From contig JAPLDH010000080.1 in NCBI GenBank assembly GCA_026391355.1, positions 1 through 64,000 on the forward strand: DNA of 64,000 nt, read 5' to 3'. Source of the stretch: Bacteroidota bacterium (GTDB taxonomy: Bacteria > Bacteroidota > Bacteroidia > Bacteroidales > FEN-979). The notes beneath the pieces are model-generated. The model searched no databases. It had not been told where the DNA came from and saw only the letters and a list, made by a program, of their open reading frames with translations. A program made the position numbers and the translations under genes. Shown here piece after piece: positions 1 through 64,000 of the stretch. The first letter of the stretch is position 1. Each line of letters starts with the position of its first letter.

Positions 1-130
1 AGAATTGATAAAGGGTATATCCGTAATGTTCTTACATTTATGTGATTGAACAGGAAGAGCCGTATGAAGGAAGACCTTCACGTACGGTTCCGTGGGAACG
101 CTGGGGTGAAACTCCCCGGCGTGACCCGAC
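1..130 (+). mobile_element. Group II intron copy A, 3' end only
   Basis: This is the tail of an intron that starts before the window. Domain V is a 34-nt hairpin at 57-90 that opens GAGCCG and closes CGGTTC. A domain VI-like hairpin follows, and the end is CCCGAC at 125-130, which fits the AY ending of group II introns. The stretch before domain V aligns closely with the end of the maturase gene and its trailer in the intron at 206-2078, so the two introns are relatives. The 75 bases between them (131-205) show no gene. Confidence 0.8.
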
Positions 131-205
131 TGTGCCTTGAAATGCTCCCTTAAACAAGGAACAAATGCTGTACAAATGATGGAAGGCTCTTTGAAAATTG
201 TGTAA

Positions 206-2078
206 GTGCGCGCAGGTCAAGCGAAGTGACTGGCCGGACTTACCAACGGAAAATGAGAAATGGACTTCTGTAAACGACTGTCAGGAGCAGTTTACAAACC
301 ACCTCATGTTTTACCCTGAGTTTATCGAAGGGCTGCATCGGGCGGAAACTCCCTTTGTGGTGAACGATAAGGAAAAGCGAGGGCTACGACCCTTGCAGGT
401 GGGTATTGTCGAACTGAATTAAGTAAACCAACTACTGAAGCCTCGTAAGCCGAAATAAACGATGTCAAAACCGGGCAGTTACGCTCGTGCCCGGGACCAA
501 GTGTAACAGATGACCTGATTACCGGTTACACGGCATCCGGGGTAAAGTTGGCAGGAAGGCAAAACAGGCTTTTGTACGGAACAAGGGAAGTCGCTATCGT
601 TCTGTTAACTGAACAAGGAATCAGACGTGGAGGGATACCACGAGATAGCGGTGGCGGACTAAGTCGTAGTAGCTGTGAAGCTTCTGTAATGGAAGGGGAG
701 CCAAGGGCTTAGCCTGTTCAGTTTCAAAATAAACGACAACCAGCAATGGGATGATTGATTATTACGAGACAAAATCACAACCGATAACCAGATTAATGGT
801 TTTACGGGCATACAAGAAAGTCAGAGCCAACAAAGGAGGCCCGGGCATAGATGGCATGAATTGGGAAGAACTGGACAAAAACCTGATCCCCAATCTCTAC
901 ACACTATGGAACAGGCTGACATCCGGCAGTTACTTTCCACAACCCGTAAAAGAAACGGAAATTGACAAGAAAGACGGAGGGGTACGAAAACTCGGTATTC
1001 CTACCATTCTGGATCGTATCGCACAACAAGTTGTCAAAACGCATCTTGAGCGAATCGTAGAGCCATTGTTCAGCGATAACTCCTTCGGCTACCGGCCGGG
1101 GAGAAATTGCCATCAGGCAGTGGAAAAAGCGCAACGCAACACGTTTGGACATGATTGGGCAATTGATCTGGACATCAAAAGTTTCTTCGACAAAATTGAT
1201 CATGAACTTTTGATGAAAGCAGTCAGGAACTATTGCAAGGATCAATGGGTGCTATTGTACATCGAACGATGGTTAAAAGCAGGAACATTTCAAAGTGATG
1301 GGAATTATGTTGACCGGTTAACCGGCACACCGCAAGGTGGCGTAATCAGCCCATTGCTGGCAAATATCTTCCTGCACGTTGTATTTGACAAATGGATGGA
1401 AAAATATCATCCTGAAAAGCCCTTTGTCAGGTACGCTGACGATATCGTAATTCATTGCAAAACGGAAAAACAGACACAGTATGTGTTAACATTAATACAG
1501 AAACGTCTGGCCGAATGCAAGCTGAGTACAAATCCCAAAAAGACCAGAATAGTTAACCTTGCCGGTATTACCCGGAACAAATATCCCAGAAGTCTTGATT
1601 TTCTTGGTTTCTCATTGCATCCCTGGTGGTGTAAAACCGGTAAGGGTTACCGGGTCATGATCACTGCCTTCATAAGCGCAAAATCCGTAAGTAAAGCATT
1701 GGATAAATTCGGTCAGCTAAAAATCCACAAATGGAGAAAATCCATTGAAGTATTAGCGGCTGATTTGAATCCAATCATACGGGGAATCAAAAACTATTAC
1801 TGTAAGTTCTGGGCAGAACATACCCATTACCTATGGTATCAGTTGAATGAAAGACTGTTGAAATGGGTACAATGGGAAAAAGGGCTGAACAAGAAAGCAG
1901 CCCTTTTCTGGCTTCGCAATAAGTATCGGGAAAGTCCGCGTCTTTTTGCCCATTGGGAATTGGTATATCCATAATGTTCTTATACATTTGTGATTGAACA
2001 GGAAGAGCCGTATGAAGGGAGACCCTCATGTACGGTTCTGTGGGAACGCAGGGGTGAAACTCCCCTGCGTGACCCGAC
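206..2078 (+). mobile_element. Complete group II intron B
   Basis: The 5' end is GTGCGCGC at 206-213, matching the GUGYG start of group II introns. Bases 214-750 would be domains I to III and the start of IV and hold no convincing gene. The maturase gene occupies domain IV. Domain V is at 2005-2038 (34 nt), domain VI follows, and the 3' end is CCCGAC at 2073-2078. The upstream neighbour is the tail of a related intron, so two relatives lie in tandem 75 bases apart. The 3' flanks of both copies begin TGTGC, which may be a shared target. The intron class was not assigned. Confidence 0.85.
751..1974 (+). CDS. ltrA: Group II intron reverse transcriptase/maturase
   Basis: This multifunctional protein assists splicing of its host intron and copies intron RNA into DNA at new sites. 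The 407 residues contain the usual RT blocks: a finger segment with the FGYRPGRNC motif, TPQGGVISPLLAN, and the catalytic YADD preceded by VR. A group II maturase (GIIM) domain covers about the last 100 residues, with NYYCKFW. The protein ends right after GIIM, so there is no HNH endonuclease domain, as in several endonuclease-less classes. The ATG at 751 lies inside domain IV and the reading frame is intact, so the element could be active. The function is well supported by motifs; mobility is inferred. Confidence 0.93.
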   Translation: MIDYYETKSQPITRLMVLRAYKKVRANKGGPGIDGMNWEELDKNLIPNLYTLWNRLTSGSYFPQPVKETEIDKKDGGVRKLGIPTILDRIAQQVVKTHLERIVEPLFSDNSFGYRPGRNCHQAVEKAQRNTFGHDWAIDLDIKSFFDKIDHELLMKAVRNYCKDQWVLLYIERWLKAGTFQSDGNYVDRLTGTPQGGVISPLLANIFLHVVFDKWMEKYHPEKPFVRYADDIVIHCKTEKQTQYVLTLIQKRLAECKLSTNPKKTRIVNLAGITRNKYPRSLDFLGFSLHPWWCKTGKGYRVMITAFISAKSVSKALDKFGQLKIHKWRKSIEVLAADLNPIIRGIKNYYCKFWAEHTHYLWYQLNERLLKWVQWEKGLNKKAALFWLRNKYRESPRLFAHWELVYP

Positions 2079-2141
2079 TGTGCGTAATGCCTTTAAACGG
2101 CTACACGATTGGGAATTCTGACAGATTTTTTGTACCTTTAC

Positions 2142-2669
2142 ATGATGAAAGACAAATTACAATACATAGACATCGAGATAGATAAATTAACTCGATCAAT
2201 TGAGAACAGGACTACTGGTGACAATTTCCAAACAGATGTTCTTCTACTTGACAGTAATGATTTGAAATCTATTACAAAAAGTCATAGCTGGTTGTTCGAC
2301 TGGAAAGCTGAATTTAGAAATGCTGACAGGGATGTGTATAAACTGGTAATTAGAAATAATTTAACTATAATCCAAGGAGTAATAAGTATCACTGAAAGAG
2401 AAGATCATGTTTATATGCATTTGATTGAAAGTGCTCCATTCAACCGTGGAAAAGATAAAGTATATCTTGGCGTTCCTGGAAACCTTGTTGCGTTTGCTTG
2501 CAAATTGTCTTTTCATAGAGGTTTTGAAGGGTATTTATCATTTAGGTCAAAATCGACATTACTTGATCATTATGAAAAAACACTTGGAGCACAACATATT
2601 GGTGGACAAATTATGGTGATAAACACTATGTCCGCATTAAAACTTATTGATAAATACTTTAAAGAATAA
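2142..2669 (+). CDS. GNAT-like protein of unknown substrate, intact copy
   Basis: The frame is open from a TTG at 2109, but the ATG at 2142 is the better start because it follows a TACCTTTA box by two bases and gives 175 residues. I recognise no named function. The C-terminal half resembles the acyl-CoA-binding core of GNAT acetyltransferases: a beta strand ending in HLIESAP, then GVPGNLVAFACKLSF like motif A, then DHYEKTLGA. A homologous but broken copy lies at 7524-8045. Both copies are followed within about ten bases by a tiny gene that shares an LEVDF motif, so this is a conserved two-gene module. A toxin-antitoxin pair is one possible reading, but nothing in the sequence proves it. Confidence 0.7.
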   Translation: MMKDKLQYIDIEIDKLTRSIENRTTGDNFQTDVLLLDSNDLKSITKSHSWLFDWKAEFRNADRDVYKLVIRNNLTIIQGVISITEREDHVYMHLIESAPFNRGKDKVYLGVPGNLVAFACKLSFHRGFEGYLSFRSKSTLLDHYEKTLGAQHIGGQIMVINTMSALKLIDKYFKE

Positions 2670-2673
2670 TTAT

Positions 2674-2829
2674 ATGGGAATTATTAAAGAACCTTTAGAA
2701 GTTGATTTCTTTGTTGATCCTAGACCATTAACAAAAGAAGAATGGGAAAAAATTAGTGACTTTATTGAAACTGATAAGAAAAACAGGAAACAAATAAAGA
2801 AAAGGCACATACGCACAACGAGCCGCTAA
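2674..2829 (+). CDS. Small partner protein of the GNAT-like gene
   Basis: This 51-residue protein starts with an ATG four bases after the stop of the GNAT-like gene, so the two are surely co-transcribed. It opens with PLEVDFFVDPRPLTKEEW and ends in a very basic tail rich in Lys and Arg. The gene at 8056-8229 sits in the same place behind the second GNAT-like copy and shares the LEVDF start and an acidic, helix-prone middle. Its stop codon lies inside the left arm of an attC-like stem-loop. The function is unknown; a small regulator or antidote of the upstream protein is conceivable. Confidence 0.65.
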   Translation: MGIIKEPLEVDFFVDPRPLTKEEWEKISDFIETDKKNRKQIKKRHIRTTSR

Positions 2830-2904
2830 TCGCAACAAAACTAACGCATTGGTTCTTAGCCAAGGGTCTACCTTTGCTGCGCTTAGCGGCGGGCCGTTAG
2901 CGGC
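2815..2904. repeat. attC-like stem-loop
   Basis: This imperfect palindrome has a left arm AACG plus GCCGCTAA (2817-2829), a 53-base centre, and a right arm TTAGCGGC plus CGTTAG (2883-2900). The right side carries unpaired bases that the left lacks, as in integron attC sites. It overlaps the stop codon of the preceding small gene, which is usual for gene cassettes. The element at 5621-5738 starts with the same AACGAGCCG word. No integrase gene is present in the window. Group II intron C begins nine bases after it. Confidence 0.45.
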
Positions 2905-2912
2905 TATATTCA

Positions 2913-5045
2913 GTGCGACACGAGGTCGTTCAAATAACTATTAAACGTTCTTTATTTAAGAGTGATTTAATCTCATGTTCCATCATGAGTAGCCTACCGG
3001 CACATGCGTCAATGGCAACGTTGGGGTGTGAAGCTGCCGGGAAAAGATTCCCAGACAGATAGCAACATTCTGAAAGGTGTCGGCTTGGGTGTTATGGTGA
3101 AAACATTTAAACTGCCGTAGACGTACCGTCATGCTCGAAAGTGTGAAAGTTGATGATACACATTGGCCAAAAAGGCAAGAAGACAGGATGCAAGTACGTT
3201 TTTTGCGAGCACATGGATGTTGATCTTCCGGTATATAGGCAGCACCTAACCCATCTGGTTATTTGAATGCAACGTGGTAAACCTGTATAGCTCCATTTTG
3301 CAATGGTAGGTTCACCGTGAGGCGAATACAATGCTAAACAGGCATGGGAGGATGGACAAAGCAAATGCCCTTTTGTAATGATTGGGATATGCCAACTTCC
3401 ATCTGGTTCTCTTTTGCAAGAACATTGTAGTAAGACTTTTATTCAGGAAAGCAAATGAAGTCCGATCAAAAGGATTGTGCACCGGAAACAAAACTAACGA
3501 ACTGGAATTCCATCCAATGGAAGAAGGTTAAGCAGTTGGTCAAGTCATTACAAGTACGTATTGCAAAGGCAATAAGGGAAGGCAGACATAACAGGGTGAA
3601 AGCCTTGCAATGGATTCTTACCCACTCGTTTGCAGCTAAATTATTAGCAGTACGACGGGTTACAGAAAATTCAGGAAAGCGCATACCGGGGACTGACGGA
3701 GTGCGTTGGAAAACCCCAGTTCAAAAACTCCGGGCAGCCAAATCTTTAATCAGGAAGGGCTATAAAGCACTGCCATTGCGGCGTTTGTTCATTTTCAAAA
3801 AGAACGGTAAGAAAAGACCGTTGGGAATACCCACGATGAACGACCGTGCATTTCAGGCTTTATATCTTCTTGCCCTTGAACCGGTATCAGAAACGTCAGC
3901 CGACAAATCTTCATATGGGTTTCGTCAGAAACGGAGCTGTCATGACGCAATCGAAAGATGTTATATTCATCTGTCGAGGAAAGACAGCGCAACATGGATA
4001 CTGGAAGGGGACATCAAAGGATGTTTTGACAACATCAACCATCAATGGTTACTTCAAAACATCCCGATGGATAAAAAGATATTGCAACAATGGCTAAAAG
4101 CCGGGTTTATCGAAAACAAACATTTATTTCCAACAACACAGGGAACTCCGCAAGGAGGCATCATTTCTCCCACACTCGCCAATATGACTCTTGACGGCAT
4201 TGAATCTGAACTTGATAAAGCGTTTGGAATGAAATTCAAACCCAACGGATGCCGCAAAAATAACTATCACAAAATCCACCTTATCCGATATGCCGATGAC
4301 TTCATTGTAACCGCTTCGGATAAGGATACATTGGTTAACAAGGTCAAACCTTTGATCGAGGATTTTCTCGCAAAAAGAGGGCTTCAGCTATCAACAGAGA
4401 AAACGAGGATCACCCACATCACCGAAGGATTTGATTTCCTTGGCCAGAACATAAGAATGTATTCCCACGGGAAACTTCTTATCCGGCCAACGAAAGAAGC
4501 TATCCTTGAGGTGAAGAGGAAGTTGAAGGGAATTATAGTTAAACACAGGGGATCAGAAGCGGCAGTCTTAATCCGAAACCTAAACCCGGTTATCACCGGA
4601 TGGGCAAACTACCACAGGCACGTCTGTTCTAAGAAAACATTTAACAGATTAGACAGAATCCTATGGCGCAACATCTGGAACTGGGCACGAAGAAGGCATA
4701 ATAATCTTGGTTACAGGAAAATCGTTTCGCTTTTATTTATGGCAAATGGCAACAGGAAATGGCAGTTCTTTGGCAAATTTAATGACGGAAAGGTTATCCT
4801 TCTGCGAATGTTTGCCGATGTCCAGATCAAGCGTCATAAGCTTATAAATAGTAAAGCTAATCCTTTTGACCCCACCTGGAATTATTACTTTTTCAATAGG
4901 TTAAGGAGTAGATATGTGAACTGAATATTATGTATATTGCCGGGTGGTTTAATCCGCCTTTTGAGAGCTTGAGCCGTATGATGGGAAACTATCAAGTACG
5001 GTTCTTAGGGGACAAGGGCGGAGTAATCCGCCTGCGTTACCCGAC
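2913..5045 (+). mobile_element. Complete group II intron C
   Basis: The proposed 5' end is GTGCGAC at 2913, a good match to the group II consensus. Bases 2920-3454 contain no convincing gene and would be RNA domains I to III. The maturase gene is at 3455-4924. Domain V is a 34-nt hairpin at 4971-5004, domain VI follows, and the end is CCCGAC at 5040-5045. It differs from introns A and B in maturase and RNA sequence, so it is an independent arrival. It sits immediately 3' of an attC-like stem-loop. Confidence 0.8.
3455..4924 (+). CDS. ltrA: Group II intron reverse transcriptase/maturase
   Basis: The 489 residues begin with an RT N-terminal domain (residues 1-85, with TNWNSIQWKKVKQLV). RT blocks follow: SSYGFRQKRSCHDAIERCY, QGTPQGGIISPTLANMTLDG, and the catalytic YADD in LIRYADDF. 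The GIIM maturase domain includes NPVITGWANYHRHV. The C-terminus reaches the NPFDPTWNYYF segment, after which relatives often carry an HNH nuclease, but here the protein stops. It is therefore an endonuclease-less or trimmed form. The frame is intact. It is only distantly related to the maturase at 751-1974. Confidence 0.93.
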   Translation: MKSDQKDCAPETKLTNWNSIQWKKVKQLVKSLQVRIAKAIREGRHNRVKALQWILTHSFAAKLLAVRRVTENSGKRIPGTDGVRWKTPVQKLRAAKSLIRKGYKALPLRRLFIFKKNGKKRPLGIPTMNDRAFQALYLLALEPVSETSADKSSYGFRQKRSCHDAIERCYIHLSRKDSATWILEGDIKGCFDNINHQWLLQNIPMDKKILQQWLKAGFIENKHLFPTTQGTPQGGIISPTLANMTLDGIESELDKAFGMKFKPNGCRKNNYHKIHLIRYADDFIVTASDKDTLVNKVKPLIEDFLAKRGLQLSTEKTRITHITEGFDFLGQNIRMYSHGKLLIRPTKEAILEVKRKLKGIIVKHRGSEAAVLIRNLNPVITGWANYHRHVCSKKTFNRLDRILWRNIWNWARRRHNNLGYRKIVSLLFMANGNRKWQFFGKFNDGKVILLRMFADVQIKRHKLINSKANPFDPTWNYYFFNRLRSRYVN

Positions 5046-5183
5046 AATATCATAGTGGTCAAAGAGACTGACCATTTAATTTGACAAACAAATTTTTATT
5101 ATAAAAGTGGAGATTAGAAACCACTAAAAAAACGGGGTGATACCGAAAAGCCTAATGAGTAGGAAAAACTAAAAAATAAATTT

Positions 5184-5531
5184 ATGAAAAAGGTAGCTTA
5201 TGTAATAGTAACAATTGGAGTAATTGTTGTCTTATTGGGATTATTTTTCAAAATGTATCATTGGGAGGGATCAGTAATATTTTTATATGGCTCCATATTT
5301 AGTTGGATTATTGCCTTTCCATTAATTGCAATTATTCTTTTGAAGGGAAAAGCAGCCAACAAAAACACTAATTTATTTGGAACAATTTCAGCATTTATAT
5401 TATTTGTTGGCATTTATTTCAAAATTCTTCACTACCCAGCTTCTGAACAGATTCAGGCAGTTGGTACAGTACTATTTATTGTTTTCTCGATTCTTTTTGC
5501 TTTGAATTTATATAAAAGTCCAAAAGAGTGA
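5184..5531 (+). CDS. Small four-helix membrane protein
   Basis: The 115 residues form four hydrophobic segments (about 5-25, 30-52, 63-80, 88-108). The protein has an internal duplication: each half contains the pattern G-hydrophobic-FK-x-x-H-W/Y, seen as LGLFFKMYHWEG and VGIYFKILHYPA. A similar K-x-x-H-W-P-G signature is found in the membrane part of the gliding protein GldL and in small Bacteroidetes membrane proteins. The gene lies alone between intron C and an attC-like element and is followed by a good terminator. No function can be assigned. Confidence 0.7.
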   Translation: MKKVAYVIVTIGVIVVLLGLFFKMYHWEGSVIFLYGSIFSWIIAFPLIAIILLKGKAANKNTNLFGTISAFILFVGIYFKILHYPASEQIQAVGTVLFIVFSILFALNLYKSPKE

Positions 5532-5549
5532 ATTGATAAAATAAAATGG

Positions 5550-5584
5550 GGCAGATTATTCCAGATAATTCTGCCTTATTTTTA
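5550..5584 (+). terminator. Intrinsic terminator after the small membrane protein
   Basis: GGCAGA (5550-5555) pairs with TCTGCC (5570-5575), with further A/T pairing inside. The stem is followed by TTATTTTT. It lies 19 bases after the stop codon at 5531. Confidence 0.7.
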
Positions 5585-5620
5585 ACTTTGTTCTTGTGGG
5601 ACAGAAAAACAAAACCTGGC

Positions 5621-5738
5621 CATAACGAGCCGTCAGCCGAGCAATGCGGGGCTTGTACAGAAGGCCAACATAGATCAAACCTGCTAATGTCGAACGAATA
5701 ACAAACAATATACAAGTAAAACCCCCTGCCGGTTATAG
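5621..5738. repeat. Second attC-like stem-loop
   Basis: The left end CATAACGAGCCG and the right end CCGGTTATAG are near-complementary. Inside, CTTGTA (5652-5657) can pair with TACAAG (5711-5716), and GCGGGG with a later run of C. It shares AACGAGCCG with the element at 2815-2904. Pairing is weaker than in that element. The rest of the 284-base gap before the next gene shows nothing else apart from a TACATTTA box before 5815. Confidence 0.3.
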
Positions 5739-5814
5739 TCAACCAATTAGCGACACTGCGAACTCAAACATTTGAGGACTGAATAAACACTTACATTTAA
5801 GCAAAAATCTAAAA

Positions 5815-6807
5815 ATGAAAAAACAAACAATATTTCTGCTGGCTACATTTATTTTCTGTTGCACAGTAATGGCACAGAATTTTTATACTGACCCATTTGC
5901 TCACACATTTTCAATTGTTGCGCGAGATTCGGTTACAGGTGAAATGGGAGTAGCAGTTCAGACGCATGCTTTTTCTGTCGGCACTGCAGTGACATGGGGA
6001 GAGGCGGGTGTGGGGGTAATAGCTACACAAGCATCAACAAAGATAGCTTTTGGTCCCGATGGTTTAAAATTATTGAAAGAAGGAAAATTACCTGAGGAAG
6101 TAGTGAAGATTTTAACCGAAGCGGATTCAGGTCGTAATAGTCGTCAACTGGGCGTATTGGATATGCAAGGACGTACTGCTTCATACACAGGAAAAAAATG
6201 TATAGCGTTTGCTGGAAACATTGCCGATAAAAATTTTTCGGTACAAGCAAATATGATGTTGAATGACAAAGTGATTCCTGCAATGGCAAAAGCATTTAAA
6301 GAATCAAAAGGTGCATTGGCTGAACGGATGATTTTAGCATTGGAAGCAGGTCAAAACGCAGGGGGTGATGTTCGCGGGAAGCAAAGTGCAGCAATTCTAA
6401 TTGTAAAACCTGTTGCCTCAGGACGAATTTGGGAAGACCGTTATATTGATTTGCGTGTGGACGACAATCCCGAACCGATTAAAGAATTGAAACGATTGCT
6501 GCAAGTTTTTCGTGCTAACGAACATGCAAATGCGGGCGATGAAGCAATAGAAAAAAATGACTGGACAACAGCAACTAAGGAATATGAGATTGCACAAAAA
6601 TTGGGTCCTAAAGATGTGGAGATGAAATTCTGGTACGCTATAGCCCTTGTGAATAATGGTAAAAAAGAAGAAGCATTACCGTTATTCAAAACAGTATTTG
6701 AATTGAATAATAACTGGACTTTGCTGATTCCCCGATTGAGAAAAGTTGATATTTTAACTTGCGATGATGAAACAGAAAAAATAATTTTAAGCATGAAGAA
6801 TAAGTAA
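5815..6807 (+). CDS. DUF1028 family protein with TPR-like tail
   Basis: The 330 residues start with a signal peptide ending in VMAQ. The DUF1028 domain, an Ntn-hydrolase-like fold, covers about residues 25-225 and shows HTFSIVARDSVTGEMGVAV near its start, then GVGVIATQAS and GGDVRGKQSAAILIV. The last 100 residues look like tetratricopeptide helices (ANAGDEAIEKNDWTTATKEY and following). The substrate is unknown for the family; hydrolase activity is inferred from the fold. Because of the signal peptide it should act in the periplasm or outside the cell. It is the largest cassette-like gene in the accessory region and stands alone. Confidence 0.85.
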   Translation: MKKQTIFLLATFIFCCTVMAQNFYTDPFAHTFSIVARDSVTGEMGVAVQTHAFSVGTAVTWGEAGVGVIATQASTKIAFGPDGLKLLKEGKLPEEVVKILTEADSGRNSRQLGVLDMQGRTASYTGKKCIAFAGNIADKNFSVQANMMLNDKVIPAMAKAFKESKGALAERMILALEAGQNAGGDVRGKQSAAILIVKPVASGRIWEDRYIDLRVDDNPEPIKELKRLLQVFRANEHANAGDEAIEKNDWTTATKEYEIAQKLGPKDVEMKFWYAIALVNNGKKEEALPLFKTVFELNNNWTLLIPRLRKVDILTCDDETEKIILSMKNK

Positions 6808-6894
6808 CTCAAATCGGACTTGTTAATATAAATCAAACTGGGGGTTATATGCAAGCTAAAAAAAACACTACGGACACTAGATAAATATGAAAAA

Positions 6895-7162
6895 ATGAAA
6901 TCAATTAATTTATTCTTTGTGATTTTTTTGACTTTAAATTCTTTCTCACAAAAAGAAGAGTTTTTTACAATAGTTAAAAACACTGCCACATCAGTAAAAG
7001 ACCAAGGTGGCCCCGGATGCTGGAGTATTTACTTAACCAAATATAACACTTTGTGAAATAATAACATTAGTCAAGGAAAATTTAAAAGAAATTGGATACC
7101 CTGGATTTATTACTGAATGGTATACAACAGGAATCCCGAAACTTAAAAGATGGAAGAATTAA
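6895..7162 (+). pseudogene. Frameshifted secreted protein remnant
   Basis: An ATG at 6895 opens 53 codons that begin with a signal peptide (LFFVIFLTLNSFS then QKEE) and stop at 7056. Coding resumes in the +1 frame across the stop, reading CEIITLVKENLKEIGYPGF and on to KLKRWKN with a stop at 7160-7162. The two parts together would give about 88 residues. This looks like one small secreted gene broken by a one-base indel, and perhaps also cut at its 3' end by intron D, which starts 17 bases later. The function is unknown. Confidence 0.5.
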
Positions 7163-7178
7163 AGAAAAATGCATGGTA

Positions 7179-7387
7179 ATCGAGTAGGCTGTCCCGTCAG
7201 CATCACCGACGGGGAGAGCCTCTCTTACGGTAAACCATATTTCGACATGGCTCAATATATCATATTTCGACATGGCTCAATATATCATATTTCGACATGG
7301 CTCAATATATCACCTTGCGACTTGCTAATACTTACGGGTCCGACCCCGTTGTATAAGGGACTTTCACCCTCTGGAAAATGTACACAC
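7179..7387 (-). mobile_element. Deleted group II intron D (minus strand)
   Basis: Read on the minus strand, the element begins GTGTGTA at 7387. A domain I-like stretch follows with GGTGAAAGTCCC and then TTAGCAAGTCGCAAGG. It ends with a domain VI-like hairpin and CCTACTCGAT at 7179. Domains II to V and the maturase are gone. Three direct repeats of 25 bases (7236-7310) sit at the junction. The CCTACTCGAY end is shared with the fragments ending at 8248 and 8602. Just upstream on the minus strand is an imperfect stem-loop (7384-7451). Confidence 0.55.
7236..7310. repeat. Three tandem copies of a 25-bp unit
   Basis: Three perfect copies occupy 7236-7260, 7261-7285 and 7286-7310. Each starts CATATTTCGACATGG and ends CTCAATATAT. 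A decayed start of a fourth copy may follow at 7311. The array lies inside the deleted intron D, between its 5' and 3' remnants. Confidence 0.9.
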
Positions 7388-7451
7388 TTGTTATGTAAGC
7401 CCTGATAAAGATTTGTATATTTGATCTTTTTCAACAGCTTACAACAAGTGT
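7384..7451. repeat. Imperfect inverted repeat beside intron D
   Basis: ACACTTGTTATGTAAG (7384-7399) and CTTACAACAAGTGT (7438-7451) are complementary apart from a two-base bulge, with a 38-base loop. On the minus strand the stem-loop ends at the 5' end of intron D. The rest of the stretch up to 7523 shows no gene. Confidence 0.5.
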
Positions 7452-7523
7452 TATACCCGATGCGGAGAAAAGCCATCATGAAATTTCTCAGAAACCAATG
7501 AATATTTTTCGTAACTTAGCTTC

Positions 7524-8045
7524 ATGAGAAGAAAAGCAGAAAAAGGGTTGGATTTTCACGTTGATAAGTTGACCAATTCAATTGAAAATGTTGTAACTGG
7601 TGATAGCTTCCAGACAGAAATTTCAGTAATAGCGGATAAGAATTTGAAATCGGTCACTAAAAAGAATGGATGGTTATTCAATTGGCGGAATGAATTTAAA
7701 TAGCCATCAAGGGAAGTATACAAATTGACAATCTTTAATAATCCCAATATTATTCAGGGACTTATCAGTATCGAGGTTAAGTCTGATCATGTTTACATGC
7801 ATTTGGTTGAAAGTGCACCATTCAATAAAGGCAAATCAAAAATGTATTCAGGTGTACCGGGAAATTTGGTTGCTTTTGCTTGCAAAGTTTCCTTTCAACG
7901 AGGACACCAGGGTAACGTATCATTTATTTCAAAAACACAGTTGATTGATCATTATCAAAAGACACTTGGCGCAATGCATTTTGGAGGAAGATTAATGATC
8001 ATTGAAACGCACGCTGCCTTAAAACTAATCAATAGATATTTTTAA
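7524..8045 (+). pseudogene. GNAT-like protein, broken copy
   Basis: From the ATG at 7524, after a TAACTTAG box, the frame is collinear with the intact protein at 2142-2669. It matches through DKLTNSIENVVTGDSFQTE and on to the end at LKLINRYF. A single in-frame TAG at 7701-7703 interrupts it after 59 codons, where the intact copy has coding sequence. Apart from the stop, all 174 codons read through, so the inactivation is recent or the stop is a sequencing error. Readthrough is possible but unsupported. The downstream partner gene is intact. Confidence 0.75.
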
Positions 8046-8055
8046 ATTACTTGCA

Positions 8056-8229
8056 ATGGCAACAAAGAAAATAGATTTAGAAGTTGACTTCATAGGAGGT
8101 CAAGAAGCTTTAACTGAAACTGAAGAAAAAGCATTATATGAATATTTTACATCTAAGAGATCTTCATTCATGCGACCTCCGTCCGAGAAACGTCACAAAT
8201 CATCCAAAAAACCGAAAGTTACGGTATGA
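8056..8229 (+). CDS. Small partner protein of the broken GNAT-like copy
   Basis: This 57-residue protein starts ten bases after the stop of the broken GNAT-like gene. It reads MATKKIDLEVDFIGG at the start, has an acidic stretch (TETEEKALYEYF), and ends in a Lys/Arg-rich tail with KRHKSSKKPKV. The LEVDF motif and gene position match the partner protein at 2674-2829. Deleted intron E begins 19 bases after its stop codon. The function is unknown. Confidence 0.6.
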   Translation: MATKKIDLEVDFIGGQEALTETEEKALYEYFTSKRSSFMRPPSEKRHKSSKKPKVTV

Positions 8230-8247
8230 AAAACCGCACCGGGTATT

Positions 8248-8470
8248 ATCGAGTAGGCGGCTCCGTCAGCCGGAGCTGACGGAGTGCACCTCTCACACCA
8301 CCGTGTGTACGGGTCACGTATATTGAATCAGGAACGACATAACCTTCAGTCCTTTGCTACTTTGGTGAGGCCTCCGGCTTTCTATGCCGGCTCGGTTCCG
8401 GTAACTACTATGATCCCGAAGTTTCGGGACTGACTTCCCGTATTATCGTTGCCGACACTCCGGGATATGA
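8248..8470 (-). mobile_element. Deleted group II intron E (minus strand)
   Basis: On the minus strand the 3' end is CCTACTCGAT at 8248. It is preceded by a strong GC-rich hairpin (about 8257-8282) and a domain V-like piece containing GACCCGTACACACGGTGG. Further upstream is a segment resembling the RNA just before a maturase gene (GGGAAGTCAGTCCCG, then CATAGTAGTTACCGG and AGTAGCAAAGGACTGAAGG). No maturase remains, so it is a deletion derivative. The 5' boundary near 8470 is uncertain. Confidence 0.5.
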
Positions 8471-8494
8471 TGGAGTTAACTGAACAACTGTTAT

Positions 8495-8602
8495 AACAGG
8501 AGAATTCAAGCACTGAGTATCAGCAGAAGAGCCGTATGATGCGAGAGTATCACGTACGTTTCCGTGAGAGGCTTGGGGTGAAATTCCCCAGGCCTACTCG
8601 AC
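8495..8602 (+). mobile_element. Group II intron fragment F, 3' end
   Basis: A 34-nt domain V hairpin lies at 8529-8562 (GAGCCG to CGTTTC). A domain VI-like hairpin with GGCTTGGGG and CCCCAGGCC follows, and the end is CTACTCGAC at 8594-8602. No maturase or 5' end was found upstream; the left boundary is a guess. It faces intron E head to head. The 149 bases from 8603 to 8751 hold no clear gene. Confidence 0.6.
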
Positions 8603-8751
8603 TTTAAAGAAAGGGGAACCAATGATAAGTTGGATTAAAGATTACATCGGATTTAAAAATCTTGTATTGAAGTCAAATTCTCTCTTGATACGCCATCAGA
8701 AAGCACGATTTCAAAACTGAATTTGAATAATTAATCTGATAAATATTATTT

Positions 8752-8979
8752 ATGGAGCAGAAAGATTATTTAATGAGGGAAATCGAGAAAATCGGATTGC
8801 TATTGAGGGCTATCATAGGCAGTCTGAGTAATAAAAAAGAAAACCTGTCATTAAAGATAGAGGACCATTTCGAAAACACGAAAGAACTTCTATTGAATGA
8901 AATAGGTTTTGATTTAGGTAAGTTTTTAACACTTGATGAACCACTGCACTTTTATGAAACTCGAAATTTTCGAAAATGA
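8752..8979 (+). CDS. Small conserved hypothetical protein
   Basis: The 75 residues start MEQKDYLMREIEKIGLLL and are predicted to be almost wholly helical and soluble, ending in LHFYETRNFRK. Short proteins with a KDYxxRxIE start are known from several bacteria and have no function assigned; I cannot name the family with certainty. The gene separates the intron-rich region from the core genes that begin with dapD. There is no signal peptide and no close partner. Confidence 0.6.
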   Translation: MEQKDYLMREIEKIGLLLRAIIGSLSNKKENLSLKIEDHFENTKELLLNEIGFDLGKFLTLDEPLHFYETRNFRK

Positions 8980-9026
8980 TTAAGAATTGAAATTTTATAT
9001 ACTTTTGAAAGACAAAAACAAGACGG

Positions 9027-9845
9027 GTGACAGATCAGATCAGGAAAACCATTGAAGATGCCTGGAACGACAGGGATCTGTTAACAGATCCTATGGTCCG
9101 GCAGGTAATCCTTGATGTTATTGAAGCATTGGATAAAGGAATGATCCGGGTTGCGAGCAATGAGGATGGGAATTGGATCACCCATGAATGGATCAAAAAA
9201 GCGGTGATCCTCTATTTTCCTTTACAGAAGATGGAGGTTACTACGGTTGGTCCTTTTGAATTCCATGATAAGATACCCCTGAAGAAAGGCTATAAAAAAC
9301 TGGGTGTAAGGATTGTTCCCCAGGCTGTTGCCAGGTATGGCTCCTACCTTGGACCGGATGTCGTGCTGATGCCCTCGTATGTGAATATCGGCGCTTATGT
9401 AGGGCGCGGGACGATGGTGGATACCTGGGCAACGGTGGGTTCCTGCGCGCAGATAGGCGAATATGTCCACCTGAGCGGGGGAACAGGCATCGGCGGTGTT
9501 CTTGAACCGGTTCAGGCCTCACCAGTAATTATCGAAGATCATTGTTTCCTGGGTTCCCGCTGCATCGTTGTTGAAGGGGTAAGGGTGGAGAAGGAATCCG
9601 TGTTGGGTGCCAATGTAGTGCTTACTGCCTCAACCCGGATCATTGATGTTTCAGGAATTGCAGCGGTGGAGCATAAAGGGATAGTTCCCGCAAGGTCTGT
9701 GATAATACCGGGTAGCTACCCAAAACAATTTCCGGCCGGTGTGTTTCAGGTTCCCTGTGCCCTGATCATCGGGAAACGAAAGAAATCCACCGATACAAAA
9801 ACATCCCTGAACCAGGCCCTCAGGGAATATGACGTTCCTGTTTGA
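9027..9845 (+). CDS. dapD: 2,3,4,5-tetrahydropyridine-2,6-dicarboxylate N-succinyltransferase
   Basis: DapD transfers succinyl from succinyl-CoA to tetrahydrodipicolinate in the succinylase branch of lysine and meso-diaminopimelate synthesis, in the cytosol. The 272 residues are the usual length. A helical N-terminal domain is followed by a left-handed beta-helix of hexapeptide repeats from about residue 105 (VVLMPSYVNIGAYVGRGTMV, then GGTGIGGVLEP). The start is a GTG at 9027; it is preferred because the next codons give the conserved MTDQIRKTIEDAW start. The next gene begins 26 bases downstream. Confidence 0.96.
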   Translation: MTDQIRKTIEDAWNDRDLLTDPMVRQVILDVIEALDKGMIRVASNEDGNWITHEWIKKAVILYFPLQKMEVTTVGPFEFHDKIPLKKGYKKLGVRIVPQAVARYGSYLGPDVVLMPSYVNIGAYVGRGTMVDTWATVGSCAQIGEYVHLSGGTGIGGVLEPVQASPVIIEDHCFLGSRCIVVEGVRVEKESVLGANVVLTASTRIIDVSGIAAVEHKGIVPARSVIIPGSYPKQFPAGVFQVPCALIIGKRKKSTDTKTSLNQALREYDVPV

Positions 9846-9871
9846 TTAATTAATCCCGAATCCCGCTCATC

Positions 9872-10855
9872 CTGAAAAAGATACTCATCATACAAACCGC
9901 TTCCATCGGCGATGTTATCCTTGCCACACCGGTCATCGAAAAGTTGCATTATCATTACACGGATGCAGATATTGACTTTCTCCTGAAACGTGGGAATGAA
10001 AGCCTGTTTAAAGGCCATCCATTTCTGCATCAGATCCTTGGTTGGGATAAGCAAAAGAACAAGTTCCGGGATTTTCTTCGTATTCTTCTAAATATCAGGA
10101 AAACCAGGTATGACATGGTGATCGACATTCAAAGGTTCCCATTAACCGGTGTTCTTACCGCCTTTTCGGGTGCGGCAATGACGATAGGGTTCAGGAAAAA
10201 TCCATTCTCCCTTCTTTTTACAATAAGGATTGAACATACCATTCTGACGGGAGTGCATGAGGTACACCGAAACCTCTCCTTGGTTTCACATATCTCTGGT
10301 AAGGATGTGTTGACTCCGAAATTATACCCGAAAAAATCAGATTTTAATTCAGTTGCTGAATTCAAAAAGGAACCTTATTATACAATTTCCCCGGCATCTC
10401 TATGGTTCACAAAGCAATACCCGTTGGGAAAGTGGGTAGAATTTGTAAAGGCGATCCCTGTTGACAGGAAGATTTATCTTCTTGGTTCAAAAGCGGATAT
10501 ATTATATTGTGAGGAGATCATAAAGCAGTCGGGAAATACTTCGATCATTAACCTCACCGGGAAATTATCATTTCTTGAATCGGCAGCGCTGATGAAAGAT
10601 GCAAGGATGAATTTTACCAACGATTCAGCTCCCATGCACCTTGCATCGGGGGTGAATGCACCCGTTACCGTCATTTTCTGCTCGACAGTCCCGGAATTTG
10701 GTTTTGGGCCTTTGTCTGCTGATGCTGCTATTGTGGAGACCTATGAAAAGCTAACTTGCCGTCCCTGTGGATTGCATGGTTACCGGCAATGTCCTGAGAA
10801 ACACTTTAAATGTGCCCTTACAATCAGGACGGAAGATATCACCTCCCGTCTTTAG
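9872..10855 (+). CDS. Glycosyltransferase family 9 (heptosyltransferase-like)
   Basis: GT9 enzymes add heptose or related sugars to LPS core at the inner face of the inner membrane. From a CTG at 9872 the frame reads LKKILIIQTASIGDVILATP, the typical start of this family with the first Rossmann strand and the SIGD loop. The C-terminal half has the sugar-nucleotide site signature FTNDSAPMHLASGV. No ATG, GTG or TTG lies between the upstream in-frame TAA at 9851 and this point. The next candidate start, a TTG at 9944, would delete the first strand. I therefore chose CTG, giving 327 residues. CRPCG near the C-terminus is common in the family. Confidence 0.88.
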   Translation: MKKILIIQTASIGDVILATPVIEKLHYHYTDADIDFLLKRGNESLFKGHPFLHQILGWDKQKNKFRDFLRILLNIRKTRYDMVIDIQRFPLTGVLTAFSGAAMTIGFRKNPFSLLFTIRIEHTILTGVHEVHRNLSLVSHISGKDVLTPKLYPKKSDFNSVAEFKKEPYYTISPASLWFTKQYPLGKWVEFVKAIPVDRKIYLLGSKADILYCEEIIKQSGNTSIINLTGKLSFLESAALMKDARMNFTNDSAPMHLASGVNAPVTVIFCSTVPEFGFGPLSADAAIVETYEKLTCRPCGLHGYRQCPEKHFKCALTIRTEDITSRL

Positions 10856-10902
10856 TTATTGAAAAATCCTTACTTCAGGTAAAACCGTTATCACTTTTCT
10901 AT

Positions 10903-10910
10903 TAATTTTG
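10903..10910 (+). promoter_or_regulatory. -7 box of the Sua5/YrdC gene
   Basis: TAATTTTG matches the Bacteroidetes TAnnTTTG box. It ends two bases before the ATG at 10913. Transcripts would be leaderless, or translation would start at the ATG at 10934 or 10949. Confidence 0.5.
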
Positions 10911-10912
10911 TC

Positions 10913-11512
10913 ATGCCAACCAATCACAAGAACATGTTTCAACTGGCCATGGAAGAGGAAATAAAAAAATGCGTTCATGTTTTGAAACATGGTGGTACCA
11001 TTCTTTATCCGACAGATACAATTTGGGGGATTGGTTGTGATGCTACCAACCGGAAGGCTGTTGATAAGATCTACCGGTTAAAAAAGCGGCTTGAAAGTAA
11101 AAGCCTGATCATTCTGCTGGATGAATCAGAAAAACTTAAACATTACGTAAGAGTCATTCCGGAAATAGCATGGGATCTGTTGGAAATTGCCGGAAGTCCG
11201 ATTACTATTATCTATCCGGGGGCAATGAATCTCGCAAAAAATGTCCTTGCGGAGGATAATTCCATTGCCATACGGATAGTCAAAAATGAATTTTGCAGAC
11301 GCCTCATACACGATTTTGATAAACCCATCGTTTCTTCTTCAGCAAATATTTCAGGAGAACCCACGCCGATGGTATTTAAAAACATTTCCCGCGATATTTC
11401 CGGGAGTGTGGATTATGTGGTGAATCTTTACCAGGATCAATTTCAGGAGTTGAAACCTTCACGGATCATCAAACTGAATGTGAATGGCGAATTTCATGTG
11501 CTAAGGCCATAA
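10913..11512 (+). CDS. tsaC: Threonylcarbamoyl-AMP synthase, Sua5/YciO/YrdC family
   Basis: This enzyme makes threonylcarbamoyl-AMP from threonine, bicarbonate and ATP for the t6A37 modification of tRNA. The 199 residues match the YrdC domain: GGTILYPTDTIWGIGCDATN near residue 30, the RLKKR segment after it, a PGAMNLA loop, IAIRI, and PIVSSSANISGEPTP. The YciO branch has similar motifs and an unclear role, so the exact subfamily is less certain. The start is ambiguous: a -7 box ends two bases before 10913, so Met8 (10934) or Met13 (10949) may be used. Confidence 0.88.
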   Translation: MPTNHKNMFQLAMEEEIKKCVHVLKHGGTILYPTDTIWGIGCDATNRKAVDKIYRLKKRLESKSLIILLDESEKLKHYVRVIPEIAWDLLEIAGSPITIIYPGAMNLAKNVLAEDNSIAIRIVKNEFCRRLIHDFDKPIVSSSANISGEPTPMVFKNISRDISGSVDYVVNLYQDQFQELKPSRIIKLNVNGEFHVLRP

Positions 11513-11582
11513 TCCGCAAGAATCCGGAGCCTGGGTTCCCTGCTTCGGTCTTTATTTTTTCTGACTTTTTTAATACTTTGGA

Positions 11583-13931
11583 ATGAAACATCTTATAATT
11601 GTCGTGTTGTTATATGTCCTGATCCCGTGGTTTTCTGTTTCAGGTGAAACTCCGGAGACCATGATTAAATATACGATCAACGGAAGGGTCACTGACAAAT
11701 CCAATGGAGAGGGGTTGATCGGTGCATCCCTTTATATAAAAGAACTGAATACAGGTACAACAAGTGATAATTATGGCAGATACTCCATCACTATCCCCGA
11801 AGGCCAGTATACACTGGTCATTACATATGTGGGATTTCTTCCAATAAAGAAAGAGGTGTCGCTTCACGCAGATACCCGCCTGACTTTTGAGATGGAACCG
11901 AGAAGTGAATTACTCAAAGAGATTGAGGTTACCAGTGAAAGGCAGGATAAGAATATTATGGCTCCGGAAATGGGAACCTTCAAAATGAATATTGAGACCA
12001 TCGAAAAAATTCCGGCCCTTATGGGGGAGGTGGATGTGATCAAAGCAATCCAGCTATTACCCGGGGTTCAATCCGTGAGTGAAGGCTCCAGCGGGTTCAG
12101 CGTAAGGGGAGGAGCTCCCGACCAGAATCTTATCCTGCTCGATGATGCACCGGTTTACAATGCCTCACATCTGTTGGGGTTTTTCTCTGTTTTTAATAAC
12201 GATGCCATTAAGGATGTCAAATTGTATAAAGGGGATATTCCGGCAAATTATGGAGGCCGTCTATCATCCGTACTCGATATTCATATGAATGAAGGCAATG
12301 ATAAGGAATACGAGGTGAACGGAGGAATCGGGATCATTTCCAGCCGGTTGACCATTGAAGGTCCAATTGTGAAAGATAAAGCTTCATTCATTGTTTCAGG
12401 ACGAAGAACCTATGCTGATCTTTTCCTCGGACTATCTTCTGATAAAGCCCTCCGAAACAACCAACTCTATTTCTATGATTTCAATGCAAAAGTAAATTAC
12501 GAAATTAACGATAATAACCACGTTTACCTTTCCGGGTATTTCGGACGGGATGTGTTCAAGAACAAGTTTGCGGGATTCAAATGGGGCAATGAAACAGCTA
12601 CGCTTCGATGGACCCATCTTTTCACAAAAAAAATATTTGCCAATTTTACTTTCCTATATAGCTATTACCTGTATAACCTGGGAACTCCTGATGGAAATAC
12701 CACCTCTTTTGTCTGGAATTCCGGGTTGCAGGATATCGGTGTAAAAGGGGATATCAGCTATTACCTGAATACCAATAATACCATTCGATTTGGTATTGTA
12801 TCAACCCATCATTCTTTCAATCCCGGAGATGCACACGGAACCGGTTCATCAACTTATTTCCAGGATTACCTGGTACCGAAAAATTATGCACTTGAAAGTG
12901 CTGTCTATCTTTGCAATGAACAAAAGATAGGGAACTCGCTGACCGTGAATTACGGTCTCCGCTTTTCCTTGTTCCAGAGTTTGGGACCGACAACAGTTTA
13001 CCATTATAATGAGAATCATGTCGAAACCGATTCAACCCTGTATAAATCCTGGACTATTTACAAAACCTATTCAGGACTGGAACCAAGATTGAGTGCGGTG
13101 TATGTTTTAAGTGAACGGTCATCAGTCAAAGCAAGTTATACAAGAACCTTGCAATACCTTCAGCTTGCACAGAACTCAACTGCCGGCACACCCCTTGATT
13201 TCTGGTTCCCGGCAAGCCCGAATGTTTACCCGCAGGTTGGAGATCAGGTTTCGGCAGGTTATTTCAGGAATTTTAAGAAAAACACGATTGAAACATCTGT
13301 TGAACTTTATTACAAATGGATGAATGATGTGATCGATTTCAAAGATCATGCACAATTGCTTTTAAATAAGCAGTTGGAAGGTGAACTTCGTGTTGGTAAG
13401 GCATGGTCGTACGGTGCAGAATTCCTGGTAAGGTTGAATGAAAAGCGGTTGAGTGGATGGATCAGTTACACCTATTCAAGAACTTTCAGAAATATCCCGG
13501 AAATAAACAATGGCAATACCTATCCTGCACCATATGATAAACCCAATAATATTGCCATTGTTGCGAATTACCAGCTCCTGAAAAGGTTAGACCTTTCTGC
13601 AAACTGGGTATATGCAACCGGCATGGCAGTGACATTCCCTACCGGACGTGCCATCATAGGAGGGAAGGTCATCCCGATATATTCCGACAGAAATGCTTAC
13701 CGTTACCAGGATTATCACCGCCTTGATCTTTCCGTCACCTGGTCGGGGAAAAAGAAACCCGGGAAAAAATTCAACTGGGATCTGAATTTCTCCGTCTATA
13801 ATGTATATGCACGGCACAATACCTGGACAATCAACTTTTCACAGGATAATCTCGATCCAAACATTACTATTGCTGAAAGGACTTACCTGTTTGGTGTTAT
13901 ACCTTCACTTACTTTTAATTTTCATTTTTGA
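11583..13931 (+). CDS. TonB-dependent outer-membrane receptor
   Basis: The 782 residues have a signal peptide (cleavage near VSGE) and a carboxypeptidase-regulatory-like domain (about 28-115) with VTDKSNGEGLIGASLYIKE. A plug domain follows (about 130-240) with IQLLPGVQSVSEGSSGFSVRG and LILLDDAPVYNASHL, then a 22-strand-type barrel to the terminal FNFHF. Aromatic termini are typical for Bam insertion. TonB-powered import of an unknown ligand is expected. The DUF4249 lipoprotein follows 11 bases after the stop, an arrangement seen often in Bacteroidetes. It lacks SusC-type length and has no SusD neighbour. Confidence 0.92.
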   Translation: MKHLIIVVLLYVLIPWFSVSGETPETMIKYTINGRVTDKSNGEGLIGASLYIKELNTGTTSDNYGRYSITIPEGQYTLVITYVGFLPIKKEVSLHADTRLTFEMEPRSELLKEIEVTSERQDKNIMAPEMGTFKMNIETIEKIPALMGEVDVIKAIQLLPGVQSVSEGSSGFSVRGGAPDQNLILLDDAPVYNASHLLGFFSVFNNDAIKDVKLYKGDIPANYGGRLSSVLDIHMNEGNDKEYEVNGGIGIISSRLTIEGPIVKDKASFIVSGRRTYADLFLGLSSDKALRNNQLYFYDFNAKVNYEINDNNHVYLSGYFGRDVFKNKFAGFKWGNETATLRWTHLFTKKIFANFTFLYSYYLYNLGTPDGNTTSFVWNSGLQDIGVKGDISYYLNTNNTIRFGIVSTHHSFNPGDAHGTGSSTYFQDYLVPKNYALESAVYLCNEQKIGNSLTVNYGLRFSLFQSLGPTTVYHYNENHVETDSTLYKSWTIYKTYSGLEPRLSAVYVLSERSSVKASYTRTLQYLQLAQNSTAGTPLDFWFPASPNVYPQVGDQVSAGYFRNFKKNTIETSVELYYKWMNDVIDFKDHAQLLLNKQLEGELRVGKAWSYGAEFLVRLNEKRLSGWISYTYSRTFRNIPEINNGNTYPAPYDKPNNIAIVANYQLLKRLDLSANWVYATGMAVTFPTGRAIIGGKVIPIYSDRNAYRYQDYHRLDLSVTWSGKKKPGKKFNWDLNFSVYNVYARHNTWTINFSQDNLDPNITIAERTYLFGVIPSLTFNFHF

Positions 13932-13942
13932 TTAATAAAGAT

Positions 13943-14794
13943 ATGAATAATAAGATAAAAGCTGCTGCTTTATTGCTCATGACCTTACCGGTTGCCTTTT
14001 CGTGCACGGAAAAGGTCACCATCAAGGTAGGTGCGACCTATACCCGGCTGGTTGTGGATGGACATATTGCCACCGATTTAACTGCCTATGATATTACGCT
14101 GACGAAGACAGCCGATTATTTCTACAATGCCCCATCACCGAAAGTTGTGAATGCAACGGTTGAAATATCCGATGGATCAAATACTTACTTATTGCAAGAG
14201 ACTTCTCCAGGGAATTCCGGGATATACAGGACAGACCCCTCTTTTTACGGAGTTCCCGGTAAGACCTATACGCTCATGGTTCATCTTCCAGAAGCAATTG
14301 CCGGGATTACCGATTATTCATCTTCATGTGAGTTGGTTCATGTTGCCCGTCTCGATTCAACGAAAGCTGTTTTTCATTCTGACTTTGGTCAAAAAGGAGC
14401 CTGGGAAATCAGGTGTTACGCTAAAGATCCGGGCAATGAGGTAAACTATTATATGTTTAATCTTTACCGGAATGGGAAACTGCTTACCGACAGTATTCAG
14501 AAACTCAGGGTATCGGATGATCAGCTTTTCAATGGAAGTTATTTTGATGGGGGTGTTATGTACCTGAGAGGCGACAATCCGGATGAAACACTAACAGTTG
14601 GAGATACGATTACCCTGGTTATGTCGGGTATTACGAAAGAGTATAACAATTTTATCCAGCAATGTCAGGCAGCAGGATTCAATATCCCGTTTTTTACAGG
14701 TCCACCGGCAAATATCAAAGGGAATATCAGCAATGAAGCCATCGGTTTCTTTGCAGCATATTCAAACAGCAGGGCTTCAGCCATAGTGAAGTAG
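13943..14794 (+). CDS. DUF4249 lipoprotein
   Basis: The frame opens at a TTG at 13928, but the ATG at 13943 gives a clean lipoprotein signal: MNNKIKAAALLLMTLPVAFSC with the lipidated Cys after AFS. The mature protein of about 260 residues is beta-rich and fits the DUF4249 pattern (RLVVDGHIATD near the start, VVNATVEISDG, then GVPGKTYTLMV). Genes of this family follow TonB receptors such as the one just upstream, so it is probably a surface-exposed partner in uptake. The ligand is unknown. Confidence 0.85.
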   Translation: MNNKIKAAALLLMTLPVAFSCTEKVTIKVGATYTRLVVDGHIATDLTAYDITLTKTADYFYNAPSPKVVNATVEISDGSNTYLLQETSPGNSGIYRTDPSFYGVPGKTYTLMVHLPEAIAGITDYSSSCELVHVARLDSTKAVFHSDFGQKGAWEIRCYAKDPGNEVNYYMFNLYRNGKLLTDSIQKLRVSDDQLFNGSYFDGGVMYLRGDNPDETLTVGDTITLVMSGITKEYNNFIQQCQAAGFNIPFFTGPPANIKGNISNEAIGFFAAYSNSRASAIVK

Positions 14795-14823
14795 AAATCA
14801 GAAATGAGTAGTGAGTAATTACA

Positions 14824-14859
14824 GATTCCCGGAGGGAATCCATTTTGGGATATTTTTTT
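14824..14859 (+). terminator. Possible terminator after the TonB/DUF4249 pair
   Basis: GATTCCC (14824-14830) pairs with GGGAATC (14834-14840) around a three-base loop. A T-rich run follows, but twelve bases later. The stem is short, so this is tentative. Confidence 0.35.
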
Positions 14860-14919
14860 CATCATTTCAATTTGTTTGCAAAAGCAGTAAAATGGTAACT
14901 TGCGCCAAAATCCGGATTT

Positions 14920-16356
14920 ATGAAAAACTTTCCTTTTCTCAAGAAAACGATTTTCACGCTCCTGTTGACAGGAGTATTTATGGCTGCATTCTCACAGCAT
15001 AATGCTAAACAGGATAAAATCAAGGGACATTGGTCAGGCCCCCTGAAAGTTCAAAGCATGGAATTGCGACTGGTACTTAACGTTTCCATCGATGAAAAGG
15101 ACAGTATCACGGTTACCCTCGACAGTCCGGATCAGGGAGCAAAAGATATTCCTACAAGCAGGGTCATTTACCGGAATGATTCGCTGATCGTTGAAGTTAA
15201 AAAGCTAATGGGTAGCTACAGAGGAAGCTATAATAATGAATATGACACACTTAACGGGATATGGAAACAGGGAGGATTGTCCTTTCCATTGGTACTAGGA
15301 CGTACTGAAAAGATTGCTGAGGTAAAGAGGCCACAGGAGCCACAACCACCGTACCCTTATCTTGAAAAGGAGGTCAAGATCCACAACATTGAAGCAAACC
15401 TGGATCTTGCAGGTACACTGACTTATCCCCGGGAGGATGGAATTTATCCGGCCGTGATTCTTATCACAGGATCTGGACCACAGAACAGGAATGAAGAAAT
15501 ACTCGGACACAAGCCATTCCTGCTGCTTGCAGATTGGCTGACCCGTCATGGAATTGCTGTTTTGCGATGTGATGACAGGGGAGTGGCAAAATCGACAGGT
15601 TCATTTTCGACAGCAACTACCCTGGATTTTGCAACTGACGTTTCTGCGGATGTGGATTTTATGAAAACACAACCCTTTGTGGATAGTACCAGGATCGGGT
15701 TGATGGGACATAGCGAAGGCGGAATTATCGCACCCATTGTAGCAAGCGGAAGAAATGATATTGATTTTATTGTCATGCTTGCAGGTACAGGGTTGTCTGG
15801 TGAACAAATACTTCTTGCGCAGGCCGCAGCCATTTACAGGGCAGCCGGTGAAAAAGAGAAACAAATAAAAGCATCCACACAATTGGATGAAGATATTTAC
15901 ACCATTTTGCGGAAGAACAAGGATAATGAAAAGGCAACCGTTAAAATCAAGGAGGCCATTGAAAAGTATAATAAAACCGCGGAAAAGAGAGGAATTGACA
16001 AAGTTCCTTCTGACCAGATTGAGATCCAGATCAAACAAGTTACCTCTCCCTGGTTCCGCACTTTTCTTACTCTTGACCCGGAGTTCTACCTTTCAAAAGT
16101 GAAATGCCCGGTTCTGGCCTTAAACGGCGAGCTTGACGTGCAGGTCCTCGCCGACGAAAATCTTCAGGCCATTGAGAAAGCGCTGATCTTCGCAGGTAAT
16201 TCCCGCTATGAAATCGAAAAACTCCCCGGCTTGAATCACCTCTTTCAGACAGCTAAAACAGGAGCGCCTGATGAATACTCGAAAATCGAAGAAACCATAT
16301 CGCCCGTTGTTCTTGAAAAAATTGCAAGTTGGATACTCTCGACGACGAAGAAATAA
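14920..16356 (+). CDS. Secreted alpha/beta hydrolase (esterase/peptidase-like)
   Basis: The 478 residues begin with a signal peptide (MAAFSQ end). A beta-rich N-terminal domain (about 25-130) ends in FPLVLGRTEK. The alpha/beta hydrolase domain starts near residue 150 with ILITGSGPQNRNEE. The nucleophile elbow is GHSEGG, the acid is likely the Asp in ALNGELDVQV, and the base is the His in PGLNHLFQ. This layout is known from periplasmic esterases of Bacteroidetes with unknown substrates. It is alone on its transcript and followed by a long inverted repeat. Confidence 0.9.
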   Translation: MKNFPFLKKTIFTLLLTGVFMAAFSQHNAKQDKIKGHWSGPLKVQSMELRLVLNVSIDEKDSITVTLDSPDQGAKDIPTSRVIYRNDSLIVEVKKLMGSYRGSYNNEYDTLNGIWKQGGLSFPLVLGRTEKIAEVKRPQEPQPPYPYLEKEVKIHNIEANLDLAGTLTYPREDGIYPAVILITGSGPQNRNEEILGHKPFLLLADWLTRHGIAVLRCDDRGVAKSTGSFSTATTLDFATDVSADVDFMKTQPFVDSTRIGLMGHSEGGIIAPIVASGRNDIDFIVMLAGTGLSGEQILLAQAAAIYRAAGEKEKQIKASTQLDEDIYTILRKNKDNEKATVKIKEAIEKYNKTAEKRGIDKVPSDQIEIQIKQVTSPWFRTFLTLDPEFYLSKVKCPVLALNGELDVQVLADENLQAIEKALIFAGNSRYEIEKLPGLNHLFQTAKTGAPDEYSKIEETISPVVLEKIASWILSTTKK

Positions 16357-16369
16357 AATTGTTGTGGAT

Positions 16370-16511
16370 TGAATTACCCTGGTCTTTAGGCCGGGGTTCG
16401 AAGGAAAGGGAAAAACTCTGGTTTTAGCCAAAAACATATACCGAGTTTTATGGCTAAAGCCCTGCTCTTTATCCCGTCTTTTTACCCCGCGTTAAAGCGC
16501 AGGGTAATTCA
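16370..16511. repeat. 142-bp inverted-repeat element between convergent genes
   Basis: TGAATTACCCTG (16370-16381) is exactly complementary to CAGGGTAATTCA (16500-16511). Inside, a second imperfect layer pairs TCTTTAGGCCGGGG with CCCCGCGTTAAAG, and a third pairs GGTTTTAGCCA with TGGCTAAAGCC. The whole could fold as a long branched hairpin. It fills the gap between the hydrolase and the lipoprotein gene at 16533 and could terminate both. Confidence 0.8.
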
Positions 16512-16532
16512 TAAATTTGGCATCGAGATTCT

Positions 16533-16961
16533 TTATAATCTTTTCCCGTGGATTTCAGCGCTGAATTGAACTCCATTCGGTCCTCCTCCATCATTGATCT
16601 CGACATCCCCGTCGTCGGAGAAACTTACTATGGTGGACCATTTGAGGTATATACTATTTGTAGGTTCGCCGTCTGCATCAACATTCAGAAAAATGAATCC
16701 CCCCAGGGTATATTTGTAAAAATTATCGAAAATAAAAACCGGGGAATAGTCTACGATTAATTTACCGTCTGGGCCATCTGAAATGGATCCATAATAAAAG
16801 GTTGTCGTATCTTCTACCCCTTCCCTGTAGACCGTATGTTTTGTGATAAAAAAGTATTTCCCCCGGTACTTCTTTGTTTCGTATTTTTTGCAGGATGAAA
16901 AGTGACCTGCAATTATCAGGATTGTTAGGATCATGCAAATATTCCGGAACGTAGTTCTCAT
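16533..16961 (-). CDS. Hypothetical lipoprotein
   Basis: The 142 residues start with a lipoprotein signal that ends HFSSC, followed by KKYETKKYRGKY. The rest is beta-rich with an Asp/Gly-rich end (SDDGDVEINDGGGPNGVQF). I recognise no family. It overlaps the upstream barrel gene by four bases (ATGA), so both are made from one transcript and may work together in the outer membrane. Confidence 0.7.
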   Translation of the reverse strand: MRTTFRNICMILTILIIAGHFSSCKKYETKKYRGKYFFITKHTVYREGVEDTTTFYYGSISDGPDGKLIVDYSPVFIFDNFYKYTLGGFIFLNVDADGEPTNSIYLKWSTIVSFSDDGDVEINDGGGPNGVQFSAEIHGKRL

Positions 16962-17641
16962 TCTGTGACTGGCTTTGTTGTTGATTTTTTATCCGGCAGG
17001 TTATAAGAGATGCCGATGAGGATGATGGTGGAATTTGTAAAAGATTTCCCCGCATTCCCCATATTGTATTTATCCCTGGTAACGGTATATGGTTTTTGAA
17101 TGTTCATTAGGCCAAAGTTATTCCTTAGGCCGATCGTTGTTGAGAAATGATGGAAAATCGGCAGGTTAACACCTAACCCCAAGGTGATCCCGGTATCAAA
17201 TTTTTCATATTTCCATTTGTCGAAAAACCCATCGTAATAATCAGATTTGAATCCCTTGGATAACAGATAACCCACATAAGGGCCCATATTGATATAGAAC
17301 CTCTTTTTTTTCAGAAGGTTAACCTGGAAAACCACAGGGAGAATAAGATAATCAAAATGGTAGTGGAAATCACCGCTCCTGTTCGAGTAACCCTGTCGTT
17401 CCCAGGATAAACCGGTACAAAATGCATAATTATTATCAATAGGGTAGCTGAATGCTACGCCGATCATTCCTTCCAGTCCAAGGTCATCATATTTTCGGGG
17501 GAACAGAAGCATCTCCTCACGGAATACACAAAGAGAAGGACCTCCTTCAATACCCACCTGAAATTTTCTGTCCTGACAATTGCAGAGACTGGGAGCAAGC
17601 AGCATTAAAAACAAAAGAAATAACTTATATATATGGGTCAT
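16958..17641 (-). CDS. Outer-membrane beta-barrel protein (PorT/OmpW-like)
   Basis: The 227 residues have a signal peptide ending at NCQ. Alternating amphipathic strands follow, with GIEGGPSLCVF, then FYINMGPYVGYLLSKG and GLGVNLPIFHHFSTTIGLR. This is the pattern of small 8- to 10-stranded outer-membrane barrels of Bacteroidetes. No ligand or catalytic motif is visible. It heads a two-gene operon with the lipoprotein at 16533-16961. Confidence 0.8.
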   Translation of the reverse strand: MTHIYKLFLLFLMLLAPSLCNCQDRKFQVGIEGGPSLCVFREEMLLFPRKYDDLGLEGMIGVAFSYPIDNNYAFCTGLSWERQGYSNRSGDFHYHFDYLILPVVFQVNLLKKKRFYINMGPYVGYLLSKGFKSDYYDGFFDKWKYEKFDTGITLGLGVNLPIFHHFSTTIGLRNNFGLMNIQKPYTVTRDKYNMGNAGKSFTNSTIILIGISYNLPDKKSTTKPVTE

Positions 17642-17741
17642 ATATAAATTTATTTCATAACTAAAGAGTAAAAATAATATATTTTAATGGCAAAGTCAAG
17701 TGATCTCCTGCGGAAATATTTTGTATTCTGGCCCCGGGAAA

Positions 17742-17775
17742 AAAGTAGGGACAGGTCGCGACCTGTCCCTACTTT
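17742..17775. terminator. 34-bp perfect palindrome
   Basis: AAAGTAGGGACAGGTCG is followed directly by its exact complement, with an A-run on the left. It lies downstream of the Omp28-like gene (minus strand), where the A-run would read as a U-run, so it can serve as a terminator for that gene. Its core ACAGGTCGCGACCTGT recurs with one change in the palindrome at 52931-52988. A second G/C-rich hairpin lies at about 17785-17812. Confidence 0.75.
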
Positions 17776-17829
17776 CGTTAATTTATTGATTCCTCCCTCC
17801 CCTGTTTTGGGGGAGGGACGGGGAGGGGG

Positions 17830-19944
17830 CTATTTCACTACCACCATCTTCCGTGTGGCTTGGCCTGCAGATGTCTGTAATGTATAGTAATAAACACCGG
17901 CATTCAGGCTGGATGTCGAGACCTTCACCGTCTGGTTTCCGGATGGCATTTCACCGTTGAACATTTTCCGGATCTCTTTTCCGTGAACATCATATATTGT
18001 CAATGAGATCGTTTCTTTGACCGGAAGGTTGAATGAAATAGCCGTTTCGGTGGAACACGGGTTCGGATTGTTCTGATTCAGCGCCAGTGGCGTCAATCCC
18101 GGAGTTTCATCGATGCCGACAGGGAATCCCATAAACCAGTGCCAGGTCCGGTTGATGATGTCATTGGCAATAGCTACCTCAGAAATCATTTCAAGTCCGA
18201 AACCAAAGTAAACAACCTTTGCACTTCCTTTTGTTGATCTGATGGCAGAAATTTTTGTTTTACCTGCGTCATAATAAAAGATAGAAGTGGCATTATCCAG
18301 CGGGGATATCTGATCGGGGTACATATATCCTCCGAATACATCATGAACAGTACCAGTTGCGACAGTACCATAGATGGAATCGGTAGTGTTGGAATAACAT
18401 TTATTATTTGCGGTACTTCCATCATCCACCCAGGTTGCTTTAAGATAATTGGTATAGAGGTTATGGGTAATCGTTGTACCATGACTTCCGTCCTGGCCAC
18501 TCATAATGTCCCAACCTATGTCCTGGCCTCCAAGGTAAAAATCTCCTCCATTATCAATAAAGGACATAACAGCAGCGGCTTCAGGATCGGTGAATGCCGG
18601 GAAGGTCCATGATACATTGTAAAAGACATCAACAATCTCGCTGAGGATCCCTGCCTGGACAGCCCTGACAAATATATCGGACTTCATCTCTGCGTTCATC
18701 AAACTACCGGAAAATGTCAAGCCGTCACTGTAAACATGTGCAAAAGAACCGGCAACATCATCACCGGCGGCATTTACCAGCAATGTATTTGAATTTGACA
18801 ATACATAAACTTTAAAATATTTTGTGGGAGCATTGGGGTTGTTCACTGAAGACAAAGCCAGAGTATAGGTTACGAAACCAGATGTTGAACCGGGAATGAC
18901 ATCGACTGTTAAGTTAGTTGGTGTACCTTTTACAAGATCAACCAGGATACTGTCGGTAACAGTCTGTCCGTTAATAGTGAAACCGGCGCTCCAGTCTATT
19001 GGTCCATTTGAAGTCAGTTTGATCTTAAATTGCTCAGAGCCTGCAATATTACTGTTGGCGGCAAGGTTGAAGGTGGTGGTATTGGCGGGATGTCCGAGTT
19101 TCATGGTGCTGTCGGCTGCACTAATGTCTCCGACGTAAAGATTGGTGCCATCCATTGCATCCACCACATCACCGGAAAGGATCTCCTGGTGGCTTTCGGT
19201 AACAAATGCAACAATCTGGCAATGATTGATAATACAAGGAACACTATTGTATGCAGCCGGTATGGTGTAGTTATAATCTCTTTCTACCAATGAACCCAAT
19301 GTGGTTGTAGTAACTGCATCACCCCATTGATCGGTTACCAGATAACGGAGCATATGCATATGCACATAGTTATTACCCGCTCCTCCACCTGTCTGAGGAC
19401 CGATAACACTGTCCTGGATCAGGGCAACATTGATGTAATTCGTGGATGTGGCGCTGTTGGCGGTATAATACAACTCGACATGAACAGTCAATGCACGGGT
19501 GGCCTCGTCTATATGCGATGTAACACCTACATTTACCGGGGAAACAGTGGCCATAATGGTGTTGGATGATGAGGTCCAGTCGCCACGACCCAGTGCGGTT
19601 ACGGTAGCGGGGGGAAAAATATGGCGGTTGACTGTTCCGGATGGATATCCGGTAAGACCTGTCTGGCCGGCAAGGGCATCCCCAAAGGGTGTACGGTAAT
19701 CCGGTTCACCTGAACCGGGAGTTGCATAGGATCCCTGATGAATAGCAATGGATGCTGCCCTTCCCGGGTTATTATCCAGGATCGACTGTGCAATAACATG
19801 CCCTTGTGGACAATATTGACAATGTATTCCGGTATATTCTTCAAGAATTGCATTTTTATTGGTTATCTGAGTGGTAACCAGTGTCTGGGCAGAGGCTGCA
19901 CCGATACAGGCAACTCCCAGTAAAAGAGTAAAGAATTTTTTCAT
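17830..19944 (-). CDS. Omp28-like secreted protein with T9SS type A sorting domain
   Basis: The 704 residues start with a signal peptide ending ASAQ. An Omp28-type domain follows with EEYTGIHCQYCPQGHVIA, a CxxC motif in a thioredoxin-like setting. The middle is beta-rich (Ig-like), with a later segment around VMSFIDNGGDFYLGGQDIG. The last 80 residues are a type A T9SS C-terminal signal: LNQNNPNPCSTETAISFNL through LNAGVYYYTLQT to RKMVVVK. It should cross the outer membrane by the Por secretion system and be anchored on the surface or released. The T9SS machinery itself is not in the window. Confidence 0.93.
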   Translation of the reverse strand: MKKFFTLLLGVACIGAASAQTLVTTQITNKNAILEEYTGIHCQYCPQGHVIAQSILDNNPGRAASIAIHQGSYATPGSGEPDYRTPFGDALAGQTGLTGYPSGTVNRHIFPPATVTALGRGDWTSSSNTIMATVSPVNVGVTSHIDEATRALTVHVELYYTANSATSTNYINVALIQDSVIGPQTGGGAGNNYVHMHMLRYLVTDQWGDAVTTTTLGSLVERDYNYTIPAAYNSVPCIINHCQIVAFVTESHQEILSGDVVDAMDGTNLYVGDISAADSTMKLGHPANTTTFNLAANSNIAGSEQFKIKLTSNGPIDWSAGFTINGQTVTDSILVDLVKGTPTNLTVDVIPGSTSGFVTYTLALSSVNNPNAPTKYFKVYVLSNSNTLLVNAAGDDVAGSFAHVYSDGLTFSGSLMNAEMKSDIFVRAVQAGILSEIVDVFYNVSWTFPAFTDPEAAAVMSFIDNGGDFYLGGQDIGWDIMSGQDGSHGTTITHNLYTNYLKATWVDDGSTANNKCYSNTTDSIYGTVATGTVHDVFGGYMYPDQISPLDNATSIFYYDAGKTKISAIRSTKGSAKVVYFGFGLEMISEVAIANDIINRTWHWFMGFPVGIDETPGLTPLALNQNNPNPCSTETAISFNLPVKETISLTIYDVHGKEIRKMFNGEMPSGNQTVKVSTSSLNAGVYYYTLQTSAGQATRKMVVVK

Positions 19945-19976
19945 GATCCTGTTTTTGTTAATATTGTTAATCAGTA

Positions 19977-19984
19977 CAAAAATA
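19977..19984 (-). promoter_or_regulatory. -7 box of the Omp28-like gene
   Basis: On the minus strand this reads TATTTTTG, a TAnnTTTG match, 32 bases before the start codon at 19944. No clear TTG was found at the expected upstream distance. Confidence 0.45.
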
Positions 19985-20031
19985 GTGAATTTTTGAATCG
20001 ATCGTTAACGAAATTTATAGAACAAAATTCA

Positions 20032-20039
20032 TATATTTG
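20032..20039 (+). promoter_or_regulatory. -7 box of purB
   Basis: TATATTTG matches TAnnTTTG and lies 50 bases before the purB ATG. The leader between them holds a degenerate repeat of CATAATTC-like words (20058-20088). Confidence 0.5.
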
Positions 20040-20089
20040 AACTCTTTTACCAGTCATTCATATTTCATAATTCGTAATTCATAATTCCT

Positions 20090-21439
20090 ATGGATTCTTC
20101 TTTACATGCAATTTCCCCAATCGATGGCCGGTACCGGAAGGCCACCGAACCCCTGGCATCCTGTTTTTCGGAATTTGCCATCATCCGCGAAAGGGTGCAT
20201 GTGGAGGTGGAATATTTCATTGCACTTTGCACAATTCCATTGCCCCAATTAACAGATTTTCCATCCGTTGAATTTGAAACACTCAGAAATATTTACAGGG
20301 TATTCCGGGATGAAGACGCTATCCGGGTCAAGGAAATTGAAAAAATAACCAATCACGATGTCAAGGCGATCGAATATTTCCTTAAAGAAAAATTTGTGCT
20401 GTTGAATCTCACTGCATTTAAGGAATTTATTCACTTTGGGCTGACTTCGCAGGACATCAACAACACAGCTTTTCCACTGGTTACCAAAGCAGCATATATC
20501 AATATACTGAAGCCATTGCTGGAAGAGATCCATCTATTACTTGTTGCAAAAAGTAGAGAATGGAAAAATATACCGATGCTTGCCCATACACATGGTCAGC
20601 CGGCATCACCCACAACGATGGGAAAAGAGATCTATGTTTTTGCGGAACGATTGGAACAACAGATGAAGTTGCTTGAAACAATTCCGTTTTCTGCAAAATT
20701 CGGAGGAGCAACAGGCAACCTCAATGCTCATCATGTTACTTATCCCTCCATTGATTGGATAAAATTCGCTAATGATTTTGTGATTGATTCATTGGGATTG
20801 GAACGCTTAAAAACAACCACACAGATAGAGCATTACGATAACCTTGCCGCTTTATTCGATAATCTCGCCAGGATCAACACCATCCTTCTCGATTTTGACC
20901 GGGATGTCTGGACTTATATATCCATGAACTATTTCAAGCAGAAGGTCAAAAAGGAAGAGGTCGGGTCTTCTGCAATGCCGCATAAGGTAAACCCCATCGA
21001 TTTCGAGAATTCCGAAGGAAACCTGGGTTTGGCCAATGCAATGTTCCAACATCTTGCTTCAAAACTTCCTGTCTCGCGACTGCAACGTGACCTGACTGAT
21101 TCAACTGTGATCCGGAATATCGGCGTTCCCTTTGCCCATTCCGTGATTGCTTATAAATCCCTGTTGAAAGGAATCGGAAAACTTTTATTGAACGAAGAAA
21201 AGATGAACAGCGACCTGGAGGAGAACTGGGCAGTGATTTCCGAGGCAATTCAGAGCATCCTTCGCCGGGAAAATTATCCTGATCCATTTGAGGCATTAAA
21301 AGGCCTTACCAGGGGGAACTCCAGAATTACGAAGGAGATGCTGCATCAGTTTATTGATAAACTGAATGTTGGCGAGGATATCAAAAATGAGTTAAAAAGG
21401 ATCACCCCGCAAAATTATATTGGAATTATAAATATATAA
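20090..21439 (+). CDS. purB: Adenylosuccinate lyase
   Basis: PurB cleaves adenylosuccinate and SAICAR to release fumarate in purine synthesis. The 449 residues are the family length. Signature motifs are LTSQDINNTAFPL, the catalytic THGQPASPTTMGKE, and the flexible loop SSAMPHKVNPIDFENSEGN with the catalytic Ser. N-terminal SPIDGRYRK is the conserved start. The next gene begins within the stop codon (one-base overlap), so the two are cotranscribed although their functions are unrelated. Confidence 0.97.
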   Translation: MDSSLHAISPIDGRYRKATEPLASCFSEFAIIRERVHVEVEYFIALCTIPLPQLTDFPSVEFETLRNIYRVFRDEDAIRVKEIEKITNHDVKAIEYFLKEKFVLLNLTAFKEFIHFGLTSQDINNTAFPLVTKAAYINILKPLLEEIHLLLVAKSREWKNIPMLAHTHGQPASPTTMGKEIYVFAERLEQQMKLLETIPFSAKFGGATGNLNAHHVTYPSIDWIKFANDFVIDSLGLERLKTTTQIEHYDNLAALFDNLARINTILLDFDRDVWTYISMNYFKQKVKKEEVGSSAMPHKVNPIDFENSEGNLGLANAMFQHLASKLPVSRLQRDLTDSTVIRNIGVPFAHSVIAYKSLLKGIGKLLLNEEKMNSDLEENWAVISEAIQSILRRENYPDPFEALKGLTRGNSRITKEMLHQFIDKLNVGEDIKNELKRITPQNYIGIINI

Positions 21440-22308
21440 TGCAAGTCACCGGTTTTACATTTATTCGCAATGCCATCCTGTACGACTATCCTGTCGTAGA
21501 GTCGATCCGTTCCATCCTGTCGTTGTGCGATGAATTTGTTGTTGCAGTTGGTAAATCAGATGACAACACCCGGGAACTGATCGCTTCAATGAATTCTCCG
21601 CGAATTAAGATCATTGATACAGTGTGGGATGAATCCCTGAAGGAAGGCGGAGCTGTTCTGGCAAAAGAGACAAATAAAGCCCTTGATGCCATTTCCCCGG
21701 AGAGTACATGGGCATTTTATATCCAGGCCGATGAGGTGATCCATGAGCAATACCTGGAGCGATTGATGCTTGATATGGAAAGATATAAGAATGATTTAGC
21801 GGTAGAAGGGCTGCTTCTTAACTATCTGCATTTTTACGGATCATATGATTATACAGGGGATTCAAGGCGTTGGTACCGGAAGGAAGTGAGGATTATCCGC
21901 AATGACAGGCATATTCGTTCTTACCGGGATGCCCAAGGGTTTCGGAAAAACGGGAAACCACTCATTGTACAACCGGTAAAAGCCACGATTTATCATTACG
22001 GATGGGTTAAGCCTCCTGAGTTCCAGCAGGCCAAACAACAATATTTCAACAGACTCTGGCATGATGAAAAATGGATTGCCGAACATATAGCGTCCGGGAA
22101 AACATTCGATTATTCGAGGATCGACACTCTGGCGAAATTCACGGGTACCCACCCTGCCGTTATGAAAGACCGGATTGAGAAAAAGAACTGGCATTTTTCT
22201 TTTGATCCTTCAAAAAAGAGGTTTTCCCCTGTAAAAATGGTTTTACATTTTATCGAACAGAAAACCGGTTGGCGACCGGGGGAATACAGGAACTATAGAA
22301 TAATGTAG
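21439..22308 (+). CDS. Glycosyltransferase family 2-like protein
   Basis: The 289 residues begin with VTGFTFIRNAILYDYPVVES, the usual opening of GT2 proteins of the WaaE type. A DxD-like acidic site is AFYIQADEVIHEQYLERL. The C-terminal region has HYGWVKPPEFQQAKQQYF. Sugar and acceptor are unknown; a role in cell-envelope polysaccharide or LPS is likely. The ATG overlaps the purB stop by one base. A heptamer repeat array follows the gene. Confidence 0.85.
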   Translation: MQVTGFTFIRNAILYDYPVVESIRSILSLCDEFVVAVGKSDDNTRELIASMNSPRIKIIDTVWDESLKEGGAVLAKETNKALDAISPESTWAFYIQADEVIHEQYLERLMLDMERYKNDLAVEGLLLNYLHFYGSYDYTGDSRRWYRKEVRIIRNDRHIRSYRDAQGFRKNGKPLIVQPVKATIYHYGWVKPPEFQQAKQQYFNRLWHDEKWIAEHIASGKTFDYSRIDTLAKFTGTHPAVMKDRIEKKNWHFSFDPSKKRFSPVKMVLHFIEQKTGWRPGEYRNYRIM

Positions 22309-22327
22309 GAATCTGAATAATAGCATG

Positions 22328-22376
22328 ACTTACGACTTATAACTTACGACTTACGACTTACGACTTATGACTAATG
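22328..22376 (+). repeat. Degenerate heptamer array
   Basis: Seven consecutive 7-base units read ACTTACG, ACTTATA, ACTTACG three times, ACTTATG and ACTAATG. The reverse complement words appear in the array at 58304-58359. It lies between the GT2 gene and DUF5606. Confidence 0.9.
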
Positions 22377-22384
22377 GCTAATTG

Positions 22385-22414
22385 TTGTAATTCCTGATTT
22401 CTTTTATACATTTG
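22385..22414 (+). promoter_or_regulatory. Promoter of the DUF5606 gene
   Basis: TTG at 22385-22387 and TACATTTG at 22407-22414 are separated by 19 bases, an exact match to the Bacteroidetes TTG-N19-TAnnTTTG promoter. The start codon is 13 bases downstream. Confidence 0.75.
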
Positions 22415-22427
22415 TAAAAAAAACCTT

Positions 22428-23027
22428 ATGATGGATCTCAGCAAGATATTATCAATCTCAGGGAAAAGAGGCTTATTTAAAGTCGTTTCCCAACTCAAGA
22501 ATGCTGTTGTTGTTGAATCACTTATCGATAATAAGCGATTTCCGGCATTTCCACATGAAAAAATCAGCTCCCTTGAAGAAATTGCAGTGTTTACGACAGG
22601 AGAGGACATACAGTTGAAAGAGGTACTTAAAAAGATTTATGAAAAACTGGAGGGGAAACCAGCGCCTTATTCAAAAGCTGATGATCAGTCGATAAAACCA
22701 TTTTTCATTGAGGTGATCCCTGATTATGATCAGGAAAGGGTTTATCTTTCGGATATCTGGAAGATCATTAGCTGGTATAACCTGTTGATCGAACATAACC
22801 TGTTGGATTTTTCTGAGCCGGAGAAAAAAGAGGATGAAAACGAAGGAGAAGGCAAAACTGAAGGGGAAGAGAAATCAGTTAAATCTGTCACGGAGGTAGA
22901 AGAAATTAAACACACAGCGCCAAAAAAGAAAAAAACCACCGTAGTGAAATCTGATGCAGGAAAGATGGCTAAAAAATCTGTGAAGACAGGTGCAGTGAGA
23001 GGTCCCAGGAAGAGTTCTCAGTCATAA
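22428..23027 (+). CDS. DUF5606 family protein
   Basis: The first 130 of 199 residues fit the Bacteroidetes family DUF5606: DLSKILSISGKRGLFKVVS at the start, then VESLIDNKRFPAF and ISSLEEIAVFTTGED. The tail is a low-complexity run rich in Lys and Glu (EKKEDENEGEGKTEGEEK, later KKKKTTVVKS), probably disordered and possibly nucleic-acid binding. Two ATGs are adjacent at 22428 and 22431. The function of the family is unknown. No signal peptide is present. Confidence 0.88.
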   Translation: MMDLSKILSISGKRGLFKVVSQLKNAVVVESLIDNKRFPAFPHEKISSLEEIAVFTTGEDIQLKEVLKKIYEKLEGKPAPYSKADDQSIKPFFIEVIPDYDQERVYLSDIWKIISWYNLLIEHNLLDFSEPEKKEDENEGEGKTEGEEKSVKSVTEVEEIKHTAPKKKKTTVVKSDAGKMAKKSVKTGAVRGPRKSSQS

Positions 23028-23105
23028 TAATGAATGATCAATGAAAAGAATATTCGTTTAACGTTAAAAATGAATATCATTTTACTTATTTCCTAAATCT
23101 GTATT

Positions 23106-23780
23106 ATGAAAAAAACTGTTTATACGACCCTTATATTGATGCTGTTTGTATCATTAAGCATCCATGCTGTTGCAGGAAAGAAAATCGTACGGTTTGGAGT
23201 CTCTGAGCAGGATGCGAAGGTTTTTGTCGACGGGAAACTGATGGGTACAGGGCAGATGGAAATAATGATCCCTTCCGGTGTCTGTGTGAATGTAAGAGTT
23301 GAGAAGGTAGGGTTTCTGATCGAAACCATTATCTTTTGCAACAAGCCTAATTTTGCCCCTCCACCCAAAACCTATTATCTCGAAATGCATAAGGATGATG
23401 CCTACGATGCTTCAGAAGCGACTGATATGGCCAACATCGATATTGAGATAAAGACACATAAACCAGAGGTTGAGGCATGGCGATTGATCAGCCAGATCAT
23501 CACTACTTATTTTGACGTGATCGAGGTCACAGATCGTGAAACCGGCTACCTCAGAACATCTTGGGTGCTTCAGATTTTCAAGCAAAATACGATACGTACA
23601 CGCATGATCGTAAAACTGGGTAACTCCGATCCACTGACCTATAAAATAAAACTCGTAAGCGAGCAATCAGGGCAACCCCAAACCAGTGTTAAGAGTGATG
23701 AGCTTTTCAGGGAATGGGACCGGATCCTGAGAAAATACAAGGAAGTTATTCATGAAATTCAGACCAGGTTGGGTAGTTAA
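23106..23780 (+). CDS. Secreted PEGA-like domain protein
   Basis: The 224 residues have a signal peptide (HAVAG end). A PEGA-like beta domain comes next, with DAKVFVDGKLMGTGQMEIMI and VRVEKVGFL. The C-terminal half (from about residue 115) reads IDIEIKTHKPEVEAWRLISQ and on through TGYLRTSWVLQIF, a second domain that I do not recognise. It probably binds in the envelope. It precedes pyrK by 21 bases, with no functional link evident. Confidence 0.65.
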   Translation: MKKTVYTTLILMLFVSLSIHAVAGKKIVRFGVSEQDAKVFVDGKLMGTGQMEIMIPSGVCVNVRVEKVGFLIETIIFCNKPNFAPPPKTYYLEMHKDDAYDASEATDMANIDIEIKTHKPEVEAWRLISQIITTYFDVIEVTDRETGYLRTSWVLQIFKQNTIRTRMIVKLGNSDPLTYKIKLVSEQSGQPQTSVKSDELFREWDRILRKYKEVIHEIQTRLGS

Positions 23781-23801
23781 CAACAGATCAATCCGATTTT
23801 A

Positions 23802-24578
23802 ATGGCTGCAAGGAAATTTATCCATGATTTCGTTGTTCGAAAGAATATCCGGCTGAATCCACGCCACTTTGTCCTTGAACTAACACCTCCTGAAAAACTA
23901 CCGGCAATATTTCCCGGCCAATTTGTGCAGGTACTTGTCGAGGATACCGGCAGCACATTTCTACGTCGTCCCTTCTCAATTCATTTTATTGATCATTCTT
24001 CGAATCTCCTTAAGTTGATGATCCAGATCAAAGGTGAGGGAACAAGAAAATTATCACGTTTAATGGAAGGTGACAGGATCAACCTCATTTATCCGCTGGG
24101 GAATTCTTTTATACTGGAGTCTATATCACCTGTCCTTCTGATCGGTGGGGGATGTGGGGTGGCTCCCTTGCTGTTTCTTGCACAACAGTTCAATCTCAGG
24201 GATATCCGGCCAACCATACTAATCGGGGGCAAGACGAAGAAGGATCTTCTCGATGTTGAGGAATACATGAAATTGGGTGATGTGTTGATATCAACGGAAG
24301 ATGGTTCGGATGGAGAAAAAGGGCTTGTCACTGAACATTCCATCCTGAAAACAGGAATATCCGCGTTCAACAAGATATATACCTGCGGTCCCGAATCCAT
24401 GATGAAGAAAATTGCGGAGATTACCGGAAAAGCAGGAGTTGATTGCGAGGTTTCACTTGAAAACACCATGGCGTGCGGGTTCGGCGTTTGCCTTTGTTGC
24501 GTTACACCGACTGTTCATGGAAATGAACGGGTCTGTGTGGAAGGACCGGTGTTTAACACGAAGGAACTCCGTTGGTAG
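23802..24578 (+). CDS. pyrK: Dihydroorotate dehydrogenase electron-transfer subunit
   Basis: PyrK carries FAD and a 2Fe-2S cluster and passes electrons from dihydroorotate dehydrogenase B to NAD in pyrimidine synthesis. In the 258 residues, LRRPFSIHF is the FAD site, GGGCGVAPLLFLA the NAD site, and the cluster ligands are the cysteines in TMACGFGVCLCC and the later RVCVEG. The partner gene pyrD follows after 76 bases that contain a heptamer repeat. Ferredoxin reductase-like relatives lack this cysteine set. Confidence 0.95.
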   Translation: MAARKFIHDFVVRKNIRLNPRHFVLELTPPEKLPAIFPGQFVQVLVEDTGSTFLRRPFSIHFIDHSSNLLKLMIQIKGEGTRKLSRLMEGDRINLIYPLGNSFILESISPVLLIGGGCGVAPLLFLAQQFNLRDIRPTILIGGKTKKDLLDVEEYMKLGDVLISTEDGSDGEKGLVTEHSILKTGISAFNKIYTCGPESMMKKIAEITGKAGVDCEVSLENTMACGFGVCLCCVTPTVHGNERVCVEGPVFNTKELRW

Positions 24579-24608
24579 AGAGGGAAGGTCATTAGTCATT
24601 GGACATCA

Positions 24609-24636
24609 GGCAATAGGCAATAGGCAATAGGCAGTA
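24609..24636 (+). repeat. Four tandem heptamers between pyrK and pyrD
   Basis: Units GGCAATA three times and GGCAGTA occupy four 7-base steps. They are flanked by related words such as GTCATTAGTCATT and AATGGTAAATAGTC, the last overlapping the pyrD start. Confidence 0.85.
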
Positions 24637-24654
24637 GTAAATGGTAAATAGTCA

Positions 24655-25569
24655 ATGGTAAATCTCACAACCCAAATCGGTAATCTAAAGCTTAAAAACC
24701 CCGTCCTGACTGCATCCGGAACATTCGGCTACGGTGTGGAGTTTGCTGATTTTATCGATCTTTCACGGCTTGGAGGGATCGTTGTCAAAGCTGTGACCGG
24801 TAAGAACAGGGAGGGAAACCCTTATCCACGGATGGCTGAAACCCCATCAGGAATGTTGAACTCGGTCGGATTGCAGAACAAGGGTGTCGATCATTTCGTA
24901 AAAGAGATCTATCCGGCGATAAAAGATCTTAATACATGTTTGATTGTTAATGTTTCGGGTTCCACCATTGAAGAGTATGTGGAAGTAGCGGAGAAGATCA
25001 ATGAACTGGAGAAGATTCCTGCCATTGAATTAAATATCTCCTGCCCGAATGTAAAACATGGGGGAATGGCTTTCGGAACGGTCGCTGCCAGCGCCAGTGA
25101 AGTGACTGCAGCCGTGAGAGCGGTTTACAACAAAGATCTGATCGTCAAACTTTCACCCAATGTTACAAGCATAGCAGATATTGCAAAAGCAGTGGCAGAT
25201 GGCGGAGCTGACTCTCTTTCGCTTATCAATACCCTTTTGGGAATGGCGATTGATATCAACCGGCAGCGGCCGGTATTGGCAACCATCACAGGTGGTCTAT
25301 CGGGTCCTGCGATCAAACCGGTTGCCCTTCGCATGGTGTGGCAGGTTCATAAGGCAGTAAACATACCCATCATCGGGCTTGGCGGGATCATGAATGCAAA
25401 TGATGCCATTGAGTTCCTGCTGGCCGGCGCTTCTGCCATACAAGTTGGAACCGCCAATTTTATTGACCCTGCCGTCACAATGAAAATCCTGGAAGGAATC
25501 GAAGCCTACATGCGGCTTTACAAAATACAGTCGGTTAAGGATTTGGTTGGAGCGCTTAAAAATGAATAG
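24655..25569 (+). CDS. pyrD: Dihydroorotate dehydrogenase B, catalytic subunit
   Basis: This flavoprotein oxidises dihydroorotate to orotate with FMN. The 304 residues form a TIM barrel of type 1B. Motifs are [13 protein letters not shown], then [15 protein letters not shown] with the catalytic Cys in [14 protein letters not shown], and [20 protein letters not shown] near the FMN phosphate. Pairing with pyrK upstream supports the NAD-linked B form. The gene is followed by a hairpin-rich repeat. Confidence 0.96.
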
Positions 25570-25583
25570 TTTATCTTTTCATT

Positions 25584-25721
25584 TTAATTTTTTCACCTCA
25601 ACCCCCGTCCCCTTCTCCTTAAGGAGAAGGGGTGCAGGGGATGAGGTGCATGGTAAATTTCCCGGGGCTTGCCCCGGAATTCGGGTCCAGGGCTCTGCCC
25701 TGGGGTTCATACCAATTGATT
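25584..25721 (+). repeat. Hairpin-rich dispersed repeat, copy 1
   Basis: It begins TTAATTTTTTCACCTCAACC and ends GGGGTTCATACCAATTGATT. In between it holds three hairpins, including CCCCTTCTCCTTAAGGAGAA with its complement and CCCGGGGCTTGCCCCGG. Copy 2 at 52294-52388 shares both ends and the word ATGAGGTGCATGGTAAATT but has different hairpins. Both copies lie just downstream of plus-strand genes. Confidence 0.85.
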
Positions 25722-25768
25722 AAAGAATAGAAAATATCATGTTTTTACCCCAATAAAAAATAATAAAC

Positions 25769-27169
25769 ATGAAAAAATTATCCTTTATCATTTCACTTCT
25801 GCTTGTCAGCAGCGCAATGTTTGCCCAGGTAGCCGTCAACACCGATGGAACCCAACCCAACTCTTCTGCCGGTCTGGATGTTAAATTTACAAACAAGGGG
25901 TTTCTTGCTCCCCGCATGACCCTTGATCAGCGCAATGCCATTGCCACCCCTGCCGATGGATTGATGGTTTTTTGCACGGATTGTGGTTCCAATGGTGCAT
26001 TAAGTATATATTCCAACGGTGCATGGATGACATTTGCCCCCTGCATTATCCCAGCTTCCGCCGCAGGGACTAATATAGTATCACCTGGTCAGATCATCTG
26101 GAATTGGACAATAGTGGCTGCCGCTGATGGTTACAAATGGAATACAACCTCTTCTTACGGAACTGCCCTGGATATGGGAACTGCAATATCTAAGACTGAA
26201 ACCGGAATCGGTTGTAATACAACGAACACAAGATATGTATGGGCTTATAATAGCTGTGGTGTATCTTTGCCGGTAACACTCTTTCAAACCATTTCTGCTG
26301 CTTCCCCGGTTACACCCACTGCAGGAACGCATTCTTCAAATCAAACTTCTATAATATGGAACTGGAACACAGTGTCAGATGTCATAGGCTATAAGTGGAA
26401 TGTCACAAATGATTTTGGAACCGCAACCGAAATGGGATTAATAACCTTTAAAGACGAAACAGGCCTCAGTTGTGGAACGGCATATACCCGGTATGTTTGG
26501 GCATACAACGGCTGCGGATATTCCACCCCGGTAACGCTGACGCAATCAACGCTCACCTGTTGGACCTGCGGGAGTACAATTACGGTTAACCATGTTGAAG
26601 GGCTTGTAGCACCGGTAACTAAAACAGTTACTTATGGCACCGTCACCGGTATCCCTGGTGCACCCTCCAAATGCTGGATTACCAGTAACCTTGGCGCCGA
26701 TCACCAGGCAACTTCCGTGGATGATGCCACCGAATCATCAGCAGGCTGGTACTGGCAGTTTAACCGCAAACAAGGGTACAAGTATGAAGGTACTACCCGA
26801 ACACCAAATACAACGTGGATAACCATCATCAGCGAATTTTACAACTGGACAGCAGCCAATGACCCATGTACGTTTGAAATGGGCGCCGGCTGGCGCATTC
26901 CAACCTCTACCGAATGGACCAATGTGGAGTCAAACGGAAGCTGGATAGATTGGTATGGCCCATGGAACTCTGCTTTAAAAATGCATGCTGCCGGTAACCT
27001 GAACAGCGAAACTGGTTCGCTTTACAAGCGCGGCATCGGTGGCTATTACTGGAGTAGCACGGAGAACGATGCTGACAATGGCTGGTGCCTGGTCTTCAAC
27101 GTTGCCACCAGCGTCGTGATATCAAGCTCCAAGACATACGGTTTCTCACTGCGATGTCTCAAAGACTAA
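25769..27169 (+). CDS. Secreted protein with three Ig-like repeats and a FISUMP-type domain
   Basis: The 466 residues have a signal peptide ending MFAQ. After a segment with FLAPRMTLDQRNAIATPADG, typical of Bacteroidetes surface adhesin-like proteins, there are two clear repeats of about 85 residues. Each has IIWNW, GYKWN and TRYVWAYN, with Cys in equivalent places. The C-terminal 190 residues match the fibrobacter major paralogous domain: GWRIPTSTEW, then GGYYWSST and SLRCLKD. The function is unknown; surface location is likely. It converges on murB with a four-base overlap of the stop regions. Confidence 0.85.
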   Translation: MKKLSFIISLLLVSSAMFAQVAVNTDGTQPNSSAGLDVKFTNKGFLAPRMTLDQRNAIATPADGLMVFCTDCGSNGALSIYSNGAWMTFAPCIIPASAAGTNIVSPGQIIWNWTIVAAADGYKWNTTSSYGTALDMGTAISKTETGIGCNTTNTRYVWAYNSCGVSLPVTLFQTISAASPVTPTAGTHSSNQTSIIWNWNTVSDVIGYKWNVTNDFGTATEMGLITFKDETGLSCGTAYTRYVWAYNGCGYSTPVTLTQSTLTCWTCGSTITVNHVEGLVAPVTKTVTYGTVTGIPGAPSKCWITSNLGADHQATSVDDATESSAGWYWQFNRKQGYKYEGTTRTPNTTWITIISEFYNWTAANDPCTFEMGAGWRIPTSTEWTNVESNGSWIDWYGPWNSALKMHAAGNLNSETGSLYKRGIGGYYWSSTENDADNGWCLVFNVATSVVISSSKTYGFSLRCLKD

Positions 27170-28179
27170 ATGACATTCACCTCCGTCATCAATTCAATAC
27201 CGAATTTATCCCGGACTGATGTTTGAATTTGCCCGGCCAGGGTAAAGATTTCGGCTCCTGTTGCATTTCCGTAGTTTACCAGGATAAGCGGTTGATGAAT
27301 ATGAACGCCGGCATCACCAAACCGTTTGCCTTTCCATCCGCATTGCTCGATCAGCCATGCAGCCGGGATTTTATAACCTTGATCCTGTGCATAGAAAACG
27401 ATTTCCGGAAATTTATTTCTCAGGGTTTCAAATTGATCATTTTGTATGACCGGGTTTTTAAAAAAGCTGCCGGCATTGCCGATCTCTGCCGGGTCAGGTA
27501 ACTTTCGCCGGCGTATGCGGATCACAGCATCCCTGACATCACTGATCCCCGGCTCTTTCACATTCATGTTTTCCAACTCTTCAGCGATCAACCCATAGGA
27601 AGTATTGATAACCGGATTCCTGTTTAAACGAACGATTACGTTAAGAATGATGTACCTGCCTTTAAATTCTCCCTTGAAAATACTTTCCCTGTAATCTAAT
27701 TCACACTCCTGGGCGGGAAATGTCCTCTTTTCAAGCGTTTCAATGTTCAATGCAATAACTGAGTGCAGTACATCTTTGATTTCGACGCCATAAGCCCCGA
27801 TATTCTGGACAGGACTTGTTCCGACATTACCCGGGATCAGTGAAAGGTTTTCCAATCCTCCCCAACCGTGGGTCACACAGAACTTTACAAATTCATCCCA
27901 GTTCTCGCCGGCACTCGCCATAATGATTACAGAATCTGTATCCTCATCCAATACCTTAATCCCTTTTGTACTGACCTTCAGAACGGTTCCTTCAAAATCT
28001 TTTGAAAATAGAATATTGCTTCCTCCTCCAAGGATAAATAAAGGCAGGGAAGAGGGATGATGATCCATTAAAAATGTAATGATTTCTTCCTCTTTATCCA
28101 GGTCGGCAAAATATTTTGCATTTGCTTCAATACCAAATGTATTGTACTTTTTCAGTGAAAAATTTTCTGAGATCAGCAT
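27166..28179 (-). CDS. murB: UDP-N-acetylmuramate dehydrogenase
   Basis: MurB reduces UDP-GlcNAc-enolpyruvate with NADPH to give UDP-MurNAc for peptidoglycan. The 337 residues show the FAD-binding LFILGGGSNILFS near residue 45, the SLIPGNVGTSPVQNIGAYGVE core, YRESIFKG, and the catalytic Ser region GSFFKNPV. This is a type I MurB with the extra loop in domain 3. The promoter lies in the short divergent region shared with the next glycosyltransferase. Confidence 0.96.
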   Translation of the reverse strand: MLISENFSLKKYNTFGIEANAKYFADLDKEEEIITFLMDHHPSSLPLFILGGGSNILFSKDFEGTVLKVSTKGIKVLDEDTDSVIIMASAGENWDEFVKFCVTHGWGGLENLSLIPGNVGTSPVQNIGAYGVEIKDVLHSVIALNIETLEKRTFPAQECELDYRESIFKGEFKGRYIILNVIVRLNRNPVINTSYGLIAEELENMNVKEPGISDVRDAVIRIRRRKLPDPAEIGNAGSFFKNPVIQNDQFETLRNKFPEIVFYAQDQGYKIPAAWLIEQCGWKGKRFGDAGVHIHQPLILVNYGNATGAEIFTLAGQIQTSVRDKFGIELMTEVNVI

Positions 28180-28201
28180 CGTACAGAGTTACAAAGTTGA
28201 C

Positions 28202-28235
28202 CAAAGTTACTTTAATTTTTAATTGATTACATTTG
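28202..28235. promoter_or_regulatory. Divergent -7 boxes between murB and a glycosyltransferase
   Basis: On the minus strand TAACTTTG (28209-28202) serves murB. On the plus strand TACATTTG (28228-28235) serves the glycosyltransferase. Both match TAnnTTTG, and the two promoters overlap within about 75 bases, so they may compete. Confidence 0.5.
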
Positions 28236-28253
28236 TCATGTTGGTTAAAAACT

Positions 28254-29393
28254 ATGCCTGATCCGATGGGGGTATCACCCAAAAGAGCTATTGTGTCTGT
28301 AATCAATGATCTGACCACGGATCAGCGCGTTGATAAGGTATGCAATACCCTTGTTAAGATTGGATTCGATGTTCTGCTGGTTGGGCGAAAACTAAAAACA
28401 AGTCTTCCACTCAAAGAAAGGCGCTATAAAACAATGCGATTACACCTGTTCTTTGTAAAAGGTGCTTTGTTTTACGCAACCTATAATATTAAACTTTTCT
28501 GGTTTTTACTGGTTCATAAGGCGGAACTTCTGGTTTCAAACGATCTGGATACCTTGCCTGCAAATTATTTTGCTTCAAAGATCAGGCACGTTCCGCTGGT
28601 TCATGACTGTCATGAATATTTTCGAGGAATGCCTGAACTGAATGGGAGAAAAAGCGTAACCGGGATCTGGAAAAAGATAGAGGATCATATTTTTCCGCGG
28701 CTCACCGCCATATATGCAGTGAATGCTTCAATTGCCAGGATCTATGGTGAGGAATACCAGAAAAATATCGGTGTGATCCGGAATGTTCCCTACCGGAAAG
28801 AAAAGTCAGGAAGCGGAAAGAAAAGGGAATTGAACATTCCGGAAGATCATCAGGTGATCCTTTACCAGGGAGCGGTGAATATGGATCGTGGCCTGGAAGA
28901 AGCAATCCAGGCCATGAAATTCCTGAAGACATTAGCAATCCTTGTCATTATAGGAACCGGGGATCGCTATTTTTTTCTCAAACAATTTACCAAAGAGCTT
29001 GGACTGAATCACAAGGTTATATTTACCGGACAAATCCCCTTCCAGGAACTACATGCATATACGATGATCGGGGATATTGGCATATCCATCGAAAAGGACG
29101 TCAGCCTGAACTATCATTATTGTCTTCCAAACAAATTTCTCGATTACATTCAGGCCTTAGTCCCTGTTCTTATTTCTCCGCTACCGGAAATGCAGGCGAT
29201 TGTCGAAAGATATAGTATTGGCGCGATGATCGAAAACCACGACCCGGTTTATCTTGCCGGAAAGTTGGATGAAATGCTGACGAATAAGGAGAAATTATTA
29301 CTATACAGGCAAAACCTGGTCAAAGCTGCCGATGACCTTTGCTGGGAAAACGAAGAAAAAAAATTAATAAGGATATTTGAACCTTATGCCTGA
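28254..29393 (+). CDS. Glycosyltransferase, GT4-like
   Basis: The frame is open from a TTG at 28233 inside the -7 box, so I take the ATG at 28254 (another ATG is at 28266). The 379 residues read RAIVSVINDLTTDQRVDKVC near the start and HDCHEYFRGMPELNG. The C-terminal Rossmann domain has VILYQGAVNMDRGLEEAI, IIGTGDRY and NKFLDYIQALVPVL. This is a retaining GT4-type enzyme; donor and acceptor are unknown. The next gene overlaps by eight bases, so the pair probably builds the same polysaccharide. Confidence 0.88.
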   Translation: MPDPMGVSPKRAIVSVINDLTTDQRVDKVCNTLVKIGFDVLLVGRKLKTSLPLKERRYKTMRLHLFFVKGALFYATYNIKLFWFLLVHKAELLVSNDLDTLPANYFASKIRHVPLVHDCHEYFRGMPELNGRKSVTGIWKKIEDHIFPRLTAIYAVNASIARIYGEEYQKNIGVIRNVPYRKEKSGSGKKRELNIPEDHQVILYQGAVNMDRGLEEAIQAMKFLKTLAILVIIGTGDRYFFLKQFTKELGLNHKVIFTGQIPFQELHAYTMIGDIGISIEKDVSLNYHYCLPNKFLDYIQALVPVLISPLPEMQAIVERYSIGAMIENHDPVYLAGKLDEMLTNKEKLLLYRQNLVKAADDLCWENEEKKLIRIFEPYA

Positions 29394-30522
29394 GCGACAT
29401 TTGCATATCATCTCTTTCGATATTCCTTACCCCCCAAATTATGGTGGGGTCATTGATATTTTTTATAAAATCAGATCGTTGCATGCATCAGGAATCAGGG
29501 TTCACCTGCATTGCTTTGAATATGGAAGAAAACATGCTGCAGAACTTGATAGGATATGTTACGAGGTTCATTACTATCCCCGGAAAACCGGTCTGCCTAC
29601 CTCATTATCCCTGAAACCTTTTATCGTTATCAGCAGGAAATCCAAGGAATTACGGGAGAACCTTCAAAAGGATAATTATCCGATCCTGTTTGAAGGGCTG
29701 CATTGCTGTTACTATCTTGATGATATCCGGCTGGCAAACCGGTTCAGAATTTACAGGGAAAGTAACATTGAACATCATTACTATTACCACCTCTTCAAAG
29801 CAGAACGGCACATCTTCAGAAAACTCTTTTTCCTGGCTGAGAGCTATAAACTATGGTTGTTCCAGCAACAGCTCAGATATTCGGATTTTATGCTGGTTGT
29901 GTCAAAACAGGATACAGAATATTTGTCACGGAAATTTCCGGAAAACAGGGTTAAATATCTTCCCAGTTTTCATGCCAACGACCATGTACAGATTATCCCC
30001 GGAAGTGGAAATTTTGTGCTTTACCAGGGAAACCTGAGTGTTGCAGAAAATATTGTTGCCGCTGAATTCCTGATTACAGAAGTGTTCAGGGAACTTCAGA
30101 TCCCGCTTGTCATTGCGGGTCTTAACCCACCTCAGCGTCTTTATTCACTTGCGGCCGGCAACCCAAATATAAGGATCATTGCTAATCCAACCGATGAAGA
30201 AATGTTCACACTGATCCGCTCGGCCCAGATAAACCTGATGGTCACTTTTCAACCAACAGGGTTAAAACTCAAACTGCTGAACGCACTTTTCAGCGGACGG
30301 CATTGCCTGGTAAACCCTGCAATGGTAGCAGGTACCGAACTCCGGCCTCTCTGTGAAATTGCAGAAAATGGAAACCAATTCCGGGATAAAGTATCTCAAC
30401 TCATGACCCTTGATTTTGATGTACCCATGATCCAACAACGTGAAAAGATTCTCATGCTTCATCATTCCAACATAAAAAATTGTTTATCACTATTGAATAT
30501 CTTATCTTTGTATATAGAATAG
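29386..30522 (+). CDS. Glycosyltransferase, mannosyltransferase-like
   Basis: The ATG at 29386 gives 378 residues starting PERHLHIISFDIPYPPNYGG, the classic N-terminus of GT4-like enzymes. It overlaps the preceding gene by eight bases. The donor-binding half has FVLYQGNLSVAENIVAA, then VIAGLNPP and GLKLKLLNALFSGRHCLVN. It pairs with the upstream glycosyltransferase in one operon. The sugar is not known. Confidence 0.85.
   Translation: MPERHLHIISFDIPYPPNYGGVIDIFYKIRSLHASGIRVHLHCFEYGRKHAAELDRICYEVHYYPRKTGLPTSLSLKPFIVISRKSKELRENLQKDNYPILFEGLHCCYYLDDIRLANRFRIYRESNIEHHYYYHLFKAERHIFRKLFFLAESYKLWLFQQQLRYSDFMLVVSKQDTEYLSRKFPENRVKYLPSFHANDHVQIIPGSGNFVLYQGNLSVAENIVAAEFLITEVFRELQIPLVIAGLNPPQRLYSLAAGNPNIRIIANPTDEEMFTLIRSAQINLMVTFQPTGLKLKLLNALFSGRHCLVNPAMVAGTELRPLCEIAENGNQFRDKVSQLMTLDFDVPMIQQREKILMLHHSNIKNCLSLLNILSLYIE
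30480..30510 (+). promoter_or_regulatory. Promoter of the universal stress protein gene
   Basis: TTG at 30480-30482 and TATCTTTG at 30503-30510 are 20 bases apart. It lies inside the end of the upstream glycosyltransferase gene and would give a leader of about 45 bases. Confidence 0.65.
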
Positions 30523-30560
30523 GTGAATTTCACAAGCATATACACTAAAAATTGATTCAG

Positions 30561-31436
30561 ATGAAAAAAATTTTAGTCCCTATTGATTTTTCTACTCAAA
30601 CGGAAGTCATTTGTATGTATGCGATTGAATTGGCAAAAAAAACTGATTCAGAAGTTTGTTTGTTTCATACCTATTATGACCAGTTCTTTATTGCCGACAG
30701 CAGTTCACCGGAATCGCTAGATATCAGTACATTCTATAATGAAGAGCTGTTAAAGGAAGTCAGCAATGAAGCACAAAAAGATCTTGACCAGGTGTATGAA
30801 CATCTTCACAACCGGTTGTTAAGAAATAAAATCACGAATGTTACCTTGACAAGGATTTTGACTGCCGGAGATATTGTCACTGAATTTAAAGCTGTTTGTG
30901 CGCAGTATCAGCCCGATATGGTTATTATGGGAAGCAAAGGGAGAGGAAAAAACGAGAATGTTTGGGGAAATTTTTCCACCTATTTTATCAATCATTCAAG
31001 AGTACCGGTAATGACCATACCCCCGATTAAAAAGTATCTGGGGTTTACAAACATCATGTTTTCAGCAGACCTCTCGGAAGGTAATCCTGAAGCACTTAAT
31101 AATATTGTGGAAATCTTTGCTCCTTTTAAATATAAACTTCATTGTGTCCATTTCATGGTAAAGATTGATAAGAAAGAAGAGATTGAGGAGATGGAATTTA
31201 TGAAAAGACAATTTGCAGGTTCAATCCGTTACAAAAGAATAGCCTTTCACCTGATACAACCCGGACGGGATACACAGAAGTCAATAGATGATTTTATCCG
31301 GGAAAATAACATCGATCTGATTGCATTTCAACCGCACAAATACAATATTTTTTACAGAAAGTTCATGAAACTGGTAACGAAGAAAAACCTTTACTCAACA
31401 AATATTCCGTTACTTGCCGTTCCGGGGCGAAAATAA
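30561..31436 (+). CDS. Tandem universal stress protein
   Basis: I choose the ATG at 30561 over the TTG at 30552 because it opens MKKILVPIDFSTQTEV, the normal USP start. The 291 residues contain two USP folds. The first (1-145) carries the ATP-type motif GSKGRGKNENVWGNFST and ends in a strand like VPVMTIPP. The second starts FTNIMFSADLSEGN and lacks a clear G-2X-G-9X-G loop. Such tandem proteins respond to stress or starvation in Bacteroidetes; the exact role is unknown. Confidence 0.9.
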   Translation: MKKILVPIDFSTQTEVICMYAIELAKKTDSEVCLFHTYYDQFFIADSSSPESLDISTFYNEELLKEVSNEAQKDLDQVYEHLHNRLLRNKITNVTLTRILTAGDIVTEFKAVCAQYQPDMVIMGSKGRGKNENVWGNFSTYFINHSRVPVMTIPPIKKYLGFTNIMFSADLSEGNPEALNNIVEIFAPFKYKLHCVHFMVKIDKKEEIEEMEFMKRQFAGSIRYKRIAFHLIQPGRDTQKSIDDFIRENNIDLIAFQPHKYNIFYRKFMKLVTKKNLYSTNIPLLAVPGRK

Positions 31437-31440
31437 TACG

Positions 31441-32880
31441 TTACCAGGAAATTCTTTTCAAACGGTAATTATCATATTCATACATTTCCCAATGTTGGTT
31501 TTCATAACCATTATTGTTGGTTTGCATGAACTGAAAATCTGTATGGAGAGATTTCATATGTAAATCGGAAAGACAGTGCCCGAAATTTTTTCCATATTTT
31601 GACAATGCAGTCAGGAAGTAAAATCCGGTATCAAATCCCTGGAAAGCAAGTATTCCCGGGTCGGTCTTGTATTTATCGTGGAAGGAGAAGACAAACCTAT
31701 TGACTTCCGGTTCGGAATAATCAATGAACCAGGGGGCCAATACATGGACTTTCAGATTTACAAGGTAATCGGATTCCAGCCCCTCGATCTTGTCCCAGCG
31801 CGGCAATCCGATCACTGTAATAGTAAAGTCATTCCGGATCTCATTGAGTTTGGTCAGCAACTCCAACGCATAAACCTTGTTTTCAGAAAAAACAATGAAA
31901 ACATTCTTCTTCTCATTCGAAAGATTGCTGATTGCTGCACCCACCCCTTCAGTTACCCTTGCCTGCACATTTATCTTCGAACATTCGTTGTTCATGTGTT
32001 CGGCTGCATCTTTAACCGGGAACTTTCCATTTCGTACAATAAGAATATTATCACCATTGAATTTTCTGGAAAGAAGTTCTGCAAGATGACTATATTGGCT
32101 TTCATCGGAGGGGATCATCTTAAAAACATGTGAATGATCCCTGATAATCTGATTACGTTCTGAAATTGGGTTGATGATGTTGATCCCATTCTTCTGGGCG
32201 AATTCAGCAACCATTTGGAAATTCTTCTGATAGATGAGTCCAATGATCAGATCCATATTCCTGAGATCAGGATTGCGAAGCAGGCGTTTGGTCTTATTGG
32301 TGTCTTTATCAATATCGTAAACGTAAACTTTCAAGGATAGCCCGTTTTTCTCAAGTGAGTCCAGCGCCATCCGGAATCCTTCATAAAATTCAATATACTG
32401 CAGTGACTTGTACCGGACAGGTTCTATTGCAGGGATATTCTCAACATCCATTTGTGAAACCTGGTCGAGGTATAAAGGCAGCATCAAGGCAACACGGTAA
32501 GTCTTGCCATTTGGGAATTGAGTATTGGCACAGGGAGTCTCCTCTTCAACCGGCAGCGCTGGTTTTGTTTCGGTAACAATCGGTTTCGGGCTTTTTTTTA
32601 CAGTTTCAGCGGGTTTGTTGACGGGAATCCGGATCTTCTGATCTGCCTTGATACCCTCCTTAACTTCCGGATTTTCTTTAATCACCTCATTGATGTCGGC
32701 CCCGTATAACTTGCAAATCATGTAAAGGGTTTGTCCCTTCTTAATTGTATGTATATAATATTCTCTCCCATCGATGGTTTCAATCACTTTCGATTGTACT
32801 TGTTTGCGTGAATCCTGGGCATGCAGGGATGTTGCTGCAAGAATGAAAAGAATGGATAAAAATAAGATTGACCTTTTCAT
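31441..32880 (-). CDS. LysM protein with periplasmic-binding-like domain
   Basis: The 479 residues begin with a signal peptide ending SLHAQ. One LysM domain follows (about 40-90) with YIHTIKKGQTLYMICKLYG, which binds peptidoglycan. A Pro/Lys/Thr-rich linker leads to a type 1 periplasmic-binding fold (about 125-479) with VALMLPLYLDQVSQ and FYEGFRMALDSLEK, resembling the ligand-binding part of branched-chain amino-acid receptors and LpoA. It is last in a long minus-strand gene run, 12 bases after guaA. A role at the cell wall is likely; the ligand is unknown. Confidence 0.85.
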   Translation of the reverse strand: MKRSILFLSILFILAATSLHAQDSRKQVQSKVIETIDGREYYIHTIKKGQTLYMICKLYGADINEVIKENPEVKEGIKADQKIRIPVNKPAETVKKSPKPIVTETKPALPVEEETPCANTQFPNGKTYRVALMLPLYLDQVSQMDVENIPAIEPVRYKSLQYIEFYEGFRMALDSLEKNGLSLKVYVYDIDKDTNKTKRLLRNPDLRNMDLIIGLIYQKNFQMVAEFAQKNGINIINPISERNQIIRDHSHVFKMIPSDESQYSHLAELLSRKFNGDNILIVRNGKFPVKDAAEHMNNECSKINVQARVTEGVGAAISNLSNEKKNVFIVFSENKVYALELLTKLNEIRNDFTITVIGLPRWDKIEGLESDYLVNLKVHVLAPWFIDYSEPEVNRFVFSFHDKYKTDPGILAFQGFDTGFYFLTALSKYGKNFGHCLSDLHMKSLHTDFQFMQTNNNGYENQHWEMYEYDNYRLKRISW

Positions 32881-32892
32881 GGTAACTTAATA

Positions 32893-34422
32893 TCATTCCC
32901 ATTCGATGGTTGCGGGAGGTTTTGAACTGATGTCGTAAACCACTCGGTTAATTCCTTTCACCTTATTGATGATCTCATTGGAGATCTTTGCAAGGAAATC
33001 ATAAGGAAGGTGGGCCCAATCGGCAGTCATACCATCGGTTGATGTAACAGCCCGGAGACTCAGCACATTTTCATATGTACGTTCATCACCCATCACACCT
33101 ACTGAACGGATCGGCAGAAGTATGGAAAATGCCTGCCAGACATTATCATAAAGGTGATCATTGATCAGTCCCTGAATATAGATATCATCAGCATCCTGCA
33201 GCAATCTTACCTTTTCCCTGGTGATATCTCCAAGTATCCTGACTGCCAGGCCAGGTCCCGGAAATGGATGCCTTGAAATGAGACTGTTGTCGATCCCCAA
33301 TTTTCTTCCAACTTTCCTCACTTCATCCTTGAAAAGGCTGTTCAGCGGTTCAATGATCTTGAGATTGAGGTGTTCGGGTAAACCACCAACATTGTGATGC
33401 GATTTGATAGTGGCCGATGGCCCTTTTACGGAGATGGATTCGATTACATCAGGATAGATCGTACCCTGGGCCAGCCATTTAATACCTTCGATTTTTCCTG
33501 CCTCTTCCTCAAAAACGTCTATGAAGGTTTTTCCGATGATTTTTCGCTTCGTTTCCGGATCGGCTATTCCCTCCAGGGCATTGAGAAATCGGTCGGAAGC
33601 ATCTACTCCTTTTACATTCATGTCCATGTGAAGGTAGGAGTCAAGCACCTTCTGGAATTCATTCTTACGGAGAAGCCCGTTATCCACAAAAATACAATGC
33701 AGGTTCTTCCCGATCGCTTTATGTAAAAGTGTTCCCGCCACAGTTGAATCCACACCACCCGACAACCCGAGAACTACCTGGTCATTCTTCAACTTCTCCT
33801 TTAACCAGCTGATGGTGAATTCAATGAAACTCTCCGGGGTCCATGATTGTGCGCATCCACAGATATCAACCAGGAAATTTTGAAGCAAAACAGTTCCTTC
33901 TGTAGTATGATAAACTTCGGGATGAAACTGGATCCCATAGGTTTGTTCTTCCAAAATCTGAAAACCACCAACCTTGACGTCCGATGTACTTGCAATGATT
34001 GAGAAATCAACAGGAACCCCCAGGATGGTATCACCATGCGACATCCAGACCTGACTGCCGGTTGTCATTCCTTGAAAAAGTTTGTTGGAAGAATCGATAA
34101 ATGAAAGATTAGCGCGGCCATATTCCCTTACCTGGGATGGCATAACTTCTCCGCCGGAAACCTGGGCCAGGTATTGTGCTCCGTAACAAATCCCGAGGAT
34201 TGGAATTTTCCCCCTGATCCCTGTAAGCTCCGGTGCAGGTGAATTTTTATCCCTGACCGAAAAGGGGCTCCCCGACAGGATCACTCCTTTTATGAACGGG
34301 GTGATTTCAGGTATTTTATTGAAAGGATGAATTTCACAATAAACATTCAGTTCCCTAACCCTGCGAGCGATCAACTGTGTATATTGAGATCCAAAGTCAA
34401 GAATAAGAATGGTTTCTTCCAT
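32893..34422 (-). CDS. guaA: GMP synthase (glutamine-hydrolysing)
   Basis: GuaA converts XMP to GMP with ATP and glutamine. In the 509 residues, the class I amidotransferase domain has [15 protein letters not shown] with the catalytic Cys and later FHPEVYHT with the His and Glu. The ATP-pyrophosphatase domain has the P-loop [14 protein letters not shown]. The C-terminal dimerisation part ends PATIEWE, as usual. A -7 box lies only six bases before the ATG, suggesting a leaderless transcript in addition to read-through from upstream. Confidence 0.97.
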
Positions 34423-34427
34423 TTTAC

Positions 34428-34435
34428 AAAGATAT
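34428..34435 (-). promoter_or_regulatory. -7 box of guaA
   Basis: On the minus strand TATCTTTG matches TAnnTTTG and ends five bases before the guaA ATG (34422). The true start is well fixed by protein homology, so initiation here would make a leaderless mRNA. Confidence 0.5.
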
Positions 34436-34445
34436 AAAGTTTTCC

Positions 34446-36173
34446 TTACCGCTGAAGCGTGGCAGAATAAACCGAATTATTGCCGGTATCATCTTTTACA
34501 ACAAGCTTAAAAACATTCTTTCCCTGATGGATCATCTCATCAAACGAATAGACAAGCAGACTGTTTTTTGCATCATAATCCATCAGGATCCATTTTCCGT
34601 TCAGGGTCCCGCGATAGGATTTTATCCCCGATAGGTCATCAGAGATCTTTATCATGATGGAATTCTGACGACTGATATTCTTATTAATAGAGATGTTGAT
34701 CGGCCTGATGACCGGGGGAATAGTATCCACTTTCAATACATAATCACCAAAATCACGAATTTTAGTTGTACCGAACCCATTTTCAAAAATTCCGCCTTTA
34801 CCGATAAAATGACCCTCAGTGTCTTCCATGGCAACCACCACTTTTGAAACCAGGTTGGCGGGTAACCCTTCAGGTTTTATCGCAAGGGTAATGAACGTAT
34901 GAAGTGGCGTGTATTTATTATGAATATGATGAACCTTTGAATATGTACCGTGGATACATGGTGAGGATGAATATTCAAAATCAAGATCTTCATACAAGGC
35001 ATCTTTGGGAATATCAAGGTGGAGGTCGTTACGTGAGAAATGATTTTCACTCTTACAGGAGAATAAAGTTCCCAGGGGAGTTTTATCAGTTTTGCGTCCG
35101 GATGGAACAGGGGGATGACTTTTAACGGGGAAGGAGAGGCGGGAGGTATTACCAGAAGCATCTTTCAAAATGTAAACTATCATGTGGGCACGATTATCTG
35201 AAAAGTTAACGATCCCATGATTTTTATTTATCCCGTAAATGGTCAGCTTATTATTCGGAGCAATATATGACCGTTCGATCCGGGTTCTGGAACTGACGAG
35301 ATATGGATAGTCCAGCAGGCTGTTGACATATCGCATTTCGTTAAATACGAGGTGATCGTTGTTTTGTGAAAAGTAAAGAGTTGTATCGACATATAGTTGT
35401 ATGGACGAAGCTCCGTCGAATGACCCACAGTCATTCATCGGATCATCCGCTTCAATTCCAAAAATAATGTTTCCGGATACCCTTACAGTATCGGTCATTC
35501 TGATCTGGTAATTTCCGGAACTCCCGGTTATTGCAAGCAGCAGGGGTTTATCCGAGAAGTTAACGAGGCTGTTCTCGTCCATTGGATAGATCCTGATTCG
35601 TTTAAGTTTCGGAGGGATCACATCCTTGATATCAAAGCCAAAAAACATCGGGTTGATTGCATTTTCGGTTGCTGCATCGCGGATTTCAAAATGGAGATGA
35701 GGTCCGCCTGAAGCGCCTGAGTTACCTGAATATGCCATGATCTCACCCTTCTTTACCTTCAGAATGCCCGGATCAATAGGTGTATCGATTACAAAAGATT
35801 CTTTTTTATATTGCTGTGCCCTGATCCATGCACCTATTGCAGGGTTAAACCTGCTCAAATGCCCGTACACCGTTACATAACCGTTTGGATGCATCAGGTA
35901 CAGGGCTTTTCCGAAACCGGTGGAAGAGATGTTGATCCGGCATATGTACCCGTCAGCCACGGCATACACAGGTTTCCCCTGTACACCCTCGGTGCGGATA
36001 TCAATTCCCGAATGAATGTGGTTCATCCTTAATTCACCAAACGAACCGGCCAGTATTATCCTGAAATCGACAGGGGAACGGAAGTAGTTTTTGGGATAGT
36101 TTCCCTGGGATCGTAAAACGCATATAAATCCAAACAAAAACGTTATTAAAAGTAAACAGCTAGTTTTTCTCAT
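34446..36173 (-). CDS. M23 family metallopeptidase
   Basis: The 575 residues have a signal peptide ([11 protein letters not shown] region). The M23/LytM domain lies near the N-terminus (about 45-175), with the zinc ligands in [14 protein letters not shown] and in PHLHFEIRD. The rest is beta-rich and may bind ligands or partner proteins. M23 enzymes cut peptidoglycan cross-bridges. The first zinc His-x3-Asp arrangement (HSGID) and the final HLHFE are both intact, so activity is expected. It overlaps the HAD gene by four bases (ATGA). Confidence 0.92.
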
Positions 36174-36658
36174 AATCGTTCGATAACCTCCGGTAATTCT
36201 GCCATATCTGTGATCACGGCATCTGCCAATGGAAATGGTTGTTGCAGACCTGCTTTATTGAACAATACTGTCTTCATCCCTGATTTTTTCGCCCCAACGA
36301 TATCTTTTTCATATTTATCACCGATCATCAGGCATTTTTCAGGAGGGAAGCCGATCTGTTCACAAACAGTTTTGAAAAATTTCAGATCAGGTTTCTCTGC
36401 ACCTATTTCTTTGGAAGTGATGAAATACTGAAAATATTGATCAGCATCCACAACCCTCAAGGCGCTGATCATTCCCTGGGTGTCCGATGCCGGAGCATTC
36501 GAGGCAATACAACAGAAATATTTCATGCTTACTTTCTGAAGTGCTGTTTCGGCACCCGGCACCCATTCGATCCTGTCCCATTCAATCATCGGCCCGGGGA
36601 GACAAAAATCAATCATGATAGTATCACCCCAATCGAAAATAAGAACTTCCGTTCTCAT
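36170..36658 (-). CDS. HAD superfamily hydrolase
   Basis: This 162-residue phosphatase-type HAD starts MRTEVLIFDWGDTIM, motif I with the nucleophile Asp in DWGDT. Motif II is the Ser in CIASNAP, the motif III Lys lies in EIGAEKPDLKFF, and motif IV acids are in LMIGDKYEKDIVGAKKSG. The cap is small, so a small phosphorylated metabolite is a plausible substrate, not identified. It is coupled to the M23 gene by overlap and follows DPP III by three bases. Confidence 0.88.
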   Translation of the reverse strand: MRTEVLIFDWGDTIMIDFCLPGPMIEWDRIEWVPGAETALQKVSMKYFCCIASNAPASDTQGMISALRVVDADQYFQYFITSKEIGAEKPDLKFFKTVCEQIGFPPEKCLMIGDKYEKDIVGAKKSGMKTVLFNKAGLQQPFPLADAVITDMAELPEVIERL

Positions 36659-36661
36659 CTT

Positions 36662-38719
36662 TTAATGTACCGGGATAAAGGAGAACTTCTTTGAATAATC
36701 AAGCATCTGTTTGGTAAAGTCATCCGGGTAGACGATTTTAATATTCACAACCTCGTTGTTCTTCATCTCCAGCTTGAACTCAGGGTTGATGAATCCGCTG
36801 TAGGGGGCAATATTGAGTTTTTTGTACCGGGAAAGAACCTCTTTATGCAGGTCGGGATCAACTTTAACAGCATAATTCTGAACAAGATCTTTTGCAGCAT
36901 TGTAATCACCCTCAGAGGTGATTCGTTGGATTTCTCCAAGAAGCTGTCCGAAAAGCTTTCGGAGTGCATCGTAATCATTTATCCTGAAATAGGTTTTCCC
37001 ATCCTTGCTGACTTTTTCAATCACGTTCTTGTCTTTTCCCTTCTCAAAAACCCAATGGGCAATCAATGAACGGTCGCGCATATGGGCTTCTTCAATGTCT
37101 TTGCCGGGTTGTACCCTGACAAGTTGGGTCATCAGGCCATTGCGGATGAAACTGTCATACTCAGCTTTACTGACATTTGCAGAGGGAACCAGGCCCAGGT
37201 TCACCATCTTTTCATCGGCAATATAATACAGTGCAAATAAATCGGCACGTGCTTCTTCAATTGTGGAGTGATAATTTTTTAACGATTCGCCACTTACACC
37301 CTGGTTCATCTGGCCTGATCCATGTCCGAGACACTCATGAAGATCAGTAGTCAGGTTGCCGGCCAGATAACTGAATGTCCTCACCTTCTCAACCTCTTCC
37401 TTCGAATATGCAAACTCTTCAAGGAAACCGTTTCCCTGTGATACCTTATCATATGCATATGTGATGTTATCCATAGTAACAGATTTGGAACCATATTCCT
37501 TCCTGATCCATTGAGCATTCGGCAGGTTAATACCTATCGGTGTCGTAGGATCACAATCGCCTCCAAGTTGCACAACTGTAATCACCTTGGCGGTAACCCC
37601 TTTTACCTCCTTCTTTTTGAATTTGGGATCTACCGGTGAATTATTTTCGAAATACTGCGCATTTTTACTCAATAACTCTGTCCGTTTGGTGGCTTCCAAA
37701 TTCTTGAAATTGACCATCGATTCCCAGGTTCCTTTCTTAGCCAGCGGATCACCATATACTTCAATGAATCCGTTCACATAGTCGACCAGTGAATGAAGGT
37801 CTTTTACCCAAAGAATATTATAGTCATCCCAGATTTTCAGGCTGCCGGTCTGGTAATATTCAATCAGCTTTTCAATACCGGATTTTTGTTCCGGAGTTTC
37901 ACATACGGTAACCGCTTTCTGCAGCCAATAGATGATCTTTTGAATGGCAGGTGAATATATCCCTCCCGATTTCCAGGTTTTTTCAACGATCTTCCCATTT
38001 TCCTTCATCAACTTTGAATTCAAACCAAAGGCAATAAGCGTATCACCATGGTTTTTTACCGCATCTTTTCTCACATTAATATAATACTGCTCAGCTTCCT
38101 TTTGTGTAACCCCTTCATAGAAATTAGTTGCCGAAGATGTTACGAGATCGGCATCAGGATTCAGACTCACCCTTTTCGGGGCAATGTTCGGATCAAAGAT
38201 GACGGAGGTGATCTCTGCAATGAAATCCTGCAACTTTTGCCCCTTCTTTAATGGCAGGTCTTCAACTCTTGTTTCCTTTAAGAGGCTGATGAAATAGTCT
38301 TTGCTGCATTCCGGGAGGAATTTATCGGTGGAATAATGGTGATGAATGCCATTACAGAACCATACCCTTTTCAGGTAGACTACAAACTTTCCGAAATCCA
38401 CCGTTTTCCGGTCGCCTGAATAATCATTAAAAATGGCTTCGAGGGTCTTTCTAACAGCCAGGTTGTATTTGCAATTCTGGTCGAAGGTGATATCCCGGCC
38501 TGACAAGGCGGCCTGGCTAAGGAAATAGATCAGTTTTTTCTGGTTAAGGGTCAGTGAATCAAATCCGGGGACCTGGTAACGCAGGATCTTTGCGTCGGCA
38601 AACTGTTCAGTCTGCCACTTGAATTCTTTGGTTGCTACTTTGGACATTGGCCTTTTTTCAGCAAAGGAAGATGATGCGAAGATCATGGTAATGACAATTA
38701 ATAAGGTAAAGGTTCTCAT
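36662..38719 (-). CDS. Dipeptidyl-peptidase III (family M49)
   Basis: DPP III releases dipeptides from peptide N-termini. The 685 residues have a signal peptide (ending SSFAEK region), so it is exported. The zinc site is DLHECLGHGSGQM, the HECLGH variant known from Bacteroides, with the third ligand in EEARADLFALYYI. Database entries for relatives are sometimes labelled dihydrofolate reductase; nothing here supports that. The start codon overlaps the comB stop by four bases. Confidence 0.92.
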   Translation of the reverse strand: MRTFTLLIVITMIFASSSFAEKRPMSKVATKEFKWQTEQFADAKILRYQVPGFDSLTLNQKKLIYFLSQAALSGRDITFDQNCKYNLAVRKTLEAIFNDYSGDRKTVDFGKFVVYLKRVWFCNGIHHHYSTDKFLPECSKDYFISLLKETRVEDLPLKKGQKLQDFIAEITSVIFDPNIAPKRVSLNPDADLVTSSATNFYEGVTQKEAEQYYINVRKDAVKNHGDTLIAFGLNSKLMKENGKIVEKTWKSGGIYSPAIQKIIYWLQKAVTVCETPEQKSGIEKLIEYYQTGSLKIWDDYNILWVKDLHSLVDYVNGFIEVYGDPLAKKGTWESMVNFKNLEATKRTELLSKNAQYFENNSPVDPKFKKKEVKGVTAKVITVVQLGGDCDPTTPIGINLPNAQWIRKEYGSKSVTMDNITYAYDKVSQGNGFLEEFAYSKEEVEKVRTFSYLAGNLTTDLHECLGHGSGQMNQGVSGESLKNYHSTIEEARADLFALYYIADEKMVNLGLVPSANVSKAEYDSFIRNGLMTQLVRVQPGKDIEEAHMRDRSLIAHWVFEKGKDKNVIEKVSKDGKTYFRINDYDALRKLFGQLLGEIQRITSEGDYNAAKDLVQNYAVKVDPDLHKEVLSRYKKLNIAPYSGFINPEFKLEMKNNEVVNIKIVYPDDFTKQMLDYSKKFSFIPVH

Positions 38720-39459
38720 TGCGGTAAGTTATTAATATTGATAATTTCATTTCCATTGAATACAGGGACGACCCGTGTCAGATCCATCGTAAATGAGTAA
38801 GGGATCACATCGTCGAGTCCGAGATTTGCAAGCCTGCGACGATGGGCAGCTTTTTGTATATAGCTGATGGGGTCATTTTTCGCTGCCTTCCAGAGATCAA
38901 CCGAGGCTTCAGCAGAATCACATTCACTTTGATAAGAACCTGACTGAAGAAGCATTTCCGTGAGCGCTCCTGCAAAGAGGCTGTCTTCAAGACAAAATTT
39001 ATTTTTCCAACCGGAGCAAAGAATGACCACATCCTCATTTTTTGTAAGAAGCCATTCTTTCAACGCCGTAATATTGATAAAGGCACCGATGGCAATGGTA
39101 TTGGCAGTTTTTGCCATCTCCAGTGCACGCGTCCCGTTCGTGGTGCAATACACAAGTGTTTTACCTTCTATTTTATCTCTGGTAAAACCAAAGGCAGAAT
39201 TCCCGAAATCAGCGAAATCCAACTTCTTACCATCCAGTTCTGAAGCAACCATGTAACCCTTTTCCTTCAGGGAGCGTGCTTCATCCAATGAAGCAACCGG
39301 GATAATTGATTTAATGCCGTTCTCAAACGCTGCACAAACAGAAGTTGTAGCACGGAGAATATCTGACAGGACGATGATGAAGTTATCTTTCGTCAGAATA
39401 TCAGAAAACAGTTTTGGGGAAAAGCAGACCTCAACGGTATGTAAATCACTCCCTTTCAT
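38716..39459 (-). CDS. comB: 2-phosphosulfolactate phosphatase family protein
   Basis: ComB hydrolyses 2-phosphosulfolactate, a Mg-dependent step first known from coenzyme M synthesis. The 247 residues match the family: VLSDILRATTSVCAAFENG near the start, then TLVYCTTNGTRALEMAK and VVILCSGWKNKFCLEDSLFAG. Bacteroidetes carry it without a coenzyme M pathway, possibly for sulfolactate or sulfonolipid precursors; that is inference. It lies 13 bases after the LRR gene and overlaps DPP III. Confidence 0.9.
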   Translation of the reverse strand: MKGSDLHTVEVCFSPKLFSDILTKDNFIIVLSDILRATTSVCAAFENGIKSIIPVASLDEARSLKEKGYMVASELDGKKLDFADFGNSAFGFTRDKIEGKTLVYCTTNGTRALEMAKTANTIAIGAFINITALKEWLLTKNEDVVILCSGWKNKFCLEDSLFAGALTEMLLQSGSYQSECDSAEASVDLWKAAKNDPISYIQKAAHRRRLANLGLDDVIPYSFTMDLTRVVPVFNGNEIININNLPQ

Positions 39460-39472
39460 GAAAACCCTTCTG

Positions 39473-42010
39473 TTAATAGAATACTACTTCACACTCCGGG
39501 TGAGTGGTTTTGAATTTTTCAACTTTTTTTTCTGAGACTTTTGTATTGAATATTTTTAATGATTTCAAAATCCGTATATTATCCAGAACATCAAGGTTGC
39601 TGACACGGGTATTGTAAAATTCGAGTTCCTTGAGGCGGATCATGTTCTGAATATACTTCAGGTTTTTTACCTGTGTTCCTGAGAATTTCAGCACTTCCAG
39701 TCCGGAGAGAAACTGTATGGGTTCAAGGTTTTCCACGGGAGTATTCGAAAAATCCAGTTCCTTTAAATTTCTCATCAGCGCCAATGGCTTGAGATCATCG
39801 ATGGGGTTCTTGGGAAAACGGAGAATGGTGAGTGAGCCCATCTGAGGAATTGCATCAAGATTGGTAACACCTGTAGCTGAAAACTGAAGTTCCTTCAGGT
39901 GCGTAAATTTCAGTGCAGGAACAAGCGAGATGATCCCCGGGTTTTCGTTGATCACAAGCTTTTCCAGGTTAACCATCTGCTGAAGTTGGATCTTGTCAGG
40001 TGTTTCCTTCAGTCCTGCCTGTGTTAATAAAACACTCTTCCATGCCTCTGACAAGCCATTCCACCATGAGGTATTCTCGAAAGTCTGGAAGATCACCAGG
40101 CATTGTGGATTACCATTCATGAAATCGTTTGCTCCTGAAACGGTAACGGCTGTATAATCGGCGTATATCATTTCAAGGTTGCTCAGAGGCCGCAGGGGAG
40201 CCAGGTCGGATACCTGTGTATGTTCGAGTGAAAGTACTTTCAGGTTGACAAGGGTTCCGAGGGGTTCAAGGGAGGTGACTTTGGAGTTGACGGCATTAAT
40301 ATATGTAAGACTGATGAGGTTATGAACAGGATCAAGACTGTTGACGGTGGTATTTGCAAATTCCAGCTTTCGCAATCGCATTAATCTTTCGATGGGTGCA
40401 AGCGAAGTAATAGCGGTCCTGCCGTTGATATTTATACTGTCGATCGATTGAAGCTGGTGGAGTTCTTCCATGGTAGGATTATCGCTGATGTGCTGGTAAA
40501 GATTAAAAACCTTATTCCATTCGGGAGTCATTTCATTCCACCACTTAACAAGTTCTTCCGATTCGAAAATAACCATCACGGAAGGATGTTTTCTGCTGAA
40601 GCTCCAGGCAGTTTCGCGGTTGATCAGGGAACGGTCACAAAAGACCTTTTTCAATCCGGGAAGATTTTCAAAAGCAGTCAGGCTGCTAATTTTTGTATCG
40701 TTGAAGATGATAAGCATCAGGCTTTTACAGGTACTGAGCGGGGAGATATCGGTAACCGGGATATTGGAAATATTCAGTACTTCCAGGTTAACAAGTCCTG
40801 CTATTGGAAGAAGACTCCTTACCTGGCTCCCGCTACACTGAAGGTTACGTAAAGAGGTGATCTCCTTTAATGCATCAAGGCTGTCGATTGGAGTCTGACT
40901 GATATCCAGCACTTCGAGCAATTGAAAACCTTCCATGACCCGGATACTTCTGATCTGTGTCTTTTTTAACCGCAGCTCCTTTATATTGTCTGCATATCGA
41001 AGCGGTTCCAGTGAGGATATCGCGGTACCTGAAATATCAAGCTTCTCAAGGCCATTCAGGTTTCTGAGCGGCATAAGGTCATTCACAGGTGTGCTGGAAA
41101 TATTGATCTCTTTCAGCGAGCTCATCTTCGAGAGAGGCTCCAGGTCGGAGAGAATGGAATTTCCGGAAATATCGATCACTTTCAGGTTCACTATTCCGAG
41201 AAGCAAGGGGAAAATGCGGTTCCCATCTATCTTAACCAGGTGAAAATTCACCATGGCTGTGGAATCTGTTAATTCAGAAACCTGGCTAAGCAGGAGGGTG
41301 TCGTTCACCTTAATATCTTTTCCGAATACATTCTTCCATCCCCCGGATAATCCATTCCACCAAATCTGAAGATCCTCCTTCTCGTCGATCTTTGTACTGT
41401 AGATACTTACAATTTTAAGCTCCTGTTTCGAATCGTCATAATTGATTTCAAAATACCGGACTTTATTGGAATTAACGGAATCGTTATTCACCGTGATCGC
41501 CTTGAGATTCCGGTTTACCGTTACCTTGAAATAGGGTTGACCGAGCTGGTTGGTCAGGAAACTGACATCCTGAACGGTGTATTGAAACCTTGCACCCCTG
41601 AAGAAAAAATCAACATCGGCGAGATAGGCAGGTATATCTTTATTTAACGTAGTTTTCCGGTTTTCATCAAGGTCATCTTCTACCTGCACTTTCGCATCAC
41701 GGAATATCTTGAGGTAGCTCTGTGTGAGAATGGTCTCTTTTTCCTTGACCGGGTTGGTTTTATCGGCCAGGAAATTAAGTGTTCCCGCAAAAAACTGAAT
41801 CAACTGACCGCACTGCTGGCGCAATGATTCAATTTGTTCCGGTGTAAAACTCTTATCAACACTGTTCTGATCTTGCTGCTGGGCAACCTCCTTTGGTTTT
41901 GCCGGAGCCGAATTCTTACCCTTGGTCTGGGCAATAGTATCCATCCCGGTATCCGCGAAAACCAGCAGGATCAATAATAAAAATCCCCAAAACGAACCCC
42001 TATTCATCAT
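39473..42010 (-). CDS. Exported LRR protein with three WWN cap modules
   Basis: The 845 residues start with a signal peptide, then a region rich in Lys, Pro and Gln. Residues 85-215 form a domain with KIFRDAKVQVEDDLDENR and NKDIPAYLADVDFFFRG, probably NTF2-like. Leucine-rich repeats of the SDS22/internalin type, 22 residues each, follow in three blocks. Each block is preceded by the cap WWNG-L-S-x-x-W-K-x-V (residues 217, 490 and 649) and closed by a motif of the type P-x-C-x-V-x-F, ending the protein in CEVVFY. A protein-binding role outside the cytoplasm is likely. It overlaps the gene upstream by 11 bases. Confidence 0.85.
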   Translation of the reverse strand: MMNRGSFWGFLLLILLVFADTGMDTIAQTKGKNSAPAKPKEVAQQQDQNSVDKSFTPEQIESLRQQCGQLIQFFAGTLNFLADKTNPVKEKETILTQSYLKIFRDAKVQVEDDLDENRKTTLNKDIPAYLADVDFFFRGARFQYTVQDVSFLTNQLGQPYFKVTVNRNLKAITVNNDSVNSNKVRYFEINYDDSKQELKIVSIYSTKIDEKEDLQIWWNGLSGGWKNVFGKDIKVNDTLLLSQVSELTDSTAMVNFHLVKIDGNRIFPLLLGIVNLKVIDISGNSILSDLEPLSKMSSLKEINISSTPVNDLMPLRNLNGLEKLDISGTAISSLEPLRYADNIKELRLKKTQIRSIRVMEGFQLLEVLDISQTPIDSLDALKEITSLRNLQCSGSQVRSLLPIAGLVNLEVLNISNIPVTDISPLSTCKSLMLIIFNDTKISSLTAFENLPGLKKVFCDRSLINRETAWSFSRKHPSVMVIFESEELVKWWNEMTPEWNKVFNLYQHISDNPTMEELHQLQSIDSININGRTAITSLAPIERLMRLRKLEFANTTVNSLDPVHNLISLTYINAVNSKVTSLEPLGTLVNLKVLSLEHTQVSDLAPLRPLSNLEMIYADYTAVTVSGANDFMNGNPQCLVIFQTFENTSWWNGLSEAWKSVLLTQAGLKETPDKIQLQQMVNLEKLVINENPGIISLVPALKFTHLKELQFSATGVTNLDAIPQMGSLTILRFPKNPIDDLKPLALMRNLKELDFSNTPVENLEPIQFLSGLEVLKFSGTQVKNLKYIQNMIRLKELEFYNTRVSNLDVLDNIRILKSLKIFNTKVSEKKVEKFKTTHPECEVVFY

Positions 42011-42836
42011 GTGTATAATGCCTCATTAATTCCTTCTTATCCTTTTCTGTGATTTTCAAAATATTGTCGATCAGCCACCCTGAATTTACATCATTCCGGT
42101 TGTAATATGATATTTCGAAATACCATCCCGGGATCTGAAAAAAGTGGAACTTCACGTTGTTGATCCCTTCGTATTTCATATTCCCGTTTTTCACCTCCAT
42201 GGTGAATAGAGCCAATTGATCAGGAGTATAGTGACCTTCGAGGTAATAATCTATTTTCCCGGGGTCCCTGAAAACCCGGTCCATGTTCATGAAATCAATC
42301 TCATGGCTGAGGGGATGCAAAAACAATGTGTTGCTTGTTGTATCACCCGCATGGGTGAACCATTGATCAAAAAGGTTGCAGAACACATTGGAGAATACCC
42401 ATTTATATCCTAATTTATCCTTCACCAGCTTTAGGTAAAGGATGATATTCACTTTCTCCTTCTTATAGGTAAAGGAGGCAGAAACTTCTGCAAACCAATC
42501 CGATGAATGAAAATCAAGGAAGATCGGATTCTTTTTATTTATGACATCAGTGATAAACTGGGATTTAACATCCTGAGTAATATCAGATCGTTCAATATCG
42601 AACAAAATGGAAAGAAATTTTTTCCTTGCTTTTGCATCATGGTATTCAACATCCTTATTGTAATACCGCTTTCCTTTCACATCCTCTTCCCCATTGAACC
42701 TTCTGAAAAACTGATTGACCTGTTTTGTCTGTGCATAGAAAACGGTTTCATCCCCACGAAAATCTCCAGGCATGTTGATCTGTGAGAAAAGTAATGACGG
42801 GCAGGTAACTAAGATCATGAAAAGGATATTCTTCAT
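42000..42836 (-). CDS. Exported hypothetical protein, third gene of the LRR block
   Basis: The 278 residues have a signal peptide ending LLFSQ. The core has VNQFFRRFNGEEDVKGKRYY and further on SSDWFAEVSASFTYKKEKV, followed by strands with NIILYLKLVKDKLGYKWVF. This alternation of an N-terminal helix and a curved beta sheet suggests an NTF2-like fold; I have no named family. Only the overlap with the LRR gene and the shared export signal indicate its role, so I place it in the same envelope complex or process. Confidence 0.75.
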   Translation of the reverse strand: MKNILFMILVTCPSLLFSQINMPGDFRGDETVFYAQTKQVNQFFRRFNGEEDVKGKRYYNKDVEYHDAKARKKFLSILFDIERSDITQDVKSQFITDVINKKNPIFLDFHSSDWFAEVSASFTYKKEKVNIILYLKLVKDKLGYKWVFSNVFCNLFDQWFTHAGDTTSNTLFLHPLSHEIDFMNMDRVFRDPGKIDYYLEGHYTPDQLALFTMEVKNGNMKYEGINNVKFHFFQIPGWYFEISYYNRNDVNSGWLIDNILKITEKDKKELMRHYTHDE

Positions 42837-42936
42837 AACTGGGGAAAAAGGTTAATTAACTTCATCCCGTTGGGTTGTCCAGAAAGTACTTTTTGGTCAG
42901 CCCCGCAGGGGGTAAGATGGTTAGATTATTAAAATG

Positions 42937-43515
42937 CTATTTCGAGGTCTCTTTAATCCTGATATCTCCCAGCAAAACATCCCAGAAACCGATAAGGCGG
43001 CCACCGATTTGTGTTTCCTTGTGCTTAACATAGATCGTGATATCCTTTTTCGTGGTATCTTCATAGATCAGGCCTTTTTCACGGTCGTATCCCTGAAAAC
43101 GCTGGTAAATCGTAATAACCCCGACATAGGTCCCGTCGGGTTGCTTTTCCAGGTCGCTCACATACTGGATTTTATACCAATCGATGGTTACCTTGTCATA
43201 GTTCAGCTTCATCAGCCTGTCGAAATATTCACGCACCTTGTAGTTATGTATTTCGGGACGGGCGATGGAAGAAACCCCGATCTCACTGCCGTCCATAAAA
43301 AGCTCGACAGCTCTTTCAATGACACGCTGGGCTTCAGACCAGGCGGTACTTTTATCACCAATAATGCTGATATATTTACTGAGATCCCTCACTTTTTCGA
43401 GTGCAAGGCTGTCGATGGCCTGTTTCCGTTGCGGGGACATATTATCCTGCGCACAGAGGCCCGAAGAAATTGCTAAAAAAACAACTGTCAGAACGACTGC
43501 ATATCTTCTTTTCAT
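42937..43515 (-). CDS. Exported hypothetical protein, second gene of the LRR block
   Basis: The 192 residues have a signal peptide ending GLCAQ. The middle has VIERAVELFMDGSEIGVSS and HNYKVREYFDRLMKLNYDKV, then VSDLEKQPDGTYVGVITIY and RFQGYDREKGLIYEDTTKK. The order (helix, F-x-D, a VS pair, then a long twisted sheet) parallels residues 85-215 of the LRR protein, so the two may share an NTF2-like domain. It starts five bases after the coiled-coil gene, in one operon with it. The 100-base gap to the next gene holds no clear promoter. Confidence 0.75.
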   Translation of the reverse strand: MKRRYAVVLTVVFLAISSGLCAQDNMSPQRKQAIDSLALEKVRDLSKYISIIGDKSTAWSEAQRVIERAVELFMDGSEIGVSSIARPEIHNYKVREYFDRLMKLNYDKVTIDWYKIQYVSDLEKQPDGTYVGVITIYQRFQGYDREKGLIYEDTTKKDITIYVKHKETQIGGRLIGFWDVLLGDIRIKETSK

Positions 43516-43520
43516 TGCTT

Positions 43521-44342
43521 CTACTTTTTAATAAGGTCAAGTTCTTTGATTTTTCCGTTTGCATCAAGCTGGTAGGAATCCACCGCGTTTCTGTTTGATT
43601 TCTGATCTTTCAGAAAATCCAGGTAACGCCTTATGGTTGTAGGTTTGTCATAATCCACAATACTTCCTTCCCTGCTGATAATAATCAGGACAGGAACATC
43701 ATCTCCGGAAAAAAGTTTCAATGTACTATTCACAAGTGCAGCCATCTGCGAGCTGTTCCCGCTTTTGCTGGCAGTGGCAATTCCCTGAAAATTATTATCA
43801 AGCTGCATTTTCAATGGGACATTTGCCGAAGAGGAGCCACGCATATCGTCAATCTTTTTTTCCAGCCGCAATACCAGGTCATTCAGTTCGGATGAATTCA
43901 AATCCTTTATATCCGATTTGATACCGCCCAACTCCTTTTCAAGTTCGTCAGCCGATCTGTTTTCCCGGTTCAGCAGAAGATCCATCAATTTGGATCGCGC
44001 CATATCGATCCTCTCTGCTTTTTTCTTCTCAATTTCGGAAGACTCGCTTTTCAGCTTTTGTTGTGCCTTGATAATTAACTGATTCAATTCAGGATCATTG
44101 TAGTTTTTATTGATAATCTCAGAAACTACCCTTTCCTGTTGTTCCAGCGTTTTGGTGGTTGTCCCGTTAATGATGTCGTTCAATTGTTTCTTAGCAGCTT
44201 CAATCTGGGCTTTTCTTTCTTTTCTGGTCAGTTTCCCGGATGTTTTACATCCGTCAGAACCTATGACCATAGCTGCAATCAGGGCAATGTAGATGAAATT
44301 GTGCCACTGAAGGGATTTGATTTTCTCAGAGATACCTGACAT
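43521..44342 (-). CDS. Coiled-coil lipoprotein-like protein, first gene of the LRR block
   Basis: The 273 residues start with a hydrophobic segment that ends GSDGC, a plausible lipobox in a membrane anchor. Long charged helices follow (about 40-165), with RKERKAQIEAAKKQL and ADELEKELGGIKSDIKDL, predicted to be coiled coil. The last 80 residues (ALVNSTLKLFSGDDVPVLII, then DYDKPTTIRRYLDFLKDQ) form a small alpha/beta domain that could be a further NTF2-like copy. It heads the four-gene block, 46 bases after gcvT. No known family was recognised. Confidence 0.72.
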   Translation of the reverse strand: MSGISEKIKSLQWHNFIYIALIAAMVIGSDGCKTSGKLTRKERKAQIEAAKKQLNDIINGTTTKTLEQQERVVSEIINKNYNDPELNQLIIKAQQKLKSESSEIEKKKAERIDMARSKLMDLLLNRENRSADELEKELGGIKSDIKDLNSSELNDLVLRLEKKIDDMRGSSSANVPLKMQLDNNFQGIATASKSGNSSQMAALVNSTLKLFSGDDVPVLIIISREGSIVDYDKPTTIRRYLDFLKDQKSNRNAVDSYQLDANGKIKELDLIKK

Positions 44343-44388
44343 AGTGTATTATGTTAATGAATAATAACTTGTTATTTATACTATTATT

Positions 44389-45477
44389 TCAGGCCTTGAT
44401 AAACGGGAACCTGACAACTTTGGCTTTCAGGGTCTTTTCCCTGATTTTAATCAATATCACGCTGCCTTCTTTTGACAAAGCAATGGGGACATATCCCATT
44501 CCAACCGGAATTTTCAAACTTGGAGACATGGTACCTGAGGTTACTTCCCCGATCACATTGTGGTGTTCATCCACGATATCATAACCATGGCGGGGTATCC
44601 CCATATCGATCATTTCAAAGCCCACCAGTTTTCTGGCAACACCGTTTTTCTTTTGAGCGAGGAGATATGCCTTATCAATAAAATCCTTTTTGTCGGTGAA
44701 TTTGGTGATCCATCCCAGGCCAGCTTCTATCGGGGAGGTCGTATCATTGATATCATTCCCGTAAAGGCAGTAACCCATTTCGAGACGCAGGGTATCACGT
44801 GCACCCAGTCCGATGGATTTGATGCCATATTCCTTTCCGGCTTCCATTACTGCATTATAGATCGTGGCAGCATCTTTATTTGCCATATAGATCTCGCATC
44901 CGCCGGCTCCGGTGTACCCCGTTGTGGAGAAGAGAATATTTTTAACACCGGCAAAGGTGAGCTTTTTGAAGGTGTAGTATTCCATGTCGGTTACAGTCGT
45001 ATCGGTTAGTTTCTGCATTGCTTTTAAGGCAAGCGGACCCTGAACGGCTAACTGTGCAGTTTCATCCGAGGCATTGTACAGATCCGCACCCATGTTATTC
45101 TGCTTGTTCACCCATTCCCAGTCCTTGTCAATATTTGCAGCATTGACAACAAGCAGAAAAGTGTCGGGGCCAAACCGGTAAACCAGCAAATCATCAACGA
45201 TCCCTCCCTTTCCATTCGGGAAACAGGAGTACTGCACTTTACCGTCAAACAAGTTAGAGACATCATTGGAGGTAACCCACTGAACAAAATCAAATGCTTT
45301 CGGGCCTTTCACCCAGAATTCCCCCATATGGGAAACATCAAATACTCCGATACTTTTACGCACTGTTTCGTGCTCGGCATTAACGCCTTCAAACTGTACG
45401 GGCATGAGATATCCTGCAAATGGTACCATTTTGGCGCCCAGGGTTTCGTGGAATTTAGTAAATGCTGTGGTTTTCAT
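44389..45477 (-). CDS. gcvT: Glycine cleavage system T protein (aminomethyltransferase)
   Basis: GcvT transfers the methylene of glycine from the lipoyl H protein to tetrahydrofolate. The 362 residues fit the family: [20 protein letters not shown], then [15 protein letters not shown] with the catalytic Asp region, [14 protein letters not shown]-like [15 protein letters not shown], and [20 protein letters not shown] near the end. The gene stands at the head of the long minus-strand run; no other gcv gene is in the window. Confidence 0.97.
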
Positions 45478-45503
45478 TAAAAATCTTTTTATTGTAAACG
45501 TCG

Positions 45504-45511
45504 CAAAGGTA
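45504..45511 (-). promoter_or_regulatory. -7 box of gcvT and the minus-strand run
   Basis: On the minus strand TACCTTTG matches TAnnTTTG and lies 26 bases before the gcvT ATG. It may drive the genes below it to about 39459 or further. Confidence 0.55.
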
Positions 45512-45553
45512 GAAAAAATTGCGGGGGTTCAGCCCGTTGTTTATATTAATTCA

Positions 45554-45561
45554 TAACTTTG
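45554..45561 (+). promoter_or_regulatory. -7 box of the FlaA1/CapD-type gene
   Basis: TAACTTTG matches TAnnTTTG, 48 bases before the ATG at 45610. It diverges from the gcvT promoter. Confidence 0.5.
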
Positions 45562-45609
45562 AACTGTTAATTTTCCATCCTTATTTGGATTAATCCGTTT
45601 TTACAATAC

Positions 45610-47478
45610 ATGATATTTACAAAACAAAATACTCCACGATGGCTGATCTTTCTCATTGATCTAACCTTCGTTGTGTTTTCTTTCCTTCTGGCGTATCTTC
45701 TCCGGTTTAACTTTTCCATTCCTGAAAATGAATTTAACTTCCTTCCCAGGGGACTGGCAGTGGTTGTGGTTGTGAGGATCATCAGTTTTCTTGTGGCACG
45801 ATCCTATGCAGGGATCATCAGGTACACAAGTACCGGGGATGCCATCCGTGTGATCATTACAGTCATGGCCGGCAGTGTACTGTTTGGCGTTCTCAATATC
45901 CTTTCTTATTACTTCCTGAACCAGAAATTCATCATTCCTTTCTCTATCATCATCATTGATATGCTTGTCACTTCCATGGCAATGATCATTTTCCGTATGG
46001 TGGTAAAAATCGCCTATCTTGAATTTCAGCACCCGCTGCGCGAAAGGGTAGAGGTCATCATTTATGGTGCAGGAGAGGAAGGCATCACGGCAAAACGGGT
46101 GCTCGACCAGGATACCGGCACCAGGTATAAGGTGATTGCTTTTCTTGATGAGAGCCATTCAAAAATAGGCAAGAAACTGGAAGGGATAGATATAATGAGT
46201 GCTGACAGGCTGGACCATTTGCTGGAGTCCAATCAAGTATCCCGGATAATCCTGGCAGCTCACAACCTTGATCCGGAAAAGAAACAAGTGCTGGTTGACA
46301 AATGCCTGTCACGGAATATCAAGGTTCTGACGGTACCGCCAATGATCAGATGGATCAATGGTGAACTCAGCTTCAGGCAGATCAGGGATCTGAATATTGA
46401 GGAGTTGCTGGAGAGGCCTGAAATTAAACTTGATGAGCAAAAGATCAGCGATGCACTGAGCGACAACGTGATCCTGATCAGCGGGGCATGCGGTTCCATC
46501 GGCAGTGAGATCGTAAGACAGGTTTCACGGTATAAACCAAAGCAACTCATCCTGATCGACCAGGCGGAGACTCCGCTTCATTACCTTGAATATGAGTGTA
46601 ATGATCTGTACCCTGGGTTGAATACCGAATTCATCCTTGTAGATATATGCAATGAAAACAGAATGGAAAAGATTTTCGACCGGTTCAGGCCGGAAATCGT
46701 TTTTCATGCTGCAGCATACAAGCATGTTCCAATGATGGAAAACAACCCGGCAGAATCGGTCATCAACAATATTTATGGAACCCGCGTTATTTCCGATCTT
46801 TCTGCGAAATACAACGTCGGGAAGTTCATTATGATCTCTACCGATAAAGCGGTAAACCCCACGAGTGTGATGGGTGCCTCCAAACGCATTGCCGAAATTT
46901 ATATCCAGTCACTGAACGGGAAAGGGGGAACCCGGTTTATCACTACCCGCTTCGGGAATGTTTTAGGTTCCAATGGTTCTGTTATCCCGCTTTTCAGGAG
47001 CCAGATCGAAAAGGGAGGACCGCTCACTGTTACACATCCTGAAATCACCCGGTTTTTCATGACCATACCGGAGGCCTGTCAGCTTGTGCTTGAAGCAGGT
47101 GTGATAGGCAAAGGCGGGGAGATCTTTATCTTCGACATGGGGGATTCTGTTAAAATTGCCGATCTTGCCCGCAAAATGATCAGGCTTTCCGGGTTGATAC
47201 CAGGGAAAGATATCCAGATAAAGTTCACAGGGTTAAGACCCGGTGAAAAATTATATGAAGAGCTTCTCAACAAGGAAGAAAATACACTGCCGACACACCA
47301 TCCCCTGATCCTGATTGCCAAAGTGAAGGACTATACCTTCGAAGAGGTACAGAAAGAGATCACCGAACTTATCGGCATGGTCGGAACAGGATCGAATACG
47401 GAAATTGTGAAGAAGATGAAAGAAATTGTACCGGAATACAAAAGCCGGAATTCGGTCTATGAGCAACTCGATAAATAG
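45610..47478 (+). CDS. Membrane-bound nucleotide-sugar 4,6-dehydratase (FlaA1/CapD/PglF type)
   Basis: The 622 residues begin with four membrane helices (about 10-130). A first Rossmann domain has IYGAGEEGITAKRVLDQD. The catalytic SDR domain starts LISGACGSIGSEIVRQV, where the usual G-G-S reads C-G-S. It continues with VFHAAAYKHVPMMENNPAES and STDKAVNPTSVMGASKRIAE, where Met takes the place of the usual Tyr as in this subfamily. UDP-GlcNAc-type substrates are expected, feeding capsule, O-antigen or glycoprotein synthesis. No other capsule genes lie next to it. Confidence 0.93.
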   Translation: MIFTKQNTPRWLIFLIDLTFVVFSFLLAYLLRFNFSIPENEFNFLPRGLAVVVVVRIISFLVARSYAGIIRYTSTGDAIRVIITVMAGSVLFGVLNILSYYFLNQKFIIPFSIIIIDMLVTSMAMIIFRMVVKIAYLEFQHPLRERVEVIIYGAGEEGITAKRVLDQDTGTRYKVIAFLDESHSKIGKKLEGIDIMSADRLDHLLESNQVSRIILAAHNLDPEKKQVLVDKCLSRNIKVLTVPPMIRWINGELSFRQIRDLNIEELLERPEIKLDEQKISDALSDNVILISGACGSIGSEIVRQVSRYKPKQLILIDQAETPLHYLEYECNDLYPGLNTEFILVDICNENRMEKIFDRFRPEIVFHAAAYKHVPMMENNPAESVINNIYGTRVISDLSAKYNVGKFIMISTDKAVNPTSVMGASKRIAEIYIQSLNGKGGTRFITTRFGNVLGSNGSVIPLFRSQIEKGGPLTVTHPEITRFFMTIPEACQLVLEAGVIGKGGEIFIFDMGDSVKIADLARKMIRLSGLIPGKDIQIKFTGLRPGEKLYEELLNKEENTLPTHHPLILIAKVKDYTFEEVQKEITELIGMVGTGSNTEIVKKMKEIVPEYKSRNSVYEQLDK

Positions 47479-47666
47479 CTGGCAGGTAACAAAATTCATC
47501 ATTCGTCATTCCCATATTCCCATATTCAGCATGCGTAATCCTGCGTAGTCATTTCGCGCAATACTGCATGGCAACATCAGGCAATTCAGCGCTTGCTCCG
47601 GCCTTCCCGGCAACTGTATCTTTACACCGGTAATTAAAGTAAGGAACAATACAAAAACCCGGAGCC

Positions 47667-48092
47667 ATGAAAACAATAAAACTTTTTTCCATCCTCAGTC
47701 TTGCACTGATCTTTGTTGGGATCGGTTCCTTGAAAACCCATGGTATTAATAATATTCCGGGCAATAAGTTGATCCGTTACCAGGTTACTGTTCATTTTCA
47801 GTTTTCCGGTCTCAAATCCTGCAATGCCTATCTTGTGGAAATAGTTGATCAGAAAGGTGGAATTGTTGCACCCCCCCAGGTCTTTGACCCTTCCAGAAAC
47901 GTCTATATGTTTTATGAAGCAGGCGATTTCAAGGGTGTCAGAACGGCCAGGGTGGTATTGGATAAAAATGTCACACAATATATCTGCCCCGCTAATTTAA
48001 TGTGCCAGCCCGACAAGCAGTTCGGCATTTTCCATGGCGGGGAAACCTATCTGTTCAATCTCTATCCGACTTACACAAGACCATCAGAATAA
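47667..48092 (+). CDS. Hypothetical secreted protein
   Basis: The 141 residues have a signal peptide (LIFVGIGSLKTHG). The mature part is beta-rich: IRYQVTVHFQFSGLKSCNAY, then VFDPSRNVYMFYEAGDFKG and VARVV-like strands. Two Cys (around residues 50 and 112) may form a disulfide. No family was recognised. It is preceded by TATCTTTA, close to a -7 box, and stands alone before the histidine kinase. Confidence 0.6.
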   Translation: MKTIKLFSILSLALIFVGIGSLKTHGINNIPGNKLIRYQVTVHFQFSGLKSCNAYLVEIVDQKGGIVAPPQVFDPSRNVYMFYEAGDFKGVRTARVVLDKNVTQYICPANLMCQPDKQFGIFHGGETYLFNLYPTYTRPSE

Positions 48093-48300
48093 ACCGCGAA
48101 CAGTACACCTGGATAACCAAAGGCCGGAATTCAAAACCCGGCCTTTATTTTTTATGTCAGACTGTTTCACTTAAACCGGTAGAATGTGTGGACTCATCAA
48201 TGTGTATTTGAGATTGGACGATCTCCGATTTCCGGATGAACTTACGATTGAAGATCGACGATCAAAAAAATAAAAGAAGTATTGAATTGATAAAAAATAG

Positions 48301-48308
48301 TAACTTTG
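48301..48308 (+). promoter_or_regulatory. -7 box before the histidine kinase
   Basis: TAACTTTG matches TAnnTTTG and lies 55 bases before the ATG at 48356. A TTG lies about 16 bases upstream, shorter than the usual 19. Confidence 0.5.
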
Positions 48309-48355
48309 AGAAAGGTAACTGTGATGTTTAGTATTATTTCTGCAACACCAAATTG

Positions 48356-50512
48356 ATGAACAAACACTTCTACGATGGGCCAAAACTTAAGATAGGGAAA
48401 GACTTCATAAAAATAAAACAGAGAAATATCCTGCTGGATTATGCGGAAATTAAATCAATCAGTGTAAAAAATACAAGGTTGAACAAAGCATGGCTTCTGT
48501 ATCTTCTCTCTATTCTGTTTAAGAAAGTTTTCGTTATTTTTTTGTTTTTGCTCCCGTTTGCGGCTGATTCAGTAACGAATTTCAAAATAGATAGTCTTAA
48601 TCAGAAATTGAAAAGATCTCTTCAGCCACAAGATAAATTGCAGATTTTACTCGAACTTTCGCGGGATCAGATTGAAACAGGTAATAAAGAAGCAATTTAC
48701 ACAACTGAAGCTGCCTATAAACTTGCAGACTCCCTGCACCTGGAAATTGAAAAGGCCAAATCGTTGAATTTGCAGGGAATAGCCTGGAAAATATGGGGCG
48801 ACAATCAAAAATCCGTATTGTATTTATTTGAGGCACTTGGGATCTATAAGAAATCAGACAGGCAAAGTGACTATGCTGAAGTTTTGATGAATATAGGTGA
48901 AACCAACAGGGCTGCAGGGAATTTACAAAAATCAATGGATTATTTGAATACCTCACTGAATATATATAAAAAGGCAAACAATTCTATGGGGTTAGCCAGA
49001 ATATATAACCGGCTTGCTGCCACCAGTTATGAGATCTACCTTAACGATACTACGTTGAATCATAAACTTGTTAAATTTGATTTTAAAAAGGTACACAATT
49101 CCGATAGCGCATTCAGAAGAGAATATGATCTGATCCTGGGGTATGCAAATCTGTCAAATGTTTATGCCGATAAACAAAACCTTGCCACAGTAAAAATCTC
49201 CACCCAGATCATTATCGGTGCCCTTTATTCGATAACCTACCAGTTTCAAAAAGCGTTGCCGGTTCTAAACAATGTTCTCGAAGACATCAGAAATACAAAT
49301 TCGACCACTGAACTTCCTTTAGCCTTATACGATTTTGCTATCCTTCATTACAAAATGAAGGATTATGACAATGCACTTAAATCGGCAATGGAAAGTTATC
49401 GTATTGCTAAACAACTGGATATCAAAACTTATATCCTTTTGTCTGCAGGGTTGATTTGTGAAATATACCTGGCTGAGGATAAGTATAAAGAGGCAAACGA
49501 ATATATGAGGATTGCCTATCTAGGAAGAATGGATTATTACCAGAAAGATATTAATGTTAAACTGAAAGCGGTACAATATGATTTTGATATTGCAACCAAA
49601 AAAAAGGAGATCAGTAACAGAAAGGCCGAGCTATTGGTTCTCTTTCTTTCCTTTGTAATTATTTTAATCATAACATTCATATTCATCATTCTTCTTGCAA
49701 GGAGAAATAAAAAGACAAAACTTTTGAACCAGGAGTTGAAAGAAAAGAACCGGATTATTCTGCAACTTAATGAATCCCTGGAGGAACGGGTTACAGAGCG
49801 TACCATTCAACTCGAAACACTGAATCAGGAACTCGAATTTCATCTGAAGGAAATTGAACAGTTTACTTACATAGCCACTCACGATCTGCAGGAACCTTTA
49901 CAAACACTTACTAATTTTACCCAACTTTTCAAGGAAGAATACACCGGGAAGCTGGATGAAGACGGAAATAAATACGTTGCGTTCATTTACAATTCTGCTG
50001 AACGTATGAGAGCGTTGGTCAAAGATCTGCTTGAGTATTCATTATTAGGTAAAGGCAGTGATATCAGCATGGTTGACTGCAATAAAATTGTCGGTGAAGT
50101 TCTTTCTGATCTGTCGGATACTATTTTGAGAAGCAATGCAGGTATTACTGTCCGGGAGCTACCGACAATTAATGGCCATGCAACGGAATTGAGGTTATTG
50201 TTCCAGAACCTGGTGAACAATGCGATCAAATTTCAAAAGAAGGGGGTTCGTCCGGAAATAAAAATTTCAGCCGAAACCCAGGAAAAAGAGTGGATCTTTG
50301 CTGTGGAGGACAATGGCATCGGTGTTCAGGAAAAGGATAAAGAAAAGATTTTTGTAATCTTCAGGCAAATGCACAACAGAAATGAATATGAGGGCACAGG
50401 GATTGGGCTTGCGCACTGCAAAAAAATCGTGGAATTGCATGGGGGAAAAATTTGGGTTGAATCCAATCCGGGAACCGGTAGTGTTTTTATTTTTACAATC
50501 CCGAAAAGATAA
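48356..50512 (+). CDS. TPR sensor histidine kinase
   Basis: From the ATG at 48356 (718 residues), the first 52 residues read like the start of a different protein (GKDFIKIKQRNILLDYAEIK). A signal-like helix follows (FKKVFVIFLFLLPFAADS), then TPR repeats (about 75-400) for periplasmic sensing, a membrane helix (about 425-447) and a coiled coil. The kinase core has the phospho-acceptor His in THDLQEPLQ, the N box in NLVNNAIKF, G1 in DNGIGV and G2 in GTGIGLA. The response regulator follows six bases after the stop. A CTG at 48515 marks where the unusual leader joins the signal helix. Confidence 0.88.
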   Translation: MNKHFYDGPKLKIGKDFIKIKQRNILLDYAEIKSISVKNTRLNKAWLLYLLSILFKKVFVIFLFLLPFAADSVTNFKIDSLNQKLKRSLQPQDKLQILLELSRDQIETGNKEAIYTTEAAYKLADSLHLEIEKAKSLNLQGIAWKIWGDNQKSVLYLFEALGIYKKSDRQSDYAEVLMNIGETNRAAGNLQKSMDYLNTSLNIYKKANNSMGLARIYNRLAATSYEIYLNDTTLNHKLVKFDFKKVHNSDSAFRREYDLILGYANLSNVYADKQNLATVKISTQIIIGALYSITYQFQKALPVLNNVLEDIRNTNSTTELPLALYDFAILHYKMKDYDNALKSAMESYRIAKQLDIKTYILLSAGLICEIYLAEDKYKEANEYMRIAYLGRMDYYQKDINVKLKAVQYDFDIATKKKEISNRKAELLVLFLSFVIILIITFIFIILLARRNKKTKLLNQELKEKNRIILQLNESLEERVTERTIQLETLNQELEFHLKEIEQFTYIATHDLQEPLQTLTNFTQLFKEEYTGKLDEDGNKYVAFIYNSAERMRALVKDLLEYSLLGKGSDISMVDCNKIVGEVLSDLSDTILRSNAGITVRELPTINGHATELRLLFQNLVNNAIKFQKKGVRPEIKISAETQEKEWIFAVEDNGIGVQEKDKEKIFVIFRQMHNRNEYEGTGIGLAHCKKIVELHGGKIWVESNPGTGSVFIFTIPKR

Positions 50513-50518
50513 CCCGAA

Positions 50519-50950
50519 ATGAAGAAAAAACTTGTCTGCGTATTGCTTGTCGATGATAATGATTCTGACAATTTTTTTCACAAAAGGGTGATAGAAAAAG
50601 CCGGAATTACAGACAACATAGAAATCGTGATAAATGGAAAGGAGGCGATTGACTTCCTGACTTCCAAAGGGAAATGCGGGCAACCCGAAAGTTCAGCTTA
50701 CCTGCCTGAATTGATATTCCTTGATATCAATATGCCTGTAATGGATGGATGGGAATTTCTTGAAGAATATGAAAAGCTGGACGTCAGAACAAAAGATAAG
50801 GTTGTCATTATCATTCTCACGACCTCCTTAAATCCTGTCGATAAAGCAAGAGTAGAAAGCATAACGAAAAAAGGTAGTTTTCAATATAAACCATTGACAC
50901 TGAAAATGATTAATGAGATTGTCGAAAGCCATTTCCCAAACCATCTCTGA
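50519..50950 (+). CDS. Response regulator, receiver domain only
   Basis: The 143 residues form a single receiver domain. The acidic pair lies in LLVDDND, the phospho-acceptor Asp in FLDINMPVMDGWEF, the Thr in ILTTSLNP, and the conserved Lys in QYKPLT. There is no output domain, so it probably passes the signal by protein contact or phosphotransfer. It lies six bases after the histidine kinase and should be its partner. Confidence 0.93.
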   Translation: MKKKLVCVLLVDDNDSDNFFHKRVIEKAGITDNIEIVINGKEAIDFLTSKGKCGQPESSAYLPELIFLDINMPVMDGWEFLEEYEKLDVRTKDKVVIIILTTSLNPVDKARVESITKKGSFQYKPLTLKMINEIVESHFPNHL

Positions 50951-50997
50951 AAGAGAAGAAACAATATAGCCGTATTTAACTGCAGAGAATTGAAGAA

Positions 50998-51219
50998 TCA
51001 AGGATGATGCTGACCGTGACCATGATGTTCAACGGGACCATGGGGCCCGCCATGTCTTGCATGTCCCGGACCTCCTGGAAAACAAGAGGACAGGAGTGTT
51101 ATCAATGAAATCATGAAAAAGACAGCAAGGATGGATTTTATGAACTTACCTTGTCTTGCCTTTTTTGGAGTTGCTTTATGTTGCAGTTCCATCCTGAACG
51201 ATTTTTCGCGGATTTTCAT
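50998..51219 (-). CDS. Small His/Gly-rich lipoprotein
   Basis: The frame of 73 residues has a hydrophobic helix (SILAVFFMISLITLL) and the lipobox LLSSC, after which the mature part is only 27 residues. It reads FPGGPGHARHGGPHGPVEHH and ends GQHHP, with seven or more His. Such a tail should bind Ni, Zn or Cu ions. The start may be Met at 51219 or the second Met at 51192. Coding is supported by the clean lipoprotein architecture, but no homologue is recalled. Confidence 0.6.
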   Translation of the reverse strand: MKIREKSFRMELQHKATPKKARQGKFIKSILAVFFMISLITLLSSCFPGGPGHARHGGPHGPVEHHGHGQHHP

Positions 51220-51378
51220 CTTTTACATTTTTTGAAATTCAATTGTAAATAAGTTTGTTCGATACAAAGGTGAGGTCATTAATTCAGGGATGTGTTACAC
51301 AACTCTAAATATTAGTTACATCATTCACACATTAAAATTTTACTTTTACCGATAACTTTTTGTTGACCTGTTCCAGGG

Positions 51379-52290
51379 ATGGGAAAACCAATGCTTACAA
51401 TACTGGGGCCGACCGCCTCCGGGAAAACCCGGCTGGCTGCCTGCATTGCATCGTGTTCAGACGGGGAGGTCATCAGTGCCGATTCACGACAGGTTTACCG
51501 CGGCATGAATATCGGAACAGGAAAAGATTTTGAAGATTATATTGTTAACGATCATCAGGTTCCATATCACCTGATTGATATAGCAGAACCGGGTTATGAA
51601 TACAACGTTTTTGAATTTCAGTATGATTTTGAAAATGTGTACAGGGATATCAGAAGGAGGAATAAATATCCCGTTCTTTGCGGAGGTACCGGAATGTACC
51701 TGGAAGCGGTTTTGAAAGGCTACAATCTGCCCGTTGTTACGAGGAATCCGGAATTTGAAAGCTCAATGCAGCATAAAACCGATGCAGAACTCATTGATTT
51801 GCTGAAATCCTTTGGGCCGTTGCATAACACCACCGATATTACTGACAGAAACCGGATCATCAGGGCATTGGAAATAGCCTACGCTAAAGGACATCCGGCA
51901 AAGGAGACAGAGAAATATGATGCGGTAGTAGTCGGAATCCATTTTGAAAGTGAAACACTCCGGAAAAGAATTACAGAACGGCTCCATAAAAGGCTTGCTT
52001 CAGGAATGATAGATGAAGTCGATGGTCTCATTAAAAAGGGAGTACCCCCTGACCGATTGATGGTTTATGGTCTCGAATATAAATACATCACCCTGTATCT
52101 TACAGGAGGGTTGAATTATAATGACATGGTTGGGCTTTTGAATACCTCCATACATCACTTTGCCAAAAGGCAACGGACCTGGTTCCGGAGGATGGAAAGA
52201 AATGGAATTACCATTCACTGGATCGACGGGGAAATGGATACTGATACAAAAATAAAGCTAATTAAGAACTTACCGGGTTTCTCTTTCTGA
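51379..52290 (+). CDS. miaA: tRNA dimethylallyltransferase
   Basis: MiaA adds dimethylallyl to A37 of tRNAs that read codons starting with U. The 303 residues begin with the P-loop ILGPTASGKTRLA, then ISADSRQVYRGMNIGTGK and VLCGGTGMYLEAVLKG. The C-terminal swinging-domain part ends KRQRTWFRRMERNGITIHW. The family length is usual for Bacteroidetes. A TACTTTTA box precedes it. The repeat copy 2 follows directly. Confidence 0.96.
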   Translation: MGKPMLTILGPTASGKTRLAACIASCSDGEVISADSRQVYRGMNIGTGKDFEDYIVNDHQVPYHLIDIAEPGYEYNVFEFQYDFENVYRDIRRRNKYPVLCGGTGMYLEAVLKGYNLPVVTRNPEFESSMQHKTDAELIDLLKSFGPLHNTTDITDRNRIIRALEIAYAKGHPAKETEKYDAVVVGIHFESETLRKRITERLHKRLASGMIDEVDGLIKKGVPPDRLMVYGLEYKYITLYLTGGLNYNDMVGLLNTSIHHFAKRQRTWFRRMERNGITIHWIDGEMDTDTKIKLIKNLPGFSF

Positions 52291-52293
52291 AGG

Positions 52294-52388
52294 TTAATTT
52301 TTTCACCTCAACCCCCTGCAGGGGATGAGGTGCATGGTAAATTCCCCGTCCCGAGTATTCGGGGACCTGGGGTTCATCCCAATTGATT
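52294..52388 (+). repeat. Hairpin-rich dispersed repeat, copy 2
   Basis: It shares its first 20 bases, the central ATGAGGTGCATGGTAAATT and the end GGGGTTCATCCCAATTGATT with copy 1 at 25584-25721. It is shorter, with the hairpin CCCCGTCCCGAGTATTCGGGG in place of those of copy 1. It starts three bases after the miaA stop. Confidence 0.85.
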
Positions 52389-52446
52389 TGAAAAAATAAT
52401 CAGATGATAAAATATCTGTTTGCGTTATCAGGACTTCAAAAATATT

Positions 52447-52454
52447 TATCTTTG
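52447..52454 (+). promoter_or_regulatory. -7 box of the small lipoprotein gene
   Basis: TATCTTTG matches TAnnTTTG, 54 bases before the ATG at 52509. The nearest TTG upstream is 24 bases away, somewhat far. Confidence 0.5.
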
Positions 52455-52508
52455 TCAAAATTAATACCACCTCTGGTTGCCTTGAATCATTAACCTAAAT
52501 AAACTGAT

Positions 52509-52913
52509 ATGAAAACCATGAAATTATTTGCCGTTCTGGGCATTTTACTTTTTGCAACGATAATCTTTGAAAGTGGTTGTAAGAAGAAAACGACAACGAT
52601 CACACCCGCATTTGGAGTATCTGCAACACCTGTAACTTTGGACATTGGTCCGGGACTTGATTTTTTTGCCACATGTACAAATGATGATGTAAAGATGACG
52701 AAAGTTACCATTTACGCTCCTTTAAACTCCAGTACTTATGAATTTAATTTAAATGGAACCTATTTCCTAAAAAATCAAATTATCGCCTTGCAGGCTGATC
52801 TCACCGGGTATTTGAAAGTATCCGGAATCTGGACTTTTAGCTTCGTGGGCAACCGGACTGCCGATGGAGCCAGCTTTTCAACTACGGCAACAGTAAATGT
52901 TTCTGCCAAATAA
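52509..52913 (+). CDS. Small hypothetical lipoprotein
   Basis: The 134 residues start with a lipoprotein signal ending FESGC, with KKKTTT after the lipidated Cys. The mature part is a single beta-sandwich-like domain (ATPVTLDIGPGLDFFATC, then FSFVGNRTADGASF). No family was recognised. It converges on the tricorn-like protease gene, with a strong shared terminator between them. Confidence 0.65.
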   Translation: MKTMKLFAVLGILLFATIIFESGCKKKTTTITPAFGVSATPVTLDIGPGLDFFATCTNDDVKMTKVTIYAPLNSSTYEFNLNGTYFLKNQIIALQADLTGYLKVSGIWTFSFVGNRTADGASFSTTATVNVSAK

Positions 52914-52930
52914 TAGTCAAATAGCAAATT

Positions 52931-52988
52931 AAAAAAAAATGTATTGTATGAACAGGTCGCAACCTGTTCATACAATACATTTTTTTTT
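52931..52988. terminator. 58-bp palindrome, bidirectional terminator
   Basis: Two arms of 27 bases are perfectly complementary around the loop CGCA. The arms start with nine A and end with nine T, so a strong hairpin with a U-run is formed on either strand. It lies between the small lipoprotein and the protease gene, which converge. The core ACAGGTCGCAACCTGT nearly matches the core of the palindrome at 17742-17775. Confidence 0.9.
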
Positions 52989-52990
52989 GG

Positions 52991-55900
52991 TTATTTAGTT
53001 TTATCAGGAAATGGAGGAATGGCCGGTAATTCTTTCGGCCAGGTTTTCAGTTCATCTGTAATGACCTGGATTGCTTTTTCCAGTTGCTGGTCTTCACCTG
53101 CATATTCTTTTGCCGGTTCGTTGTCAACAACAATATCCGGATCAACACCATGTCCTTCGATAACCCATTTGCTATCGGCTGAGTAATGGGCGAATTCGGG
53201 TTTCATCATGAAGCCGCCATCAATGAACGGCAGGGAACCGCGAATACCGACAACACCTCCCCAACTGCGCAAACCGATGATCTTTCCAAGCTTAAATTGC
53301 CTGAACCTGTAAGGGAACAGATCGCCATCGGAAGCGGAATACTGGTCGATCAGGAGGCATTTTGGACCCCATTCCATCGCAATGTCAGCAGGGCTCTGTG
53401 TAGTATTCCTGCTCATTTCCATCATGATCAGTTGCCTTCTTAACCGTTCTATGATGATGGGAGAAACATTCCCGCCTCCATTGCCCCTGTCATCAATGAT
53501 AAGGGCCCGTTTGCTTAACTGGGGATAAAAGTGCTTGATAAACTCATTCAAACCTTCGGTTCCCATGTCGGGAATATGGATATAACCAACTTCTCCATGG
53601 GTGGCATCATTGACTTTTTTAATATTGCTTTCAACCCATTCATAATAATATAGATTCCCTTCGCTTTCTATAGGGATAACAATGGTCTTATGATCACCGG
53701 TTTCTGAAGAGGTGCTGTTTATGGTAAGTTCAACCTGTACACCAGCTTTATTGACCAGTGATTCATAGATATCGATCATGTCTTTGGTGGATTTGCCATT
53801 CACGGCGATGATATAATCTCCTTCCTTCACATCAACACCCATTTCTGTCAATGGCGAACGGGTATCTTTGGTCCAGTTCTCACCATGCAGGATCTTATCG
53901 ATCTTGTAATATCCCGAAGCATCCCTGCTGATGCGGGCACCCAGTAACCCCTGTTTTACCTTCTTTGGTTCAGGTCTGTCGCCACCTCCAACATATGAAT
54001 GACCTACATTCAATTCCCCGATCATCTCGCCAATGATATAGGTCAGATCAGCCCTGTTTTTCACATACGGGACCAGGGGTGCATATTTTTTCTGAATGGC
54101 AGGCCAATCCAAACCGTGCATGTGGGGATCATAAAAGAAATATTTCATCTGGCGCCAGGATTCATTATAGATCTGTTGCCATTCTGCCGAAAGATCGACC
54201 ATTACTTTCATGTTTGTAAGATCCAGGTAATCTTTGGCATCGGCCTTTGACTTGGGAAGATCGATCACTGCATATTTTCCCATGGCTGTGACAAGCATTT
54301 TCTTTGAATCGGCAGAAATCTCATAATTGTAAAATTCCCCGATCGGTGTCTCCTTTTTATCTTTCAGACTGAACATCATCAGGCTCGGCTTTTCCCTTCG
54401 ACCCCCTTTTATATAATATATGTTATCATCAACACCGTTTACGTTATAATAATTGGAAGGATCGATGGGAAGATCAATGATCCTGTCGATAATACCATCG
54501 GCATCTACCTTAACAGTTACTTCAGTTTTGGTTACAGGTTCTTTCTTTTCATCTTTTTTGGCATCCTTCTTATCCTTATCCGGTTTATTTTCACCACTGT
54601 CTTTTGATTCCTTTTTGATGGTCACCTCGTCATTTTCGGGAGCGAAAGGAGAAGGTGTACTTTTTGAAAGGGTGATCATGTAAACCCTGGTAAGGTCATT
54701 GTAGGTTATGTCAAACTCCAGGGAACTGAAGGTCGGACTAAAATCACGGTTCGAGGCGAACAGCAGGTATTTTCCGTCCCTGCTGAAAGAAGGATTGGAT
54801 ACCTCATACCAATCATTTGTTACAGGAAAGTTGTTTTTAGTGGCAACCTCATAAAGATATATTTTTGAAACGGCATCCCGTACCGGCCTGATATAGGTGA
54901 TCCATTTGCTGTCGGGCGACCAGGCGTATTCATTGAATTCCCAGTCTTTGGCCTCATCGACAAGGGTAACCTCCTTTGAGTCAATATCAACGTACTGCAA
55001 CCGTAACATTTTGTCGGCCCAGAGAAGTTTTTTGCTATCGGGTGACCATACTGCTGAATACTTATAAGTATCGGCATTTTTTGTGAGTTGCACCGCCTCT
55101 GCTGAACCATCCTGCTTCTGAATATAGATCTCATCTTCTCCTGTCTTATCCGAAATATAGGTAATGTATTGTCCGTCGGGTGACCAGTTAACTTCACGTT
55201 CATGAATGCCGGAAGTACCGGTAAGGTTCTTGGTTATTCCGGTTTTGGCAGGAACTGTCCAGATGTCTCCGCGCCCGTCAAATGCAACCCTTTTCCCATC
55301 AGGCGCCAGCGAGAATGAATTGATGGTTCTGCTTGCATCTTTCAGGGTATTTCTGCCTGTAATAAGGTCGTTTGCTATCCTGATATTTATTTTCTCGGCC
55401 TTTTGTGTATTCAGGTCAAATACATAAATAAATCCGCCATTCTCGAATACGATCGCATTATCGCCCAGGGATGGGAATTTTATATCAAATTCAGTAAAAT
55501 TTGTGACTTTCTTTGTTTCTTTTGTGGTCAGGTCATAAGAAAAAAGATTCATGGTCCTGTCGCGGTCCGAGCAGAAATAGATTTTATTTCCGGCCCACAT
55601 CGGGAAAATATCCTGGGCAAGAGTATTGGTAATGTTCTCGATCTGATTTGTTTTAAAATCATAGATCCAGATATCATCGGCCATACCGCCACGATAGTAC
55701 TTCCATGTTCTGAATTCCCTGAAAACGCGGTTATAGGCTAACTTTGACTTATCCGGTGAATAGCTGCAGAATCCACCTGCCGGAAGGGGAAGTTCTTCGG
55801 ATAATCCACCCTTAATCCCTGCTATGAATAATTGTCCTTTAAAATCGTTAAAAGTTTGTTTCCTGGAACGATACACCACATGATCATTATCCCGCCAGGC

Positions 55901-56272
55901 CATGGTGATATTATTTGGTCCCATCCGGTCGGAAATATCGTCCCGGTTCAGGGTCGCCGAATAGGTGATGCGGTTGGGAATCCCGCCTTCGGATGGAATG
56001 ATGTAAACCTCTGTATTTCCGTCATATTGTCCTGTAAAAGCAATATTTTTACCATCCGGTGAAAAACGGGCAAACATCTCATACCCATTTTCATCATTGG
56101 TCAGTTTTCGTGCAATACCACCCGTACGGTCTACGGTATACAGATCACCTGCATAAGTGAATACAACCTGGTTTCCGTGAATGGCAGGAAAACGCATCAG
56201 TCGTGATTCCTGCTGACTGTATGCCATACATGCCAGGAGCATTATGATCATTGAGAACAGAAGCTTTTTCAT
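52991..56272 (-). CDS. Tricorn-like S41 family protease
   Basis: The frame is open from 56356, but the ATG at 56272 gives the signal peptide MKKLLFSMIIMLLACMAYSQ and 1093 residues. N-terminal WD40-like/PD40 beta-propellers follow, with repeats such as WSPDGQYITY and FSRDGKYLLF. A Lys/Asp/Glu-rich linker precedes the tricorn C1 domain. A PDZ domain then has GARISRDASG. The S41 catalytic site shows GHSYVGG, YSASDGDLFPY with the nucleophile Ser, and EGHGVDPDI with the Glu. It should degrade peptides in the periplasm. A -7 box precedes it at 56304-56311. Confidence 0.93.
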   Translation of the reverse strand: MKKLLFSMIIMLLACMAYSQQESRLMRFPAIHGNQVVFTYAGDLYTVDRTGGIARKLTNDENGYEMFARFSPDGKNIAFTGQYDGNTEVYIIPSEGGIPNRITYSATLNRDDISDRMGPNNITMAWRDNDHVVYRSRKQTFNDFKGQLFIAGIKGGLSEELPLPAGGFCSYSPDKSKLAYNRVFREFRTWKYYRGGMADDIWIYDFKTNQIENITNTLAQDIFPMWAGNKIYFCSDRDRTMNLFSYDLTTKETKKVTNFTEFDIKFPSLGDNAIVFENGGFIYVFDLNTQKAEKINIRIANDLITGRNTLKDASRTINSFSLAPDGKRVAFDGRGDIWTVPAKTGITKNLTGTSGIHEREVNWSPDGQYITYISDKTGEDEIYIQKQDGSAEAVQLTKNADTYKYSAVWSPDSKKLLWADKMLRLQYVDIDSKEVTLVDEAKDWEFNEYAWSPDSKWITYIRPVRDAVSKIYLYEVATKNNFPVTNDWYEVSNPSFSRDGKYLLFASNRDFSPTFSSLEFDITYNDLTRVYMITLSKSTPSPFAPENDEVTIKKESKDSGENKPDKDKKDAKKDEKKEPVTKTEVTVKVDADGIIDRIIDLPIDPSNYYNVNGVDDNIYYIKGGRREKPSLMMFSLKDKKETPIGEFYNYEISADSKKMLVTAMGKYAVIDLPKSKADAKDYLDLTNMKVMVDLSAEWQQIYNESWRQMKYFFYDPHMHGLDWPAIQKKYAPLVPYVKNRADLTYIIGEMIGELNVGHSYVGGGDRPEPKKVKQGLLGARISRDASGYYKIDKILHGENWTKDTRSPLTEMGVDVKEGDYIIAVNGKSTKDMIDIYESLVNKAGVQVELTINSTSSETGDHKTIVIPIESEGNLYYYEWVESNIKKVNDATHGEVGYIHIPDMGTEGLNEFIKHFYPQLSKRALIIDDRGNGGGNVSPIIIERLRRQLIMMEMSRNTTQSPADIAMEWGPKCLLIDQYSASDGDLFPYRFRQFKLGKIIGLRSWGGVVGIRGSLPFIDGGFMMKPEFAHYSADSKWVIEGHGVDPDIVVDNEPAKEYAGEDQQLEKAIQVITDELKTWPKELPAIPPFPDKTK

Positions 56273-56303
56273 AATCATTTTTTTTGGTTTATAATGGAGA
56301 TTA

Positions 56304-56311
56304 CAAAAGTA
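56304..56311 (-). promoter_or_regulatory. -7 box of the tricorn-like protease
   Basis: On the minus strand TACTTTTG matches TAnnTTTG, 31 bases before the ATG at 56272. This supports 56272 or 56278, not 56356, as the start. Confidence 0.6.
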
Positions 56312-56462
56312 CAGGAAAAAATAAGCCTGCCTAAAGTTTTCGATGTATTGGCACACTTTATCGCTGAAACGCCGTAATAATTAAAATGCAAATATATGAA
56401 TATGATTTTGTGATATTTATCACATTGAGACACGGATTCCCTCCTGTAAACAGAATTATCAG

Positions 56463-56470
56463 TACTTTTG
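56463..56470 (+). promoter_or_regulatory. -7 box of the OsmC gene
   Basis: TACTTTTG matches TAnnTTTG and lies 28 bases before the ATG at 56499. The same box serves the divergent protease gene on the other strand at 56304-56311. Confidence 0.6.
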
Positions 56471-56498
56471 TGGCATGTTAAATAAAAAAAAATAATAT

Positions 56499-56891
56499 AT
56501 GCCAATCGAAGTCTATTTCCCGGGAGGAAGAAAAGTCAATGCAAAACTTGGCTCATTTGAAATTAAAACGGATCAATCCGTTGCGTCAGGAGGGGAAGGA
56601 AGCGCCCCTGAACCGTTTGCACTTTTTCTTGCATCACTTGCAACATGTGCTGGAATTTATGTTAAATCTTTTTGTGACAATCGCCAGATACCGGCTGACA
56701 GGATCACCCTGACCATGGATTATGAGAGTGACCCTGTGACAAAGCTTCTTAGCCGGATGATTATAAAAATATTGGTACCACCTGACTTTCCTGAAAAATA
56801 CGATAGTGCAGTTATCAATGCAGCAGCTCTCTGCAAGGTAAAAAAGCACCTGAAAGAATCCATCGGATTTGAGATAACAGTTTCCCGGTAA
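56499..56891 (+). CDS. OsmC family protein
   Basis: OsmC/Ohr proteins reduce organic peroxides with a pair of cysteines. The 130 residues match the fold: FPGGRKVNAKLGSFEIKTDQ, then PEPFALFLASLATCAGIYVK with the first Cys, and AALCKVKKHL with the second near residue 112. Both Cys are present, so peroxidase activity is plausible; some relatives have other roles. Confidence 0.88.
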   Translation: MPIEVYFPGGRKVNAKLGSFEIKTDQSVASGGEGSAPEPFALFLASLATCAGIYVKSFCDNRQIPADRITLTMDYESDPVTKLLSRMIIKILVPPDFPEKYDSAVINAAALCKVKKHLKESIGFEITVSR

Positions 56892-56961
56892 AGATTTTTT
56901 ATTTTTCCCCCTGACCATCGGTCTTGGGACCGACCAAAAAGAAAGAAAAGAAAAATTAACC

Positions 56962-57020
56962 GCTAAGACACAAAGACGCAAATAATATTAAATCAGTATA
57001 ATGAAATTTAGTGTCTTAGC
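56962..57020. repeat. Inverted repeat of the CGCTAAGACAC type
   Basis: GCTAAGACAC (56962-56971) and GTGTCTTAGC (57011-57020) are exact complements about 39 bases apart, flanked by ACAAAGACGCAAA and GCGCCTTCGTGG. Related words are common in intergenic DNA of many environmental bacteria. It lies in the 218-base gap between osmC and the PLP enzyme; a weak hairpin with GGTC words at about 56917-56930 is the only other structure there. Confidence 0.7.
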
Positions 57021-57109
57021 GCCTTCGTGGTGAAGATATTCAAATTCAATTGGTTTTATCAATATTAAAACAATGGCAGTGTTTCTGTCAGTATAAATAA
57101 TTTAAGAAA

Positions 57110-58291
57110 ATGAAGAATAGCAAACATGGTTTCAATTCGAAGGCAGTGCATGGGTCAGGTTTAACGGATCCTTTGGGGAGTGTGATCACTCCGATCTACC
57201 AGACCTCAACATTTGCATTTGAAAGCGCAGAGCATGGTGCAAAATGTTTCTCCGGGGAAAGTGAAGGATATATCTATACACGCATCGGTAATCCTACGAT
57301 TGGGGATCTGGAAAAGACACTTGCTGAACTTGAACAGGGCTACGGTGGTATTGCAACCTCTTCAGGAATGGGGGCCATCAATGTCGTCTACCTGACTTAT
57401 CTTGGAAAAGGATTGCATATTGTGAGCCACAACGCGGTATATGGCCCTGCCAGGGGGATTATGGAAGGTACCTTCTCGCGGTTCGGAGTTGAATCAACCT
57501 ATATCGATACCACTGATCTTGACCAGGTACAGAAAGCCATCCGGCCGAATACCCGGCTCATATACCTGGAAACACCTGCAAACCCTACAATCGGTATTTC
57601 CGACATACCTGCCATTTGCGAGATTGCACATAAGAACAACATCATGGTATGTGTGGATAATACATTCTGCAGCCCCTATCTTCAGACTCCATTGACGATG
57701 GGAGTGGATATTGTAGTCCATTCACTGACCAAATTCATCAACGGCCATGCTGATATCGTTGGTGGGATTGTTATTGCCAGAAAAGAGGCAGAATACAGGA
57801 AATTGCGGAACATGATGGTGAACATGGGTTGCAACATGGATCCACATCAGGCTTATCTTGTCAGAAGAGGCTTGAAAACACTGGGAATCCGTATAGACAG
57901 GGCACAGGAGAACGCAATAAAAGTTGCAGAATTTCTTGAGTCACATCCCAAAGTTGCATGGGTTCGCTACCCGGGGTTGAAATCCCACCCACAGTATGAC
58001 CTTGGGAAAAAATTAATGCATGGTTCAGGTTCCATGATGAGCTTTGGTCTGAAGGATGGATTGGAAGCAGGAAAAACGCTGATGGATAATGTGCAGTTTT
58101 GTGTGCTTGCCGTCTCTCTTGGAGGGATTGAGACACTGATCCAGCATCCGGCATCCATGACCCATTCCAAACTTTCACCCGAAGCAAAAAAACAGGGAGG
58201 GATTACCGACGACCTGGTCAGATTATCGATTGGGATAGAGGATGTAGAAGATATTATTGAAGATCTCAGGCAGGCGATGGAGAAGATCTGA
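57110..58291 (+). CDS. Cys/Met metabolism PLP-dependent enzyme (methionine gamma-lyase or cystathionine gamma-synthase type)
   Basis: The 393 residues belong to the gamma family of PLP enzymes. They show ITPIYQTSTFAFESAEHGAK, then YTRIGNPTIGDLEKTLAELE and ATSSGMGAIN. The PLP Lys is in VHSLTKFINGHADIVGG, and the C-terminal SLGGIETLIQHPASMTHSKL follows. Methionine gamma-lyases usually have a Cys shortly after a V-Y-G motif; here VYGPARGI has none. Lyase or synthase activity therefore cannot be chosen from sequence alone. It works in the cytosol on methionine, cystathionine or O-acylhomoserine. Confidence 0.88.
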   Translation: MKNSKHGFNSKAVHGSGLTDPLGSVITPIYQTSTFAFESAEHGAKCFSGESEGYIYTRIGNPTIGDLEKTLAELEQGYGGIATSSGMGAINVVYLTYLGKGLHIVSHNAVYGPARGIMEGTFSRFGVESTYIDTTDLDQVQKAIRPNTRLIYLETPANPTIGISDIPAICEIAHKNNIMVCVDNTFCSPYLQTPLTMGVDIVVHSLTKFINGHADIVGGIVIARKEAEYRKLRNMMVNMGCNMDPHQAYLVRRGLKTLGIRIDRAQENAIKVAEFLESHPKVAWVRYPGLKSHPQYDLGKKLMHGSGSMMSFGLKDGLEAGKTLMDNVQFCVLAVSLGGIETLIQHPASMTHSKLSPEAKKQGGITDDLVRLSIGIEDVEDIIEDLRQAMEKI

Positions 58292-58303
58292 GAATTCAAT
58301 TAA

Positions 58304-58359
58304 TAAGTCATTAGTCATAAGTCGTAAGTTATAAGTCGTAAGTCATTAGTCATAAATTA
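58304..58359 (+). repeat. Degenerate heptamer array
   Basis: Eight 7-base units read TAAGTCA, TTAGTCA, TAAGTCG, TAAGTTA, TAAGTCG, TAAGTCA, TTAGTCA and TAAATTA. The words are reverse complements of those at 22328-22376. More ATTCGTAAAT-like words continue to about 58425, just before plsY. Confidence 0.9.
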
Positions 58360-58428
58360 AATATACATTCGTCATTCGTAAATCAAAAATTCAATCTACA
58401 TTCGTAAATTGTAATTCGTAAATCGATT

Positions 58429-59079
58429 ATGTATTTCTACCCTGCAATTGAATTGATTCTTGCTTACATGATCGGATCCATTCCATCTGCTGTAATAGTA
58501 GGGAAGATATTCTATGGAAAGGATGTACGGGATTTTGGAAGTGGGAATGCCGGGGCTACCAATGTGATCAGGGTGTTGGGAATGAAGGCGGGCATTCCTG
58601 TTTTTATTTTTGATATTTTCAAAGGGTGGTTTGCGGTGCAACTTGCAACGATGTTTTCAGACCAGGGACTCTCCTCCGACATGATAAGTTACCTGAAAAT
58701 TGGTCTCGCCATTGCAGTTGTGCTTGGTCATATTTTTCCTGTATATGTGGGTTTCAGGGGAGGTAAAGGGGTTGCAACACTGGCAGGTGTTGGAATTGCA
58801 CTTTACCCGGTGGCTCTCCTGATCGTATTGGTTATTTTTATCCTCGTCATTTTAATCTCCGGATACGTATCACTTTCATCCATCCTTGCTTCCGTTGCTT
58901 TTCCATTCATTATATTTTTTTTATTAGGGGAACGAGAACCCGGATTGGTGGTTCTTGCCATCTTCGTTGCTGTTTTTATTCCCCTTTCTCACCGGAAAAA
59001 CATAAAACGCTTACTTCAGGGTACGGAAAACAAGTTTACTTTTAAAAAAAGGAGACAGAGTAACAAGGTGATAAAGTGA
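58429..59079 (+). CDS. plsY: Acyl-phosphate:glycerol-3-phosphate acyltransferase
   Basis: PlsY acylates glycerol-3-phosphate at position 1 using acyl-phosphate, the first step of phospholipid synthesis in the inner membrane. The 216 residues have five or more membrane helices. Motif 1 is MIGSIPSAVI, motif 2 FRGGKGVATLAG, and motif 3 a GYVSLSS stretch; DFGSGNAGATNVIRVLG is also present. The C-terminus (QSNKVIK) runs into a repeated region of GTGACAAAG-like words, so the last residues may be additions. Confidence 0.94.
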   Translation: MYFYPAIELILAYMIGSIPSAVIVGKIFYGKDVRDFGSGNAGATNVIRVLGMKAGIPVFIFDIFKGWFAVQLATMFSDQGLSSDMISYLKIGLAIAVVLGHIFPVYVGFRGGKGVATLAGVGIALYPVALLIVLVIFILVILISGYVSLSSILASVAFPFIIFFLLGEREPGLVVLAIFVAVFIPLSHRKNIKRLLQGTENKFTFKKRRQSNKVIK

Positions 59080-59142
59080 CAAAGAATCCATACTCTGTAA
59101 CACAGTCACTTTGTTAATCTGTTAATTTGTCACCGTGTCACT
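59057..59142. repeat. Degenerate octamer-like inverted repeat
   Basis: The left half has GAGTAACAAGGTGATAAAG and GTGACAAAG; the right half has GTCACTTTGTTAATCTG and TTTGTCACCGTGTCAC. The two halves are complementary in words rather than in a strict stem. It overlaps the end of plsY and lies ahead of the dnaN promoter. Confidence 0.55.
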
Positions 59143-59155
59143 AATTTTTGATTTT

Positions 59156-59163
59156 TAAATTTG
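59156..59163 (+). promoter_or_regulatory. -7 box of dnaN
   Basis: TAAATTTG matches TAnnTTTG. The leader to the ATG at 59266 is about 100 bases and A-rich, longer than for other genes here. Confidence 0.45.
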
Positions 59164-59265
59164 CGAAATTGAAAAAAAACATGTAGGTTTGGAAAAAATT
59201 TAGGATTTTTTCAAAAAGAAGAGAACAGTAGTTATTATTTTTTTAATACTAAAAATCAGGTTATT

Positions 59266-60390
59266 ATGAAATTTATTGTTTCCAGTACATTGTTGCTGAA
59301 AAATCTGCAGGCTATTAATGGAGTTATCAATAGCAGCAATACTTTACCGATTCTTGATGACTTTCTTTTTGAGTTGAAGGACGAGGAGCTGACCATCACC
59401 TCTTCGGATCTGGAAACCACAATGAGCGTAACAATAAAGCCAGATAAGACGGATGAAACGGGGAGTATGGCGATTCCTGCAAAGATATTGGTTGATACGC
59501 TTAAAACATTTGCCGATATTCCGGTCTCTTTTACAATGAGCGAAGAAACACTTCTTATTGAAATCTCTGCCGGTGAAGGCAAATATAAGCTCTCAGGCCA
59601 TAAGGGGGAGGAGTATCCACGGACACCAATGCTGGAAGGAACTACCTCCATTGAATTACCCTCCTCAGTGCTGGCCAATGCCATAAATAAAACCTTATTT
59701 GCCACCGGTAATGATGAGTTGCGGTTGGTTCTTTCAGGGATATTCTGTGAATTGACCCCTGAGGATGTGACCTTTGTAGCTACAGATGCTCATAAACTGG
59801 TTAAGTATAAACGAACAGATGTCAGATCAACCGATTCTGCTTCATTTATTCTTCCGAAGAAACCGATGAACCTGCTGAAAAATATTGTTGCAGCACAGGA
59901 TATTCAGGTTAAGATAGAATACAACCCGACAAATGCTTTCTTTTCATTCGGTAATATCAATCTTGTTTGTCGCTTGATAGATGGAAAATACCCGAATTAC
60001 AATGCTGTTATCCCGACAGAAAACCCAAATCATATGGTGATTGACCGTATTGCACTTCTGACTTCTATCAGGCGTGTATCTATTTTTGCAAGTCAATCGA
60101 CACACCAGGTAAGGTTTAAACTTTCAGGGAAAGAGCTTGTATTATCTGCTGAAGATATTGACTTCTCGAATGAGGCCAAAGAAAGACTGACTTGTACTTA
60201 TGAAGGTGATGATATGGAGATCGGTTTCAACTCGAAGTTTCTGCTTGAAATGCTGAATAATATTGAGTCAGACGAAATAAAACTGGAAATGTCGGCACCG
60301 AACAGGGCTGGGATTTTATTACCCTTGAATAATGAAAACAAAGACGAAGATATCCTGATGCTTGTGATGCCGGTTATGCTGAACAAGTAA
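59266..60390 (+). CDS. dnaN: DNA polymerase III subunit beta (sliding clamp)
   Basis: DnaN forms the ring that holds DNA polymerase III on DNA. The 374 residues are the family length, with three clamp domains; MKFIVSSTLLLKNLQAINGV is the start, and ALVLSGIFCEL-like RLVLSGIFCELTPEDVTFVA and FVATDAHKLVKYKR are hallmarks. The C-terminal hydrophobic pocket segment MLVMPVML is present. It lies between plsY and a cold-shock gene and not next to dnaA, which is usual in Bacteroidetes. Confidence 0.97.
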   Translation: MKFIVSSTLLLKNLQAINGVINSSNTLPILDDFLFELKDEELTITSSDLETTMSVTIKPDKTDETGSMAIPAKILVDTLKTFADIPVSFTMSEETLLIEISAGEGKYKLSGHKGEEYPRTPMLEGTTSIELPSSVLANAINKTLFATGNDELRLVLSGIFCELTPEDVTFVATDAHKLVKYKRTDVRSTDSASFILPKKPMNLLKNIVAAQDIQVKIEYNPTNAFFSFGNINLVCRLIDGKYPNYNAVIPTENPNHMVIDRIALLTSIRRVSIFASQSTHQVRFKLSGKELVLSAEDIDFSNEAKERLTCTYEGDDMEIGFNSKFLLEMLNNIESDEIKLEMSAPNRAGILLPLNNENKDEDILMLVMPVMLNK

Positions 60391-60395
60391 AAAAA

Positions 60396-60419
60396 AAGTC
60401 CTGCCGCGGGGCAGGACTT
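60396..60419 (-). terminator. Terminator of the cold-shock gene
   Basis: AAGTCCTGCC (60396-60405) pairs perfectly with GGCAGGACTT (60410-60419) around a four-base loop. On the minus strand the stem is followed by a run of T, so it ends the cold-shock transcript. For dnaN, which ends at 60390, it gives a hairpin without a T-run. Confidence 0.85.
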
Positions 60420-60441
60420 AATTGCATTCTAGTCAAAGAAC

Positions 60442-60633
60442 TCAGTCCTTTTTAACATTGATTGCTTTTTTTCCTCTTTTGTCTTCAGTGATATCAAAAG
60501 TGACCTGGTCATTTTCTCTCACTTTTTCAGTCAGACCGCTAACATGGACGAAGATGTCTTCCTGGGTTTCATCTGCTACAATAAAACCAAATCCTTTTCT
60601 CTCGTTGAAAAATTTTACTTTACCTGTTGACAT
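60442..60633 (-). CDS. Cold-shock protein
   Basis: This single 63-residue CSD domain opens MSTGKVKFFNERKGFGFIVA, with RNP1 in KGFGFI, and has RNP2 in DIFVHV. It binds single-stranded nucleic acids and acts as an RNA chaperone. Adjacent terminator and leader of about 45 bases fit a monocistronic gene. A TATATTCG word on the minus strand may be its -7 box. Confidence 0.95.
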   Translation of the reverse strand: MSTGKVKFFNERKGFGFIVADETQEDIFVHVSGLTEKVRENDQVTFDITEDKRGKKAINVKKD

Positions 60634-60806
60634 AATAAATTAGATTAAAATTAAACGGCACGAATATACAAAAAAAAATTAAAAATTAATATCTTTTAAT
60701 AATTATTAGGTTTTTTTCGGAGTTCAATCGTAAATTCACTAATATTACAACGAATTATAAGTATCTGTTCCATAGTTATACGTAAATTTTCTTAATCCCA
60801 AATGTT

Positions 60807-62261
60807 ATGAAAGACATATCTTTAGCGCTCGAAAATTTGAATGAAGTTTTCCCTCCGCATTTCACTGAAGCACAAATTGCAAAAGCAAAAACGTTGTTTT
60901 TAAAAAGGCTGTCCGGTGATGCGCACCGGTTTTACAAAGGGAAAACACAGGTAATTTCAAAAGCTCCCGTAATTGGATTCAACTGGTTCAATGTATGGTA
61001 TACGCCGGGTGTTTCAACTGTTTCCACCACGATCAGGGACAATAACAACAGTTCATTTGAACTGACGAACCGGGGTAATCTGGTCGCGGTTGTGAGTGAT
61101 TCAACACGTGTTCTTGGTGATGGTGACTGTACTCCATCCGGGGGGCTTGGTGTGATGGAGGGAAAAGCTTTCCTGATGAAATACCTCGGAGGTGTTGATG
61201 CCATTGCATTGTGCATCGACAGTAAGGATGAGAATGGGAAGAATGATCCTGACAAGATTATTCAGTTTGTTAAAATGTGCCAGCACAGTTTTGGAGCGAT
61301 TAATCTGGAGGATATTTCGCAACCAAATTGTTTTAAGGTACTCGATGTTCTTCGGGAAGAATGTGATATTCCGGTATGGCACGACGATGCCCAGGGAACT
61401 GCGTGTGTTACACTTGCAGGACTTATCAATTCACTGAAGCTTGCCGGAAAGAAAATCGGGGATGTGAAAATTGTTTTATTCGGGGCCGGCGCTTCAAACA
61501 CGACAATAGCACGATTACTGATAACCGATGGCGCTGATCCTGCAAAGATGACCATGTTCGATACGAAAGGATCACTGCATAAGAATCGTGAAGATATAAA
61601 AGCGGATGCAAGGTTTTACAGGAAATGGGAACTTTGCCAGACGACGAATCCAAACTGCATCATGACTATGGATGAAGCCATGGAAGGCGCCGATGTACTG
61701 ATCTCATTATCCACTCCTGGTCCGGAAACCATTAAACGCGAATGGGTCAGAAAGATGGGAGAAAAATCCATTGTGTTTGCCTGCGCGAATCCTGTACCTG
61801 AGATATATCCATATGCTGCCAAAGAAGAGGGGGCCTATATTGTTGCTACAGGAAGAGGGGATTTCCCGAACCAGGTCAATAATTCGATCGGATTTCCCGG
61901 GATTCTGAAGGGAGCATTGATGGTTCGTGCCAGGAAGATCACTGATAATATGGCCATTGCCGCTGCCCATTCATTAGCTGACTATGCCGAAAAACGTGGG
62001 ATCAATGTTGAAAATATCGTTCCAAACATGGAGGAAGCCTCTGTATTTCCGCACGAATCGGCTGATGTTGCCATGCAGGCCATTAAGGATGGCGTTGCCC
62101 GTTGCCCAATGACATGGGAAGAAGCCTTTCAAAAGTCCAAAAAAGATATCGAATATTCAAGGGGATTGACAAAGTCATTGATGGACAATGGTTTTATTGA
62201 AAAGCCACCCATCGAAATGATCAAAGCTGCCCTTCAATGGGCAATTGAACAGGTACAATAA
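60807..62261 (+). CDS. NAD(P)-dependent malic enzyme
   Basis: The enzyme decarboxylates malate to pyruvate with NAD(P). The 484 residues show the malic domain (PGVSTVSTTIRDNNNSSFEL, then VVSDSTRVLGDGDCTPSGG and VWHDDAQGTACVTLAG) and the Rossmann part (GAGASNTTIARLLI and FACANPVPEIYP). It lacks the phosphotransacetylase fusion found in many bacteria. Co-factor preference cannot be told from sequence here. Confidence 0.94.
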   Translation: MKDISLALENLNEVFPPHFTEAQIAKAKTLFLKRLSGDAHRFYKGKTQVISKAPVIGFNWFNVWYTPGVSTVSTTIRDNNNSSFELTNRGNLVAVVSDSTRVLGDGDCTPSGGLGVMEGKAFLMKYLGGVDAIALCIDSKDENGKNDPDKIIQFVKMCQHSFGAINLEDISQPNCFKVLDVLREECDIPVWHDDAQGTACVTLAGLINSLKLAGKKIGDVKIVLFGAGASNTTIARLLITDGADPAKMTMFDTKGSLHKNREDIKADARFYRKWELCQTTNPNCIMTMDEAMEGADVLISLSTPGPETIKREWVRKMGEKSIVFACANPVPEIYPYAAKEEGAYIVATGRGDFPNQVNNSIGFPGILKGALMVRARKITDNMAIAAAHSLADYAEKRGINVENIVPNMEEASVFPHESADVAMQAIKDGVARCPMTWEEAFQKSKKDIEYSRGLTKSLMDNGFIEKPPIEMIKAALQWAIEQVQ

Positions 62262-62281
62262 AACTGCGATCTTTTTCCGGA

Positions 62282-64000
62282 TTATTTTTTCGTTAATTTC
62301 AGCAATGCTGCACCATGCGGCTGAACGTTCATTTCAAAATTCAGTTGAACAATACCAAGGTCTTTCTGCCGCCACACATCGCGCATAATTTGGTATCCTT
62401 TCAGATTAAGATCATTAAGTTCTGCTATGATGTTCAGGGGTTTCGCTGTCAGGTTAAAAATCCCGACAGCTTTACTTCCGTCTTCCAGCTCCTTGACCCA
62501 GATCTGGTAATTTTCATGACTTCTGACACGGGTAGCTTGTTTCCCCAGCGGATCCTGGTCTATTGCCAGGACTTCATCGTTTGCCAGCAGGTTAAAAGTG
62601 AAAGGATCGATCTGGCTGAGATCACAACCAATCAGCATCGGAGCTGACAAGAGGCTCCAGAGTGTTATGTGGGTATATTGTTCATCGGGTGTCAGCCGTG
62701 TATAATGCAGCGAAGGTCCCCATCCGACATAACCAACCACCAGCATGTCTGGATCATTCCATCGTCCGGGTCTGGCATAAGGAGAACAGGAGTCCTGGAT
62801 GAACCCAATACCGGAGAGGCTTTCCCAGGTGTCCTCAATATCACCGGTAGTGCGCCAGGAATTGCCATCCACCTCTGCACCCCATTTCCAAACATCACCC
62901 ATACCATACTGGCATAAACTGAAATGAATATCCCTGTTCACCTTCCGCAACGCTCTTTTCATGACCTGGTACGGAAGTTTAAGCTGGTCCAGTGTTGGTT
63001 TTGGATATATATTCCCGTAAGAACACCAGTCATATTTCAGGTAATCAATGCCCCAACCTGCATACATTGCAGCATCTTTCTCTTCAAACGTATAACTCCC
63101 TTCATATCCGCCGCATGTTTTTGTTCCCGGTGAGGAATAGATACCGATCTTTAATCCCCGTGAATGGATATAGTCGCACAATCCTTTCATATTCGGGAAC
63201 TTATAATTAGGAAGAATAGTTCCGTCCTTGTCATGCTTATCTTCCCAGCCATCGTCGATATTTATATAGGTCCAGCCATGATCTGCAAGACCACTTGACA
63301 TCATATTTTCAGCAGATTGTCTGACTTTTTTGTCACTGACACTTAATCCCCAGCAATTCCAACTGTTCCATCCCAGCGGAGGGGTCAGTGATATCATATT
63401 GCCGACGAGGATTTTAAGATCCCGGGTTGCTATCCCCAACGGGTTCCTGACGCTGATATGAACCATGGTTTCTCCCTTCCTGCCTGTAACTCCGGAAATT
63501 ATACCGGTTACTGAATCTATTTTCAATCCTTTAGGAAGGTCTTCGGCTTTAAAAATCAATGGAGATTTTCCTGTGGCCGGTATTTTAAAGAGGAATGGCG
63601 ACCATGGCCTTACACCAAAAACTTTTGCCCCGTTAATTTTCGGGAGATCAGTAATTTTTGGTGTAAGGATATATGGGATCCCGTTTTCAGCAGCGATCAC
63701 TTTTCCAGATCTTTTTTCAATGAATGAGAACAGGACTTTAGCCGGTTTTGAAACATCCGCTTTAAATTGGATCGAATCTGAAAGTTTGGATAGCTTTTTT
63801 ATGGTAATATCCGATTTCCTTTCAAATATGGTATTTCCGTTTTCATTCAGGATTACTTTAATAACCAGGCTTCCGCTGAGGTTTTCCTTTACGGATGTAT
63901 TATGAATAGAAAACTTTTTCTTCATCATTGTATCACCCACGAATGTAAAGGCATCTTCAGTAAGATCAAAACCAAGATAATCCTGCATATCCACCATGAC
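62282..64000 (-). CDS. GH27 alpha-galactosidase, N-terminus outside the window
   Basis: The frame runs past the window edge, so at least 572 C-terminal residues are seen. Bases 63400-64000 encode a jelly-roll end and an Ig-like putative He_PIG domain (GLKIDSVTGIISGVTG). The GH27 barrel starts LTPPLGWNSWNCWG and has DYLKYDWCSYG with the nucleophile Asp and RWNDPDMLVVGYVG with the acid/base Asp. The upstream part may be an NPCBM domain, as in many relatives. It removes alpha-galactosyl groups from oligosaccharides or polysaccharides. Confidence 0.93.
   Translation of the reverse strand, partial: VMVDMQDYLGFDLTEDAFTFVGDTMMKKKFSIHNTSVKENLSGSLVIKVILNENGNTIFERKSDITIKKLSKLSDSIQFKADVSKPAKVLFSFIEKRSGKVIAAENGIPYILTPKITDLPKINGAKVFGVRPWSPFLFKIPATGKSPLIFKAEDLPKGLKIDSVTGIISGVTGRKGETMVHISVRNPLGIATRDLKILVGNMISLTPPLGWNSWNCWGLSVSDKKVRQSAENMMSSGLADHGWTYINIDDGWEDKHDKDGTILPNYKFPNMKGLCDYIHSRGLKIGIYSSPGTKTCGGYEGSYTFEEKDAAMYAGWGIDYLKYDWCSYGNIYPKPTLDQLKLPYQVMKRALRKVNRDIHFSLCQYGMGDVWKWGAEVDGNSWRTTGDIEDTWESLSGIGFIQDSCSPYARPGRWNDPDMLVVGYVGWGPSLHYTRLTPDEQYTHITLWSLLSAPMLIGCDLSQIDPFTFNLLANDEVLAIDQDPLGKQATRVRSHENYQIWVKELEDGSKAVGIFNLTAKPLNIIAELNDLNLKGYQIMRDVWRQKDLGIVQLNFEMNVQPHGAALLKLTKK

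What the first reader, a model, noticed from the sequence alone, without database searches (positions are those of the whole stretch)
2142..8229. Duplicated two-gene module: GNAT-like protein and tiny LEVDF partner
The module appears at 2142-2829 and 7524-8229. In the second copy the large gene has an in-frame TAG but the partner is intact. A conserved GNAT-like protein with a small basic-tailed partner of 50-60 residues in a mobile region recalls toxin-antitoxin or accessory regulators. Loss of the large gene while the partner stays open fits that pattern, although other explanations are possible.
Basis: partly seen in the sequence, partly recalled or inferred. Interest (0 to 1): 0.6.

Follow-up and report, generated by a model that had tools for sequence, protein, structure and literature searches.

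The report
Acetyltransferase-like toxin with tiny antidote
Two adjacent bacterial genes, for an acetyltransferase-like protein and a 50-60 residue partner, look like a new kind of toxin-antidote pair that travels as a self-contained cassette, because the partner is usually kept when the larger gene breaks while the reverse is hardly ever seen.

Summary
In detail: large gene 2142-2669 with partner 2674-2829, and large gene 7524-8045 (TAG at 7701-7703) with partner 8056-8229. They are not a recent duplication: copy 2 is closer to a module in another genome. The large protein is predicted to have a GNAT acetyltransferase fold; its best structural matches include tRNA-acetylating toxins, tied with ordinary GNATs. 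In 297 related genomes none of 24 intact large genes of this clade lacks the partner; 14 broken large genes keep an open partner with ATG; 6 partners stand alone and open. One counterexample exists elsewhere (L045). A sister clade pairs the same domain with HigA-like helix-turn-helix proteins, and a Fusobacterium phage carries it on a minor head protein followed by a small gene. A third copy in this genome is a cassette in an integron-like attC array; window copy 1 matches that cassette. In 57 of 91 intact modules the promoter box is spaced so that the toxin start codon falls on the predicted transcription start. Best reading: a toxin-first type II-like toxin-antitoxin family whose very short antitoxin has no recognised DNA-binding domain. 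Toxicity, neutralisation and target are untested. New variant of a known kind.

The parts
2003..2078 (+). Rfam group II intron match (RF00029) that ends one base before copy 1's homology to the C9 cassette begins
2079..2825 (+). stretch homologous to the cassette on contig C9 (84% DNA identity), holding copy 1
2133..2140 (+). -7 type promoter box TACCTTTA; ATG 2145 is 5 bases after its seventh base
   Evidence: sequence; spacing rule and controls
2142..2669 (+). copy 1 large gene, GNAT-fold protein (predicted toxin)
2674..2829 (+). copy 1 small partner, 51 aa (predicted antitoxin)
2811..2906 (+). attC-like hairpin (fold -37.1 kcal/mol); left arm homologous to a C9 attC, not found by the C9 attC model
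2887..2991 (+). stretch 80% identical to the right end of the C9 attC and the start of the next C9 cassette
7512..7519 (+). -7 type promoter box TAACTTAG of copy 2; ATG 7524 is 5 bases after its seventh base
   Evidence: sequence
7524..8045 (+). copy 2 large gene, interrupted by TAG at 7701-7703
8056..8229 (+). copy 2 small partner, 57 aa, open

Best explanation
A type II-like toxin-antitoxin module in toxin-first order. The large gene encodes a GNAT-fold protein, probably an acetyltransferase toxin that slows growth; by analogy with AtaT/TacT/KacT the likeliest target is charged tRNA (inferred, about 0.45 on its own). The 50-60 residue partner, a flexible N-terminus with the LEVDF motif followed by one long Lys-rich helix, would bind the toxin and block it (inferred). 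Both genes follow one Bacteroidota-type promoter placed for a leaderless toxin mRNA (predicted from sequence), so the unit can be expressed wherever it lands. It spreads as an integron-type cassette and by other insertions flanked by direct repeats. Shown here by computation: the pair, the predicted fold, the tight co-occurrence, the one-sided decay, and the cassette context of the C9 copy. Not shown: toxicity, neutralisation, binding, target.
For: Partner beside every intact large gene of this clade in 297 genomes (24 of 24, with frames from 64, 79, 93). In the same genomes 14 broken large genes keep an open partner with ATG, and 6 partners stand alone with ATG. One-sided decay against a length-proportional null: 1 partner-only lesion in 21, P 0.0245; in 27 with stand-alone partners, P 0.006. 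GNAT model pLDDT 93; TacT3 ranks first and second at Z 12.6 and 12.3, tied with other GNATs. Tyr144 invariant in 60 of 60 and in 10 of 10 of a wider set. Sister clade paired with HigA-like proteins. Phage minor head protein fusion with a small ORF behind it. C9 copy in an attC array with two PIN genes and a Fic gene. Distances of the two proteins correlate, r 0.62, n 91.
Against: No window protein matches a known toxin or antitoxin model, and none of the 25 Pfam families listed for the 60 members is a GNAT. The structural likeness to toxins is tied with ordinary GNATs. The Arg/Gln usual in the acyl-CoA loop is Val107 here (read; the rule is recalled). L045 has an intact large gene with a frameshifted partner. 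Two of nine partners without a usable large gene lack a start codon, so lone partners also decay. The decay test ignores shared ancestry. The partner has no recognised DNA-binding part. One sister-clade locus, L155, shows no HigA-like partner.
Confidence: 0.73

Rival explanations
1. The small protein is the working product (for example nucleic-acid-binding or membrane-active) and the GNAT only modifies it, perhaps by acetylating its Lys-rich tail. Loss of the GNAT is tolerated and the small gene is kept.
For: Small genes outlast large ones; the tail is Lys-rich; GNATs commonly acetylate lysine (recalled).
Against: In the sister clade, on the plasmids looked at and behind the phage fusion, the partners are different proteins, which fits exchangeable antidotes better than one modified substrate. 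The small gene evolves faster than the large one (median dN/dS 0.40 against 0.14).
Confidence: 0.12
2. An accessory acetyltransferase cassette (drug or metabolite modification) with a small helper protein, as integron cassettes often carry.
For: One copy lies in an attC array; the domain is a GNAT; a Streptococcus relative gives a weak match (E 0.04, far below cut-off) to an aminoglycoside acetyltransferase model.
Against: Near-obligate pairing and one-sided decay are not expected of a simple enzyme; HigA-like partners in the sister clade; fusion to a phage minor head protein.
Confidence: 0.1
3. A phage-related defence or contest system: the GNAT stops translation on infection, and stand-alone partners protect against incoming toxins, including capsid-borne ones. 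This is a biological role of the same pair more than a different mechanism.
For: Domain fused to a MuF-type minor head protein and two more viral minor capsid proteins; lone immunity genes are discussed for such toxins (passages of PMC11699363).
Against: No PADLOC match; no relative among viral contigs by the window protein; Bacteroidota copies are free-standing without a delivery domain.
Confidence: 0.25

Closest known systems
GNAT-RHH toxin-antitoxin systems (AtaRT, TacAT, KacAT; DUF1778 antitoxins)
   Same: GNAT fold, conserved Tyr in the equivalent helix (inferred), two-gene unit, best structural matches.
   Different: No RHH/DUF1778 match for the 50-60 aa partner; toxin gene first; no detectable sequence similarity in the PDB sequence search.
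GNAT-Xre / GNAT-HTH systems (PacTA, PMC9561280; GacTA, PMC6929052; passages)
   Same: Toxin gene first for GacTA as stated in the passages read; the sister clade here has HTH partners.
   Different: The partner of the window's clade is far shorter and has no HTH match.
MuF polymorphic toxins of temperate phages (PMC5576092, PMC11699363; passages)
   Same: A homologous domain is the C-terminus of a Fusobacterium phage minor head protein followed by a small ORF.
   Different: The window protein has no MuF or other delivery domain; 'acetyltransferase' and 'GNAT' do not occur in the main text of either paper.
Toxin-antitoxin cassettes of chromosomal integrons
   Same: The third copy is a cassette in an attC array that also holds two PIN genes and a Fic gene.
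   Different: The neighbouring recombinase is below the integron-integrase cut-off; the cassette appears to carry its own leaderless-type promoter.

Membership tests
GNAT superfamily | GNAT fold | tested here: met
   AlphaFold2 model pLDDT 93; best matches are GNAT acetyltransferases
GNAT superfamily | acyl-CoA loop Q/R-x-x-G-x-G/A (rule recalled) | tested here: inconclusive
   Glycines 110 and 113 invariant, but the aligned Arg of the Streptococcus relative is Val107 here
GNAT superfamily | match to a curated GNAT model | tested here: not met
   No Pfam or NCBIfam match for the window protein; the Streptococcus relative matches Acetyltransf_1 above cut-off
GNAT-RHH toxin-antitoxin (AtaRT/TacAT) | RHH DUF1778 antitoxin | tested here: not met
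   No Pfam match for either partner; model is one helix without a strand
GNAT-RHH toxin-antitoxin (AtaRT/TacAT) | antitoxin gene first | tested here: not met
   Large gene first in both copies and in the loci
GNAT-RHH toxin-antitoxin (AtaRT/TacAT) | acetylation of aminoacyl-tRNA | not testable with these tools
   needs a biochemical assay
GNAT-Xre toxin-antitoxin (PacTA) | HTH/Xre antitoxin | tested here: not met
   No HTH match for the window partners; met in the sister clade
Type II toxin-antitoxin (general) | two adjacent genes with a small partner, kept together | tested here: met
Type II toxin-antitoxin (general) | toxin poisons the cell and the antitoxin protein neutralises it by binding | not testable with these tools
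   needs expression and binding experiments
MuF polymorphic toxin | N-terminal MuF domain | tested here: not met
   Window protein is the bare domain; met by the phage relative
Integron gene cassette | gene followed by an attC site in an array | tested here: met
   C9 copy: array of hairpins with compensatory changes. For window copy 1 only by homology; its own site is not found by the model
Integron | IntI-type integrase with its integron-specific part | tested here: inconclusive
   C9 recombinase: TIGR02249 217.6 bits, cut-off 265, XerA model 216.9; model positions 180-237 not aligned

The most novel reading that the evidence does not exclude
One GNAT toxin domain serves as a shared warhead with exchangeable antidotes: a 50-60 residue helical protein in Bacteroidota cassettes, HigA-like HTH proteins in a sister clade, other short proteins on Bacillota and Treponema plasmids, and a small ORF behind a capsid-fused phage version. 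The Bacteroidota form is read from a leaderless mRNA at a promoter carried inside the cassette, and its antidote is repeatedly kept as a lone protective gene after the toxin breaks.
Probability: 0.5. Interest if true: 0.72.

Novelty: new variant of a known kind. Interest (0 to 1): 0.6.

Why it matters
If right, this is an undescribed toxin-antitoxin family (not found in the searches) spread over Bacteroidota: the domain, sister clade included, is in 32 of 395 genomes sampled over the phylum. Its antitoxin is very short and has no recognised DNA-binding part, and its layout implies a leaderless toxin mRNA, which is rare in the phylum (5.5% of mRNAs in one map, about 3.7% of leaders under 10 nt in another; passages). 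It links integron cassettes, HigA-type modules and capsid-fused phage proteins through one domain, so how a toxin fold changes antidotes becomes directly testable.

Tried and rejected
Family searches of the window proteins gave nothing significant: Pfam, NCBIfam and PADLOC (best E 0.013 for a copy 2 fragment), PHROGs (best E 0.014 for the partner). Sequence searches of solved structures gave nothing significant (best E 0.87, none). The scan of viral contigs with the window protein found no relative. Similarity of the small partner to the N-terminus of the HigA-like partners was suspected and not supported (hhalign probability 0.6%, E 0.097; hmmsearch best E 0.072). The small-protein model found no match in the small ORFs beside the plasmid and phage relatives. 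A simple arm rule for attC-like sites gave 8 of 158 flanks against 5 of 790 shuffled ones (mononucleotide shuffles). The covariance model from C9 was searched over 89 sources and found nothing at E below 0.9 outside C9, so the integron claim rests on C9 and on homology to it. Local duplication was rejected.

Counting by hand, with frames from 64, 79 and 93. Dropped before the count in 297 genomes: contig-edge cases G041, G089:C63, G089:C153, G641; three weak small hits G058, G063, G072; six loci of the HigA-linked clade. G574 (altered C-terminus, open frame) was counted as intact. G064 (partner cut to 38 codons, large broken) and G016 (large broken, partner absent) were counted apart.

Full report
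WHAT IS IN THE SEQUENCE. Both modules are present as described. Copy 1 has a large gene at 2142-2669 and a 51-codon partner at 2674-2829. Copy 2 has a large gene at 7524-8045, stopped by TAG at 7701-7703, and a 57-codon partner at 8056-8229. The genome holds two more copies, on contigs C9 and C22. The large proteins of the window copies are 60% identical, the partners 30% over 47 residues. Copy 2 is closer to a module of another genome in the family (80% before, 88% after the TAG) than to copy 1 (66% after the TAG), so the copies are separate lineages. The part after the TAG still shows dN/dS 0.05, so the stop is recent or an error.

FOLD. No family model matches the window proteins significantly, and none of the 25 Pfam families listed for the 60 members of alignment A1 is a GNAT. 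The structure model from A1 has mean pLDDT 93. Nearly all matches shown are named acetyltransferases. In the re-ranking, Salmonella TacT3 is first and second (Z 12.6 and 12.3), and AtaT2, TacT2, AtaT, KacT and GmvT are in the top 50, but ordinary GNATs lie within about one Z unit. The fold is firm; the toxin likeness is only suggestive. Tyr144 lies in the helix after strand 132-136 and is invariant in 60 of 60 and in 10 of 10 of a wider alignment. That it equals the catalytic Tyr of AtaT and KacT is inferred. A Streptococcus plasmid relative (31% identity) matches Pfam Acetyltransf_1 above its cut-off.

PAIRING. In 84 loci, some of them the same place twice, an automatic search found the partner in 79. 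Of the other five, L025 has it further downstream, L040 and L075 run off the contig, and L033 and L045 have it frameshifted. Two searches over the same 297 genomes, one with each protein, give a sample not chosen by either gene alone: 24 intact pairs; 14 broken large genes (stops, frameshifts, internal deletions) with an open partner, all 14 with ATG; 1 broken large with a partner cut to 38 codons (G064); 1 broken large with no partner (G016); no intact large gene without partner. Nine further partners have no usable large gene: 6 free-standing with ATG, 1 inside a 524-residue frame, 2 without a start codon. In the 71 named loci, 74 large-gene rows were scored: 58 both intact; 6 broken large with open partner (6 of 6 with ATG); 2 large genes cut by contig ends with partner; 1 both broken (L033); 1 intact large with frameshifted partner (L045, a metagenome-assembled chromosome); 4 intact large genes whose divergent but open partner the model did not score as intact (L041, L067, L068, L073); and 2 large fragments without partner (second copy in L047; L075 at a contig end). 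In the phylum sample, searched with the large protein only, I saw 4 more broken large genes of this clade with an open partner (G270, G291, G310, G365), one locus with both broken (G218) and one broken large without partner (G435).

DECAY TEST. If lesions fell in proportion to gene length (525 and 165 bases), 1 partner-only lesion among 21 single-gene lesions (14 + 6 + 1) has P = 0.0245; with the 4 phylum cases, 1 in 25, P = 0.0096; with the 6 stand-alone partners instead, 1 in 27, P = 0.0059; with both, 1 in 31, P = 0.0022. Shared ancestry among loci is not corrected for, so these are guides.

SELECTION AND COEVOLUTION. Over 91 intact pairs the distances of the two proteins correlate (r = 0.62; maximum 0.21 in 2000 permutations). 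Median dN/dS over 646 comparisons is 0.14 for the large and 0.40 for the small gene. The faster small gene fits an antidote, but also many short proteins.

THE SAME DOMAIN WITH OTHER PARTNERS. Among the Bacteroidota hits is a sister clade of 17 loci (E about 1e-12 to 1e-34 against the A1 model). In 16 of 17 a 156-184 residue ORF follows, overlapping the large gene in 13; L155 shows none within 120 bases. One fragment (G214) and one weak hit (G436) were left out. Of 9 such partners scanned, 7 match the HigA antitoxin model at E 0.1 or better and one passes its cut-off; 9 of 10 match HTH_3, 2 above its cut-off. On 4 of the 13 plasmid records found (Paenibacillus twice, Treponema, Streptococcus) the homologue is followed by an ORF of 54-70 residues. 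In Fusobacterium phage phiPaco the domain is the C-terminus of a 524-residue minor head protein (Phage_Mu_F, E 3.9e-11), with a 58-residue ORF overlapping its end. Five IMG/VR contigs, 95-100% identical, have the same 58-residue ORF; three show the 524-residue frame, one a shorter 302-residue frame, one is cut by the contig end. Two further viral minor capsid proteins match the model at TM 0.86-0.87 and 32-34% identity. MuF proteins are described as phage-encoded polymorphic toxins, mostly followed by small ORFs taken as immunity genes (passages of PMC5576092, and PMC11699363).

CASSETTE. On C9 the third copy lies in an array of attC-like hairpins of 131-136 bases. Seven were used to build the model (12 of its 37 pairs show compensatory changes) and match it by construction; an eighth was then found at E 1.5e-4. 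Beside the array is a 544-residue tyrosine recombinase whose best model is integron integrase at 217.6 bits, below the cut-off of 265 and level with XerA. The array also holds a Fic gene, a TrmO-like gene and two PIN genes. Window copy 1 matches the C9 cassette from 2079, the base after an Rfam group II intron match, to 2825, and 2887-2991 matches the right end of the C9 attC and the start of the next cassette. So copy 1 sits in a related array broken by introns. Its own attC is not recognised by the model. Across genomes 29 of 88 modules are flanked by direct repeats at E < 1e-3, against 5 of 210 control blocks, which were taken only from loci of 8 kb or more. By eye some repeats look like attC sites and others are copies of the end of a neighbouring gene.

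EXPRESSION. In 73 of 91 intact modules a TAnnTTN box lies 0-14 bases before an in-frame start, and in 57 the spacing is exactly 5. Among 308 other ORFs of the same loci the figures are 50 and 12. The control used only the first ATG whereas the module test allowed any in-frame ATG, GTG or TTG, and the modules share ancestry; both inflate the contrast. With the box at -12 to -5 (PMC9723704, passage) spacing 5 puts the start codon on +1. The stand-alone partner of L230 has the same spacing before its own ATG (sequence).

MECHANISM. I commit to a toxin-first type II-like module: GNAT toxin and a short antidote that binds it, both from one cassette-borne promoter. Translation block by acetylation of charged tRNA is the likeliest action by analogy with GNAT toxins (abstract and passages of PMC9177977), at about 0.45 for that step alone. 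The partner model is a flexible N-terminus and a helix from residue 21 to 50 (mean pLDDT 80.6, pTM 0.43). With no recognised DNA-binding part, autoregulation by the antidote is not expected; this is inference.

WHAT IT IS NOT. It fails two defining features of GNAT-RHH systems (RHH antitoxin, antitoxin-first order) and, in this clade, the HTH feature of GNAT-Xre systems. I therefore file it as a new variant of GNAT toxin-antitoxin systems and as a member of neither.

Noticed in passing
window 55-8602: Four Rfam group II intron domain matches (55-130, 2003-2078, 4969-5045, 8527-8602), two intron 5' domain matches (256-400, 2971-3080) and two reverse-transcriptase-like ORFs (751-1974, 3455-4924) lie among the cassette genes.
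   Followed up: partly
window 5102-5531: A DUF805 RNA motif (RF03081, 81.4 bits) ends 14 bases before a small membrane-protein ORF at 5184-5531 with a marginal GldL_N match.
   Followed up: no
window 5815-6807: DUF1028 protein with TPR repeats between the two modules.
   Followed up: no
L239:1984-3558: The first 35 or so residues of the small partner are in frame with a 524-residue protein matching deaminase and HATPase_c_4 models: a possible fusion of the antidote segment to another protein.
   Followed up: partly
L024, L031, L037, L047, L052, L066, L104 and others (module flanks): Modules sit between direct repeats of tens to over 200 bases that differ from genome to genome and often copy the end of a neighbouring gene (29 of 88 modules). 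The insertion mechanism is unexplained.
   Followed up: partly
L163, L168, L173, L174: Several broken large genes lost their middle part (roughly residues 60-150) but keep both ends and the partner.
   Followed up: partly
L252:128-1762: The recombinase beside the C9 attC array has an N-terminal extension of about 265 residues and does not align over positions 180-237 of the integron integrase model: possibly an integron variant.
   Followed up: partly
L020:3008-5028, L030:5527-5894: Two and three copies of the small partner gene in a row with only one large gene, like a store of antidote genes.
   Followed up: no
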